Both the position numbers and the translations under genes were made by a program. Below the pieces are notes generated by a model that was given only the letters and a program-made list of their open reading frames with translations, searched no databases and was not told the origin of the DNA. 64,000 bases of DNA from Picochlorum sp. 'celeri'. Lineage: Eukaryota > Chlorophyta > Trebouxiophyceae. The stretch spans positions 1,240,001 to 1,304,000 of the forward strand of contig JAACMV010000002.1 of NCBI GenBank assembly GCA_010909725.1, read 5' to 3'. Shown piece by piece: positions 1-64,000 of the stretch (position 1 is its first letter; each line of letters opens with the position of its first letter).

Positions 1-1421
1 AGGTACATCCTGCTCTAGGGCCAAAGTCTGGGCCTCTCTTCTCGGCAAGATTTCTTCGTGAACAATCTGATTCTTATAGTACTCGAGTGATTTCAAATGC
101 TCCAGCAGATGGTCAGGGGATAATTTCTCATTGCTGGTGCAAGGAGGGGTTTTCTTCAGCAGGAGCGGCGGAGCTGCAGAGTGTCTTTGTCCACCCACTG
201 AAAGAGCCCTGACTGTATCATTTTTGACGAAAGCAGATTTCTCGACCACTTCCTCCAAAGACATTGGAACTATACACGATTGGAGATCCGTTTCCCCCTT
301 TTCCATTGGTGGTACCCCAGAATACTCAAGACCAGAGATTGAGTATCTCCACGGGCTGTTCTTTCCCCTGCACTCCAGGATGAAATTTATCAATGACTTG
401 CGCAGGATCCAGCTCTGTCGCACCCTTTTCTTGCTGCATTTCATTCCTTTCGAGATCCTCGTCGCCAGGTCCACTTTGAACTGCTCTGGCACCTTTTCAG
501 ACCGTGCTTTCCATACGTCGCTAAACTCCAGTGTGGCATGCTCTCCACACTCCTCGCACAATGCCATGCGACATGTACCCGAACATCCCGCAGATCGATA
601 TATCGCAATAACACATGGACAAAGACGCGCAAGAATATCGATATGGCTCGAAACTAATTCCCTTTCCTCGTCATCTCTCAGCATGCCCTTGACAGTTTTC
701 CACTGACACCTGATTTTCCTTGCCATTAGAAACTCTATAATGCCCCAGACCACGTCAAACACCCTTTCTAATTCTTCAAATACTTTTGGAATATGTAAAA
801 CTGCCAATGCATCGTTGCCAACGGTGCATCGTGGGTGATTACCATCATTCAGTACTGTGCCCTCATCATCTTGGCATGGGGCTGTCACCATGTTTCTTCT
901 TCTTTTCGAATCCTTCACGGGCGAAGGATTCGGGCGCAATATGTACCCAGGTAGCATTGTATCCATTTCCTGAGATTCCCTGATCGGCAAGGGAGGCTCC
1001 ACATGTTCTGGCACCTCCTCTGGCAGCACCTTATCCTTGGCCTTTGTCCTTTTCCTCAAACAGGCCACCTGCGCAACATCACAGTAGCATGCTACCTTTT
1101 TCTTGTTTGCTTCATGCAAATGATGATATGTTCGTACCAAAAAACAACCCTCAGCTAAACCCAATTCGCAAAGCTCCCTATCGTTCTTCAAAACCTCTCC
1201 CTGCACCACAGTGGAAATAGTATGCCAGGCGGGCTACAATAAAAAGGCACCACGAGACTCGATCGTACATTGTACATAATTTTACACCCCTGAAATCTAG
1301 CATCGATATCTCTCAATTTCCTCCTCACATCCCGAACAGTTGATAGTGGGTACCCACCGCCCTGACTGAGTTCAAACCGTTGCCCTCCACACAGGGTCTT
1401 GACTTCAACAAACTCCACCAT
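1..1421 (-). CDS. Ubiquitin-like domain protein, 3' part cut by window edge
   Basis: Two exons read on the minus strand: 1421-1269 and 1200 to the left edge, with a 68-bp GT-AG intron (1201-1268) in phase 0. Across the junction the first ~75 residues form a ubiquitin-like fold: VEVKTLCGGQ, then KIMYNGEVLKNDRELCELG and a closing GCFLVR, as in RAD23-type UBL domains. The second exon stays open for 400 codons to the window edge. It carries a charged linker and a Cys/His cluster (RLCPC...CSGTC...CEECGEH) at about residues 240-275. I chose the Met at 1421 because it begins directly at the UBL; an in-frame Met at 1562 would add 47 residues. UBL proteins usually act as adaptors to the proteasome or ubiquitin ligases; the role here is unknown. 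The exon join and UBL are seen in sequence; function is inference. Confidence 0.6.
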
Positions 1422-2035
1422 TGTACCCAATGGTCTGTACCAGCATGAAAACTCACATGATTCTTTATTTTGCTGGTCGATGCCGTCAGACCTCTGCCCT
1501 TCGGACCCACACGATAGCTGTAACCAGATGCTCTGTTCATTCGGAGGGAGAATCCAATCCAACTCTGGTCACGTGCATGCATGCATGCAGATCATCGACA
1601 TCGGGCGACCAAAACACGCTCTCGCTGCATTTATTTAATCAATAATCCAATATATGTGATATGATGATGACGATGAGACACACGCGTGCCGACTGCAGGC
1701 TGACAGCAACTGTCCACCGGGCGGCCTCTGCTCGAACTGCGTCCAGAGCGATGATCGTGCCTTCTTCCTTACATGGATCTTCCATTACCAAGGTGCGTGA
1801 TTTGATACACACGGTTGCATGGCATTTAGGGTGTCTTGCAGCAGTGGCCATGCAACATTGAATCGGTTTAAACGTAGTCGTTGTACCTTGATATGCAGCC
1901 GTTTCAGGGGAAATCGACCATTTCGAAGACTTTTGTAGCCAGAACTACATCTCATATCTGTACGTTGTTCGATATAAGGCGTCTGTGCTCCGGACTATTT
2001 TTTTCTCTGCATGTGTCTCCTGACCATCACCGTCC
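1422..2035. other. Divergent intergenic region, possible 5' exon of PGDH
   Basis: This stretch lies between the divergent UBL and phosphoglycerate dehydrogenase genes, so both promoters probably sit here. On the plus strand 1661-1792 encodes 44 residues rich in Arg, Ala, Ser and Thr (RADCRLTATVHRAASARTAS), like an organelle transit peptide, and ends at AAG followed by GTGCGTG, the donor form used by other genes here. Splicing to the AG just inside the PGDH ORF would need one carried base, so the phases do not fit simply. I therefore leave it as a possible 5' exon only. Confidence 0.3.
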
Positions 2036-3700
2036 ATGACTGCAGGCGCGGCAGCGGATGCCGACAGTACTCCCCCAACGATCCTTGTTGCAGAGAAGCT
2101 TGGTCAGGGGGGTGTTGATATGTTGAAGACTGCTGGTGAGGTTGACTGTAGTTACGATCTCTCACGGGATGAGCTCCTGGAGAAGATCAAAAGTGTGGAT
2201 GCCATTGTCATTCGCTCGGGAACAAAAGTTGATCGCGAGGTATTTGAAGCGTCGGGAGGGAGGCTCAAGGTGGTTGGCAGGGCCGGGGTTGGTATTGATA
2301 ATGTAGATCTGGCTGCAGCCAGCGAGACTGGATGCCTTGTGGTAAATGCTCCTACAGCAAACACCGTGGCCGCTGCTGAGCACGGAATTGCTCTTCTCTG
2401 CGCCCTCGCTAGGAATGTGGCACAGGCAGACGTGTCCATGAAGGCTGGAAGATGGGATCGCTCCAAATATGTCGGTGTCTCCATGGTTGGCAAGACGTTG
2501 GCCATTATGGGATTCGGAAAAGTTGGCGGAGAGGTTGCCAGAAGAGCCAAGGGATTGGGAATGAACGTGATTGCTCATGATCCATATGCTTCCGAAGAGC
2601 GGGCCATGGCTATCGGTGTGAAGCTTGTGTCCTTTGACGAGGCACTGTCAGCAGGAGATTTCTTCTCCTTGCACATGCCACTCACCCCCGACACCAAGGG
2701 ATTGTTCGGGGACGATGCCTTTGCCAAGATCAAGAAAGGTGCTCGTATCATTAATGTGGCACGTGGAGGAGTGATCGATGACGATGCTCTGGCAAGGGCT
2801 CTGGATGCTGGTATAGTTGCCGGTGCTGCTCTGGACGTTTTTGAGCAAGAGCCACCCCCAGCTGATCATCCATTGGTAGGTCGCCCTGATGTGATTTGCA
2901 CCCCACATTTGGGAGCTTCTACAAGAGAAGCGCAGGAAGAAGTCGCGTATGAGATTGCCGAGGCAGTGATGGGGGCATTGAAGGGTGAACTCACCAGCAG
3001 TGTAGTCAATGCCCCAATGGTGGCCCCTGAGGTTCTCAAGGAGCTCCAACCATTCGTTGCCCTTTCCACAGGTCTTGGAAGAGCAGCTGTTCAGCTTGTA
3101 TCAGACCATGGGTTCTCAGAAATTGAGATCACATATCACTCCAGCAGGGGAGGTGATCTGGACACAAGACTGCTGAGGGCCATGGTCGTGAAGGGCATCC
3201 TGGAGCAAATCACAGAGTCGCAGGTCAATATTGTAAATGCGGATCTTTTGGCCAAGAAGAGAGGTCTCAAGATTGTAGAAAAAGTTGTGCCTTCCGAATC
3301 TGGTGCAATCATCACAGAAATGGAGGTTGCCGTCTCGAGCAAGGACTCAAAGTTCTCCTCTGCAGTGGACCCAAATACGAATAAAATCACGGTGGGCGGA
3401 GAAGTGAAGCAGAATGGCATTCCTTTCCTCACCAAGATTGGCGCTTTTGACGTGGATGTCGCAATGCTCGGGGATGTTGCTTTGGTAAGGCAGACTGATC
3501 AGCCAGGAATCATTGCCGGCGTCTCCACCAGATTGGCAGAGTACCAGTTGAATGTGAACTACATGACTGTCTCAGTGGCAAGCAAGGGCCAGGAAGCCAT
3601 CATGGCAATCGGGTTGGATGCCAAACCAGGAAGTGATGTTTTGGATGCCATCTCCAAAGTTGAGGGAGTCAAGGAAGTCACATCCTTCAGCGAACAATGA
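2036..3700 (+). CDS. D-3-phosphoglycerate dehydrogenase
   Basis: 554 residues. The enzyme oxidises 3-phosphoglycerate to 3-phosphohydroxypyruvate with NAD+, the first step of the phosphorylated serine pathway, which is plastidial in plants. The substrate-binding domain starts at PTILVAEKLG. The Rossmann motif GFGKVG is at 159-164. Catalytic residues are Arg243 (NVARGG), Glu272 (DVFEQEP) and His291 (CTPHLGAST). An intervening allosteric domain follows, then a C-terminal ACT domain (about 480-554, RQTDQPGIIAGV), which makes this the long type I form. Translation from the first ATG gives only a short Ala/Asp-rich leader, so any transit peptide would need an upstream exon (see 1661-1792). A TGTAA motif lies about 50 nt past the stop. 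Confidence 0.95.
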   Translation: MTAGAAADADSTPPTILVAEKLGQGGVDMLKTAGEVDCSYDLSRDELLEKIKSVDAIVIRSGTKVDREVFEASGGRLKVVGRAGVGIDNVDLAAASETGCLVVNAPTANTVAAAEHGIALLCALARNVAQADVSMKAGRWDRSKYVGVSMVGKTLAIMGFGKVGGEVARRAKGLGMNVIAHDPYASEERAMAIGVKLVSFDEALSAGDFFSLHMPLTPDTKGLFGDDAFAKIKKGARIINVARGGVIDDDALARALDAGIVAGAALDVFEQEPPPADHPLVGRPDVICTPHLGASTREAQEEVAYEIAEAVMGALKGELTSSVVNAPMVAPEVLKELQPFVALSTGLGRAAVQLVSDHGFSEIEITYHSSRGGDLDTRLLRAMVVKGILEQITESQVNIVNADLLAKKRGLKIVEKVVPSESGAIITEMEVAVSSKDSKFSSAVDPNTNKITVGGEVKQNGIPFLTKIGAFDVDVAMLGDVALVRQTDQPGIIAGVSTRLAEYQLNVNYMTVSVASKGQEAIMAIGLDAKPGSDVLDAISKVEGVKEVTSFSEQ

Positions 3701-4275
3701 TCGACCCTTTTGCATGGAAAATAACGTCTTATTTTTCTATGGTGTTATGTAATGTATAAATGATCAGACTCGGGTCGGCAAGCAAGCCAGACAGCGCTGC
3801 TCGAGTGCAACGGCAGCGTGTGCTCAACCCACACGCTACGAGGCGCATTCTTCACGGAAAATCTCCACTATATAGATATTTTCAGGGTTTTAGACATCAT
3901 TCGAGGCCTTTGAAAAGCACAGAGAGGGCTGTCGCTGATGGAAATGACGAATCTAGCGAGGACTTTAGGTTTCGGAGGAACTTCGACTGGACCAGGTGTC
4001 TCAGCCTTGCTGGATGCTCTTTCGAGGCGTATAATGATTTGGATGAAGATTCGGAGCACCTGTCCCGGTTGACGACGAATGGAACCGAAACAAGCGCTAC
4101 CTCATGATCAGGAAGCCGCTGATCATCTCGAGGCACGGGTCAGACTGACTCGGTGCCCAAACCGGACACTCTCCAAAGAGCCCGTGGCAGTTGAGACAAG
4201 TCACAAACCAAAGTCAATGTATTCTCTCGCCCACATAATAAAAGCGTGATATTTATATCAAAGTTATGTAGCAAA
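3701..4275. other. Intergenic stretch without a supported gene
   Basis: This stretch starts with the PGDH 3' flank (TGTAA at 3748-3752). A 115-codon frame at 3760-4107 and a 42-codon frame starting near 3945 are open on the plus strand. Neither resembles a family I know, and they overlap each other, so I call no gene. AT content rises just before the AT-hook ORF at 4276. Confidence 0.4.
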
Positions 4276-4668
4276 ATGGAAAACAGACAGCAAATATCCA
4301 ACGGTGCCTGTGTTTCGGGAGATGTACAGATGATCACACCGAATAACACGGTTCCGCAAAAGCGCGGTAGAGGGCGACCTAGGAAGAATCCAGTCGCAAA
4401 TACGACTGTAAATAGTACGAATACGAATAATATACAGGGCGGCAGTGTGCCTTTTGGCTCTGATTCGAGTCTCGTCCATGAGCCTGGCAACCAACTGAAC
4501 CGAACGGTTGGATCTCGTTTGAATCCAAATTTGAATTCAAATCCAGCTCCAACCCCATATCATACGCCCATGCAACACAATGCTAGATATGATATTTCGT
4601 CAGAAATGCCTTTCGATGAAATAAGAGATGATGTTTCTGGCTATGAGTGTGTCCAGGACTATGGATGA
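4276..4668 (+). CDS. AT-hook protein fragment, interrupted
   Basis: About 130 residues, polar and Asn/Thr/Pro-rich, with a canonical AT-hook KRGRGRPRKNP near residue 35 that would bind the minor groove of AT-rich DNA. The frame ends in a stop at 4666-4668, exactly where sequence copied from the neighbouring nuclease gene begins in another frame. On the far side of that copied block, at 5148-5273, a 41-codon frame of similarly acidic character starts (MDLPQDFDALDFGD). This suggests that an original gene was split by an insertion of about 0.5 kb. An in-frame ATG also occurs 30 bases upstream of 4276. There is no recognised family beyond the AT-hook. Confidence 0.4.
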   Translation: MENRQQISNGACVSGDVQMITPNNTVPQKRGRGRPRKNPVANTTVNSTNTNNIQGGSVPFGSDSSLVHEPGNQLNRTVGSRLNPNLNSNPAPTPYHTPMQHNARYDISSEMPFDEIRDDVSGYECVQDYG

Positions 4669-5170
4669 AGAGCAGGACAAGGAGCCTCCCTTGGATAGTG
4701 GCGAACAACAGAGAAAGAAAAAACCACAGAAAAGGAAGCCACCTGCCAAGATAAAGGTTACCAAGCAGCCTTTGAAAGCCAGGACTGTGCAGAGTAAGAG
4801 GGTTCGGAATGTCAGACGTAGCCGGAATGGTAAGCGGGCGTCTACAGCTGCTGTAGATGCACACAGGTCTGGTACAAATGGGCCAAACGCAGCAGTGCAA
4901 AAGGTGCGTTTGATTGCTTGTGATGATTCTTGCAAATTGTCTATAGCACGTATAGGACAGCTAATCAATCAAATTTGTGATGTGCAGTGTGGCCAGATGC
5001 CAAAGTGCACAAAGTGCAAGAAGAATCAAGCACGGATAGGAGGTCTTTGTAGGAAATGCAAGTATGGAAAGTGCAAAGAGTGCGAGAAGAATCTAGCACA
5101 GACAGCAGATGGTCTTTGTTACCAGTGCAAGTATGGAAAGTGCACATATGGATTTGCCACAAGATTTTGA
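4628..5170 (+). pseudogene. Partial copy of the Cys-repeat nuclease gene
   Basis: Near-identical to 7228-7600 of the intact gene downstream. It has the same basic segment (QKRKPPAKIKVTKQPLKART), the same phase-0 intron (here 84 bp, 4904-4987, donor AAG/GTGCGT, acceptor GTGCAG) and the same Cys-repeat start (CTKCKKN, CKECEKN). It breaks off inside the third repeat, after KCTYGFATRF, and lacks the nuclease domain altogether. Because the intron is retained, the duplication happened at DNA level, not through mRNA. The block is bounded by TATGGAT at both ends (about 4661 and 5147), possible microhomology. It probably encodes no functional nuclease. Confidence 0.65.
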
Positions 5171-5273
5171 TGCTCTAGATTTTGGGGATGCATCACATTT
5201 CAGAACCGATGAAACAGGGCTGTATAGATTCGATACTACAGATCTGAACCTCCAGAAGTCCCAAGATCCCTGA
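5148..5273 (+). CDS. 41-codon ORF, possible C-terminal piece of split AT-hook gene
   Basis: An acidic open frame beginning MDLPQDFDALDFGDASHF, immediately after the copied nuclease block. It lies in a different frame from the end of the AT-hook ORF at 4668. It could be the displaced 3' part of that gene; alternatively it is chance. No family is recognised. Confidence 0.25.
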   Translation: MDLPQDFDALDFGDASHFRTDETGLYRFDTTDLNLQKSQDP

Positions 5274-5454
5274 GAGAGAGAAAACCCATCATGGTCATGA
5301 TGGATCTTGAACTGATGGTAGTGATAATCATCATCCGAGTGAGAAATCTCATGCATTCTTGTCTTTTCCCACGATCCCTTGCTATTCCATTCAATTCTGT
5401 AAAGAATAAAATACAAACTTAACGGGAAGAGCGGGGAAAAGCATCAGAATTCGC

Positions 5455-5528
5455 GGGCTTTCTGACACTCTGTTCTGCAGCGAGGAGAGATGTCACATCT
5501 GTCGTCAGCAACGAGTGTCAGAAAGCCC
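5455..5528. repeat. 15-bp perfect inverted repeat (hairpin)
   Basis: GGGCTTTCTGACACT at 5455-5469 pairs perfectly with AGTGTCAGAAAGCCC at 5514-5528 across a 44-base loop. It could be a transcript 3' hairpin or the ends of a tiny foldback element; no function is assigned. Confidence 0.7.
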
Positions 5529-5905
5529 CATATGAGCTCGAATCTTCACTATGAGATGCATGTGTTGATATGATATCAAAACTGACTCGATCGTTCTCGG
5601 CCAAGAGGGTAGGCTGCGTGACATTCACGTCGATGTCATGGTCGCAACGAGTCTTCTTCTGTATGTCATGGTTTGCAGCATTGTGGACCATGTTTATGAA
5701 CTTGGAGACATTGTTATGACCGGAAACATGCGTATCATGGACTCGGAAAGGCTTTCCGCGTCTCTCAGCGGTGGCTGGTTACGATGTGCACGTCGATAAC
5801 GACCCTGTGAGATGAAAGTGGATGCCTTTGGCACTGCCACCGTACACAGAAGAATTGAACATGTATTTTATTATCAACAAAGACGTGCCGAATAGTTATG
5901 GGCCA

Positions 5906-6271
5906 TTAAGGGGCCTCAAGATGTGAAGAGACGATGAAAGACGCTCTTCTTCTTCTCATCGCTTCGGATCTGCTCCCCTGGATCCAGATAAGCACGGTAT
6001 GTTTCTGTATCCTGTCGTGTTCCTCTTTCTTCTGGCTATCATTTCTAGTACGATTCTGTGCAGATGGGGCCGTTTGCGACATGGCTGCTGAATGGGAGTA
6101 ATTTGCCAGCAAGGCATGTCTCTTGTCCACCCTGATAGAAGTATGGTTTTGGACCCCACAGACTCTTCTTGACTTGCTTAGTACTTTGAAAGTTAGATCA
6201 TCGTACTCATCATTATAGGACAGTGGGTATTTTTTTTCTACTCGAGAGACCTCTGAGAGGTACTCATTCAT
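5906..6271 (-). CDS. Hypothetical 121-residue ORF
   Basis: Minus-strand frame beginning MNEYLSEVSRVEKKYPLSYN, with a charged Arg/Lys-rich second half (QKKEEHDRIQK, RSEAMRRRR). The amino-acid mix is compatible with coding, but there is no recognisable domain, no splice partner and no homologue I can name. It may be a remnant or a chance frame. Confidence 0.2.
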   Translation of the reverse strand: MNEYLSEVSRVEKKYPLSYNDEYDDLTFKVLSKSRRVCGVQNHTSIRVDKRHALLANYSHSAAMSQTAPSAQNRTRNDSQKKEEHDRIQKHTVLIWIQGSRSEAMRRRRASFIVSSHLEAP

Positions 6272-6334
6272 TTCTCAAGAATCATGTGTCAGCTGAGTGA
6301 GGAAGACATGTACTTTTTTATAAAAACTACATAC

Positions 6335-6356
6335 AGAGAGAGAGAGAGAGAGAGAG
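6335..6356. repeat. (GA)n microsatellite
   Basis: Eleven uninterrupted AG dinucleotides in the spacer before the nuclease gene. Confidence 0.85.
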
Positions 6357-6595
6357 CCCGAACCGAACGAGTGGATGCAATGTATATAACTCGAGTCTAG
6401 ATACTCAGAGGTATTTGTTTTGGGTGAAGGAAGGGGTGCGGAGGCTGGAAGATGTCCCATCCATGCTTGTTCATGTGTTGCATGAAAGGGTCATCGAGGA
6501 GGGGCGCCCTTCATGCAATAATGTCCGATGGCATCCTCGCCCATGGTATAGCATCACCGTTTCTCAATCCTGGCCATTTTTTATTTACATGGCAA

Positions 6596-6625
6596 ATATT
6601 AATACTCTTTTATGAGTATTAATAT
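6596..6625. repeat. AT-rich palindrome, 12-bp stem with 6-nt loop
   Basis: ATATTAATACTC, loop TTTTAT, then GAGTATTAATAT: a perfect stem 170 bp upstream of the nuclease gene start. It could be regulatory or a cruciform-forming site; position is the only support. Confidence 0.6.
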
Positions 6626-6794
6626 AATATTACACAGCGTTATCGGTATCTATACAGCGGAGAGTCGGGTACGCAGCAGGTGTTTGTCTGTGTCGCGCGG
6701 AACTTCCCGCGCGGCATCTGCAGAGTATTTTGATTTGATTTAATCATATAAATGATATTTATAATATATAGGGTAGATTGAAGGCTTTGAGGAG

Positions 6795-8646
6795 ATGGGG
6801 AGGCCCAGCAAGAAGAAGAAGGAGGAGACAGCTTCTGCCCTTGGCTGTAAGGACATTAGAGACTTCTTCACGCGCCGCGGGGTCGCTCCCAATGCTCAAA
6901 CATCTACCATGGAGGCAGAGCCAGGTGTAGTGGAAAGCGATGGGTCACCAGTTGGCACTGTGCCAACGACACAAGATGCCATGCTTGAGGATGTCACCGA
7001 TATGGATGTAGACACGGTGCCCATCACCACTCCAGAGGAGCAAGGTATGTTGTTGTATGATGTATGTTTTCGGTACATACATTGAGATGTGTATCTCTCT
7101 TCGCACGTTCATTCACATACTACTGATGCTGTTGTAGATGTAGTCGGCTCTGATTTGGCATCTGGTAGTGAGGATATTCACCCAAGCAGTACAGCATCAG
7201 CACAGCGACAGGAGAGTTCATCATCTCAGCAAACACAGAAAAGGAAGCCACCTGCCAAGCTAAAGGTTACCAAGCAGCCTTTGAAAGCCAGGACTGTGCA
7301 GAGTAAGAGGGTTCGGAATGTCAGGCGTAGCCGGAATGGTAAGCGGGCGTCTACAGATGCTGTAGATGCACACAGGTCTGGTACAAATGGGGCAAAAAAA
7401 GCAGTGCAAAAGGTGCGTTTGATTGCTCGTGATCATTCTTGCAAATGCTGCATTGTGTATAGCACGTATAGGACAGCTAATCAATCAAATTTGTGATGTG
7501 CAGACTGGCCAGAGGCCAAAGTGCACAAAGTGCAAGAAGAATGTATCAAATGGTACAGCAGATGGTCTTTGTAAGAAATGCAAGTATGGAAATTGCACAA
7601 AGTGCGAGAAGAATCTAGCACGGACAGAAGATGGTCTTTGTAATAGATGCAAGAAAGGAAAGTGCAAAATGTGCGAGAAGAATGTAGCACGGACAAAAGA
7701 TGGTCTTTGTAATGGATGCAAGAAAGGAAAGTGCAAAATGTGCGAGAAGAATCTAGCACAGACAGCAGATGGTCTTTGTAATGGATGCAAGACAGGAAAG
7801 TGCAAAGAGTGCGAGAAGAATCTAGCAGCGACAAAAGGTGGTCTGTGTAGATCATGCGATCCTGAATGGAAATGCACACAGTGTCGGAAGAATATATCTC
7901 TGACATTAGGTGGTCGGTGTCTTGGATGTTCCAATCCCAATGGTATACGCCTAGAAAAGAGGAAAGAGGAGTATTTTGCTGAGGAGCTACGAGAAAAATG
8001 CTTCGGTTCTCAAAAAGGGGTGCGCTACGATCGACAGATTGGAGATTCTGAGAGGAGACTAGATATAGGTATCGAATTCAAAAATTTTGGACACAATTTG
8101 GAGTGTGACGAAAATCAGCACCTCCATTACAAGCCTGAAGATGAGAAGAAGAGGGTTGAAGAAATTATAGTAGAGTACAAAAACAAAGGCAAGGAACAAA
8201 CCATCATATATCGCTTCAATACTGATGAGTACATTAACCTTGCTGGGGATCGCATCAAAGGAATGTTTGAGGAAAAGACGAGGCTGAATGAAGACGGGAT
8301 AGTCGTGAGGAGATATCTCGTAAAAAACGAGAGGGAATATAATCGTCGGATGAACCGTCTCATCGAGCTAGAAAACGAAGCCATCGCTCTGGGTAATGAA
8401 GAATCGCCAGAGAAGTTTGAATCTCGAGAAATTTTCTTATTCTACAATGGATACGATGATGCACATCACCGTAAGACAACTCTGTCGGAATACCTTAAAA
8501 TGCCACAGGTATACCCTCCCCACCGAGCAGTTGCTTACAAGGGTTATCAGGAGAAGAATAAGAACAAAAGAGAAAGTCCCTGGGATGAAAGATTCTTAAA
8601 AGCCAACTGTACAAGGCAAGGAAATGCAGAGCAAAAGGGAGAATAA
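6795..8646 (+). CDS. Cys-rich repeat protein with DENQH PD-(D/E)XK-like nuclease domain
   Basis: Three exons, 6795-7044, 7138-7412 and 7504-8646, give 555 residues; both introns (93 and 91 bp) are GT-AG with matching phases. The N-terminus is MGRPSKKKK (AT-hook-like), then CKDIRDFFTRR, which resembles a PCNA-binding PIP box with Cys in place of Gln. A basic stretch (about 105-170) precedes six Cys units of the form CxxCxKN...GLCxxC (about 182-315), probable zinc knuckles. The C-terminal domain has RRLDIGIEF (Asp362), LECDENQH (375-381) and YRFNTDEY (411-418). This is the pattern of a nuclease-like family I know from giant DNA viruses and algal genomes, where DENQH supplies the acidic metal site. 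It would act on DNA in the nucleus. A truncated copy sits 2 kb upstream. Cellular role unknown; nuclease activity is inferred. Confidence 0.75.
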
Positions 8647-8945
8647 GCAGTGGACACATCTCTTGATGGTCCATCATCCAGCTAGACAATGCTGGGGCAG
8701 AATGAAATCAGTTCTTGTCAATGTTCTGGATATTGATGAGATAAGGAATGATTTAGAGGAATGTGTATTGCAGTTTTTTCTTGTGTGTGTGGGCACTGAA
8801 AAGTGCAGGAAATACTGAAAGAGGGTATTGGGAGGAGCACCAAGCAAAGCAGAGAGCAGAAAGAATGTATGAGTATACGTAATGTTTGATCCATTATGAT
8901 AGTAGTAGTAGTAAAAATGAAACAGACATCATGATAAAAATAATA
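8647..8945. other. 3' flank of nuclease gene up to transposon
   Basis: No gene is evident. It holds a short AGT microsatellite (about 8901-8914) and ends at the TA dinucleotide (8944-8945) used as the target site of the pogo element. Confidence 0.5.
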
Positions 8946-8957
8946 CTGTACCGCCGC
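8946..8957 (+). repeat. Left terminal inverted repeat of pogo element
   Basis: CTGTACCGCCGC, preceded by TA; exact reverse complement of the right end. Confidence 0.85.
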
Positions 8958-9122
8958 TAACTCTTCGTGATTTCAGGATTTTCCCTCCTTTTCTTGTCCT
9001 GCAAAGTTTTCGAGTGCCAAAATTGGATTTCTCGACGATCTGAGGTGGAAACAGTGTGCAATAGATTACAATAGATGTAAATAAACCCCTTAGATGCTGT
9101 AGACGTCCAAAGACAGACGTGG

Positions 9123-11069
9123 TTATGATCGATTGCTTGATCTTGTTCCAGACCTCCTTCCCCTGGGATGATTGGATGGGTCATAGGCATGGTCTCCTTC
9201 TGATGGCTCTTCATTCTGGCTCTCATCGTCTGTATCATGTATAGAATACTCGATTTCATCCTCGCTTGTTGTAGCTTTGTCCTCAAGCACTTGGAGTGGT
9301 GCATCACAAGGCACAGCATCCGGGAAGACATTGACTCTGTTTGTCTCTGGGTCCATCGGGAAAAGAAGGCCATTCTCAAACAATCTCAGGGCTTCTTCTT
9401 GGACTTCAATATCCCAAGCATCTAATATAGTGCAATCGAGCCAAGCTTTCTGGACTAGACTTGTCTCGATCTGCTGCCATGCTTTATAGGTGCAATCAAT
9501 GGCATCCTCTCTTTTCACCTTGGGTTTTGTGCTCTTTTCGATCTGCACAATCTGTTCAGCCAGTCTATCGTCCTGTGCGCTCTTTGATATCAAATCTGCA
9601 ATCTTCTTGCCATATTCAAAGCTGTACACCGCTTTAGTTTTGGTCTTGAGAGCTGAATTGATAGACACGTCGAGAGGCTGAAGCTTGTGTGTCATGTTTG
9701 GAGGCAGGAATCTTAGCTTCACTTTCCCTTTAAATTTCTCTTCCACTGCGCTTTTAAACTCTGCGGTTGTATGCACTTTCCAGTTGTCTAGGAGAAGCAA
9801 AAGTTGATTGCATGTTGGCTCACCTTTGGCTCTTTTCTCTGCCCACCTTTTTTCAGCATGAGGCAAGATGACATGTTCTATTAAATCCAAGTTGCTATCT
9901 GGTGTCGACCAATGCGTGTCTGTCTGATTGTATATACATCCTGGGTATTTTTCTTTTAGGTTTCTGAAGTTTGTTTGACTGTCTGGAATTGACCTGAAGC
10001 ATTTCTTCATGGTCCTTTTATCAAACTCTGTACCCTGGAAAATGAACTGGAGTGGGAGCTTCGCACCAGATGCTGAGACAACAGGCACAAGAGTGAGCTG
10101 ATTTTTCTCTGGTTTCTGTTTCACAACAACATTCCTTGAACCTTTCTTCGCCCTTGTTCTTTTGGACCGAGCAGTGAGTGGACATCCTGTTTGGTCCATG
10201 TTGTAAACGTCTTCTTTTGAGTAGCCTCTTGTTTTGACTATGTATGCCATCTGATACTTGAATCTAACCATTTGCTCTTTCCAGTCATCCGGTTCTTTGT
10301 ATGTTTCTTGAGTTTTGCTTCTCATGGATAAGCCCAGTTGTCTGCATAAATCATTTACCCAAGTCCTGCTCACCTTGAAACTTCCATCATCTAGTTTGCC
10401 ACCCTCCCCATGTTTCCTGATCAGTGCCTGTATTTGAGGTATCAACGTAGTAGAATTCACTGTTTCAGACAAAACATGAGTGCTTAAGCCGGTTGAATTA
10501 TGCTCCTCTGGCAGCAAATCTTTAATATGCTGAACAATAGCCTCCCTTGTCTCAGGTTTCAGGACACACTGTCTCCCAGGCCTTCTGCCAACCTTCTCCT
10601 TTGCTTTAATCCAAGAGCGTACATTTGCTTCATTTAAGTTTCTATAGTATTTAGGAAATGCACCCCCATTGATCGATCCACGATGCTTAGCAAAATATTT
10701 GACAGTGGCTGCTACAGGATTTTTGGTTGCCTTGCCCTTGAAGTCCTGAAGCTTTTCAAGGATCACTTTCTTGTCGGTCAATGTCCACTTTATATATTGT
10801 TTCTTCTGAGAGACTTGTGCCTCATCAATATTCTGATCGATCGCAGCCAGTGCATCCTGTAAAGGATCTTGCACATTCAAATTTTCTACTTCCTGAGCCA
10901 AAGCTTCCGCGTCACTTCTCTTCTTCTTTGGCCGGCCTCTTTTCCTCGAGCAATCTAACACAATTTTACGTTTATTAGTATTATTCTTTGATGCATTGCG
11001 TAACATAGCAAGTGCCCTTTCGGCTGCAGTAGGAGCCGTTCGTTGTTGCTGTCGTTGTGAGTCAACCAT
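9123..11069 (-). CDS. pogo/Tigger-like DDE transposase
   Basis: 648 residues, uninterrupted. In order: an AT-hook-like RKRGRPKKKR (about 42-51), a helix-turn-helix region (about 95-250, with NVRSWIKAKEKVGRRPGRQ), and the DDE_1 catalytic core. The three acidic residues are Asp292 in YNMDQTG, Asp428 in LLLLDNWKVH and Asp467 in HKLQPLDVSI; the FLPPNMTHKLQPLD block is typical of pogo/CENP-B-related transposases. The acidic, Ser-rich tail ends in RGRRSGTRSSNRS. It would cut and paste the surrounding element by recognising its 12-bp ends. It sits wholly within the inverted repeats, transcribed away from the lipase gene. Confidence 0.93.
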   Translation of the reverse strand: MVDSQRQQQRTAPTAAERALAMLRNASKNNTNKRKIVLDCSRKRGRPKKKRSDAEALAQEVENLNVQDPLQDALAAIDQNIDEAQVSQKKQYIKWTLTDKKVILEKLQDFKGKATKNPVAATVKYFAKHRGSINGGAFPKYYRNLNEANVRSWIKAKEKVGRRPGRQCVLKPETREAIVQHIKDLLPEEHNSTGLSTHVLSETVNSTTLIPQIQALIRKHGEGGKLDDGSFKVSRTWVNDLCRQLGLSMRSKTQETYKEPDDWKEQMVRFKYQMAYIVKTRGYSKEDVYNMDQTGCPLTARSKRTRAKKGSRNVVVKQKPEKNQLTLVPVVSASGAKLPLQFIFQGTEFDKRTMKKCFRSIPDSQTNFRNLKEKYPGCIYNQTDTHWSTPDSNLDLIEHVILPHAEKRWAEKRAKGEPTCNQLLLLLDNWKVHTTAEFKSAVEEKFKGKVKLRFLPPNMTHKLQPLDVSINSALKTKTKAVYSFEYGKKIADLISKSAQDDRLAEQIVQIEKSTKPKVKREDAIDCTYKAWQQIETSLVQKAWLDCTILDAWDIEVQEEALRLFENGLLFPMDPETNRVNVFPDAVPCDAPLQVLEDKATTSEDEIEYSIHDTDDESQNEEPSEGDHAYDPSNHPRGRRSGTRSSNRS

Positions 11070-11417
11070 CGCTATCTTTAGCCTTTTCTACACCGCTTGC
11101 GCTATTATTACATTTCAATGATCTCAATATTCATTTATAATAATCTTCAAGTGCGATTTGGATGAGACAATTGCGCAATCAAGGCTATGCGCCGATGTCA
11201 GAAATTCAAAATTCAAGTGATGCAGTTTCTCCTGCCATCTGGACGGTCTCAGCCAGTTTTGTGAGGAAGGAGCCGAGCGAGGGACCCCCGCTGCACATTT
11301 AAAGCTCCATTGGGCCATTACAGCACAACGAAGTGGAGCAAGACATCGTTCTGATCGCGATTCAGTGCCCCCCCGGTTATTTTCACTTATCCTTCAAAAT
11401 TTTCGTGGATTCGGCAT

Positions 11418-12845
11418 TTGAATTTCTTTTTGATTCGAAAATATTTGGCGGCGGTACAGTACACAATAAAGATTAATATCAGGACATTGGAATGTCGAAT
11501 TCTCGGATGGACCAAGAGTGATCCTTACATTGTTATATCTTGCGATGGAAGCGTGTACAAGACCTCGACCGTGTGGGGAAATTTGAACCCTTCATGGAAC
11601 GAGACTGCCTACTTTTACGTACATGATCTAGAGAGCACAAGGCTTCGATGCCGTGTTATTGATGATAATATAGTGACCGGGGACAATCTGATGGGTTCCG
11701 CGTTCGTACCTGTGAATGATCTGATGGACAACGAAGAGCACGAGGTCACACTTCCTCTGGTGGGCACATCAGGAGAAGTTCGTTTGAGCTTGAAGTATTC
11801 TTCATTTAAGGAGGGTGACTCGTTGGATCCCGGCCTTCTGGCGGAGATTGGGAAATCTACGTTGGTTGGGAATATTCCGAGAAACGTCACAGAGTCTGCA
11901 TGGAGGAAGATGATGACCACAATCATATTGGCCGAGGAGCTGGCTGACATTGAGTTTGACCCTGTGAGCTTCATTGAGAATAGAGACACTGATACTCAAG
12001 CCTGGATATTTTGGAACACGACGAACAAGCGCATTGTAGTTGCCTTTCGTGGGACTGAACAGACAGAATTTAAAGATCTGCTCACTGATGCCTCGTTGAT
12101 CCCATCTAGAATTGCCGCGGAGGATGGGAGATTGGCACCAAGCAATCAGTCGATGGATGAGCAGAGCGACCCATGGGTTCATTCCGGCTTTTTACGAGGC
12201 TATTTATCCGTTGCATCCGAAGTGAAGGAAATTGTGCAGCAGATTGTTGGTCAGGAACGCAACCGCTGGGAAATACTCTTCACTGGCCACAGCCTTGGTG
12301 GTGCCCTGACCACGCTATGCGCGTATGACATTGCGAAAATGGAAGAGAGCAAAGAAGATAAACTGTTCTCATCCATTGATGTTTACAATTATGGTTCGCC
12401 CATGGTAGGGGGAGAAGCTTTCACATCAGAGTTCAATGCGCTGTTGCCAAATTGCTGGAGAATTGTCAACGAAAATGATGCCGTTTGCAGGCTGCCCCGA
12501 TTTTTAGGATATGGCCATGTGGGAGGCAAAGTGACTCTGCATCGAGATGGCTCGGTTATCTTTATGGATTCGAACGAGAAAGAGGTGTCGGAGGATATCT
12601 CGGTAACCACTTTCATCAAGAAACTTGGTTACCAGTCCCTTTCTTCCTTTGCATCTCAGGGCAAGTACGTCGAGATACTACGCAACACCCTCGCGTCAGA
12701 TATTAGCAGGGACTTTGACGTGGATCAATGTATTCAGGAAGAGATCCAAAGCCTCGAGGCATTATTGGAAGGAAGCGCCATGGATGAGCACATGGAAGAT
12801 GAGTACTTTGCGGCATTAGAGAAAGCCATCCAAAGCAACCTCTGA
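11418..12845 (+). CDS. C2-domain class 3 lipase
   Basis: 475 residues. The N-terminal C2 domain (about 15-127; IRTLECRILGWTKSDPYIVI) likely binds membranes in a calcium-dependent way. The lipase_3 domain follows: VAFRGTEQTEFKDLLTD (208-224), nucleophile elbow GHSLGG with Ser292, Asp354 in NENDAVCRLP, and a probable catalytic His367 in GYGHVGG. It would hydrolyse acyl esters of glycerolipids. The first 14 codons are transposon sequence: the right inverted repeat ends at 11459. The original 5' end must therefore have been separated or replaced by the insertion, or the first exon lies beyond the element. There is no signal or transit peptide in the present frame. TGTAA lies 9 nt past the stop. 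Confidence 0.85.
   Translation: MNFFLIRKYLAAVQYTIKINIRTLECRILGWTKSDPYIVISCDGSVYKTSTVWGNLNPSWNETAYFYVHDLESTRLRCRVIDDNIVTGDNLMGSAFVPVNDLMDNEEHEVTLPLVGTSGEVRLSLKYSSFKEGDSLDPGLLAEIGKSTLVGNIPRNVTESAWRKMMTTIILAEELADIEFDPVSFIENRDTDTQAWIFWNTTNKRIVVAFRGTEQTEFKDLLTDASLIPSRIAAEDGRLAPSNQSMDEQSDPWVHSGFLRGYLSVASEVKEIVQQIVGQERNRWEILFTGHSLGGALTTLCAYDIAKMEESKEDKLFSSIDVYNYGSPMVGGEAFTSEFNALLPNCWRIVNENDAVCRLPRFLGYGHVGGKVTLHRDGSVIFMDSNEKEVSEDISVTTFIKKLGYQSLSSFASQGKYVEILRNTLASDISRDFDVDQCIQEEIQSLEALLEGSAMDEHMEDEYFAALEKAIQSNL
11448..11459 (-). repeat. Right terminal inverted repeat of pogo element
   Basis: GCGGCGGTACAG, followed by TA. It lies within codons 11-14 of the lipase reading frame as it stands. Confidence 0.85.
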
Positions 12846-12929
12846 AGACCACATGTAAATTGATATTTCATTCTCTGGTACATATATTGACGTCTGTCTG
12901 GTCGATGTGATTCTTCCTTTTCCAAATTC

Positions 12930-13208
12930 ATGGTCCAAGAGAAGGTCGACGAGACAACCACAAAACCGGCAACAAGAACAGGCTATTGCCTTGAAGAGGC
13001 CAACAGACTGTTAAATTGCGTCATATCAAAGAAATCTATTAGTGAATGCGAGGATTTATGCGACAAACTGCGGAGGTGCACCAAGAAACAGGCACGTTCT
13101 CGAATTCGTTCTGGCTTTCCATCACGATCCTGATCCAATCTCCATTCATGCATGCAGAATATTGTTAAATTTCTCTTGGAAGAATCTGCCGAGGAGGAAA
13201 AACCCTAG
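12930..13208 (+). CDS. Twin CX9C (CHCH-type) mitochondrial protein
   Basis: Two exons, 12930-13091 and 13158-13208, give 70 residues. Cys20 and Cys30, then Cys40 and Cys50, are each separated by nine residues (GYCLEEANRLLNC and SECEDLCDKLRRC), the signature of twin CX9C proteins. These fold with two disulfides in the mitochondrial intermembrane space through the Mia40 relay and often serve in respiratory-complex assembly. The 66-bp intron begins GC (CAG/GCACGT) and ends GCAG. It is phase 0, and removing it changes the C-terminus to an acidic NIVKFLLEESAEEEKP. Without splicing the frame runs into an unrelated Arg/Ser tail. Specific subfamily not determined. Confidence 0.7.
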
Positions 13209-13249
13209 ACAACGCTTCGCATCACCAAGTTTAAAAAAACGAGAAAGGT

Positions 13250-13630
13250 ATGTCGGGGTTGTATGCCAGGTCAAAGACATGGAGGTTCATTGTCCATGCT
13301 ACCCAGCAGAGCCCATTATACATGGGAGCATTTGCAGCAGTCGCCATAGGAGTGCCATATTTTATCGGTGAAACGGTGATGAACACAACAAACAGCCCGC
13401 GAGCTGATTCTTCTTTGGAAGAAGACTTGAGAAAAAAGACAACTTTGGAATCTCAAATGTTGGCAAAGGCACAGAAGGAACGATTGCAAGTGCTTTTTGA
13501 CGAAATAAAAGACGGAAAGGGTGCAGAGAGATATCAGGCAGCATTGGATGGTCAGAGCTTGGGATGCCATTCGTCAGGAACAACAATTGGGGCCAGAGCC
13601 ATCACAACAGCAGCGGACAAACGGGATTGA
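13250..13630 (+). CDS. Small single-TM protein, hypothetical
   Basis: 126 residues as read. A short N-terminus (SGLYARSKTWRFIVHATQQS) leads into one membrane span (about 24-40, MGAFAAVAIGVPYFIGE). A charged coiled-coil-like helix follows (about 55-95, LEEDLRKKTTLESQMLAKAQ) and then ERYQAALDG. The layout fits small organelle inner-membrane proteins of plants and algae, but I cannot name one. After about 13550 the +1 frame reads more like protein (RAWDAIRQEQQLGPEPSQQQ), so an unseen intron or a lost base near there is possible and the C-terminus is uncertain. It lies tail to tail with the RIQ-like gene. Confidence 0.5.
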   Translation: MSGLYARSKTWRFIVHATQQSPLYMGAFAAVAIGVPYFIGETVMNTTNSPRADSSLEEDLRKKTTLESQMLAKAQKERLQVLFDEIKDGKGAERYQAALDGQSLGCHSSGTTIGARAITTAADKRD

Positions 13631-13692
13631 TCCGTGGACTATTATGTCATCAACACAAGCAAAATCATCATTTAATATCGTATAGAATGGAT

Positions 13693-14429
13693 TCAATCCT
13701 CTTGCAGTGCAGAAACCACAAAACCAGCAGCCACAAAACCCTGCACAACACACAAACCACATGACGGGCAAATCTATCAATGCTGTCGGATTTCGGATAC
13801 GTACCGTAGCCACGCCGCCAAATATCAGGGCAAGTCCATAGCTGAGCGTGGTCTCCAGTCCGTTATCGTGGGGAATCAGCGAAGCAGACAAGACTGCCAA
13901 CACAATGAATGGCAGAGAGTTGGATGCGAGCGTAGCAGGGTTACTCGTGAGAACGTCTTCTGCGACTGCAAGTAATCCAAGTCTTTCTGCGGTGCTTAGC
14001 AAACCCGCCGACTCGATTTTGGAGAGAGTCAAACCTGACTTTTCCAGCTTGCTCAAGATCCCAGCCTTTTCAACAGAAGAGAGCAGTTTCTTCTCCTCGA
14101 TTCGCTTGAACGCGGACTTTCCGCTTTCCTCACGATCCTCCAGGAAGAGTCCCGTTCCAAAGAATCCTTTCTCCCACTCTTCGTCGTATGAGTTGACCTA
14201 CACGAGAACAAGTACCCGGGCTAAATCCGTGTTCCTCTCTCGCAGCACCAGCAGAGCCAACCAAATCAACGCAATGACACATCTACTGCTCTAAATTACA
14301 ATGGAAAGTCAAATGTACCTTTTTCGTCCCAGCCATGGCAACAGTAAGGGGAGATTTCCTTCCACTGCGACGCAGGGAGACCCCGCGAGGGGCCGAAGCG
14401 GAAAGTGATACAATGGAGGAAGCCTGCAT
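13693..14429 (-). CDS. DUF1118 / RIQ-type thylakoid membrane protein
   Basis: Three exons on the minus strand: 14429-14319, 14197-13805 and 13740-13693. All junctions are phase 0 GT-AG (introns 121 and 64 bp), giving 183 residues. Exon 1 is a typical chloroplast transit peptide (MQASSIVSLSASAPRGVSLR). The core has the repeated KLLSSVEKAGILSKLEKSGL and SKIESAGLLSTAERLGLLAV pattern of DUF1118, followed by two hydrophobic segments (LPFIVLAVLSASLIPHDN and the last exon, GFVAAGFVVSALQED). In Arabidopsis the RIQ proteins of this family influence grana organisation, light-harvesting antenna and non-photochemical quenching. Family membership is from motif memory; the splice model is mine. Confidence 0.75.
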
Positions 14430-14593
14430 GTCTTTACTTCTATGTTTAAGATAGATCGAATTATATTTTTGGGGAGGCTTGACGACGCCGGGCCGTGCCC
14501 TATGAACCAGCCTGTCTTGCAGACTGTCATCCAGATAAGATTTTTTTTTACCAAAAACAATTGTATTCATCATCATGGACGTTCGTCAGGCAC

Positions 14594-17126
14594 TCATGCA
14601 GCTGGCGCTTTGCTAGCAATAATCTCTTCTTGGATATGGGATGGAACCACCTCGTACTTGTCGAGCTTCATGGAATACTGGGCTCTGCCCTTGGTCATAC
14701 CACGGAGGTTAGACACGTAGTTGAACATCTCAGAGAGTGGGACCTCGGCCTTGACCAACTTCATTCCTCCTGGCTTATCGATGAATTCCTGGACCATTCC
14801 TCTCCTGGAGTTGAGGTCTCCGATAACATCACCCATGTGCTCTTCTGGCGTTGTCACCTCGACAGACATGATTGGTTCCAACAGCTTGGCTCCGGCCTTC
14901 TTCATTCCGTCCCTGAAGCACTGGCGGGCGGCGATTTGGAAAGCAAGAACAGATGAATCTACATCGTGATAAGATCCGTCATATAATGTGCATTTCACGT
15001 CCACCACTGGGAAACCTGCCAAACTTCCGTTTGCCATCATATCCTCAAGTCCCTTGACAACACCAGGGATGTACTCCTTTGGAACTACACCACCCTTGAT
15101 CTCAGAAACGAACTCAAATCCACTACCAGGCTCTCCTGGCTCGAATTTGATCGCGACGTCGGCGAATTGGCCGGATCCTCCACTTTGCTTTTTGTGCACA
15201 TATCTAACATCGGAAGGCTTTGAGATTCCTTCCCTATAGTTCACCTGAGGAGCTCCCACATCGCATTCGACCTTGAACTCTCTCTTGAGACGGTCGACAA
15301 TGATTTCGAGATGAAGCTCTCCCATGCCTTCAATCACAGTCTGGTTTGTCTCCTCGTCACGTGAGAAGTGGAAAGATGGATCCTCCTGTGCAAGTTTGAT
15401 AAGCCCTCCAGTCATCTTGTCCAAATCTCCCTTGGACTTTGGCTCGATCGCAACCTTGATCACAGGATCTGGGAACTCCATGCGCTCCAAGAGCACGGGT
15501 TCTTTCTCGTCACAGAGCGTGTCTCCAGTGACAACATCTTTCAGTCCCCCGACAGCTACAATGTCTCCGGCACGAGCCATCTTGATGTCTTCCCTACTGT
15601 TAGCGTGCATTTCCACGAGGCGTCCGATACGCTCTTTCTTTCCTTTAGCGGCATTCAGGGCATAGGACCCAGCTTCCAAAGTTCCTGAGTACACGCGAAT
15701 GAAGGTCAATGATCCCACAAATGGATCAGTCATGACCTTGAATGCAAGAGCTGAGAAGGGCTCGTCATCGGAAGACTTTCTTCTCATTTCCACCTCAGCA
15801 TCATCCACCTGAGATCCTTTCACATCTTCGACGTCAGTTGGCGCTGGAAGGTACTCGACCACAGCATCCAAGAGGGGCTGCACACCCTTGTTCTTGAAGG
15901 CAGTTCCGCAGCACATTGGGACAAAGTGTCCACCAATGGTTCCCTTTCTGATCAACTTTTTCAACTCGTCTTCACTTGGTACTTCTCCTTCCAGATACAT
16001 CATCATGGCATCATCATCCATTTCCACCGCGGCTTCGATCAACTTTTCGCGCCACTCCTCAGCACTGGCCTTCAGGTCCTCTGGGATTTCTACCTCATCA
16101 AAGGAGGCACCCAAATCTTCTCCATTCCATACAATGGCCTTCATCTTGATGAGATCAATCACCCCTCCAAAGTCTTCCTCTGCCCCAATAGGGATCTGGA
16201 TAACCAAGGGATTGGCTCCCAAGTTCTCCACAATCATATCTCTTGTGCGGAAGAAGTTAGCTCCCATCCTGTCCATCTTGTTGACGAAGCAAATTCGAGG
16301 AACTCCATACTTGTCTGCCTGACGCCAGACGGTTTCTGACTGGGGCTCTACCCCTGCAACAGAGTCAAAGACGGCAACTGCTCCATCCAAAACACGGAGG
16401 GCACGCTCCACTTCCAGGGTAAAGTCAACGTGCCCTGGGGTATCGATAATGTTAATGCGATGGCCCTTCCATGCACATGTGGTGGCAGCAGATGTGATGG
16501 TGATTCCACGCTCCTGCTCCTGCTCCATCCAATCCATGGTAGCACCTCCATCATGGACTTCCCCAATCTTGTAACTCTTTCCGGTATAGAAAAGGATGCG
16601 CTCGGTGGTCGTGGTTTTCCCGGCGTCAATGTGTGCCATGATTCCAATATTACGGTATTTGTCAAGAGGGACCTCGCGCTTCTCTCCGTTTGCCTGGACA
16701 ACGAGGGCCTCAGACCTCCTCTGTGAACCAGAGGTTGTCACCCGAACTTTCTGCCCCTACACACAATCAATACCAATGAGGCCAGAAATATACACGGTAC
16801 ATAACAATCAGATATAATTGCAGTGCAGCGACTGTGTCTCGTGGGCACATGTCCAGACCAGGTCTCGCGACACGAACGAGAGGTGGGAGAGTTTTGGTGC
16901 CGCCTTCGCTCTTGGGACCCCAATGAGCGCGCATGATCACAATGTACTATCGCATTTCATTAGATATCCAAAAACGTACAGCAAATGATGAATTTGTGAG
17001 GTCGGTTGAGAAACCAGTCGAGGCTGAGCGCTGGTTCAAGCGTGCTCGTGCAGCAACTCCGCGAGCAAACGCTCGTGGGGCTGCAGGCACGGCAGATTTT
17101 CCATTCACAGCTGTTTTCTGGTACAT
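14594..17126 (-). CDS. Plastid translation elongation factor G
   Basis: Two exons, 17126-16980 and 16756-14594 (223-bp intron, phase 0), give 769 residues. Exon 1 is an Ala/Arg/Ser-rich transit peptide ([20 protein letters not shown]). Exon 2 opens with GQKVRV and then the GTPase: P-loop [13 protein letters not shown] (about 90-102), DTPGHVDFT and NKMDR. Domains II-V follow to [23 protein letters not shown] drives GTP-dependent translocation on bacterial-type ribosomes. The spacing and [18 protein letters not shown] match the cyanobacterial/chloroplast type, not the mitochondrial one. Starting at the in-frame GTG (16741) would lose the targeting peptide. It is a neighbour of another plastid gene (RIQ-like), same strand. 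Confidence 0.92.
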
Positions 17127-17355
17127 TGTGACACACAAATTCAAGTAAAAAACTGAATCGATAGAAATAGGAATGGTGGGCAATGTGGGTGTCCCAAGGC
17201 CTTCCTCTCGATCGTGAGGCTCTCGGGCCATACAGTGCACTGGGATTCCTCTTGTGGCCCAGGTGGCGTATTGAGATCGACATGCCGACAGCGCTTCACA
17301 AGTTCATTCCTTACACATTCAAATACATCAGACAGCGAAAAAAAATGACTGACAA

Positions 17356-18931
17356 CTAGCGATCGCCTGCACGAACGGCTGCTGCCTCTATCAGACGCCA
17401 CTGCTCCTGCCTCTTGGCACAATTGGCCCTTTCCCTGGCCAAACTTTCCTCGTACGCCTTCCTGCACCGCTCGTACAGCTTCGGATCCATGTTCTGAAAC
17501 ATTTTCCTAACATTCATTGATAAATTTTGAACGGCTGGATTCCAGTGTTGCTTTGCATTCTCCTCCAGAGCTCCAACAACCAGTGGGACAACACTAGCCT
17601 TGTTGTGATGGAGCAACTGCACAATATACTCGTTGTTCCACAAGAACAGCGAGCGCTCTCCCACCTGAAAGTGGTTTGAGGTCAAGCATTTCGATATTTG
17701 CTTCATCAGAGGTTCTGCCACGGCGGCAAACTCCTCATCCCTCGTGAGCTCCAAAACTTCCTCCAGCTCCCCCAGAAAGAGCACCTCTTTGTGGCTGTTG
17801 GTCACGGGCCAGAACTTCAAAAGGCCTCTGATGACCACTTCTGCTAACGAATGATCCTTTTCTACAAACTGTGTCACGCAGTACGACAACTGTTGATGAT
17901 ATAGTGGAAGATTTTTGGGTTTGTGCAATGGCAGGAGGGCCCTCTGCAAGAATGTCTTGTGCTCCTCCTTGAGCGGCAATGCAAATCCGTTGATGATCGA
18001 CCCTAAAATTTCCAATAATTCAGCTATTCCGTTGTGCCTATCTGTTTCGTAGACGAATCGATAAAATACATGATTGATAGACTTTCGAATAAAGGGCCGA
18101 TGTGCCATGAATTTCCCATAAATCCTGTGAAGAATGGTCTTCAGGTAATCTCTCTCCCGAGGATCTTCGCTATCAAACAAATCCAGAAGCTTCAAAATAA
18201 AATGATGGTTAATATATTGCTTGGCTACCTTGGCATCGGTGTCGCTCGACACGACATACCGGAGCAATAATTCGTATACTATAGAGAGGTGCGACCACGC
18301 AGGCTCCAACAGCGGTTCCTCCTCGTCCAACTCATAACTCTCCCCGGTGGTTGAATGCTTGCTGGGTGGCAGCTCTCTAAATAAATTGGCAGCAATCATA
18401 TGGACAACATGGGGAGATACATCTTCTGTAAACTTGCCTCCTCCAGAGTTGATGTAATCAATCAAATCCTGCAGAGCCTCCCGCTTCATCTCCTTCTCCC
18501 TCACATCTACAGCCGGGCTGGTGAAATCAAAGGTGTACGAGCACATTTCCAACTTTCTCACGAAAACTTCCTGTCGGTGATGGATGTCAACATTTCTCAG
18601 ATGAGGAAGCGACTCTGCAGATGGCAGACAAGAGCAAAAACCTGTGAGTAGACCAACCCAACAGACTTGCACAACACAAAACCCCGCTCGTACCTCTATA
18701 TGCATTCAACATAGACTCTCTAGATTTCGTCCTTTTAATTTTAGTATTCACATGAGCTGGTTCAGAGTGCCCTCGCCTGAGCGGGTGCTGCATTTTGGCC
18801 GATGACCCTGACTGGTCCACGTCGCAGCTCCCTTGCCTCCTGTGACCTTGCTGTTGCGCCTTCCCCTTGACACTCGTCATACCCAGCTTTGCCTTCATGG
18901 ACTTGAACAGGCTCGGCGTGTTGTCCCCCAT
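17356..18931 (-). CDS. PP2A regulatory subunit B', B56 family
   Basis: Two exons, 18931-18694 and 18641-17356, with a 52-bp intron (phase 1), give 507 residues. Exon 1 is a basic, Ser/Gln-rich N-terminus (KIKRTKSRESMLNAY). Exon 2 is the all-helical B56 HEAT-like domain: RQEVFVRKLEMCSYTFDF, LFDSEDPRERDYLKTILHRI, GKFMAHRPFIRKSINHVFYR, GSIINGFALPLKEEHKTFL, and HWNPAVQNLSMNVRKMF. B56 subunits select substrates for protein phosphatase 2A. Without the upstream exon the frame would start with an implausible hydrophobic intron translation, so splicing is preferred. TGTAA lies 40 nt past the stop on the minus strand. Confidence 0.93.
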
Positions 18932-19258
18932 CGTTCACCCCAACAAACAAGCGACCCGTGTTGATTGGTGAATGATTCTTTGTTTGGAACATACGTACAC
19001 ACCGAGGTGTGTCTCTTGTCCGGATATGTCTCCTGTTACTTTGCAATCGGTAGTTTTCAATATGTTTATGGATCAACCCCAGGCATGACATGGGTCTATC
19101 CTGTGCAAACTGGAGACCCAGATCTCCGCATAAGATCTCCCCCCCTTCCTGCCTTGTGCATACAAGATGTGCCTTTTGGGCCATGATGACACTGTAGCAC
19201 TGGGCAGAAAATTCCACTTTCATCTATTTATAATCATTGCATAGTCCATTGATTCGAT
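18932..19258. promoter_or_regulatory. Divergent promoter region between B56 and eIF2B gamma
   Basis: 327 bp between two genes transcribed away from each other, so both promoters should lie here. I see no TATA box I would defend and no supported coding frame. Confidence 0.4.
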
Positions 19259-20683
19259 ATGGTGGCGACAGTGCACGCCATTGTCCTCGTGGACGCTGCA
19301 CGGGAACTGGGTGCGCTCACTGCGGACAACAAGGGGTGTCCGGTCGGCGTTCTATTGCCCATAGCAAATAAACCAATGATAAGCTATGTTTTAGAGGCAT
19401 TGAGCAGGTCCGGAATCGTCAACGTGACTCTGGTGCGTGCCAATTTTATTTTTTTTTGTCCTGCTGCTTTCTTGGGTGCTCTCCTGTTCAATCCTCATGC
19501 GACCTCGGTGCCTGTCATCGTGTAGGCTGGAAGTAATGAGGATTCCATGCGTTTGTTGTCGGAATGGTGTCGTTCCGGGTATTCAGGTCCTTGCGTCGTA
19601 GACACCTTGTGTGACGGGAATTGCGGGAAGGCCCCCGTGAGCCTCATTCGCCAACTCCTTCCCAAACTGACAGGATGCGAGAATATAGTCGTTATGGAGG
19701 GCAATGTAGTCACCGATCTGGCGCTCAGGGCGCAGATGCTGGCCCACGATATGAAGGAGGCGCTTCTGACCATGGTTGTGGGGAAGGCACCTGTGGAGAC
19801 AGGAGATTCCGGAAAGAGTGTCGCTCCGACCGACTACTTTAGTATACAGCCGGATGGGGTTGTATCTGTATATTGCCATGCCCAAGAAAAATTGCGGGAC
19901 GTTAGGATTGCAGAAGCGTGTCTGTCAAAGCATGTCCACCTGACCATTCGAAAGGACTGCAGGGATATGAAGACGTATATTTTCCGCAGGAATAAGCTAT
20001 CTTCTATTTTAGAAGAGAATCCTGGATTAACGGATATACAGAAGCACCTGATTCCGTACCTAGTCAGGTATCAACTGGTGAGTAGCAACAAGGTGGGCAA
20101 CTCCATGGCGACCCTCGATAGAACCAGCAGTACAAACCTGACAGCTTGCTCTGGCAGCGAGTCTCACCTCCACTTACAGTCGATGAAACACGATTCTCAG
20201 CAACAGGCTCACGCTGTGATCGCGTACAGGGTTCCGCAAGACGTGTATTGTGAGCTGATTGATTCTCTGGCCTCGTATTCCAGTGCCAACAGGGACGTGT
20301 TAGCACCTCACATCGCCAGCAAATTTATCGATTTGAAGCCGAATGCTCGATCTGATGCCTTTATAGATAGTCCAGTAGAGTTTGGAAATAAAGTCACGGT
20401 TGGTAACGGAAGTATTGTGGGCAGAGGTAGTACCTTGGGAGACAGATGCAGCATCAAGCGCTCGGTCGTTGGACCATCCTGTCACATTGGAGCGAGCTCC
20501 AAAATCATCAATTGCGTTATACATGATGGAGTCAATATAGGAGACGGTTGTCACATCCAAAACTCCATCATCTGTTGCAATGCGGTCATTGCCAGCAAGA
20601 TTTCCATGAAGGACTGCCAAGTCGGTGCTGAAGTGACTGTAGCCGATCCAGGCAATTACAAATCCGAGGAATTTTTCGATTGA
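19259..20683 (+). CDS. Translation initiation factor eIF2B subunit gamma
   Basis: Two exons, 19259-19432 and 19526-20683 (93-bp intron, donor CTG/GTGCGTG, phase 0), give 443 residues. The N-terminal nucleotidyltransferase-like domain begins VHAIVLVDAARELGALT, with PVGVLLPIANKPMISYVLEA. The C-terminal left-handed beta-helix of hexapeptides spans about 345-430 (VTVGNGSIVGRGSTLGDRCS, HIGASSKIINCVIHDGVNIG). With the epsilon subunit, gamma forms the catalytic subcomplex of the GDP-GTP exchange factor for eIF2 in the cytosol. Epsilon would carry an extra W2 domain, which is absent here, and delta/alpha/beta lack the transferase fold. TGTAA lies 23 nt past the stop. Confidence 0.88.
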
Positions 20684-20707
20684 TTGATCCTTTTATGTTG
20701 TGGTGTG

Positions 20708-20730
20708 TAAATAAATAAATAAATAAATAT
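20708..20730. repeat. (TAAA)n microsatellite in shared 3' region
   Basis: About five TAAA units between the convergent ends of eIF2B gamma and the next minus-strand gene. Confidence 0.8.
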
Positions 20731-21561
20731 TCATGGCATGATGCGAATCATGGCGAAGAACAGCGGCCTAGGAAACAGCCGAGAAAGACCTGTTGCTGCA
20801 GGGGTCTCCTCTTGGTACCCGAGCCCAACCAATACCCCGGGACCCACGACGCGCACATAATCAGTAAAGTCTCCATCGAAAGGAGGAGGGTTCTTTCTGG
20901 GTCCGACCCATCCAAGATCTGATGCAAGTGCTGCAAGTTCCCCTTCCTCCTCCTCCGGGAGGGCATATGACAATACCATATCACATGTGTCTGACAACAT
21001 TGGCACCAGAGAACCGCCGACGGCAGCCTTGAAGTACAGAGGGCCTGGATACCCTCTGTTCTTCAGAACATTTCCATGGAAAACCCTGCCATAGATATTA
21101 GGGTGGGGAGTCTCCTTGTCCTCGCCAGGCATGGAGAAGAAGGCCTTTTCAAAATACTCTTGCCCCAACAGCCTGATGGGCAACGCTGCCCTGCCACGGT
21201 ATCGAACGAGGCTAGAGTCTTCGCCGGGTAGATCATTCCAAATGCTGTAGGATGGGACTTTGGACGAAGAAATATCCGCGATGGAAGCCTCGTGCCGTTG
21301 TCCCGCCAACCGCCACATTCGTAAAATATCTGCGTTCGTCAACTCATCCAGCATTTTCACCCTATCTTCCTCTGGTATCTCATCAATCTTATTCCATAAC
21401 AGAAGCCCGAGGTTCACACTGTCTTTGCTGTAAGGCACGAGAGTCTCAGCAGTTTTCACCAGATTGACGACACTCTTGACCGCGCTGGACCTCGCAATCC
21501 CCAGATGCCTCGTTTGACCGTTTGACAGACTGGTATATTTCCATTGCATGCCGATTACCAT
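20731..21561 (-). CDS. Conserved-looking hypothetical protein
   Basis: 276 residues from the ATG at 21561. There is a helical N-terminal part (KSVVNLVKTAETLVPYSKDS, DELTNADILRMWRLAGQRHE) and a beta-rich C-terminal part (RVFHGNVLKNRGYPGPLYFK, GDFTDYVRVVGPGVLVGLGY). The end resembles plastid lipid-associated or lipocalin-like folds only loosely, so I give no family. Upstream, another frame from 21649 (MSIWERPSMYKPLAVPPNRS) looks like a targeting peptide and overlaps the start. A short intron joining the two is plausible, but no GT-AG pair I tried keeps the phase. Coding character is good; function unknown. Confidence 0.6.
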   Translation of the reverse strand: MVIGMQWKYTSLSNGQTRHLGIARSSAVKSVVNLVKTAETLVPYSKDSVNLGLLLWNKIDEIPEEDRVKMLDELTNADILRMWRLAGQRHEASIADISSSKVPSYSIWNDLPGEDSSLVRYRGRAALPIRLLGQEYFEKAFFSMPGEDKETPHPNIYGRVFHGNVLKNRGYPGPLYFKAAVGGSLVPMLSDTCDMVLSYALPEEEEGELAALASDLGWVGPRKNPPPFDGDFTDYVRVVGPGVLVGLGYQEETPAATGLSRLFPRPLFFAMIRIMP

Positions 21562-21685
21562 CTCGTTCGAGGGCCCTCTGCGCCGACAGACTTCTGTTCG
21601 GTGGAACCGCGAGGGGCTTGTACATGGACGGCCTTTCCCAGATGGACAATTCTTACAATATCAATTACAATATCATGCATATACA

Positions 21686-22834
21686 TCAATAGACGACGTC
21701 ATATCCGAGCAGCTTTTCGAAGGTGGGATTCATCCTCGCATTCACCGCTTCTACGAGGTGCGATGTCTCTGTGTCTCTCTCCTCCGTTTCCTTCTCTAGG
21801 GTATGGGCCCGAAAGTACACACTCCTTTCAAAGTAGTCCTTCGGAGCCATGCTAGTACCAGATTGCGCCCTTCCGTGATACCCGGTCAACACGGTTGGCA
21901 TCTCTCCTTTCATGGTCCACCCAGTCAAATTCTGCACGGCCCGAACAAAAGCCTCCTGCTGCATGGGCAACACATTCTCCTCCGCTCGGACGACCATCAC
22001 ACAGTTGCTGGATGTGATTGCTGACTTTAAATGGTTGCAAAACTTTTTCATTCGTAGGTCGAAAATGTCCTCAAATGACTCGCCCGGAGTGATGTGGGCA
22101 CCTCTCTGCCAGGGAGTCGAGACAAACTCCAGAGGGCCCTTCCTACTCGCTCGGATCTGCGCCGAGTCGCAGAAGTAGCAGTCTCGCATCATCGACCTGA
22201 CCCAGTCGTATGCATTGCGAATGGAAATGACCGTTAGCCCGGGATAGAAATGCCCATCATCCTGCTGTGAATTGTGTTTATGATTGTTCAGACCAAATTC
22301 GCGCTGGAATTCCGCAACTTTCACCCACGGAAATCGCTTTCGGATCTTTTCTTTCGATTCCAACATGACGTCGAAATTCGCATGGACGAGGTCTGCAGCA
22401 GCATTCGAGGCACAATGCCTCTCTCCAAGAATGTGAAAGTGTCTTGACACCTGTCCTGTGCATTTCTCATTCACCGAGACGCCCTCCGGAACTCTGCAAA
22501 CAGAGATCAAAGCATCCATATCAACAGGTTTCATGTGTTGATGCACCAGGCCAGCGTATCTCCTCTGCTCTTCAGGCCTTGTGGACCCAGCATCGTCCTG
22601 CAGCTTGTTGTCACCAGGACGCACTTTGCGGCCCTGTAGACCCGAATTCTCTGCTGCCAAGTTGCTGACGGAGAGACCATACAGCCCCTTCCACAGGAGA
22701 ATAACAATCACGAGGACGGTCGCGAGCGCCTGTGCTACCTGCCCCAACCCCGCTGAGACCTTCTTCTTGTTCTTGTTGTTCTTCGCTTGCACGGAAAACA
22801 GCCCATGACCTGATTTCCTCTCGCTCCTTTGCAT
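21686..22834 (-). CDS. Sulfotransferase-like type II membrane protein
   Basis: 382 residues. A short basic cytosolic tail with KNNKNKKK is followed by one signal anchor (about 35-56, AQALATVLVIVILLWKGLYG) and a luminal domain. That domain has HILGERHCASNAAADLV (134-150), which could form the 5'-phosphosulfate loop, and TVISIRNAYDWVRSM (201-215), which matches the 3'-phosphate motif (RNPYDW...S) of sulfotransferases. It would transfer sulfate from PAPS to glycans or proteins in the Golgi. The canonical GxxRSGTT loop is altered to GERHCASN, so the substrate and even the activity are inference. TGTAA motifs lie about 17 and 29 nt after the stop. Confidence 0.6.
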   Translation of the reverse strand: MQRSERKSGHGLFSVQAKNNKNKKKVSAGLGQVAQALATVLVIVILLWKGLYGLSVSNLAAENSGLQGRKVRPGDNKLQDDAGSTRPEEQRRYAGLVHQHMKPVDMDALISVCRVPEGVSVNEKCTGQVSRHFHILGERHCASNAAADLVHANFDVMLESKEKIRKRFPWVKVAEFQREFGLNNHKHNSQQDDGHFYPGLTVISIRNAYDWVRSMMRDCYFCDSAQIRASRKGPLEFVSTPWQRGAHITPGESFEDIFDLRMKKFCNHLKSAITSSNCVMVVRAEENVLPMQQEAFVRAVQNLTGWTMKGEMPTVLTGYHGRAQSGTSMAPKDYFERSVYFRAHTLEKETEERDTETSHLVEAVNARMNPTFEKLLGYDVVY

Positions 22835-23285
22835 CTATCTGTCCTATTGATACTACATGATATTAGAACAATTATGTCCCAGCCTCGTGCTCAAGGTTCA
22901 CCTAGGGCTTCTCATCGTTGGCCAGCTCAGAGTTCCCAGTGGGAATCGACGATCTGTTGGCGGTTTTGTCAACGAGCACCAGAGATACCACGATGTCCTC
23001 CAATTGGTGGAATGCACGACTACAACCTCGAGAATGAATACATAAAGTTGAAATTTTGTGAATTGGTCGACAGATACTCGCAGAAGGTATAATTGTCTAC
23101 CACAAGTCACCCAAACTCCTTTGGACCACACACTGCCAAGTGGTGAGAGGGTTGGGACTTTGGGAACACAATTGGATGCGAATGATATTATATTTGAGCA
23201 TTTACTATCTTAATTATAACTGTCTCTGGAGCGATCGTTACGTGCGTTGATCGGGTACGGTCGAGATACTTGAGTCGAAGAAGAT
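22835..23285. promoter_or_regulatory. Divergent intergenic region, sulfotransferase-like / RRM gene
   Basis: 451 bp between divergent genes. A 73-codon plus frame starting near 22874 (MSQPRAQGSPRASHRWPAQS, ending at 23092) is open, but it has no partner or family. The rest is AT-richer with no supported feature. Confidence 0.35.
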
Positions 23286-25319
23286 ATGGAGGGAACTACC
23301 ACGCTCTCTGCGGAGGAGGGTAGCCTTCTTTGCCAGGGAGGGTACGCAGAGAAAGGTGAGGAAGGAAGAATGCCATTGTCCAAGGATGAGGTGGCACCCG
23401 CGTTGACGCCTGGGAGCGTGCCAGAAGTTCAACAAGGGACGTTTGGTGAGGATGCTCTTCCTTCCAATCTGCACCAGATACATGCTGGTAAGAGCGACCA
23501 CACGAGCAATGAACCATTGATCGCATCATCAGAGGTACGTGTCGAGAAGTTTCTCCGGGGTGGGGTTGTGTTCCTGCAACAGAAGGCAACTGGGACAACT
23601 TTTTTTTTTTTTTGGATAGGATTCCAGGAGTATCTCGAGCACGCTCCTGACATGGATATGATACGATGTGTGCAGGAAAACTTGAGTGACGGAATGAATC
23701 TGTTAAACATGACCAATCGCACTGGAATGGATGGAGGATCTCCGAACAGGGTTGGCATGGCCAAATCCTCCAACGATGGCACAGGCACGTCTGCTGATGA
23801 GTTTTCGGGAGCACATGAAACAGAAGGTGGAGGGATTGGATCCAATAGGATGGTACCGCAATTTTCAAGGTCATTGCCAACCGTGGGATGCCAGGGCATC
23901 ATCTCCAGTGAGGCCAGCATGTTCTCCTCATCACAGAGCGACTCTCCTACTCGATTTCTGTGGATTGGAAACCTCACTCCCATGGCGACCCGGCCAGTAC
24001 TGTGCACTATTTTTGAAAGGTTTGGGCCTCTGGAGGATTTGATAGCGTTTCCCTCCAGAATGTATGCATTCGTGACGTACCAGCACACTGAGAGTGCGGT
24101 GAAGGCCTTGCAGTCAATCCAGGGCGTGGTTATCAAGGATATCACGGGCGAGAAAGGCATGATCATCAAGTATAGACCGGAGAGAAAGGCTACTACCCAG
24201 TCGATGGACGAATCCAGCGGGAGATCGCATGCTGGAGCTGACATGGATGTTGAGCCATCTCCGAGAATCTGGTTGGGAAACATAGCTCCAACAGCAACAG
24301 CAGCGAATCTTCAGAGTGTGCTGGGTCGGTTTGGCCCGTTAGTAGATGCAGCTGTATTTCCAGCGCGCATTGGTCCCCTGGGATATGCGTTTGTGAAATT
24401 TGAGAGACTGGAAGATGCCATTAATGCATACACCACGTTGAACAATGCAGTTGTACCAGCTTTGTCAGGCTCCAAACAGGTCAAAATGAGGTATAAACCA
24501 GTCACAGAAGGTGTCCCAGCACGAGATACTGCTCTTGATGCCTTGCAAGCATCCATTCCATCAAGGCACATTTGGATTGGGAACGTCACACAGAAACCCT
24601 CAGAGGAGGTGTTGATGAGGATTTTCTCTCGCTTCGGAACCATCGAGTCAGCCAGAGTGTTTTCAGCAAAGTCATACGCGTTCGTGAATTTCTACGAAAT
24701 CTCCTCGGCCATTGAAGCGATCACCAAGTTGGATGGAGTTGCAGTGCCTGTGCTGACAGGCCTGAAGCCTCTGGTCATGAGATATCAGCATGACGCCAAT
24801 GCCCCAAGCAATTCTGCAAACATAAATCAGCAGCTCAATAACAAGATGTTGGAAATCCTATCGCGGTCCAGAATGGTCCCTGATTCTCAGCAGAGTCACT
24901 TGAGAAGCCAAGTCTCTCTTCCCCAGCAGATGTTGGCTCAGTCTTTTTCCATGCACGTTGATAATGCTGCGCAGGCTGCTAGCACACAACACCAAGATCA
25001 GCTCAGGTTTTTGGGTCAGCCTTTGCCCGCACATGCTGGAGATTCGTCTGCAATATCCACAGTCTTGCAAAATCTAGCAGCCCTTGCACCGGCAGCAAAC
25101 CCTGCTCCTCCGATGTTTTCCCAAGGATATCAGAGTGCACACACGCAGGTCAATACTGCAGAGCAGACTTTGCTCCACGAAAGTGTGTGGCGCCAGGAAG
25201 ATCAGTGGATCCCAAGAGCCAGCAGCATGCCATCCATGGCACAGGCAGGTCAGGCAGATAATGTATCTCTGCATCTTCCAGACACCGGTTTCCACAAACC
25301 TTGGGATGGCAAATTCTAG
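23286..25319 (+). CDS. RNA-binding protein with three RRMs (FPA/SPEN-like)
   Basis: Probably two exons, 23286-23534 and 23628-25319, giving 646 residues. Three RRM domains lie at about 23950-24180 (RFLWIGNLTP...MYAFVTYQ), 24262-24505 (RIWLGNIAP...GYAFVKFE) and 24562-24785 (HIWIGNVTQ...SYAFVNFY). Each has RNP2- and RNP1-like strands and ends with K/RMRYxP. The repeated WIGN start and closely spaced trio resemble plant FPA and other SPEN-type proteins, which bind nascent RNA and affect 3' end formation. I see no SPOC domain; the C-terminus is Gln/Ser-rich and probably disordered. The 93-bp intron (GAG/GTACGT...poly-T...CCAG) is a multiple of three without a stop, so an unspliced 677-residue form is also readable. 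Confidence 0.8.
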   Translation: MEGTTTLSAEEGSLLCQGGYAEKGEEGRMPLSKDEVAPALTPGSVPEVQQGTFGEDALPSNLHQIHAGKSDHTSNEPLIASSEVRVEKFLRGGVVFLQQKATGTTFFFFWIGFQEYLEHAPDMDMIRCVQENLSDGMNLLNMTNRTGMDGGSPNRVGMAKSSNDGTGTSADEFSGAHETEGGGIGSNRMVPQFSRSLPTVGCQGIISSEASMFSSSQSDSPTRFLWIGNLTPMATRPVLCTIFERFGPLEDLIAFPSRMYAFVTYQHTESAVKALQSIQGVVIKDITGEKGMIIKYRPERKATTQSMDESSGRSHAGADMDVEPSPRIWLGNIAPTATAANLQSVLGRFGPLVDAAVFPARIGPLGYAFVKFERLEDAINAYTTLNNAVVPALSGSKQVKMRYKPVTEGVPARDTALDALQASIPSRHIWIGNVTQKPSEEVLMRIFSRFGTIESARVFSAKSYAFVNFYEISSAIEAITKLDGVAVPVLTGLKPLVMRYQHDANAPSNSANINQQLNNKMLEILSRSRMVPDSQQSHLRSQVSLPQQMLAQSFSMHVDNAAQAASTQHQDQLRFLGQPLPAHAGDSSAISTVLQNLAALAPAANPAPPMFSQGYQSAHTQVNTAEQTLLHESVWRQEDQWIPRASSMPSMAQAGQADNVSLHLPDTGFHKPWDGKF

Positions 25320-25777
25320 AGCTTCTAATAGAAGTTCCGGTCAGTACAGTGGACAGGTGTTTTTGATAAATGACACATGAATACAGAATTTTTTTCTCGC
25401 AGAATGAATACCGATTCACCGGAGGTGGTATTTTATTTTGTACAAATATACAATTACACATTTTAACACTGCATGGATACTCCATCGATGGATCTGCTCC
25501 ATTGAATGATCTTGTCCCACGAGAGGAAGCTGCTCCAGATGGCCTGATGATCTTCCCATCACTTCTTCCCACCACGCTCATACCTGGCACGTCTTCTCTC
25601 AGTCAGCAGAATCCTTTCAAATTTTTTATAATACCGGTGATTGGTGGCAGTATTGCAACGACGACGAGCATAAACTCTATTTGTTGTCGCAGTCAACGTG
25701 ATTCAAACGCGGGAACGTCATTGCAAACGTGATTACTCATTTAGATTTGGTCATCAATTCATTTCTTTTCCATAGAA
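25320..25777. other. Spacer between RRM and coiled-coil genes
   Basis: 458 bp. Frames are open on both strands (plus 25370-25732, minus 25590-25150) but none looks like protein throughout. It probably holds the 3' end of the RRM gene and the promoter of the next gene. Confidence 0.4.
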
Positions 25778-26918
25778 ATGAGTTACAGCATGCTGGATGA
25801 TGACCCTCGGGGTTTCAGGTGAGCAAACGCGTGCTTTTTGCGTGATGGCCAAACTTGTCGCCAGACAAGCAGACGCTATCGCAGCGATTCTTGTACCGCG
25901 CATGTTAATCGATATTTCTTTTCGTATTCAGGAAGAAGAAGAGCTTCGCTTCTCGTTTGCTGAGACTTCACAGCCTGCTCGCTTGGCTGTTGGTGTTTGT
26001 TCTGGTCGTGTTGTTTTGGAAGACCAGGACATCCCTGATGAAACAGGTTGCAGAGCTAAAAGATTTTTCTGATTCCACTCAAAGCGAAACGTTCGAGAAA
26101 ATATCAAAGATGAACGAGAATATAGGAGCCAAGAACCGTGAAATTGCCGAGTTGAGCAGAGCACAGAGAGCTGATAAAAAGACCATCTCACAGGCACGTG
26201 CACATTTGTATTGCGACCATGTATGGCATAACTCTAACCTCTATTACTGTATAAATTGCAGTGTGAGGTTGAGAAATCCAACCTGATGAGCGAGAGAGAC
26301 CAATTATCCACCAAATACGATGGCTGCACAAAGGAAACACAATCTTTGAAGCAGCAGTTGGAATCTCTTCGTGTGGAGGCAGAGCAGAATCACCAGGTGC
26401 ATACCGATACCCATCAGATGAAAGATACTAGGATTCAAGATCTGGAGAATCAGGTCAAGAACCTCGCAGACCAACTGAATGCACAGAGGAATGTCAATAC
26501 GCAGCAGCAGCAGCAGCAGCAGCAGGCCAACAGGGAGACACAAACTGTGGATTCCAACAATGTGCGTCAAGAACCACGACGACAGAATAATAATAACAAT
26601 GTTGAGGCCGGCAATTCGAACAACAATATGCAGCAAAATAGCCCTGTCAAAAGAGCAGAAAATGGAAATTCCAACAGTGTGCAACAAGAGCAGCAGCAGC
26701 AGCAGCAGGGCATTCCTAGTAAACGAAGAGGGCAGCGAAGTCCCGACGAACAAAGTAATGGCAACATTCGAATCACAGATTTGCCTGATGAACAGAAAGA
26801 TGTTGGATCTGGCCGTGAAGACAGGCCGCTACCCAAGCCTACTCGTGGAAGAAAGAAAAAGTCCATGGGCATGCTGAAGGAGCACATGGGCATCCACCTG
26901 GGGGATGAAGAATATTGA
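25778..26918 (+). CDS. Type II membrane coiled-coil protein, golgin-like
   Basis: Three exons, 25778-25818, 25932-26193 and 26262-26918, give 319 residues. A short basic cytosolic tail (MSYSMLDDDPRGFRKKKSF) is followed by a signal anchor (LLAWLLVFVLVVLFW, about 29-43) and a long coiled coil (about 50-180, including AELSRAQRADKKTISQ and KQQLESLRVEAEQNH). A Gln/Asn-rich region with two CAG-encoded polyQ runs comes next, and a basic end (RGRKKKSMGMLKEHMG). Topology resembles metazoan GOLM1/CASC4 Golgi proteins, but homology is not shown. The second intron starts GC (CAG/GCACGT, 68 bp), phase 0; reading through it would end the protein early. The first intron is a normal GT-AG (113 bp), phase 2. 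Confidence 0.65.
26495..26524. repeat. (CAG)n polyglutamine tract
   Basis: Eight to nine CAG codons inside the coiled-coil gene; a second shorter run is near 26690-26708. Both are candidates for length variation. Confidence 0.85.
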
Positions 26919-26929
26919 AATACATTTAA

Positions 26930-27490
26930 AATTTAATTCTCACGAGAAAATTGAGCGCCCAGTCAAAATCAATTCAGACTGTGGAGCTGATCACGATGAC
27001 ATTGACCAAGCTTGGTCCTTACAGACAGCAGCGTGTCGATCAGGTAACCCATTTCCCCGTGGCCAATCCAGAGAGTGTAATGGCATTTCAGGCTATTGGA
27101 TTTAGTTCCAGTGGTTGAGTTTCACTGCACCCTGCAGTCAGGAAAGAGCCAAACAAGTCAATGGGAGAGGCCTCATTCTCCATGGTGACAGAATGTCCTC
27201 CTACGAGAATCCGAGACAGGAGATTTCTTGCTTTTGCAACAGAAATAGGGGGAGATTCGACACAGCATTCCAGTTTGGCAGACCATCAGTTGAAAAGTGC
27301 CGCGATGAGGTCTTGCTGTGGGACCCTGCCCATCAAGAAACGATATTCAGATGGAACTGTTTGCTGTTTGTTGCTGTAGAAAATGGTGTTTTCTTCGTCT
27401 TGCTGTGTGTAAAAAAGCTGGACCGTGCAGTAGACATCACTCCCGTTGTCGGAAATGAACGCAATGAAATTTTGTCGACCCACGTCTCTC
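26930..27490 (-). pseudogene. Possible coding remnant
   Basis: On the minus strand one frame reads like protein on both sides of a single stop near 27286: before it NFIAFISDNGSDVYCTVQLF and FLMGRVPQQDLIAALFN, after it SVAKARNLLSRILVGGHSVT. Either a decayed gene or two exons whose splice sites I cannot place. No family recognised. Confidence 0.3.
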
Positions 27491-28500
27491 CCCTTGTAAC
27501 AGTGGTGATAATGGCAGTCTAACTGGTCACTTTTTTTTATTGTCTCTTTTTACGAACGAAGAGAGCAACCAAGGTGGCTTCTTTTCTCCCGGTCCAGTAG
27601 TTCGATGGACCGGACCATCGCGCGTCTCTGTGGTTCGCGTCAGTTCGACGCCAATGTCAACCAACTGTCCAGTTTTGGCCCGTGGTCGTCTTTTTTTATT
27701 GTGTCTTTTTACAGACGGAAACACGACGAGCGTTTTGCATTTGAAATTGTGTCTCCGGTCGAATCGATGCCAGGAGCGGACATCTCTCAAAGAAAAGAGA
27801 CCCTGTGGCTTCCCTCCGCTCTCAATACCCAATCAAAGTCTCCTTTCCCTATTATGCTGGGCAAAAACACGCTTCCTTCTACCCGTATTACTACTATGAA
27901 TCTATAACATGGTGTACTTCCACGAGTCGAGCCGAGTATAGATACTCTCAACAAGCAAGCATGGCATTCGTGTTCTTGGCGCAACACACTCACTGCCACC
28001 CGCCCGCTTGAGCTTGGTTTTGTTCTTCTGCCGTCTCATTGATTTGATTCAACAGTATTGCAATTTCAATTAACGATTCGTGCAGAAACCCATCAGGAGA
28101 AAGAGAGGTCCTGGATGTCGTGGCTCTGTCCACTGTTCACTGTGATTGCCAAGGCAATCCCGTGAAACGGTTATTGGCCCTTCTCTGTGAATATGGCCAT
28201 ACGTGGGTCGTATGATGGACTTCTTATGAGTCTATGAATCATATGAATGGCCCTTCCTGCCCATGGGTGACAGCTCTGCAGGCCCCTCCTCCTCGTACGA
28301 GACCCAACTAATGTGAACGGAATTGACGACGACCAGCTGTGTTTTTAATCGGGACTTTCATTCGTTGCGGTGTCGGCGGGACGTTTTTGCAAGTATAATG
28401 GCATATTCAATGCAATTGGACACTCTAGACTGATCGACACACATTCCCAAGTACCCAAGTGTTTTCCTGCTGTAATTGAACACAATAAAAAATCGTGACC
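27491..28500. other. Repeat-bearing spacer, no gene
   Basis: Starts the repeat-rich block. It contains two copies of the TTTTTTATTGT module (27531-27560 and 27682-27717). The second is followed by about 75 bp (GACGAGCG...GTGTCTCCGGTCGA) that recurs at 28725-28770. Open frames here are short and unlike protein. Confidence 0.5.
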
Positions 28501-28586
28501 TTTCAGATTTAATGACAATTTTAATGACAATTTTAATGACAATTTTAACGACAATTTTAACGACAATTTTAACGACAATTTTAACG
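28501..28586. repeat. 12-bp minisatellite (AATGACAATTTT)
   Basis: About seven tandem copies, the first half with AATGAC and the second half with AACGAC. It is bracketed by two copies of CTGTAATTGAACACAATAAA (28470 and 28608). Confidence 0.9.
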
Positions 28587-28636
28587 ATTTCACCCGAGTG
28601 CTTTCTGCTGTAATTGAACACAATAAAAAATCGTGA

Positions 28637-28681
28637 CCTTGCCAAACTTGCCAAACTTGTCAAACTTGTCAAACTTGTCGC
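28637..28681. repeat. 9-bp minisatellite (TTGCCAAAC / TTGTCAAAC)
   Basis: Five tandem units, two of the GCC form then three of the GTC form, immediately upstream of another copy of the T-rich dispersed module. Confidence 0.9.
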
Positions 28682-29800
28682 GTGGTCGTCTTTTTTTATT
28701 GTGTCTTTTTACAGACTAAATATCACGACGAGCGTTGTTGAAATTGTGTCTCCGGTCGAGTGGATGACAAGAGCGGACCCTACGTTGTGTCAGTGAGACC
28801 AACACAGACTCTCCACTCCCATCAAGCACTCCTCCTACGACTCTCAAGAAGTAATAAACATCATTATTAATCTGTTACATGGTTTATGTGTCCACAATTT
28901 TGCGTGGGGACGACAGATGCTCGCAATAAGCAAGCTTGGCTTTCTGCGATCGTTGGCATTCGTGCCAACACACTCACAACCATTCGCTTCCTTGAGCTTT
29001 GGAGTAGTCTGCCGTCTCCTTGATTTGATTCAGCGGTGTTAGAATAATCAACCATCAACGATCGATTCAATACAGAAACCCACCCGGAGGAGAACGTCGT
29101 CTTGGCTCTCCAGACCTGTCAATGGCATTCCCGTGAACCTGTTGGGGACCCCTTTCTCACTCTCTCTCTGGACGTGGTGGTCATACGCTGATGGTAGATT
29201 TGGTTCATTGTGAATACATACAAATAATAAGCGTGGCCATTCGTGACAACTGCAGGCTTCCTTGTCCCAACAGCCGTGACGCGAACGGAACTCATGTTGA
29301 TAGGACATTCAACGCATTGACAAACGGGAATACCCCTGTATCATTTCACTACATACGTGATCATCATGAGGGTCATATTTAATGCCAAATATATGGTGCT
29401 CTGACTTTTTTCTACTCGTTGCACTACCTCGGTCACTGAGGTGTCGTGGCCCATGGCTAGAGGTCGGGTTGTTGGTATGGCCAAGGTCTTTTCTACCACC
29501 TTTAGTGAGTACGTACCACTACTACTAGTGGTATGTATGCAATCATCGTGTGTCATCGTGGTGGTTTGGCAATGTACGCATACATTCTAAGGCTATGGAT
29601 GGACGGTCCATCTGAGGGTCCATCCGAGGCAGATGGACCAGCACATGTGTAGCATGTGGACATCCATCCATTCTCATGTGGACTGTCATGTGGACCGACC
29701 GTGAGTCCCACCATTTCTCTGCGCAGTATTGATTGTAAGATTGAATCAAATCTTACACGTGTCAATCCAACATTTAAAACTAGTATCGAATCAAGTCAAG
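28681..29800. other. Spacer with dispersed module copy, no gene
   Basis: 28681-28715 is a further T-rich module. At 29603-29643 GGTCCATCTG and its complement CAGATGGACC form an inverted repeat within a run of related GGTCCATC words. No supported coding sequence. Confidence 0.45.
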
Positions 29801-31019
29801 GAGACGACAGAAGAAAGAAAACCAAGTAAGGGGGGTGGTTGTGGGATGCAACCTCTGGGCCTCTTGTGGTGAACCCCTTTGTTTGTCGTCGAACGTTGCA
29901 CCTTTTGCTCTGTGCTTTCCGCCCTTCCTTTTGTTTTTCTTTTTCGAACAGATGGATCGATTTGTCCTGCGAGCCTGGCGCGTGGCTTGGGGGTTCTTTT
30001 TTTCCTTGCCTCTGTTTGGGGGGGCTGTGCCTGCTGTTGCAATCATCTTTTCAACTCCTTTTCTTGGTTCTTGGCGGTCTTTTGAATCTCGACTATTCGA
30101 CACGGTGTCACATACTAGTAGATCCCCATTCAACAACCAACCTATTGAGGGTGAGCTCACCTCCTTTCTTTTGTCACAGGCTCTTTTTGTGCTGTTGTTC
30201 CAATCTGGTATACAAACGCATGGGAATAGATTCTGTTTGTTCTTTGTTTTCGTTTTGATTGTTGTTGTGTAGCAGAGAGCCTTACTTTTTTTTCTTCTGT
30301 AGTGGTAGCTCCTACATTGATTCATCCAGGTCAGAGCAGCTCCAGCGGTGGCCACATTCATTCCTAGTGTCTGCTGGACAGACAACACCTATCATTTCAA
30401 TCAAAACCAGATTGATTCTGCTATATATCTTTTGTTCTTGTATTGTTGTAAGTGGATACGACATCATACTACTAGAAATACTGCTCAGAAAGCAGTCGCG
30501 TGTCAGGACAGCAGGGGGTGTTGCATGACTCCCAACAGACTTCTGTGTGTGTGAGTGTCCACATCCATCCTATATTCACACTTCGTCCTACTACTTAGCA
30601 TACGATAGAGTAGACCGATTAGAACACATTTTTTTATTATTCGTGTTATTGTTGTGTTTTCTGAATCCACGAATCAGTGTGTGTGGAGGTATGTATGGAT
30701 GGAGCTGTTCTGCTGTTTTGTTGGTTGAGTCTGTGGATGGTGGGTGAGCACACATTGTGTGCTATTGCGACTACTACTCTCTTCGTTCTTTGTACCTCTG
30801 GAGCAGCTACAGCAGTAATTATTGTTGTTTGTTTTTAGTAGTAGTAGTAAATCAACAGTAATAGCTGTAGCTGTAGAGAAGAAGAAGAACAGAAGGTGTA
30901 GCTCTTCAAAGGTTTTTTTCATCCATCTCCACAGGGAGGGTAGATAGACTGAAGGCATCGGTCCGATATGGTATTGGACCGATCGGTGAGGTCGGCCTCC
31001 TTTTATATTCTCAGGCGTG
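29801..31019. other. T/G-rich low-complexity sequence, no gene
   Basis: The plus strand is strongly T- and G-rich with many TTTT and TTG runs. Frames in this block translate to Leu/Phe-rich (plus) or Lys/Gln-rich (minus) strings typical of low complexity. I call no gene. Confidence 0.5.
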
Positions 31020-31125
31020 TCCGTCCGTAAATGAGGACAATAAAAAAGGATGACCATCGAAACCACACGCTTTCCCCGCTCGGCCACACACTCAGCGTGC
31101 TTTTTTCATCTCCCATCACAAGAGA
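31020..31125 (-). repeat. T-rich module with tRNA-like A box, copy 1
   Basis: Read on the minus strand: GTGATGGGAGATGAAAAAAG, then GCACGCTGAGTGTGTGGCCG AGCGG, then after about 35 bases TTTTTTATTGTCCTCATTTA and CGGACGGAC. The TGGCCGAGCGG segment matches the A box of tRNA-Leu/Ser genes. Two plus-strand relatives lie at 35003 and 38022. It may be the head of a tRNA-derived SINE. Confidence 0.45.
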
Positions 31126-31194
31126 CATTTGACCGATGATGGTAGTTTCACTTTTGTTGTTTCTTTCATCATCCTATCGAAGACCTCTTCTGAT

Positions 31195-32733
31195 GGGGGC
31201 GCCTGGATATGTGGAGCACACACACAGGTGGAGAGGAGGAGGATAGAGCTGTGGAGCAGTCTTTCCAACACGACGAGATCTTCCCCATTCCCACCATTCC
31301 AAGAAGCGTCGCAATTGTATATACTATCCTACTACTATGCTCATTGCAACACGTGTAGTCTAAGTAAGTAAGACAAGGTGCCATGCATGATGATGATACT
31401 GAGATACTAGTTCCTCCAGCATTAGTGCAACGTTACTCTAGTGCTTGCCACAGCTTGCTTGTTGTTGTGAAGAAGACGAATTCTTTTCATTCTTTTTCTT
31501 GTTTCATGTCTTCTATTTATTCTTTTTATATATGCTACTACCATTATACCTCCTCTCTTTATCTCATATGTTGTCTGTGTAGGGTAGCTCCTGGTTCTGC
31601 TTGTGTGCATGAGACTTGTGTGTTTTGTTCTGTTCTGTTATTATTGGTTGGTATTATTGCTCGTGTCGATTGGTGTTGTGCATGTTATTATCATTATTAC
31701 GACGACTATTATTATGAGATATTTACTTTCTTCTTCTTTTGATTGCTTTGCTTCTTCTTTGTTGGTGTGTTGTCTCATGTTGTAGCTGCAGTAGCAGTAG
31801 CAGATCTTGCGGTGTGTGGTGTCCGAGGAGGAGGAGGAGGAGGAGTTGTTTCACGTGGTGTGCAACGCTTTGATGAGTGTTTTTTTTTGGTTGGTTACTA
31901 TACAGCACCCTTCTTTTTGATTAGCTTGTTTGGTATGTTTTTGGTGGTGGTCTCAGTCAAGTCAAGGGGGTGGTGATGGGAAGATCGCCATTCTTCTTCT
32001 TGTTGGGAGAAGCTCCCTCTTCTTCTTCAGACATGTGGCAGCAGACCACTGTTTGTTTTGCACTTGGTGTGCGACGTTTCTTTTTTTATGATGGGTGTTT
32101 ATTATTATTCTTCTTTAAAATTGGTATTCTTCTTACCTTCTTACTTACTCTTACTTACTTACAATTGTGTCCTTCTGTTGTTGTTGTTGTTGTTGTGAAG
32201 ACGACGATTTGTTTTTTTATTTCATTCTTGTTTTTTCATGATGATGTCTTTTCTTTATTTTTATTCTTTTCACACACTTGCCTTCTTCTTCTTGTTGTAC
32301 CTTTCTCTATCTCTCAGATATGAGATGTTGTCTGTGAGTCTCTCCTACTATCTCCAGGTTGTTCTTCTTGTCGTGTGTTTCGTTGTGTCGTGTCGTGTTA
32401 TTATTGGTGGTGTGGATTGTTGTTGTGCATGTTCTTATTATCATTATCATATATAAAGGGTATTATGAGCTATTTTTTGTTATTTTGGCGTGTTTTTTGG
32501 TTGGCGTGTGTTTTTTGGTTAGGGTATTTTGGTCTTGTTGTGGGTTGTTTTTTTGGATTTATTTTGTCTTTTTTGGATGTTTTCATATTTTTGGATTGGT
32601 TATTATTTTTGTTTTGAATATTTAATTTTGGAATGGGAGTAGCGGCAGTGGACTGGGGGTGAATATCGGCTTATTTACCCTCATTACCCTCGCCCACCAA
32701 GAACGACGCAGGCACAGGGTATAGGGTATAGGG
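31195..32733 (-). repeat. Left arm of large inverted repeat
   Basis: About 1.5 kb that matches, in reverse complement and with many small differences, 32759-34235. Anchors include CAGACATGTGGCAGCAGACC (32028) against GGTCTGCTGCCACATGTCTG (33451), and GGCACAGGGTATAGGG (32711) against CCCTATACCCTGTGCC (32763). The arm itself contains two diverged tandem units of roughly 0.74 kb (GTTGTTGTTGTGAAGACGA at about 31462 and 32190). Confidence 0.8.
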
Positions 32734-32758
32734 NNNNNNNNNNNNNNNNNNNNNNNNN
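32734..32758. other. Assembly gap (25 N)
   Basis: Twenty-five Ns exactly at the symmetry centre of the inverted repeat; on both sides the sequence is telomere-like (GGGTATA repeats). Confidence 1.
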
Positions 32759-34235
32759 AAACCCTATACCCTGTGCCTACGTCGTTCTCCCGGGCCAAGG
32801 GTAATGAGGGTAAATAACACATTACTAGCACCCACTCCGCCACACAAACAAAAAATAAACACAATTTCTAAATAAAAAAATAATAAACTACCCAAAAATA
32901 AGAAAACATCACAAAAATCAAAAATTAAGCCAAGAAAAAACACCACCAAAAAGACCAAAATACCCTAACCAAAAAAAACACACCAACCAAAAATAACAAC
33001 AAAATAGATCATAATACTCCTCTTCATTGATAATGACAACAATAACATGCACAACAATAATCCACACCACCAAGAATAACACGACACGACACGACACGAC
33101 GAAACACACGACAAGAAGAACAACCTGGAGAGAGATAGGATACACTCACAGACAACATCTGAGAGAGAGAGTAGAGAGAGGTGCAATAGTAGTAGTAGTA
33201 GTATAATATATGAAAAAAATAAAGAAATAAATAAAAGACATGAAAAAATCATGAAACGAGAAAGAATGAAAAAAGTATTGTCTTTGTTTCACAACAACAA
33301 CAACAACAACAACAGGAGGACACAATAATAAGGTAAGAGTAAGTAAGTAAGAACAAGAAGAAGAAGAATACCAATACCAATAAAAATAATAATAAGACAC
33401 ACCATAATTGAAAAAAACGTCGCACACCCAGTGCAAAACAACAAAGAGGTCTGCTGCCACATGTCTGAAGAAGAGGGAGCTTCTGGGAACAAGAAGAAGA
33501 ATGGCGATCTTCCCATCACCACCCCTTCCTTGACTTAACTGGGACCTACACCAAAAATATACCAACCAAACCAATCAAAAGAAGGGTGTTGTATAATTGA
33601 AAAACAGTATTCATCAAAGTGTCGCACACCACGTGAAACAACAACTCCTCCTCGGACACCACACACCACAAGATCTGCTATTGCTACTACTTGCTGCTGC
33701 TACAACAGGAGACAACACACCAACAAAGAAGCAAAGCAGTCAAAAAAGAAGAAAGTAAATATCTCATAATAGTAGTAGTAGTAGTAATAATAATAACATG
33801 TACAACAATCCACACGAGCAATAATACCAACCAATAATAACAGGACAGAACAAAGCACACAAGTCTCATGCACACAAGTAGAAGAACAACCCGGAGCGAC
33901 CCTACAGAGACAACATCTGAGATTCTCTAGAGAAAGAGTTATAATAATACCTGTGAAATGAATAAATAAGGAAAAGACATCATGAAACAAGAATGAAATG
34001 GAAACAAATCGTCGTCTTCACAACAACAACAACAACAAGCAAGCTGTGGCAAGCACTGGAGTAGCCTTGCACCAATGCTGGAGGAAGTATCACATGGTCT
34101 TACTTCACGAGGAGTTGCAATTAGATTAGTAGGATACAACTGCGACGCTTCTTTGAGGGTGATCTCGTCGTGTTTATGTTGCTGCAAAGAAAAAAAGCAG
34201 GCTTTTTTCACAGCTCTCCTCCTCGACCAACTCTG
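32759..34235 (+). repeat. Right arm of large inverted repeat
   Basis: Reverse complement of 31195-32733 with the same internal two-unit structure (CAACAACAACAACAACAAC at about 33290 and 34020). The plus strand here is A/C-rich, mirroring the T/G-rich left arm. It passes at about 34230 into the composite repeat at CTGTTGTGAACATTGGTGGT. Confidence 0.8.
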
Positions 34236-34500
34236 TTGTGAACATTGGTGGTGAATGCGACGCGAATTACTCCGAATGATGGCAAGGGATAATGGGAAAT
34301 CTCTTTACACTGCTATTTCTTCTCCTGAAGTGCATATGAAATGCCTAAAGTCGGCAGACCACGGGTAAAAGCTCTCAACCTTCGAGTCTGAGGCAACCAC
34401 TGGTGGTTGATTCCTGGCCCACTGCAAAAACATGCGGTGGCCAAGGTGGGTCCTCGCCATGTAAATGCACCATCTGCCTCCTTGCATAGTTTTTGTGGAT
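34230..34500 (+). repeat. Composite repeat unit, partial copy 1
   Basis: Begins CTGTTGTGAACATTGGTGGT and runs through AAATGCCTAAAGTCGGCAGA and AAAACATGCGGTGGCCAAGG. It is nearly identical to 35905-36190 and recognisable at 38745-38890 and 48265-48560. This is the segment that leads into satellite arrays. Confidence 0.8.
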
Positions 34501-34895
34501 ACATGAAAGACTCAACAGCGCCACGGACCCGGCGAAACAAGACTCAGACGACCAGCAGCGCGTGATTCCTGACTCGATTCGAACATGCGGTGACCAAGGT
34601 TGGTCATCGCCCCACAAATGCCCGATCTGGCAGTTCGCACGGTTTCTGTGGATACATGAAAGACTCAACAACGCCACGGACCCGGCGAAACAAGACTCAG
34701 ACGACCAGCAGCGCGTGATTCCTCACTCAATTGGCACATGCGGCGACCAAGGTTGGTGGTCGCCCGACAAATGCCCGATCTGACAGTTCGCAAGGTTTCT
34801 ATGGGTATATGAAAGGCTCAACAGCGCCACGGACCCGGCGAAACAGAGCTCAGCCGACCAGCAGCGCGTGATTTCTAATCCCAATTATCCCTTAT
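34480..34895. repeat. ~153-bp tandem repeat, family A
   Basis: About three units; TGGATACATGAAAGACTCAA occurs at about 34495 and 34649, with a diverged third at about 34800 (spacing 154 and 151 bp). Each unit carries GACGACCAGCAGCGCGTGAT-type sequence. Confidence 0.85.
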
Positions 34896-35002
34896 CCCTT
34901 TTTAGCCAGTCCTGGTGACCGGTCAGAGGAGTGCCTGGACCGGACGCATCAGTCGACTAAAGTGAACCATTTTTTTCGCCCGTCAAACTTCCCTTGTGAT
35001 GG
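34896..35002. other. Short spacer, no gene
   Basis: Joins the 153-bp repeat to the module copy at 35003. No feature seen. Confidence 0.4.
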
Positions 35003-35108
35003 GAGATTAAAAAAGCCACGAAAGCACGCTGAGTGTGCCCGAGCGGTTTAAAGCGTGTGGGCTGGCCCATGGTCGTCATTTTTTATTGTCCTCATTTACG
35101 GACGAACA
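35003..35108 (+). repeat. T-rich module with tRNA-like A box, copy 2
   Basis: GCACGCTGAGTGTGCCCGAG CGGTTTAAAGC at about 35023-35053 looks like the 5' half of a tRNA-Leu/Ser (A box plus D loop). It is followed by GGTCGTCATTTTTTATTGTC and CTCATTTACGGACGAACACC. I find no matching B box at tRNA spacing, so it is not called a tRNA gene. A second T-rich core without an A box follows at 35155-35180. Confidence 0.5.
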
Positions 35109-35239
35109 CCACGTCCGAGGAGATCGAGGTTCAACTTGGTTCAACTTGGTCCAACTTTTTTATTGTGTTTGTTTACGGACATTCGCCAGCAGACCCGACT
35201 CTACGGTCGCATGCCAACGGTCTGGGGCTTTGTCGGACC

Positions 35240-36240
35240 GAAGGGTTCAGAGGACGAACAAAGAAGCATGTGGAGTTGTCCTCACAATACAAGAAAGGAA
35301 AAGCCGTATGTAAGAACCAGCCCGAATACGTCAGTATAAGGTGTCCCTTCCTATGGTTGTTGTGCATACGCAACATACTGCGGCTATCTCTCGACTGTTC
35401 CAGACCAAGTTGACACCGCCTTCCACAGAGCCATGACATCGCGTTGGCCCAGGCGGTGCCACGCACTGCCGAAGAAACGGTGCCTCACAGTGGGGTTCAT
35501 TAATATTGAATGGAATGGATAATTAAAACAGTATTCAGGAGTCCCTCCGTCGTCAACGCATCGGTTTCCACGCCAACCGGCGTTTGTCGATTCCATTCGC
35601 GTCGCGACGGTTGGGACCAGCACAGGCCTGGAGTCGTCCTCCACGGGCATGAAGGAGCATCATTCTTGCTTTAAAATTATATATCAGTCGAAAGAGCCGA
35701 CGACTGACCACCACGGAGCACAACAGGGTTCCAACAACAACCGTTCCACGGGAATGTCATGACAACACTCGCAACGGTGCCAACAGGCCACGACCTCCTT
35801 CTCCCAGGTTTTCCAACCTCAAGTATCTTATATTGATATATCTTTCTCCCTCCATACATCAAAGTCACACGCGTTGCTTTGCCCAGAGCTTGTTGCGAAT
35901 TCTGTTGTGAACATTGGTGGTGAATGCGACGCGAACCACTCCGAATGACGGCAAGGGATAATGGGAAATCTCTTGACACTGCTGTTTCTTCTCCTGGAGT
36001 GCATATGAAATGCCTAAAGTCGGCAGACCACGGGTAAAAGCTCTCAACCTTCGAGTCTGAGGCAACTGCTTGTGCTTTGACTCCTGGACCATTACAAAAA
36101 CATGCGATGGCCAAGGTGGGTCCTCGCCATGTAAATGCTCCATCTGGCTCCTTGCATATGTTTTTCGGATACATATAAGGCTTAGTAGCACCATAGACGC
36201 GACGATATAGTGCTCAAGTGCCCACAATCGTATCCCAAGC
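35240..36240 (+). repeat. Composite ~1-kb repeat unit, copy 2
   Basis: Contains CCAGACCAAGTTGACACCGC, CCATGACATCGCGTTGGCCC, CGTTCCACGGGAATGTCATG and the ATTGGTGGTGAATGCGACGC segment. It is closely matched by 47510-48560 and, in part, 38300-38890. It ends at CACAATCGTATCCCAAGCGT, where the 160-bp satellite starts. Confidence 0.85.
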
Positions 36241-36261
36241 GTTGCAAAGTGACTCCCAGAC

Positions 36262-37680
36262 ACAACCCTCGCTATCTGGTCGGTCGTCGCGAGTATGGCA
36301 AATCCGGGAGAGGGCATTTGAGATATTAGATATACAAGCCTGCTGAATGCGACAGACCCAGAGGAAGATGTCGCACGCGGCCAGAAAAGTGACCCCAAGG
36401 GTGTTGCACTGGTCTTCCCAACCACCCCTCGCTATCTGGTCGGTCGTCGCGAGTATGGCAAATCCGGGAGAGGGCATTTGAGATATTAGATATACAAGCC
36501 TGCTGAATGCGACAGACCCAGAGGAAGATGTCGCACGCGGCCAGAAAAGTGACCCCAAGGGTGTTGCAGCTGCCTTCTCAACCACCCCTCGCTATCTGGT
36601 CGGTCGTCGCGAGTATGGCAAATCCGGGAGAGGGCATTTGAGATATTAGATATACAAGCCTGCTGAATGCGACAGACCCAGAGGAAGATGTCGCACGCGG
36701 CCAGAAAAGTGACCCCAAGGGTGTTGCACTGGTCTTCCCAACCACCCCTCGCTATCTGGTCGGTCGTCGCGAGTATGGCAAATCCGGGAGAGGGCATTTG
36801 AGATATTAGATATACAAGCCTGCTGAATGCGACAGACCCAGAGGAAGATGTCGCACGCGGCCAGAAAAGTGACCCCAAGGGTGTTGCAGCTGCCTTCTCA
36901 ACCACCCCTCGCTATCTGGTCGGTCGTCGCGAGTATGGCAAATCCGGGAGAGGGCATTTGAGATATTAGATATACAAGCCTGCTGAATGCGACAGACCCA
37001 GAGGAAGATGTCGCACGCGGCCAGAAAAGTGACCCCAAGGGTGTTGCACTGGTCTTCCCAACCACCCCTCGCTATCTGGTCGGTCGTCGCGAGTATGGCA
37101 AATCCGGGAGAGGACATTTGAGATATTAGATATACAAGCCTGCTGAATGCGACAGACCCCGAGGAAGACCTCCCACGCGACCAGAAAAGTGACCCCAAGG
37201 GCGTTGCACTGGTCTTCTCAACCACCCCTCGCTATCTGGTCGGTCGTCGCGAGTATGGCAAATCCGGGAGAGGACATTTGAGATATTAGATATACAAGCC
37301 TGCTGAATGCGACAGACCCAGAGGAAGATGTCGCACGCGGCCAGAAAAGTGACCCCAAGGGTGTTGCACTGGTCTTCCCAACCACCCCTCGCTATCTGGT
37401 CGGTCGTCGCGAGTATGGCAAATCCGGGAGAGGGCATTTGAGATATTAGATATACAAGCCTGCTGAATGCGACAGACCCAGAGGAAGACCTCCCACGCGA
37501 CCAGAAAAGTGACCCCAAGGGCGTTGCACTGGTCTTCTCAACCACCCCTCGCTATCTGGTCGGTCGTCGCGAGTATGGCAAATCCGGGAGAGGGCATTTG
37601 AGATATTAGATATACAAGCCTGCTGAAAGCGACAGACCCCGAGGAAGATGTCTCACGCGACCAGAAAAGTGACCCCAAGC
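36262..37680 (+). repeat. 160-bp satellite array, subfamily 1
   Basis: Nine near-identical monomers; GCTATCTGGTCGGTCGTCGC recurs at exactly 160-bp steps from 36271 to 37551. In the first part monomers alternate between two junction variants (CTGGTCTTCCCA and GCTGCCTTCTCA), giving a 320-bp dimer period. The array ends at CCAAAAGTTTGAGGTTCTGA (37681), a boundary shared with the second array. Long minus-strand frames through it arise from the repeat and are not genes. Confidence 0.95.
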
Positions 37681-37699
37681 CAAAAGTTTGAGGTTCTGA

Positions 37700-38150
37700 A
37701 CACCCCTTTACAACAACAAGCAAGATGTGGCAAGCACTGGAGTAGCCTTCAATGCTGGAGGAAGTATCACATGGTCTTACTTCATGAGGAGTTGCAATTA
37801 GATTAGTAGGATACAACTGCGACGCTTCTTTGAATGAGGGTGATCTCGTCGTGTTTATGTTGCTGCAAAGAAAGCAGGCTTTTTTCACAGCTCTCCTCCT
37901 CGACCAGCTGGCTGTGTGTGTGCTCCACATCCACTCCCACCATCAAAATATGTCTTCGATGGAGAGAGCTGTGAATACCAAAAAAAATCACGACACATCC
38001 TCGGTCAAACCTCTTGTGTGATGGGAAGAAGAATGAAAAACATGCCACCAAAAAGCACGACGAGTGTGGCCGAGCGGTCTCATGGTCGCCCTTTTTTATT
38101 GTCCTCATTGACGGACGGACACTCTCCCGAGGAGAAAAAGGCTGACCTCA
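37700..38150 (+). repeat. Third copy of the inverted-repeat arm end, with T-rich module copy 3
   Basis: Direct-orientation copy of about 34030-34220 (CAAGCAAG, AGTAGCCTTC, GAGGAGTTGCAATTAGATTA), which continues into the part matching 31020-31210 on the minus strand. It includes the A-box-like GTGTGGCCGAGCGGTCT (38064-38080) and CTTTTTTATTGTCCTCATTG. It shows that the arm is a dispersed repeat, not only a palindrome half. Confidence 0.75.
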
Positions 38151-38299
38151 TCGACGCTGTCCCTGCTGTATAAATGGACATCTGGCAGCTTCCATAGTTT
38201 CTTTGGATACATGTAAGACTTGGCAGGACGTCAGATGTGACCCTAAAAAGAAAACGCACTCAGCCACCTTCTTGCACACAAGGCATCATGTGGCCTCGG

Positions 38300-38890
38300 T
38301 GATCCCACACCCTTGCCACTCACCGGTAGTGTATAGCAGTATTGGTTGTTTGTATTGGATTTATGGACAAATATAACATTATTAATGGCCATTTCAGTCG
38401 GTGCCGAGTCGAATGGATCTCATCCACCGACGTTGGTCGATTCCGATCGCGTCGCGACGGTTGGGACGAAGACGCCCAGAATCGTTCCTTTGTGGGCATA
38501 GTGGAGCGTCATTTTTGCTTTAAAAATATATATTAGTCAAAAGAGCCGACGACTGACCACCACGGAGCACAAGAGGGTTACAACAACAGCCGTTCCACGG
38601 GAATGTCATGACAACACTCGCAACGGTGCCAACAGGTCACGAACTCTTGTCCTAGTGGCTCCCACCCTCTATCTTATGTTAATATATAGTTCTCCCTCCA
38701 GCAATCAAAGTCACACGCGTTGCTTTGTTCAGAGGTTGTTGCGAATTCTGTTGTGAACGTTGGTGAATGCGACGCGAACTCGCCTACTGCTGCTGTCAAG
38801 GGATGATGGAAAAGCTCTTTGCACCGCTAGTTCTTCTCATGAAGTCCATACGAGATGCCTAAAGTCGGCAAACCACGGGTAAAAGCTCTC
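38300..38890 (+). repeat. Composite repeat unit, copy 3 (partial)
   Basis: Matches 35500-36050 with deletions: GTCGCGACGGTTGGGACGAA, CGTTCCACGGGAATGTCATG, GTGAATGCGACGCGAACTCG and AAAGTCGGCAAACCACGGGT. The satellite that follows the other copies is replaced here by a different 153-bp repeat. Confidence 0.8.
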
Positions 38891-38904
38891 AGCCTTCCTG
38901 TCTG

Positions 38905-39260
38905 GGACATGTCCGAATTGGACACTTTGTGCAGAGCTGCAGGCTCCCCATCCCATCAAAGACCCCATCCATCCCCTCCATAGGTATCGTACATGTCTTG
39001 AAATGCGGCGAGGACGTCGAGAAGGACCTGACAACGCCTGGATGATACTCCCCCTTGAAACATGTGCGAATTGAACACTTTGCGCAGAGCTGCAGGCTCG
39101 CCATCGCGTGATAGACCCCATCCATCCCCTCCATAGGTATCGTACATGTCTCGAAATGCGGCGAGGATGCCGAGGAGGACCTCACAGGGCCTGGATGACA
39201 CTCCACCTCGGGACATGTGCGAATTGAACACTTTGTGCAGAGCTGCAGCCTCGCCATCGC
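38905..39260. repeat. ~153-bp tandem repeat, family B
   Basis: Two full units and a third start: GACATGTCCGAATTGGACAC at about 38907, with related ACATGTGCGAATTGAACACT at about 39060 and 39215. Inside each, CCATCCCCTCCATAGGTATC is conserved. Confidence 0.9.
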
Positions 39261-39374
39261 CGAAAATACCCTAAGGAGCTCGCGAGGGGCCCATTGCCCT
39301 AATCATCCGCCGCGTCCTCTGAAGGCGATCGAGAGGCCCGGTCGATGGGCCGGCCGGACCGGGAGGGCGCGACC

Positions 39375-39427
39375 GCCTCGCCCGGGGCCCCCGCGGCCCG
39401 CGTGCGAGATGCGACGGACCCACTCGG
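39375..39427 (+). repeat. Left 52/53-bp GC-rich direct repeat
   Basis: GCCTCGCCCGGGGCCCCCGC through CGACGGACCCACTCGG; differs from the right copy by one extra C. The last 18 bases are repeated once more at 39429-39448. Confidence 0.9.
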
Positions 39428-39486
39428 AAAAAACGGACCCACTCGGAAAAGTTTTGATACCACCGTTATGTGTATGCCATATTAAC

Positions 39487-39915
39487 TCACTCTCTTGCAT
39501 ATGCCTGACCATCTTTGCCATCGAATGTACGGTCTCTCTCGGAAAGCTTCAAAATTTCAATCGTCATTTTGATGAATGGTATTTCCTGATGATAGGAAGC
39601 TCGATTGCTGCCAGGTTTGATCTTCGCTTCAGGAGTTGTGAACATACCATAGTCCTCTAGGTTTGCTCCAGTTACCCGGGGGCAGTAGTCCGAGACAATT
39701 TCTCTTATCAGCCCTTTCTGTAATTCAGATAATTTCTCTCGCCTTCTGCTCGTCTGGGACTGGGAGAGGTCATGGTTTTCGTCGCCAAACATATCTGTAA
39801 CGACCTGTTGGTCTGGCGAGACGTCTATGTGGCCAGGAAGTGCTCGTTTCCTCCTCATAGGGTATTCAATACTTTTATTTATATATTTCCAAATAATATA
39901 CGGGGTACTGAACAC
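39487..39915 (-). CDS. Hypothetical ORF inside candidate transposon
   Basis: 142 residues beginning MFSTPYIIWKYINKSIEYPM, with a polar middle (RRKRALPGHIDVSPDQQVVT, RRREKLSELQKGLIREIVSD). It diverges from the transposase gene with about 195 bp between. It could be an accessory gene of the element or a captured fragment. No family recognised. Confidence 0.35.
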   Translation of the reverse strand: MFSTPYIIWKYINKSIEYPMRRKRALPGHIDVSPDQQVVTDMFGDENHDLSQSQTSRRREKLSELQKGLIREIVSDYCPRVTGANLEDYGMFTTPEAKIKPGSNRASYHQEIPFIKMTIEILKLSERDRTFDGKDGQAYARE

Positions 39916-40109
39916 GGGCGAATTCTCTCAAAGGCGAACCACTGCGAGATTGCCAACTGACAATTCAACAACGTTTGAATTGTTGCTGACAACCAATCAT
40001 CTCCAAGACGCTGTCTCACAGCCGCTAACCCAAGTCAATCCAAAGTAGATTATTATATATGTAATAAAAAACATCAAACACAGACCATACGTGCAGGTAC
40101 TGCCCAAAC

Positions 40110-43100
40110 ATGCCGCAAGGAGGCAGTCGAAAGCGGAGGTTGGAAGCGGAGGAACCTCGGCCCATTATCTATAGAAGGGGCAAAATCGCAGTAGCTGTGA
40201 TGTTACATTACTATGAGAAAAAAGTAACTGAAAATAACGGGTGTTGTATTCATTGTGGGAAGCAGATCATGACCCTGAACGAGCAAGCTGAGTACGAGTT
40301 TAGTGTGACAAGGGAGACAGTGATTAGCCATGCTGACCAAAAGTGTGCTCATCACAAGAGAACGGAATCTGTCGATCGAAGCGTTGAAATTTCGGGTGGA
40401 GTGGCCTGCAGCGATGATTCGGGGGATGAGTCTACAGAAGATCAGGAGGAAGACAACTCTGATGGTGAAATGTGCAATGGAGAGGATACTTGGGAAACTA
40501 ACATGCTCAACAACCCTGATCCCATTCAAGCAAATGGTTCTAGGCAGACTGGACTGATGGTGAGAAATAATTTGGGTGAGCGAATCCATGCAGGGGGAAA
40601 AACGTTGGCGGAGCTCCTTCACGGATTACTCGCCAGGGATAGACCTGCCCAAGCTCTTCAGGAAATGCTGGAAGTTGCCAGAGAGTTCAGTAACAGCACG
40701 CTCGTTCCCAATTCTTTCCATGTATTGAAAAAAGCGTTGCATATGCGTTCTTTAGCGTCTGTGGACATTCACTTGTGTGGCGAATGTTGGAAGTATGGGT
40801 GGAAACCTCTGGAAAAGGAAAAGTGGTCTCTTTGTGCCAGCGGGTGTACATGCGATGTATGCACATGCCCTGTTTGCCTTCGGGATGGGCGTATTTCGAA
40901 ACGATTCAAGAAAAATTTGGCTGGTCGGTTTGAACCCCAGCAGGTGCGTGCATTTATTTGAAATTACTCATTTCAGATGTCCTCTGTCTGATGAACGGAA
41001 TCTGCATTGCAGAACTGCTACTATTTTGGGCTTGAGCATCAAATCAATGCAATGTATTCCATCAAAGGATTTCGAAACAGTAGAAAATTAGGCAAAACAT
41101 TTCAGAAAGCGGGGAGTTGGTGGTCATCAGAGCATGTAAGGTGGATTAATGCTCAAACTGGTGGTTTAGCAACACCAGAAAATAACCTACCAATCGAGGA
41201 AGGGTTGGGCGAGGCATTCAGGGATGAGAATGGTGTGTATAGTCTCCATTTTGATTGGGTGCAAGTCAATAGAATTGGGAAGAAATCGTACAGCGTTGGC
41301 ATGATCGTGCTTCGTTGTGATGGTGTAGAGGAGAGCAAATTGAACACGGATGACTGGTCCATGCCTCTGATGGTGATACCAGGTCCAAAAGAGCCGCGCT
41401 GCATGGATATTCACTGGGAAATCATCCAGTCTCAATTTCAGGAGTACTCAACAGGCATCAAAGATCTCACAATCAGGTATACAGACGAGGAAGGAAGGCA
41501 TGAATATACCCATAAACCCTTTCTGGTACGGGCTTGCTGCGATGCTATAGCTAGGCACAAACTGCTTCACTGTAGAGGTGCATTCGCTAATCTGGTATGT
41601 CCTTGGTGTTGGACGACGTCATCCAGGGAACACAAAAGTAAGATATTTGGATACGCGTCTCCCGTGACCTCTCCTGTGTATGATTGGGGTGATCTGATGA
41701 GCAAGGGCAAGGGCAGCAAGCCTATCAGAGAGATAGAGATACAGGTAGGTGTGACACCTCCTCATCTGTACAAAGTCACGTTAGATGAACATAGAAAGAG
41801 ATCTGATATTGTTGGCTTCCTACATGCGGAAAATCTGTACTCAAAGGAACACGTGAGCGAAGTATGCAAACGACTCGGTCTGTCTGGAAAATGTCGGATT
41901 AGCTGGAATCTGAAAACCTTACACCCACTTGAGTTTGTGCATCTGCCTTTATATCACATCCTCTTTCTGGGTCTTGTGAAAGATTTTCTATCGCATGTAT
42001 TTCGTTCAGATGTCACGAAAGTCGAAATACACGAAGCAATCGTCCCAAACTCTGCAGGAGTGAAGCAGTTTGGGATGGAGAGGGAGAGGATCCTGCTGAA
42101 TTGTGACATGAACGATTCGTGCATAGATTTCCAGAACATGAGTGGCTGGTTAATTAGTAGTCTTATTGCATTCGTGGAAGTCTATTCTTGCTTTCTATTC
42201 AACGAAAAGGTCATGGGGACGCCTATACTGAGCGAAATGGGCAAAAAAGCTTGGGGACATCTGAGGCATGCAGTCATGTATTTCTTGAGAGACCCAGAAG
42301 AAACGATGTCGCCGGAAGACTGGAGACATGGACGTGGAAAGCGATGTCGCGATGCAGCAAGGGCTAACCTCATCGAGTACGCCAAGATTTGTGAGGAGTA
42401 CATGCCAAGTCTATGTGTGCAGAATTTGCACATCTCCATCTGCAGGCTGTTTCACCAGGAGGAGTACAGCGGCAGGCCAAATATATGCCACGATTTATTT
42501 ACAGAGAGAGTCGTTCGACATCTAAAAAAGTTTTCATATCGACGGAACCATGAAAAATCGTTTGTGTATCGTCAATTGTTGAGAGAGGGCCGGCTGGAAC
42601 TGGAACGGGAGTACCTTGTTGGAGGAGATAACTGCACAGACACGGTCTCGTCTAGCGATTTAATGGGGCGATATGATATCCCCACTGAAGGAACATATCT
42701 CATTGGGTCGGGGAAAGAATGCTCCCCTTCTGATGGCGTGTTCCAGCGAACAGAAGGTGATTGCATGTCATTAGATTTTGACGAGAATGCAGACCCTTGT
42801 TCTAACCATCCCATGCGTGTATATGCCCACTCCGAGCTCTGCTTGAAACATCCAGACCGGTTTGAGACAATTAAGTCATTGCAATGCCTCAAGGAAGAAA
42901 AAAAGAATTCTAAAGTAGTCCTGGTGCTGTTTGAAAGTGAGGAAAGACTGGCATTGGTCACCACATTTTCCAGGATGGTCAGAGGAAACAAAACGCTGGC
43001 TAGATTCGCTCACTGCCATATTTTCAAATATTTGGCGCCGGATAATGATCCATGTACAGGAATAGTGCACCGATATCGTCATTCCGGTCGATTGTCGACA

Positions 43101-43316
43101 GCCCCTTGTTGGACTGGAGAGCACTGTGAGGAAGACTTTGAGGAGATGGATGCCATCTTGCCGGTGGAATCCATCATTGGGAAAGTGGTGCAGTTCATAT
43201 CCCCGATTTCGTACTCAGAAAATGGTGGAAAGGCGTATCATATCGTGTATTGCGCAAGGTCACGGTCGCGGTCGGGCCAGAGGCGTCAGGCCACTATGTC
43301 TTGGCTGGAGCAGTAG
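40110..43316 (+). CDS. Tnp2/CACTA-like transposase
   Basis: Two exons, 40110-40943 and 41013-43316 (69-bp intron, donor CAG/GTGCGTG, phase 0), give 1045 residues. The N-terminal part has CCIHCGKQ and, before the intron, a dense Cys cluster (CASGCTCDVCTCPVC). Exon 2 holds a block I read as the transposase core: CCDAIARHKLLHCRGAFANL followed by VCPWCW, the Asp...CxxC arrangement of CACTA/Plavaka-type enzymes, and HLPLYHILFLGLVKDFLSHV, the conserved helix with an Asp. The C-terminal ~250 residues include a beta-rich segment that may read chromatin, but I would not name it. Uninterrupted coding suggests recent activity. Flanked by 52-bp direct repeats. Confidence 0.7.
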
Positions 43317-43644
43317 GCGGGTGTTCAAACACACCCGTCTCGTCGATTGGTGCCAACCGCGACTGGCCGCAATCGAGCGATTTAAATCGTATTTATATAA
43401 ACATATACTGATATTTAGACAAAAAACACCCGGTTATATCGCCGTAGCTGAACCATTACACGAGGCACAATCCTCGCAGATGCCACGACGAAAACCAACT
43501 TTTCATTGCGGGCCGATTTGATGCGTTTGCATCCCTCTGTACTCTTAAAATGTCAATTATATCTCACTGATGCGTGCAGTATATGTCCTCAAGCCGTCAG
43601 ATTTGGGAATTCGCGCAACCCATCACTCTCCCGTCCGCCTAGTG

Positions 43645-43696
43645 GCCTCGCCCGGGGCCCCGCGGCCCGCGTGCGAGATGCGACGGACCCACTCGG
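43645..43696 (+). repeat. Right 52-bp GC-rich direct repeat
   Basis: Same sequence and orientation as 39375-39427, located 330 bp after the transposase stop. It is preceded by CCTAGTG, which recalls the TAGTG end of CACTA elements, but no matching CACTA was found on the left. Confidence 0.9.
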
Positions 43697-43858
43697 AACC
43701 TTGAGATAATATTTTTGAATCGTTTTCTGAGTCCCTGAGGAGGAACCTGGAGTAGCAACAACAAGGAGGACCCTAGCATTGAGGGAGGTCCAGCTGCTGC
43801 TCTGAAAGAAGACTGGAGACATTAATTTCTCACTTGTTTAGTTGGAGTACCCAATTTC

Positions 43859-44351
43859 GTGCCATGGGGGAACTCACAACAAATGGATCTGGAGATCGAT
43901 CAGGAACAGGGGAAGAAGAAAAGCCTGAGCCACCCCTGGAGTCCAATAGTAACAAGGAAGATTGTTGAGGAATCGCACAGTACGGCCGCTTTGACCAAAG
44001 CTGGTGTTCATTTTGGGGACTGTGTTTCTAAGGATCGAGATTTATACCATCTCCAGGAGTCGAAGAAAGCTGATAAAGGGTTGATATTCTCTTTCGACGG
44101 CTATATCAAATGCTAGAGTGCGGATTTTAATGGATTCGGGCGCTGAGGAAAACTTCGTGGCTGAGAATTTCCTCACCAGGACTAGTGGATTGAATGTGAC
44201 GACAGGTCGACCACTAGGTCTCAAGCTTCCAGAGAGGTCATCTGGAAGGATTATGGATCAAGTCCTAAATTGTTCTTTGAGGATTGTGCAAAATGGAACT
44301 CTGGAGTGTCAGAAATGTATCACTCCGAGTGGCACCCTGGAACAACATTGA
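43859..44351 (+). pseudogene. Ty3/gypsy-like retrotransposon protease remnant
   Basis: Two overlapping frames. The first ends at ...FDGYIKC and the second resumes with VRILMDSGAEENFVAENFL, the DSGA active-site motif of the retroviral-type aspartic protease found in gypsy polyproteins. A one-base slip at about 44114 separates them. No intact reverse transcriptase or LTRs are visible nearby, so this is a decayed fragment. Confidence 0.5.
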
Positions 44352-45220
44352 GTTTAGGCCAGCATTGATTGAAAGCACGAGGAGCCAGTTCGTGTTATGC
44401 AATCATGTCTGTATTATCGAAGGGACCAATCGAGAGAGATCTGCATGCCAGGGAGATGAATTGCTGCTGCCGAACTGCCTTGGGCGTGGAAGACATATGT
44501 ATGGTTCATGTGAGTGCTCGACGTGAACAGCCACAAGATTGAGTCCAAAATGTTCTGTTCATTGAACATTCTGAAAGGGATCTTCATGCTTTGCAAATGT
44601 GGGCAGGGCAAGAAGATAATGAGTTTGCACAGCGAGTGATGATGGGATGCTTACCACCAACTTGATGCTAAATAGTCTGCTCTTTTAACAAGGAGTGTTG
44701 CATTATGTCATCGAGAGATATATTCCAAATGAGGACATTTGGTTTGTTCTTGGCCGGCAGGAATTGTAGCAGAGAGCTACGTCCTTGCAGGAGTGGATTT
44801 CTAGGAAAATTCTAGGACGATGAGATCCTGGGAGAGATCTATCATCCTCGTCGCAATCGCTGTCATTTCATATATTGAGGGTCATTCTTACCTCTCATGT
44901 AACTTCTAATTCGAGTACTTTTAGTGAATATGAGAGATACCCACTGTATGATTAATTGCTATGCAATCCACATTGTAGTCGAACCTCACTGCGTGTGAAG
45001 GTTGAACGCTCCCTGTCGGCAACGGCTGGTGAGCGCATGTTGGCAGCATGCCGTGTCACTCTGGAAGGAAGTCCAGAACCACACTGGCGACATGCTGTTA
45101 CAAGTGTCGCATTTGTTGTCATATTTCTGTACGGTCAAACGGTATCTTTGATAGAATATGAGTATTCATGTATGCAATTGCCCTTCAAAAGATGCTTTCC
45201 TGGGAGAAAAACGTCACCTT
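44352..45220. other. Decayed sequence, no gene
   Basis: Probably the continuation of the degraded retroelement; frames are short and broken. No feature supported. Confidence 0.35.
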
Positions 45221-45234
45221 GGCGCTGACGCGGG

Positions 45235-46060
45235 CCAACCAAGCTTCACCCTCCAATCTACCCATGCTCTCCCCGGTTCCGACTCTTTCCAAAGATGCAG
45301 ATATCTTTTATATACTATCAAAAAGCATATATCAAAAATGCAGGAAATGTCTTTTCCCATATTTTCGAGAAATCCTCCTGCCAAGGTGGACACTAGCCAC
45401 CAGTGGTCACCCAAGCTTCACCCTCCAATCTACCCCTGTTCTCCCCGGATCCGACTCTTTCCAAAGATGCAGATATCTTTTATATACTATCAAAAGCATA
45501 TATCAAAAATGCAGAAATGTCTTTTTCCATATTTTCGAGAAATCCTCCTGCCAAGGTGGACACTAGCCACCAGTGGTCACCCAAGCTTCACCCTCCAATC
45601 TACCCTTGCTCTCCCCGGATCCGACTCTTTCCAAAGATGCAGATATCTTTTATATACTATCAAAAAGCATATATCAAAAATGCAGAAATGTCTTTTTCCA
45701 TATTTTCGGGAAATCCTCCTGCCAAGATGCACACTAGCCACCAGTGGTCACCCAAGCTTCACCCTCCAATCTACCCTTGCTCTCCCCGGTTCCGACTCTT
45801 TTCAAAGGCGCACATATATTATATATACCATTGACAATCATATATCAAAAATGCGGAAATATCTTTTCCCATATTTTCGAGAAATCCTCCTGCCAAGGTG
45901 GACACTAGCCACCAGTGGTCACCCAAGCTTCACCCTCCAATCTACCCTTGCTCTCCCCGGATCCGACTCTTTCCAAAGATGCATATATCTTTTATATACT
46001 ATCAAAAAGCATATATCCAAAATACAGAAATATCTTTTTCCATATTTTCGAGAAATGCCC
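45235..46060 (+). repeat. 171-bp tandem repeat
   Basis: Five units; AAGCTTCACCCTCCAATCTA occurs at 45241, 45413, 45583, 45754 and 45925 (steps of 170-172). The average of 57 codons keeps a 335-codon frame open across the array (45158-46165), but it only translates the repeat. Inside each unit CATATATCAAAAATGCAGAA and ATATTTTCGAGAAATCCTCC are conserved. Confidence 0.95.
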
Positions 46061-46480
46061 ACTGAAAGCGTTTTTGTCACCTTGCCACGTCAGCATATTT
46101 TGACATGCTGCGAGAAATGCCCTTTCTGTGTTCAATCGAGCTCTGAAACCTTTGTAAAGGAATAATAGTGGTATTTGTATGCTCTGCGCAAATTTTGGGG
46201 CGCGAAAAAATGCCCTGTGGAGGAGAAACTGACCATGGAGGTTGATACCCTACACCGATCCCTATACCCGGGACACTTTGTGGCGCCTTTTTTTTGTGAC
46301 GCTGTTTTCGGCACCTTAACGAAATAGAATATTCCAGATAAGGATATCATTCGATGTAAAATGAAAAGATGTATCTTTTAATAATTTAAACGGCGAGATC
46401 GGAGGTGTTTTAGGATATCATAGACCCCGAAAACCGTTTGACAGGTTCAATGATACTGGTATGTACCCTACCCTACCCTA
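46061..46480. other. Spacer with short CCCTA run, no gene
   Basis: Ends with ACCCTACCCTACCCTACCCG (about 46465-46484), four CCCTA units directly before the second satellite array. Confidence 0.5.
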
Positions 46481-46483
46481 CCC

Positions 46484-47400
46484 GAGAAAGGTCTTTTTGA
46501 ATTACATCCATATGAGGTGCCTGAAAGCGACAAACCAAGGAGCAGAGCTCTCAGGCGGCCACAATCGTGCCCCAAGCGTTGGGAAGTGACTCCCAGACAC
46601 ACAACTCCCTGGCTGACCGGTCACGCAGAATCTGGGAAATCCGAGAAAGGTCTTTTTGAATTACATCTATATCAGGTGCCTGAAGCAGACAGACCAAGGA
46701 GCAGAAGCTCTCAGGCGAGCACAATTGTGCCCCAAGCGTTGCAAAAGTGCCTCACAGACACACCCCTCCCTGGATGACCGGTCACGCAAAATCTGGGAAC
46801 TCCGAGAAAGGTCTTTTTGAATTACATCTATATCAGGTGCCTGAAAGTGACAAACCAGGGAGCAGAGCTCTCACGCGAGCACAATCGTGCCCCAAGCGTT
46901 GCAAAAGTGGCCCCACAGACACACAACTCCCTGGCTGACCGGTCACGCAAAATCTGGGAACTCCGAGAAAGGTCTTTTTGAATTACATCCATATCAGGTG
47001 CCTGAAAGTGACAAACCAGGGAGCAGAGCTCTCACGCGAGCACAATCGTGCCCCAAGCGTTGGGAAGTGACTCCCAGACACACCCCTCCCTGGCTGACCG
47101 GTCACGCAAAATCTGGGAAATCCGAGAAAGGTCTTTTTGAATTACATCTATATCAGGTGCCTGAAAGCGACAAACCAAGGAGCAGAGCTCTCAGGCGGCT
47201 ACAATCGTGCCCCAAGCGTTGCAAAAGTGCCTCACAGACACACCCCTCCCTGGCTGACCGGTCACGCACAATCTGGGAACTCCGAGAAAGGTCTTTTTGA
47301 ATTACATCCATATGAGGTGCCTGAAAGCGACAAACCAAGGAGCAGAGCTCTCAGGCGGCCACAATCGTGTCTTAGGTGCTGCAGAAGTGGCCCACACACT
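46484..47400 (+). repeat. 160-bp satellite array, subfamily 2 (first block)
   Basis: GAGAAAGGTCTTTTTGAATT recurs at about 46484, 46643, 46804, 46964, 47124 and 47284, period 160. Monomers align, at lower identity, with subfamily 1 (for example CAAATCCGGGAGAGGGCATT against GAAATCCGAGAAAGGTCTTT) over their whole length. Open frames across it are repeat artefacts. Confidence 0.93.
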
Positions 47401-47509
47401 CCTCCCTTTCTCGCGGATGAAGACGAATCTGGGCAATCTGAGAACCCTCCGTTGGCTTTACATTCATATACAGATGTCTGAAGGCGACAAACCAAGGAGA
47501 AAAGCTATC

Positions 47510-47622
47510 GCTAGCATGTGGAGGAGGGTTGTCCTCCACAACACAACACAAGAAGGAAGGAGGAAAAGCCGTGTGGGAACCAGCCCGAATTGGTCAGTAT
47601 AAGGTGTATAAGGTGTCCCTTC

Positions 47623-47710
<88 letters not shown>

Positions 47711-48560
47711 TGATTGTAGTGCATACCCAACATATTGCGGCTATCTTCGACTGCTGTTCCAGACCAAGTTGACAGCGCCTTCCACAGAGCCATGACATCG
47801 CGTTTGCCCAGGGGGTGCCACGCACTGCCAAACAACAAACGGTGCCCCATATTGATTAAAATTGAATGAATGGATAATTAAAACAGCATTCAAGAGTTCC
47901 TCCGTCGTCAACGCGTCGGTTTCCACGCCAACCGACGGTCGTCGATTCCATTCGCGTCGCGACGGTTGGGACTAGCACAGGCCTGGAGTCGTCCTCCATG
48001 AACATGATGGAGCGTCATTCTTGCTTTAAAATTATATATCAGTCGAAAGAGCCGACGATTGACCACCACTGAGCACAACAGGGGTCCAACAACAACCGTT
48101 CCACGGGAATGTCATGACAACACTCGCAACGGTGCCAACAGGCCTTCTCCCAGGTTTTCCACCCTCTAGTATCTCATATCTATAAATCGTTCAAGAAAAT
48201 CCTGCGCTCCCTCCAAACAAACTTTTACGGGTTGCTTTGCCCAGAGTTTGTTGCGATTTCTGTCTGTTGTGAACATTGGTGGTGAATGCGACGCGAAATA
48301 CTCCTCATGCTGGTGAGCGGAGAAGCTCTTTACTAGCATCTCATCAATTCCATATGTATGAGATGCCTAAAGTCGTCAGGCCACGGGTGAAAGCTCTCAA
48401 CCTTGGAGTCTGAGGCAACTGCTTGTGCTTGATTCCTGGCCCACTGCAAAAACATGCGGTGACCAAGGTGAGTCCTCGACACATGAATGCGCAATCTGGC
48501 TCCTTGCATGGTTTCTGTGGATATATATAAGACATAGTAGCACCACAGACGCGACGATAG
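47510..48560 (+). repeat. Composite ~1-kb repeat unit, copy 4
   Basis: Close match to 35240-36240, including CCAGACCAAGTTGACAGCGC, CGTTCCACGGGAATGTCATG and CCCACAATCGTATCCCAAGC. It again runs straight into a 160-bp satellite block. An expanded trinucleotide run sits in its first part. Confidence 0.85.
47622..47710. repeat. (ACT)n microsatellite
   Basis: About 29 ACT units with one break (ACTAACT) in the middle. Confidence 0.95.
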
Positions 48561-49240
48561 AGTGCTGATGCGCCCACAATCGTATCCCAAGCGTTGGGAA
48601 GTGACTCCCAGACACACCCCTCCCTGGCTGACCGGTCACGCAAAATCTGGGAAATCCGAGAAAGGTCTTTTTGAATTACATCTATATCAGGTGCCTGAAA
48701 GTTACAAACCAAGGAGCAGAGCTCTCACGCGCCCACAATCGTGCCCCAAGCATTGCAAAAGTGGCCCACAGACACACAACTCCCTGGCTGACCGGTCACG
48801 CAAAATCTGGGAAATCCGAGAAAGGTCTTTTTGAATTACATCTATATCAGGTGCCTGAAAGTTACAAACCAAGGAGCAGAGCTCTCACGCGAGCACAATC
48901 GTGCCCCAAGCGTTGCAAAAGTGGCCCACAGACACACAACTCCCTGGCTGACCGGTCACGCAAAATCTGGGAAATCCGAGAAAGGTCTTTTTGAATTACA
49001 TCTATATCAGGTGCCTGAAAGTGACAAACCAGGGAGCAGAGCTCTCACGCGAGCACAATCGTGCCCCAAGCGTTGCAAAAGTGGCCCACAGACACACAAC
49101 TCCCTGGCTGACCGGTCACGCAAAATCTGGGAAATCCGAGAAAGGTCTTTTTGAATTACATCTATATCAGGTGCCTGAAAGTGACAGACCAAGGAGCAGA
49201 GCTCTCACGCGGCCAAAATCGTGTACCAAAGATCACCAGT
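48560..49240 (+). repeat. 160-bp satellite array, subfamily 2 (second block)
   Basis: Four monomers, starts at about 48657, 48817, 48977 and 49137. The block ends at ACCAAAAGTTTGAGGTTATG (about 49249), the same terminal sequence that closes subfamily 1 at 37681. Confidence 0.93.
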
Positions 49241-49339
49241 TTTGGCTGAAACCAAAAGTTTGAGGTTATGGACCCCCCCTTTACACTACCACCCTGCAGT
49301 GCGAGAATGGAGAACCGGAACGTTCGTACATTCAAAATT

Positions 49340-50526
49340 TGAAGTTGCGAATCGACCGATCCATCATCTTGCACCTCGAACAAGGGCTGCAAGCCTACGG
49401 AAATCAACCTTTATTGCAAGATAACATTGAAGATCCGCACAAGATGATGTTCACGGAGGAGAAGATTGGCCACCACTATGCCACCAAAACAAAGACACTG
49501 AGGATCTTCTGGAATATGTGGGTGCTGCGGGAATTTCAGCCACATTTCGGCAAATTGTCAATGACGGATCCTGGATGTTCTTTGAACATGAAGACAAACA
49601 GTTCCCGGTGACTGCACAGTATGAAACTCAGACACAGACGCAACAAGCCATCTTACGGGGTGTCCCAACTCGACACCCGGAGCTGCTTCAACAGTTCTTG
49701 GGAAGTATCATGCAACACTTGGCAAACAAAGGTAACATCTCTAAAGAAGCGGAGATAATGAACATGCGCACCTCGCAGCCATACGAGGAACGCCGGAGAA
49801 ATGCCAGAATACCTCCATGCAACAGAATGGCTCATCACCTACAAGGACAACAGGCCAGGACAGAATGGCACCATCCCAGTGGGCCCAACAGGGCCTGCAC
49901 TGGAGTGGCAGGTACTCAGACCCCGCCGCCCACATGTCCCATTGGACACAGTACCAACCCTGGCCAACTACCCGGTGAGAGAAGTACAGTATGCCGCCAT
50001 GGTGGAGAACAACGAAATCCAAACCGACGATTTCGTGAACATCACAAGCGAGGAATTCGCAGCCCAAGTAAACCAGACACAAGAAGCACACACAGAAACA
50101 CAGGACACATCAGCAACCCAGCCAGCACAACAGATGGAGGAGGACCAACAGGAGGCACCCAACACCGAAGAACACGACAACCTTGTCGACCCACAGCACA
50201 CCACCGCCAACCAACAGAATGGAACGAATGAAGCTATGACACAGAGGGAAGAGGGACCAAGGGAAGCCGGCAACACACAGGACTCAGAGGATGTGGTGTC
50301 TGCAGAGACACGCACTGTGGCGAGCAACACAGCGACGTCAGACCTGGGCAACTCTGAAGAAGCACACAACAATCTGCAGGACCTAATAGGGGAGGAGAGC
50401 CAGAGGAGGGTCACAAGAGCCTCGACCAAAAAGAGGGAGCAGCAGGGCTCACCAAAAAAGAAGCTAGCCGCAGGCCCCTCACCAACGGCATCGCCTCAGA
50501 AGAAGGCGCATGCCATCCGCAAGTAA
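49340..50526 (+). pseudogene. LINE ORF1, frameshifted
   Basis: The protein-like signal moves between frames: KLRIDRSIILHLEQGLQAYG (from about 49339), then GSWMFFEHEDKQFPVTAQYE (to about 49795), then MPEYLHATEWLITYKDNRPG (49801-50526). The last part is acidic and Gln/Glu/Thr-rich and ends in a basic tail (KKREQQGSPKKKLAAG). ORF1 products of LINEs bind the element RNA. Two frame changes suggest decay, or sequencing errors. Confidence 0.6.
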
Positions 50527-53500
50527 ATCATTATCCATGATGATGAACGGCTTGAACTTCATGACATTCAACGTAAGAGGCTTGACCCCAAACAAATACA
50601 GTGCCATGATGAAGCTGTTAGAAGATCACAGGATTGATATTGCCCTGATACAGGAAACCCATCTCAAAGGAAACACAGACGAACACAACTTTACAGAACT
50701 ACTCGATAGAAACACACAAGCAGAATGGAAAACATTTTGGCACAATGATCGCCAACACGGCAGAGCTCGAGGTACAGCAATTTGGATCCGAACCCATCGG
50801 CAAGGCAGAGCACCAATTCACCTCCACCCCAGCACAGTGGCAAGGAAAGGCATGGGCCGCATGATCCGTCTTTCACTGGACTGGTCGGGCCATAAGCTAA
50901 GAATAGGAAATGTGTATATGCCTACCACCTCCACCTCCAACCACTGGACGATCAGCACGGCCCTGATCAACCACATCAAGAAAGATACACAGAGAACACA
51001 GGGAATCATTTATGCTGGAGACTGGAATTTTGTTGAAGACCAGACACTGGATACCACCTCCACAAAGAGAATCAACAACAAACAAGAACAATACCTCATC
51101 AGATACTGGAAAGAAACTGTAGGGAACTCGATCATAGAATGCCAACAGGAGACACTGAGACAGAAACACATGTACACACAACACCATGGAACCATGGAAG
51201 GAACTATTCATAGCCGCCTGGACCGCTTCTATGCCTCGTCAGACATGACCAGATATATCACACAGCCTATCAAAACGATAGAGATCCACAGCTACGGAAT
51301 AGTATCAGACCATAAGCCAGTCATCATGAGCATCATCGGGAAATTGCCCCATAAAGATGCTGCACCCGTGCAGAAAGAATACATGAACAGGATTAAAACC
51401 GCAGCCAAATGCCACCCTCCCACAATGGATGAAGCAAAGAAGTCTTTTGAGAATTTCCTCTCCTCGTTCCAGGATGGTATCTGGCTCTCGGAGGAAACCC
51501 AAGGGTCTCTGCCGGAAGCCGACAGACATCGGATGATACTCGAACAGTATCCACATATTAAACGCCAACTGGGGAAAATATGGAATCAGGCCTCGAACCA
51601 AGCAATTGAAGCACTGAAGCTGGCTTTACATCAAGCCGAGGAACAGGGCATTGACCGACATATCAAAGATTGCAAACGACAGCTCCAGCAAGGACAACAG
51701 GCAAATCGATCGGACTCGCACACGTGTATTCCAAATGACGCAATGGATCAACTGTCTTATCAGCTGCTGATGAGACCCAAGGGGAGCAATTGCATTGGAA
51801 GCTTGACTGACCCAAAGTCACAGTATACGTACACCAGCCCCAAAGGTATTGCAAATTGCCTGATCAACACGATTGCAGAGGTATCAAAGCCTCCAGCAAC
51901 AAAACAGGAAGCCCAACAGGAACTGATCGATTTGATCACGGAGGAAGATCGGACTGTATTCCCAACCCTTTGTGACCCTTCAGAGATAATCAGCCCGCAG
52001 GAAGTCGCCAAGGCACTCAGGAAAATCCGCAACTCCTGTCCTGGAGATGACGGATTACAGATTATCCACTACAGAAAATTCAGCAAATGGATGTGCCCGA
52101 TCTTGGCCACACTATTCTCAGCCATTCTTGCAAGGAACGAAATGCCAGCAAAATTCCATCATGGCACGATCAGAGCCATTGAAAAAGGAGGAACCCTGAC
52201 GGATCCAACCAATTATCGACCCATCACCCTGCTCAATGTGGACTACAGAATCTTTGGATTCATCCTCAAGGAGCGAATGACCTTGAGTCTCCAGAACTTG
52301 ATCCCAGCAACGCAGACAGCCTTCTTGCCTGGACAACAGTCAGCAGAAAATATATGGGCAGTACAGACCATCCCCCACCTCCTACACAGAGACAACAGAG
52401 AAGCATTGATCGCCCTATGCGACTTTCGCAAAGCCTATGACAACGATTGATAGAAGCTTTCTGTTTCAGATATGTCATACACTCCAAATGCCAGACTACT
52501 TAGTGAGATGGATTCAACTCATGCTCCGGGAGACAACCAGTAAGGTATATGCAAACCATTGCTTTTCAGACTACAGACAATTTCATGCAGGACTCAGACA
52601 GGGATGCCCAGCGTCTCCGTTACTTTTCCTGTTAGTTGGATTTATGCTCGCTCGCCTGGTGCAGCATTCAGAATTGGGCATCACAATACCATGTCCACTC
52701 CAGACAGACCCAACACAGTCGGGTACAGCCTTGAAGCTATGCCTTTTTCAGTTCGCTGACGACAGCAAACTCATTCTCGAAGAGGACCAGGTCCCGCGCT
52801 TTAAACAGATTATGGCGCTGTTCGCTGAGGCAACAGGACAACACTTGAACAAGGAGAAGACCAAACTCTTGCCCATAGGCGCCCTCAAGACCTTGCATCA
52901 CAAGCAACAGATCGATGACTTCAAGGTCACAACAGAAGCAAAAATCCTCGGTGTGACGCTACACCATGGAATTGAAGCTCCGACATACCAATGGCAAAAC
53001 AAAATGTCCCAACTCCAACAGCTCACCGATAAAATCAAGCGTATGACAGGACTGTCCATCTTTGCAAAATTTGATCTCTTCAACAAATTTGTCACCTCTA
53101 AAGTACTCTATGCTGCAGAATTTATCTATACACCGCCATCTATCGTCGATGGCATTTATAAGATGGCGAGGAAGCTTTTACCACCAGATGCACCATGCTG
53201 GAAAAACGAAGCACTACAGTCGAGAGCCGATCTTGGCGGCCTGGGCATGCTCCCCTTCCAGGAACATATCAAGGCCCGCCAATATAAGTGGCTCATCAAG
53301 CTTCTCGTGTTAGGCACCACCACCGTCTGGTCTACGCTGGTATGGAATGCCACAGCACACCACAGAAGAACCAACAGGCCAACAAAGGTCATGGCTCTCA
53401 GGCTCCTCACCCAGCCGTGTGATTTGCCGGGTGTACACCCGGCGCTCATGGAATACAGTGAGGACAACGAGATCCCTTTGCACTCGCTGATCAACTCAGT

Positions 53501-54320
53501 ATTCAGGAATCCAACAGAAGAAAGACAGTGGAACTACTGCTGGCATCGCTACAAAGGAAACCAGTTGCCACTCCACAAGTATACGGTGAAAGATGGCACT
53601 CGCCTGATCACCATCAACTCGCCAGACCCAGTCAAATGGCAGCAAGCGACCAACAATCAGATTTCTTGGGTACACACTGTGAGCGAGATACGGCCCAGGT
53701 TCGGTAAGATGCTGGGAAACATCAGAAAATGGTGGAGAGCACGGGTGCCCAACCCGTGGAAGGAGATCATATGGCATATAAACTCAGGAGGGCTCCTCGT
53801 GAGTCATCTCCCGGCGGAGAGGCGCAAGGACTGTGCATGTGGACATTCGAAGGCATCAATGGATCATTATGCCCGAGAATGCCCGATTGCAAAACATTTC
53901 TACAGCCTCCTCAAACCAGAAAGCATGCTGGCTGGAACAAACAGCCATTTCCAGCTCCTCCTTCACAACATATGGAGCAACACGGCTCCAAAAGATGCAG
54001 ACGATGCCATCTGGACAGAGATCAGTATCATCACCATCAATGCTTTGGACGTGGGTCGTAAAACTGCCTATAGACTCCTTCACCACAGCGACACAGCACA
54101 TCCACCACAGGCCCAGGATATCATCAGAAAAGCCAGCCACACAGCAGAGCAGTACTTTTGGGAGCTGCTGAAACAACGGAAGCCAAACTTCCCTCCACCA
54201 TCGCCAACCATGAACGATTTGCCATTCCTGAAATGGCAACCTGCTAACAATCGCTGGGTGTTGCAGAAACCCCTGGTATGGACTCTGACTAGAAACAGAT
54301 CAGTGACACTCGTGCAGTGA
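50510..54320 (+). pseudogene. LINE ORF2 (endonuclease-reverse transcriptase), one frameshift
   Basis: 50510-52450 encodes an APE-type endonuclease (MTFNVRGL, IQETHLKG, GDWNFVED, LDRFYAS, SDHKPV) and the first half of the reverse transcriptase (NYRPITLLNVDYRIF, DFRKAYD). One extra A near 52442 then shifts the frame; the inverted copy lacks it. 52437-54320 continues with GLRQGCPASPLLF, FADDSKL and a C-terminal zinc-binding segment (CACGHSKASMDHYARECP, zf-RVT type). The enzyme would nick target DNA and prime reverse transcription there. A single base separates this copy from a readable ORF of about 1270 residues, so it was active recently or the base is an error. Confidence 0.85.
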
Positions 54321-54394
54321 ACAAGGAAGCGCTTGCCCCTTCCTACATAGACCTTAGCATTCCAAGAGAGACTAAAGTCAGATTTGCCTGAAGT

Positions 54395-54586
54395 ATGACG
54401 GCCCTACTGCTTCTGGTATGTTATGTGGTACCCATGGTAAAAATTTCACAAACTGAAGCGGTAGTCATATGGACGGTCGAGGAAATCTGTTTCATTCACT
54501 ATGCTACACTCGCTCAAACAAAACACTACAGAGGAATATGTCCAATGGACAAGATACAGGTCAGGAGGTTTTGTATCCCTTTATAA
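54395..54586 (+). CDS. 63-codon ORF in LINE 3' region
   Basis: Begins MTALLLLVCYVVPMVKISQT, a signal-peptide-like start, and ends RRFCIPL. The same frame is open at full length in the inverted copy (57700-57509) and in the solo 3' fragment (62205-62396). It lies 75 bases after the ORF2 stop. It may be only part of the 3' UTR, since the overlapping +1 frame is also open; whether it is translated is unknown. Confidence 0.3.
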   Translation: MTALLLLVCYVVPMVKISQTEAVVIWTVEEICFIHYATLAQTKHYRGICPMDKIQVRRFCIPL

Positions 54587-54729
54587 ATTTCTCAACATTT
54601 TATTTAGGGATTTCCTCCTGTGGGGCTTGTATGATTTGGAAGATATTCGTCATATTTCTCGACTGTGTAATAATCCCCTATAAAAAAAATTGAAGTTCTC
54701 GAAACAGATCTGTACCCTGAGCTCATGAG

Positions 54730-55399
54730 TTGCAGATTGGAAGTGGCAGATATTTCACCATTTCTATGAAGCCATATTACAGACGGTTGCGGCAGGCGCA
54801 CAAGCACCACAAGCCGATTTCAGCATTCACAAACGACAATTTGCACGTTTATCTGGGGTGGTTCTTGAAAGGACAAGGCGGCATCGCTGTGCCCAATGGA
54901 AACGACTTTGTCTACACTGAGTGAACTGCCAGAGTATGTCTTGTGCTCTCATGGATTCGTACCACATGAGAAGTATCCATACATTGTCGCGCGCCCATCA
55001 GCAATAATTCTTCCAAAGGCTGGTATATCAAATGAGGACCGAGTCATCCCGATGGATATTTACGAGATGAGCGACGGAGTAGGGCCAGAGGTGCTTCCAA
55101 AGCACTGCAAGGATCTCATGATGTTGAGACTGCATCTTATGCAGGTCTCGGAACTCTTGCAGGTAGATTCGGGCGCTCCGCCCTGGGGGTTGGTCATGTT
55201 TATATCCAAGGACAAGCTCGAGAATGCCGTGGTTTTCGAAGTGACCCTAGGTGACTCGGAGAGAGAAATGCATGAATACCTAGAGGTTCTGTCGGAGCAC
55301 TACCTGGGTGAAGTACTGGACAAAGTCTCCAAGCCATATTTGGGTTCGCGAGAGCATGCTTGGATATGGATGCTTGTGATGAGACATCAATTGCCCTGA
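54730..55399 (+). CDS. Hypothetical ORF pair between the LINE copies
   Basis: 54730-54924 (MQIGSGRYFTISMKPYYRRL) overlaps 54896-55399 (167 residues from METTLSTLSELPEYVLCSHG) in another frame. Both look like protein: the second has KDLMMLRLHLMQVSELLQVD and GLVMFISKDKLENAVVFEVT. They may be one gene broken by a frameshift at about 54915, or two exons. No family recognised. TGTAA is not obvious downstream. Confidence 0.4.
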
Positions 55400-55869
55400 T
55401 ATAGTGTTGAAGGCAAACACGGCATCTCAACGCTCCTTCTGACTTTGACGGTTGGGCTCGGATGGAGCAGTCCAGAACGAGTCACGAGGCGTCTTTCGAC
55501 GCTTGGATGGCAATTATATTTTCTTGCATTTAGTGTATTGACTTGATACAACATGATATAAAGCTTATCGTGCTTGTGGATGGCCAACGGGCTTCATGAA
55601 CGGTTGGTGATCGCCCTAAAAGCGGGAAATGCCGCCATATTGTCCAGAATGGGGTTTGGAAACACGGCGGTGATCCGGCTTATAAGCCGCCGAGTTTTGG
55701 GGTTTTGGCCATTGGGCGCTACCCTATACCTTTATGGACAAACCCCCCACCCGTATTGAGACCGGACAACAATGGTTGGATCCTATTCCAACCAGCGTGA
55801 CGTCCATTATAAATGCCACGACTGGATAGCCAACTTTGCCAACCCAGCGTAAAATTTTCAAAAAAAGTT

Positions 55870-57348
55870 ATTGTGTTAACATAAACTCGCAATGTGAGCG
55901 TCGAAATACGACACTCGTTGATTTCAATCTCCTGCAATTGTCTGGATGCCCTGCATGAATGTCTGATGGAGCTCCATGACAGTCCCCTGTAGAAAAACTT
56001 TTGCTTGTTTTGATGGCTACCAGCTTCATCGATGCAATCAAAATATACATTGTCATTCCGTTGTCTATCTTTCCGATGCAACAATCATTTGCATCTTCCA
56101 CTGGCAAACACTGTAAGCGTCACATCATCCCACACATGGCCCAGTGAAGAGCACATTTCTGGGTTTGGTGCATGGAAAAACAAGCATTGATAAAATATTC
56201 TTGACTTTCCAAGAAAAGTATACCAGTGTATCTACTAATTGTCCATCTTGAGATCCATCATCCAAAAAGTCCGAGAAAGAAATGTTTTGACATCGAAACT
56301 TTTGTAAATTGAGCAAGTTTGCACCTAGATCGGTATGAAAGAGCCTTACTAAATTTCTTTTGCAGCTACCCCTAGAAAACCGCATACATTTTCGCCGTAA
56401 AGATCTTGATTGAAGATATTTGTATATCTGCTGTAAAAGTCGACTGCTATTATGTCATACTCTGGATCGATGTAATTTAAGAATCTGCTATCATACATGT
56501 TATCCTCCATTTGTTAGAAGTAGCCAGTCTGCATGCTGCGGACAGTGCTGGATTGCCTTCTGGGAAAACTGGTAACCTGCATCATGATAGTTAAACTTTG
56601 GTGCATCGAGTCTCAAATCAACTACTCGATCATCATCCTGAATTAATGTATTGATCTCCGGGGGCCAGATGGGGGAAGGACCGTCTGTATTGGTGAGCAA
56701 AGCGATCCAGTTCTTATGTTCAAATCTTTTGAAAGACATCAGTATATCGGCTAGGCCATAATTCCCATTCAAATGGCCTGAGAATGTTCTGACAACAATG
56801 CAAACAAGTGGATCTGCCAGCTTTTTCAGGCTGTCACATTGCCGCTTGAACTTGCTTCTGCAGTTCTGAGTTTGACACAATAAATTCGGACCAACTTCAT
56901 GATTTAAAATTTGATGCACTGTTGCACTTGTTAAAATGTGTGCGGTTACAGGAACCCTTACAGGGACCCTTTGATACACCTCAAACCGTGGGTTTCGTGA
57001 GAGTAACGCAGATTTCTGAAGAAGTTTGTGGTATTTTTCGTCGATTGCCAATAGCAGTGGACTGTGGCGTGGAATAAGATCCACTTCGCTTCGAAAACGC
57101 AGAAAGACTACAACCAAGGAAAAAATCAAACAAAGGATGACATAAAGAGAAGTGTTCTGAATTATTAAGTGCAGGCGATGCGGTACTTTTGCGCCTTCAA
57201 ATACATATCTTCCACGTGAAAGAAGAAAGAAATTGCTTTTAGAGCTTAGTCTTGCTTCACCCAAACTAGCCAAATTGTCTACTAAGACAAATGGTTTTTG
57301 TATCCTGCTTTTGCTATTTCCTGGATAACCTAATGGAAAGCCATGCAT
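55870..57348 (-). pseudogene. Type II membrane protein pseudogene, glycosyltransferase-like
   Basis: The minus frame 57348-56500 gives a basic tail, one signal anchor (NTSLYVILCLIFSLVVVFLR, about 86-105) and a luminal domain with YGLADILMSFKRFEHKNWIA and ending LLLTNGG. One extra G at about 56505 breaks the frame; in the next frame it continues TNGDNMYDSRFLNYIDPEYD, which looks like a donor-sugar/metal motif of a GT-A enzyme. Further slips follow near 56385 (RNLVRLFHTDLGANLLNLQK, NISFSDFLDDGSQDGQLVDT) and 56200 (HAPNPEMCSSLGHVWDDVTL). At least three frameshifts make it a pseudogene. The glycosyltransferase assignment is tentative. Confidence 0.5.
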
Positions 57349-57407
57349 TTATGTATGTATGATTTTACATCAATGCCCCCTGACCATGGTACGTAATTAA
57401 TTATTTC

Positions 57408-59700
57408 TTTTTTATAGGGGATTATTACACAATCGAGAAATATGACGAATATCTTCCAAATCATACAAGCCCCACAGGAGGAAATCCCTAAATAAAATGT
57501 TGAGAAATTTATAAAGGGATACAAAACCTCCTGACCTGTACATTGTCCATTGGACATACTTCTCTGTAGTGTTTTGTTTGAGCCAGTGGAGCAGAGTGAA
57601 TGAAACAGATTTCCTCGACCGTCCGTATGACTACCGCTTCAGTTTGTGGAATCTTTACCATGGGTACCACATAACATAGCAGAAGCAGCAGGGCCGTCAT
57701 ACTTCAGGCAAATCTGACTTTAGTCTCTCTTGGAATGCTAAGGTCTATGTAGGAAGGGGCAAGCGCTTCCTTGTTCACTGCACGAGTGTCACTGATCTGT
57801 TTCTAGTCAGAGTCCATACCAGGGGTTTCTGCAACACCCAACGTCTGTTAGCAGGTTGCCATTTCAGGAATGGCAAATCGTTCATGGTTGGCGATGGTGG
57901 AGGGAAGTTTGGCTTCCGTTGTTTCAGCAGCTCCCAAAAGTACTGCTCTGCTGTGTGGCTGGCTTTTCTGATGATATCCTGGGCCTGTGGTGGATGTGCT
58001 GTGTCGCTGTGGTGAAGGAGTCTATAGGCAGTTTTACGACCCACGTCCAAAGCATTGATGGTGATGATACTGATCTCTGTCCAGATGGCATCGTCTGCAT
58101 CTTTTGGAGCCGTGTTGCTCCATATGTTGTGAAGGAGGAGCTGGAAATGGCTGTTTGTTCCAGCCAGCATGCTTTCTGGTTTGAGGAGGCTGTAGAAATG
58201 TTTTGCAATCGGGCATTCTCGGGCATAATGATCCATTGATGCCTTCGAATGTCCACATGCACAGTCCTTGCGCCTCTCCGCCGGGAGATGACTCACGAGG
58301 AGCCCTCCTGAGTTTATATGCCATATGATCTCCTTCCACAGGTTGGGCACCCGTGCTCTCCACCATTTTCTGATGTTTCCCAGCATCTTACCGAACCTGG
58401 GCCGTATCTCGCTCACAGTGTGTACCCAAGAAATCTGATTGTTGGTCGCTTGCTGCCATTTGACTGGGTCTGGCGAGTTGATGGTGATCAGGCGAGTGCC
58501 ATCTTTCACCGTATACTTGTGGAGTGGCAACTGGTTTCCTTTGTAGCGATGCCAGCAGTAGTTCCACTGTCTTTCTTCTGTTGGATTCCTGAATACTGAG
58601 TTGATCAGCGAGCGCAATGGGATCTCGTTGTCCTCACTGTATTCCATGAGCGCCGGGTGTACACCCGGCAAATCACACGGCTGGGTGAGGAGCCTGAGAG
58701 CCATGACCTTTGTTGGCCTGTTGGTTCTTCTGTGGTGTGCTGTGGCATTCCATACCAGCGTAGACCAGACGGTGGTGGTGCCTAACACGAGAAGCTTGAT
58801 GAGCCACTTATATTGGCGGGCCTTGATATGTTCCTGGAAGGGGAGCATGCCCAGGCCGCCAAGATCGGCTCTCGACTGTAGTGCTTCGTTTTTCCAGCAT
58901 GGTGCATCTGGTGGTAAAAGCTTCCTCGCCATCTTATAAATGCCATCGACGATAGATGGCGGTGTATAGATAAATTCTGCAGCATAGAGTACTTTAGAGG
59001 TGACAAATTTGTTGAAGAGATCAAATTTTGCAAAGATGGACAGTCCTGTCATACGCTTGATTTTATCGGTGAGCTGTTGGAGTTGGGACATTTTGTTTTG
59101 CCATTGGTATGTCGGAGCTTCAATTCCGCAGTGTAGTGTCACACCGAGGATTTTTGCTTCTGTTGTGACCTTGAAGTCATCGATCTGTTGCTTGTGATGC
59201 AGGGTCTTGAGGGCGCCTATGGGCAAGAGTTTGGTCTTCTCCTTGTTCAAATGTTGTCCTGTTGCCTCAGCGAACCTCGCCATAATCTGTTTAAACCGCG
59301 CGACCTGATCTTCTTCGAGAATGAGTTTGCTGTCGTCAGCAAACTGAAAAAGGCATAGCTTCAAGGCTGTACCCGACTGTGTTGGGTCTGTCTGGAGTGG
59401 ACATGGTATTGTGATGCCCAATTCTGAATGCTGCACCAGGCGAGCGAGCATAAATCCAACTAACAGGTACAGTAACGGGGACGCTGGGCATCCCTGTCTG
59501 AGTCCTGCATGAAATTGTCTGTAGTCTGAAAAGCAATGGTTTGCATATACCTTACTGGTTGTCTCCCGGAGCATGAGTTGAATCCATCTCACTAAGTAGT
59601 CTGGCATTTGGAGTGTATGACATATCTGAAACAGAAAGCTTCTATCAATCGTGTCATAGGCTTTGCGAAAGTCGCATAGGGCGATCAATGCTTCTCTGTT
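57408..59700 (-). mobile_element. LINE, inverted 5'-truncated copy 2
   Basis: Almost identical to 52404-54689 in reverse orientation, including the A run (57408-57413 on the plus strand as T) and the 3' tail. 5' truncation within the RT domain is typical of incomplete reverse transcription. The frame 59688-57775 (637 codons) is intact through FADDSKL and the zinc segment. It lacks the endonuclease and the extra base of copy 1. Confidence 0.9.
57509..57700 (-). CDS. 63-codon LINE-tail ORF, second copy
   Basis: Inverted counterpart of the ORF at 54395; starts MTALLLLLCYVVPMVKIPQT. Full length and open. Confidence 0.25.
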   Translation of the reverse strand: MTALLLLLCYVVPMVKIPQTEAVVIRTVEEICFIHSAPLAQTKHYREVCPMDNVQVRRFCIPL

Positions 59701-59701
59701 G

Positions 59702-60195
59702 TCTCACAGGAGGAGCAACATGGAGAAGAGGAGCAGATTGACATTGGTCATGACACCAGGACCAAGCTGGCGAGAGGACGAAATAGGTCACCAGGTACCT
59801 TCACCATAGGGACACAGGCATCTCCGACCAAAAAGCTGAGGGCCCGGAGATCCCGCACACACACACAAAATTAATCACATGTTTATTAGGGTCCTCTCAA
59901 TGAACATGAACGGGCTGTCTGAAGTCAAGTTCAACAGCCTTCTAACGCTAATAACATCACACAGCATTGACGCTGTCCTTTTACAAGAAACTCATCTCAG
60001 ACCCCACGAGGAATTAGGATATCAATACAGGCTAAACAATATAGGATGGGAATGCTACTGGCATAACAAAGCAAGAGTGAAATGCAAATCTGGAGGAGTG
60101 GCAATCTGGGTCAAATCCCAAGGGCCCAAACGTGGCAGGATCCATATCCAACAGCAGGACCCATACTTGCTGACCGAAGGAGCGGAGGTGGGTTG
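59702..60195 (+). mobile_element. Fragment of a second LINE family (ORF1 end, ORF2 start)
   Basis: A frame ending at about 59872 has a basic tail (SPTKKLRARRSRTHTQN), like the ORF1 end of the first family. Six bases on, a new frame starts MFIRVLSMNMNGLSEVKFNS, with LLQETHL and HNKARVKCKSGGVAIWV, an APE endonuclease N-terminus only distantly similar to copy 1. It stops being LINE-like near 60190. It abuts the truncated end of LINE copy 2 head to head. Confidence 0.7.
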
Positions 60196-60720
60196 AATCT
60201 GCACTTCTGGCAGATCTTCAGCATTAGATAGCGAACTTGCTTCTTCAACTGGTTCTGTAGTAACATTGACTTGTGGAACAGGGTTTTCGGCGGTGGCATA
60301 TGCTCCACTGGCTGTTCCAGGGTTGGAGTGTCTTGATCTTCATTAGCTGCCTCTTGGTCTGCCATAAACTGCTCATCACTGAGATGTGGGACAGTAATCA
60401 CCTCCCGCACCCATACTTGGGACGGAGACAAGTCATACCAAAATTTCATGCTTTCAAAGACTGAGTCTCTATAACGTTCTTTCAGTTCTTCTGCTGACAA
60501 ACGTTCTGAGGATATTGGGAGTTGTCATAAACTACCCAATAAGTAGTTTGACCCTCATTGTTCAACTTGGGGTCTTCCAAAGATCCACTCTCTGGATACT
60601 CACATCACATATGTGCGAGATAATATCTGCGAAGACTTTTCGCATGGAACCAGTGTCCACCTTGAGACGCCCCAAAGCCTCTTTCCTCTGAATGGGAGGT
60701 CTTTGCTAGGAATAATAACA
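60196..60720 (-). pseudogene. Host gene scrap, function unknown
   Basis: Minus-strand protein-like pieces in changing frames: ALGRLKVDTGSMRKVFADII (about 60680-60610) followed by GTGAGTATCC, a possible donor; NNEGQTTYWVVYDNSQYPQ (about 60570-60515); then SAEELKERYRDSVFESMKFW (60500-60196). The middle piece faintly recalls the end of PARP catalytic domains, not enough for a call. Probably a truncated gene cut by the LINE insertion. Confidence 0.3.
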
Positions 60721-60763
60721 CCAGGAAGAGAGAAGGGTGCAATTGCTCTTGGGGATGACTGTG

Positions 60764-60778
60764 TGTGTGTGTGTGTAT
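60764..60778. repeat. (TG)n microsatellite
   Basis: Seven TG units followed by degenerate TGTATATA sequence. Confidence 0.8.
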
Positions 60779-60789
60779 TTGTCATGTGT

Positions 60790-61328
60790 GTATATATGTA
60801 TGTACAGGCATATTTTGATTTGGGCGATTTTCATTTATATCATATTTCAGTTGTAATTAACGATACGACGACATGAAAATATATATGTGTGTAACGTCGA
60901 TTTAGAAGTCTTTTATGGTTTTATCCTTACCAGTTCAAATGAGTAGACTATAGTACTAGCTAGTAGATAAGATGGTCCTTTTTGACTCAGTAGTTCAAAA
61001 AGTTCAACTATTATACTATTTATTATAGTCTATTGTAAGAGGTAACTCTCTCTATTATCTATCTTGATATAACTAATAGACACACACACGTGTATCGAAC
61101 CAGCTGTATCACATCAGTTCAGTTCTGACAGGCTCTAAGTCAGATCCCTCAAACCAGCGAATAACCGCCTAACATAGCAATGGATCACAGATCTGTGACT
61201 GACAGTCACTGACTGTTAACAGTCTCTTCTCAACACGTCATGTATGAAGTTAGCACGTGTCCTGTTACATCAAAGCACCAGGTTCAACTCCAAAGAACAA
61301 CAATGAGTCAAACATTCTCATTAATGTT
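60790..61328. other. AT-rich spacer, no gene
   Basis: Low-complexity stretches such as AACTATTATACTATTTATTA; no supported coding or RNA feature. Confidence 0.4.
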
Positions 61329-61745
61329 TTAGAAAACAACTCCGCATACTTTTGCTCTCTGATTCTTATTATTCTGAATGACAAGTGTCTCATTCATGCA
61401 GTTTCCGTTTACTGTTTTGCTTTCAATCAAAGAAACGGATCGTGACCATTGCAGATCGACATACTCTACCAATTTCTCACCACATAGTATTCCTATTTGA
61501 CCATTAGAGAACTGTGAGAATTCGGCGAATATTGTGATTGCCTGGAAAGAGATTTTCCATTTAAGACTTAAAGTTGCATTTCTTTTGTCTGTTATCCAAC
61601 ATACTTTGTCTTCCCTTGGAACACTGTCACTGTGGACCAGAGAGTCGTCATATATCCATCCAATTGATTTGAATCCATCTCTTATGGAGCAGGCTTCGGT
61701 GATATTTGGGGAGCATCTTCTTTGGATACCAGCGAACAGACAAGC
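61329..61745 (-). pseudogene. C-terminal gene fragment, beta-rich domain
   Basis: About 139 codons that read like a folded domain (DGFKSIGWIYDDSLVHSDSV, KWKISFQAITIFAEFSQFSN, QIGILCGEKLVEYVDLQWSR, ending KVCGVVF). The upstream part of the frame (61832-61746) is simple AT-rich sequence, so the 5' part of the gene is missing. No family recognised. Confidence 0.35.
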
Positions 61746-62167
61746 CTGCTTATCATATGACCGATAAATATATATATTATATATATTAAATAATTTATAA
61801 ATATATATAAACTCGTGGTACAATTTCTGCAAGGTCTTTTGGACCTCCCCTGTGGCCTCGTGTGGGTATGAGCGACCCGTGCGTTGTTAACGTTCACTCG
61901 CGAGTGATACTCAACCCACACGGGAAACACGCCCGACAAGGTTGGAGCTTGCCACACTCTAATAACCTTGACAGGTATGCTTTAATTTTACAGAACGATT
62001 GCTTACACGATGCTGGAACACACGCTGAGTAGCCCAAGAATGACCAACACCATTCTGCGAACACAACTCGCGGGTAAGGACCAGCTGCAACAAGTATGCA
62101 ACAACGAGGAGGGAAAACGACGGAATTGGGAGTAACTAGTCTGCCCCTGACAAGGGTATGACTGATG
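61746..62167. other. Spacer, no gene
   Basis: Begins with a TATATA tract; the rest has no supported feature. Confidence 0.35.
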
Positions 62168-62437
62168 CATTCCAAGAGAGACTAAAGTCAGATTTGCCTG
62201 AAGTATGACGGCCCTACTGCTTCTGCTATGTTATGTGGTACCCATGGTAAAGATTTCACAAACTGAAGCGGTAGTCATATGGACGGTCGAGGAAATCTGT
62301 TTCATTCACTATGCTCCACTGGCTCAAACAAAACACTACAGAGGAGTATGTCCAATGGACAAGATACAGGTCAGGAGGTTTTGTATCCCTTTATAAATTT
62401 CTCAACATTTTATTTAGGGATTTCCTCCTGTGGGACC
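62168..62437 (+). mobile_element. Solo fragment of the LINE 3' tail
   Basis: About 270 bp nearly identical to 54359-54627 (starts GCATTCCAAGAGAGACTAAA, ends TTTCCTCCTGTGGG) but without ORF2 sequence before it and without the A run after it. It keeps the 63-codon frame open (62205-62396). How a 3' UTR piece was isolated is unclear; deletion of both flanks or gene capture is possible. Confidence 0.8.
62205..62396 (+). CDS. 63-codon LINE-tail ORF, third copy
   Basis: Same small ORF as at 54395, differing by a few substitutions and with no stop introduced. Translation not demonstrated. Confidence 0.25.
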   Translation: MTALLLLLCYVVPMVKISQTEAVVIWTVEEICFIHYAPLAQTKHYRGVCPMDKIQVRRFCIPL

Positions 62438-62768
62438 TCATCCGTTCGACAGTGAGGCGTTATACGCATTTTTCTCCCTCTACAGTGCATTATATTCTAT
62501 AAAACAAATATATTATTAATTCTCATTGCATTTTACATCGTTTGATATATTTTTGAGCAAATATAGTGCAGTATACGCGGAGAACGAGGCTATCGAGTGG
62601 AAATGGCTCCGTTTGCCCGGTCGTGTCCATCCGTTGATGGGAGTAGATGTCTGAAGCGCATTATTGGCCAAAGGCTTGCACTGAAACAGCAACGATCTCT
62701 ATCAATTACATTCTTTGTCGTCTTTTCAGTTTGCCATGGCCAAATTATCATTCTAACAGATGTAAAAT
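62438..62768. other. Probable 5' region of right-edge gene
   Basis: A 66-codon frame at 62597 (MAPFARSCPSVDGSRCLKRI) overlaps the candidate upstream region; it could be an earlier exon of the next gene (a CTAACAG acceptor lies at 62752-62760), but no donor was identified. Confidence 0.3.
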
Positions 62769-64000
62769 ATGACCATAACGACGTTGGAGCCCACTGATCT
62801 GGAAGTTCAGCTTGCTCTTGGGTTTGAAAATTTGTGCGAATGTCTTCGGGACACGGTTCGTCGACATGGACTCAACAAGAGCAAATGGGCAGAGAGACTT
62901 CATAAAGACGTGAAGAAATATTCTGAGAAATGGGAAAACCTGCATCGATGCGTTCTTGACACGGACGACATACCAGGCCTTTTGTCGATTAAGGATCCAA
63001 AGGTGTATCGCACACGACAAAGATGTCGGATAAAAGACCAGAAACTTGCAGAAAAGAGGTCCAATGAGGAATACTGCCGCTTGTTGCTTGAGGCAGCACG
63101 CATGGTGCGCTTTTTACAAGAGGGAAACTGTTGCAGGAGACTGTTTTCATTTGTTTGGGTTGGTCGCAGAGTGACACCGAGTTTGATGCCAGCAAGTCTG
63201 TCGATGAATTTCCAAGGAATTTATTTTATAGCGAGAAGCCTTGGGTGACAACGACAGTTGAGCATCTTCCACGCATGGCAGAAGGGAATGACCTCGTCTT
63301 TTTCAAATTTTTCAATGAATATCTCGGGGAAGGAAGGGTACCAGAGCATGTCTGGCTTCAGGTAGGGCAGTGAGTGGCGTATTAAATTGATGGAATCCAC
63401 CTGCTGAGTATATATTTATGCGTAGGCCAAATTACACCTCTTTCTAATAGAAGACCACATGAAACAAGGGCAAGGGGAGTATTGTAGCCTCAATCCAACT
63501 CTCATCGCGACTTGCCTTACTCCAAGTGGACCCCAGCAAAACGTGATACGTATAGAAGAAGGTGATAATCTTGGGATGCTGATCAGGGACAGCGCCGAGT
63601 ATTACATTGGCGCACTGCTTCCCTGTCTGCATGAATGCACTTGTGCAGGCTACATGCATGCTGCAGTGCATGACTCACAAATAGCCTTCCCTGATTTCAT
63701 TCCTGAGCAGGACCAAAATAAAATCGAAGTAGGGACCACGGTATACAATGTAAACAACAAGCGAATCGGTGTTGTGAAGGAGTTTGTCAAAGCACATGGT
63801 GAGGCCAAAGTTGCATGGGAAGGCGATCAGCAGGCAAAGTTGAGGCGTTGTCAGCAATCAAATTTGATTGTAACCCCCGTGAAAAGAAGAGTCGAACCAA
63901 AGACTGTGGGAGAACGGGTAGTTGTCATGGGGGCGACTGACCAGGCATACATCGGAAAGCAAGGTACCATTAGAGCGTACAATCGATCTTTTTGTGAAGT
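62769..64000 (+). CDS. Protein with KOW-like motif, 3' part cut by window edge
   Basis: Model: exons 62769-63104, 63137-63361 and 63426-64000 (open to the edge), at least 378 residues. Exon 1 is helical and charged (GFENLCECLRDTVRRHGLNK). Exon 2 has PRNLFYSEKPWVTTTVEHLP. Exon 3 has GDNLGMLIRDSAEYYIGALL and, near the end, VGERVVVMGATDQAYIGKQG, which matches a KOW motif (as in NusG/L24 proteins, binding RNA or protein). The 64-bp intron 2 (CAG/GTAGGG...GTAG, phase 0) is convincing. Intron 1 would be only 32 bp (GTGCGC...GCAG), so a frameshift there is an alternative. Family unknown. Confidence 0.45.

Follow-up and report, generated by a model that had tools for sequence, protein, structure and literature searches.

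The window, i.e. the whole stretch of 64,000 nucleotides that was analysed (C2:1240001-1304000 in a genome of 27,412,692 bases on 30 contigs, which are denoted by C numbers), contains a hemizygous composite insertion, which consists of a DENQH module, an AT-hook gene fragment and a pogo/Tigger-like transposon and interrupts a lipase gene on one haplotype (Table 1). The module carries a spliced gene, whose product has a PIP-like motif in its head, followed by arrayed Cys4 units and a DENQH domain. Our tentative explanation, to which we assign somewhat less than an even chance, is that this represents a genus-restricted, modular nuclease-like gene that spreads in composite insertions, with docking, cleavage and spread through break repair as its conjectural elements.

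Table 1. Features of the insertion locus and of the DENQH gene (positions are those of the window).
Feature	Position	Strand	Basis or remark
Interrupted lipase frame, 5' part	3760..4090	+	comparison with empty allele
Hemizygous composite insertion, 7,417 bp, in place of 101 bp on the other haplotype (C22), within class-3 lipase frame	4091..11507	.	empty allele and Pfam
Piece ~90% identical to C23/C3 locus, order inverted	4120..4332	.	sequence comparison
DENQH module common to window and C1:157172-162030	4305..8947	+	93-95% identity
AT-hook (RGRPRK) gene fragment, matching a stretch of a C23/C3 ORF at 97% identity	4327..4718	+	sequence comparison
Partial second copy, with the basic linker and part of the Cys units	4722..5144	+	89% identical to 7231-7666
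5' region ~78% identical to 5' regions of genes on C2:999k, C22:981k, C8 and C17	5700..6839	+	sequence comparison
Exon 1	6795..7044	+	splice model
PIP-like motif CKDIRDFF, residues 18-25	6846..6869	+	read from translation
Exon 2 (acidic and basic linker)	7138..7412	+	splice model
Exon 3	7504..8646	+	splice model
Six Cys4 units (CxxC...CxxC), residues 182-317	7522..7929	+	read from translation
DENQH region, residues 325-555	7951..8643	+	translation and alignments; Asp362 codon 8062-8064, ECDENQH 8101-8121
pogo/Tigger-like transposon	8946..11459	-	DDE_1 transposase ORF 9123-11069, inverted arms, TA ends
48-bp tail, also at C24 and C7 (98%)	11460..11507	.	match extends 8 bases (TGGACCAA) into lipase
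Interrupted lipase frame, 3' part	11508..12845	+	empty allele and Pfam

According to its report, the phased diploid assembly of Picochlorum celeri comprises 27.43 Mbp in two sets of 15 scaffolds with 46% GC (PMC7225527). In our searches, the contig pairs C2/C22, C3/C23, C14/C18, C8/C17, C5/C20 and C4/C30 acted as haplotypes. On C22 an empty allele was found, in which the 101 bp lie within an intact 589-aa frame encoding C2 and class-3 lipase domains (Pfam). Since this frame is intact with 101 bp at the place where the window has the 7,417 bp, one lipase allele is interrupted. The left flank (window 1-4090) differs from C22 by 9 mismatches and 1 gap in 4,090 columns, the right flank (window 11508-12906) by 4 mismatches in 1,399. 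The empty allele dates the latest step of spread.

The insertion is a mosaic with short shared sequence at some of its junctions. At the right junction the match of the 48-bp tail overlaps the lipase sequence by eight bases, and at the left junction neither microhomology nor overlap was found. The target site lost 101 bp and shows no duplication. Presence of the module on C1 as well, together with its hemizygous state in the window, bears out the view of the initial annotation that the gene has spread within this genome. The C1 module adjoins a copy of the C5/C20 amino-acid transporter locus, the aligned ends overlapping by 12 bp, and this transporter-locus copy is itself interrupted by a dispersed repeat. 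The repeat measures ~2.6 kb and occurs in tandem on several contigs (C14:667-676k, C29, C13, C21 and the end of C1); where it is inserted in the transporter-locus copy, the flanks overlap by 5 bp. The second partial copy that had been noticed close to the gene is real as well and ends near 5170; its interpretation as a separate gene was dropped after sequence comparisons of the locus. The AT-hook of the fragment at 4327-4718 was called by eye, and Pfam gave no match for the corresponding ORF on C23 and C3.

The neighbouring element at 8946-11459, which we take to be of the pogo/Tigger type, has the marks of a transposon, i.e. a DDE_1 transposase (Pfam, E 7.8e-14), short inverted arms (22 nt, 8944-8965 and 11440-11461, 86% complementary) and TA ends, and its end region recurs on other contigs. 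The DENQH module does not qualify as a TIR transposon, having neither terminal inverted repeats nor a target-site duplication: in a search of 3950-11650 the sole pair of inverted arms was that of the Tigger-like element, and the module's own ends had none. The idea that the whole 7.4 kb is a single transposon was rejected, because the DENQH module on C1 is not accompanied by the Tigger-like element.

The patchwork of unrelated pieces, the 101-bp target loss and the short overlaps at some junctions are as would be expected from end-joining or template switching, and there is a substantial, if less than even, chance that the gene was carried along as a passenger of host break repair or segmental duplication and that its protein, nuclease or not, has no part in the movement. 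It suits this explanation that non-nuclease pieces were copied too, namely the AT-hook fragment, the transporter locus and, next to an HNH-like gene, parts of C22:769k and C22:1067k, and that no sign of purifying selection was seen between the C2 and C1 copies, whose DENQH regions differ by six changes in 693 bp, five of them altering the protein, a number that gives no power for dN/dS. A passenger role may be less easily reconciled with the sharing of heads or 5' regions, repeated in the genome, among several nuclease-like families (see below).

The DENQH gene extends from the ATG at 6795 to the last base of the stop codon at 8646, and GT-AG splicing of its three exons yields one open frame of 555 aa. 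Both exon joins are spanned by P0001, a 634-aa protein of Picochlorum sp. BPE23 that is 97% identical across 99% of the region searched and serves as an outside check on the splice model; the nuclear gene originally proposed here is confirmed, as a spliced gene, by its intact frame and by this orthologue. The protein consists of the head MGRPSKKKK, CKDIRDFF, an acidic linker, a basic linker (from residue 118), the Cys4 units and the DENQH region. A Pfam scan of the whole protein returned nothing near threshold and no reverse transcriptase or DDE domain. The six Cys units described previously were recovered, and their number varies among the three full mobile-type copies: the window gene has 6, P0001 has 8 and the C1 copy has 9. 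As RRLDIGIEF begins at residue 359 and ECDENQH at residue 375, the numbering of Asp362 and Glu375 also proved correct. The AT-hook that had been ascribed to the gene stands only as a GRP core: an AT-hook core is defined as R-G-R-P, the head has M-G-R-P instead, and the fuller RGRPRK sits in the neighbouring fragment.

The PIP-like box was retained in part, i.e. CKDIRDFF is present at residue 18, but the canonical Gln is absent. Compared with the consensus Q-x-x-[ILM]-x-x-F-[FY], as given in PMC5481773, Ile21, Phe24 and Phe25 are present and Cys18 stands in place of Gln; judged by its residues, the motif could only be, at most, a non-canonical PIP box. Among the 19 ORFs of the window with 251 aa or more, [ILM]xxF[FYL] occurs within the first 60 residues of none and [ILM]xx[FY][FY] within those of one; not all of these ORFs need be genes, and the patterns were picked post hoc. 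The hydrophobic core is retained in the window gene, the C1 copy, P0001 and one HNH-like copy on C3. Among proteins of mobile elements, LINE-1 ORF2p and the pogo transposase are said to bind PCNA via PIP boxes; the window protein differs from these by having no reverse transcriptase or DDE domain. A parallel to its putative layout is provided by ZRANB3, a PCNA-recruited nuclease, in which a PCNA docking motif is joined to a nuclease domain (PMC5481773). ZRANB3 differs in having an SNF2 ATPase, a canonical PIP box plus APIM and an HNH nuclease and in not being mobile, and PCNA binding has been shown there, whereas for the window protein it would be an assumption. The Fanzor-bearing elements of Auxenochlorella, described in PMC12636532, are likewise endonuclease-encoding repeats with haplotype-polymorphic insertions in a diploid trebouxiophyte, but no such family was listed in the Pfam scan of the window protein.

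Within its own genome, the DENQH domain was found in the window, on C1 (98% over 231 aa) and in a divergent resident gene at C4:261166 (E 0.0245), the only place of the resident type according to the searches run. Profile comparison of the C4 resident type with the window type gave E 2.4e-6. The domains of the two types are 28-31% identical and share E-x-D-E-x-Q-H, followed by Y, E, R and R-x-N-x-D, and the resident gene resembles the window gene also in an N-terminal PIP-like stretch, NNRLITFYF. It differs in carrying a Myb domain and EsV-1-7 motifs (PF19114 match 4.6e-10) instead of the Cys4 array. Counterparts of the resident gene are present in SENEW3 (96%) and BPE23 (88%) and as a JGI Picre1 protein (86%), Picre1 presumably being P. 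renovo. Protein searches yielded relatives in 1 of 239, 3 of 1,022 and 1 of 3,310 candidates, the last being the metagenome protein P0005; since these searches rely on short exact shared words, distant relatives can be missed. Eight sequences are available in all, with C2, C1, P0001 and P0005 forming the window-type group, and C4, P0002, P0003 and P0004 the other. On these searches the family is genus-restricted, its members here coming only from Picochlorum and from one metagenome protein. It is not described in any title or abstract start of the literature covered, a scope in which subscription papers and preprints mostly do not fall.

Glu375, Asp377, Glu378, Gln380 and His381 are invariant in our alignments A1-A4. 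The position of Asp362 is alignment-dependent: an Asp of the resident type stands opposite it in A1, A2 and the DUF559 control alignment, though not in A3 or A4. The initial annotation had proposed a restriction-like nuclease of the PD-(D/E)XK type, against which an absence of the acidic residues in homologues would have counted; since Glu375, Asp377 and Glu378 are kept in A1-A4, this did not occur. Set beside the DUF559 consensus, the DENQH domain resembles the MTES_1575/DUF559 group, which belongs to the Vsr branch of PD-(D/E)XK, in having Asp and then E-x-D-x-x-x-H at similar spacing. However, DUF559 has Gly after E-x-D, where the DENQH domain has Glu, and the similarity did not rise above noise in controls. 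Nine DUF559 proteins display Asp, then E-x-D-G and usually His with a spacing like that of the DENQH domain. When the combined DENQH alignment was compared with these nine by hhalign, the motifs were superposed, with 8 of 300 column shuffles scoring as high and the reversed profile reaching 15.67 versus 17.26 for the true profile. In the hmmsearch control, eight real sequences appeared at rank 135 or lower among 1,120 listed and not above shuffles, and profile comparison of the window type alone with DUF559 left the motif unaligned. MTES_1575 gave a second weak hint at this same position, matching two of four DENQH members at E 0.055-0.059, below its cut-off; genome-wide it matched six places, none of them at DENQH loci, and the DUF559 profile matched none.

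For the DENQH domain, the best NCBIfam match (E 0.015) lies far below the cut-off, and PHROGs and PADLOC returned nothing at E <= 1; the best match by sequence among solved structures (E 0.18) is a lectin domain. Two AlphaFold models reached mean pLDDT values of 33 and 46, and Foldseek returned no match at E <= 0.001 for either of them. The first model contains a helix, a strand with Asp362, a loop with Glu375, a helix and a strand, an order that would suit a restriction-like core; because of its pLDDT of 33, we do not treat it as evidence. Of the proposed nuclease site, Glu375 and Asp377 are invariant and Asp362 depends on the alignment; for the fold, the likeness to MTES_1575/DUF559 remains near noise and model confidence is low. 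We put the chances that the DENQH domain is a nuclease at about even and regard its PD-(D/E)XK assignment as possible.

A regulatory DNA-binding protein, in which a non-catalytic DENQH domain has a structural or protein-binding role and the Cys array and basic linker belong to a chromatin or transcription factor, appears unlikely. It would agree with the Myb domain and EsV-1-7 motifs of the resident relative and with a nuclease fold unproven at these pLDDT values; the most conserved stretch, E-x-D-E-x-Q-H, is acidic with His and Gln, which would be unusual for a plain DNA-binding surface. Conservation of the motif residues across two types with so little identity may be taken to favour the modular nuclease-like gene, and the mere E 0.0245 of the resident type in the genome search to speak against it. 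In this favoured explanation, the head with its PIP-like motif and basic tracts would dock on PCNA, while the Cys array and basic linker would hold DNA. The DENQH domain would act as a nuclease, metal-dependent and divergent within the Vsr/DUF559 branch (Asp362, Glu375, Asp377, His381), that nicks or cuts DNA; in repairing the breaks, the host would insert copies of the module along with further pieces of the genome, whereby the gene would spread. If this is true, small modules that couple docking at the replication machinery to DNA cutting are remodelling a compact, repeat-poor algal genome, and their insertions take the form of patchworks rather than clean transposon footprints; templated-insertion repair could then be tested in a fast-growing alga whose diploid genome is phased. 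Should the nuclease part not hold, the finding would come down to an orphan family confined to the genus and to the interruption of a lipase gene on one haplotype of a strain used in biotechnology.

The suggestions that DENQH-type domains recur in giant viruses and that the gene is of viral descent found no support: five viral scans with the domain, and for descent also one with an HNH-like protein, brought no relative. Viral-contig scans with the DENQH domain gave 8, 28 and 98 candidate stretches, none of which was confirmed, and viral motif scans gave 5 and 2 hits, all of which look like chance when read individually. None of 117 stretches was confirmed for the HNH-like protein against viral contigs. 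In GTDB genomes, none of 69 pattern stretches was confirmed; in phages there was no match at E <= 1, and a plasmid scan revealed no relative. That the gene is an heirloom of a large DNA virus is therefore very improbable, given these viral and phage results and the lack of an EsV-1-7 (PF19114) match of the window protein at E <= 10, even though the EsV-1-7 motifs carried by the resident relative occur in several viral genomes (PMC7457493).

Similar heads are found on other genes. In those at C2:999k/C22:981k and C8/C17, exon 1 starts with M-E-x-P-x-KKKKKEAASAK and exon 2 brings PGQQTLNSFLQRTG. Exon 1 of the window gene and the start of its exon 2 recur before a 1020-aa frame at C14, C18, C22 and C3, with C14 missing part of exon 1. 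HNH_3 scores of the C8 protein (20.7 bits) and the C14 protein (19.2) are both below the cut-off of 24.8, and Pfam returned nothing at E <= 1 for a 757-aa frame at C2:1000k. Similar heads thus precede different, partly nuclease-like bodies. At the 1020-aa loci the PIP-like core is kept on C3; it is degraded on C18 and C22, and on C14 the stretch was not found by search. The 1020-aa HNH-like frame lies in a ~7-kb repeated element (C14:283k, C22:498k, C18:270k, C3:890k), and the C14:283k stretch has inverted arms at 1794-2452 and 8604-8960 (stretch numbering; pieces of 29-125 nt, 78-99%). Copies of this element on C22 and C3 have no listed counterpart on C2 or C23, so they may be hemizygous. Beside the HNH-like element, at ~C22:502-504k, there are 97-98% copies of C22:769k/C2:788k and C22:1067k/C2:1085k.

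Loci with a nuclease-like body or a related head number 16, C19:1123357 having been removed from the nuclease-like loci for its weak match (E 8.2e-4, 29%). At six of the 16 (C4:261k, C23:263k, C27:743k, C4:812k, C2:1000k, C22:981k), a partner gene matches at E <= 6e-6 within ~6 kb. At each of the four 1020-aa loci an ORF occupies the partner position, with E only 0.018 at C14 and the other three absent from the partner list; no partner is listed for the remaining six (window, C1, C8, C17, and C3 and C23 near 7 kb). On C30 there is a partner beyond which 5 kb were read without revealing a nuclease-like gene. Since the partner occurs at only part of the loci and is absent at the window, pairing is frequent but no rule. 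It seems quite unlikely that these genes make up an undescribed selfish class in Picochlorum, in which a PCNA-docking head with exchangeable DENQH or HNH-like nuclease bodies, at some loci beside a fast-diverging partner, would break DNA at replication and be copied into the break with genomic scraps.

The partner family is multi-copy and highly divergent, with 28 places at E <= 1 that are 24-86% identical, excluding the query. Four members scanned had no significant Pfam match. Members lie on C4, C10, C16, C22, C23, C27, C30, C3, C5/C20 and C11/C19. C4:256500-266400 and C30:263600-267000/269400-274400 look like a pair of haplotypes: along the biotin-gene flank they are 96.7% identical (2,629 columns), after which the two sides diverge. 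The C4 side holds the DENQH gene and a partner gene, and the C30 side an inverted partner that is only 57% identical and is followed by frames that, judged by eye, resemble zinc-finger, ankyrin and NUDIX proteins. This divergent pair resembles an idiomorph.
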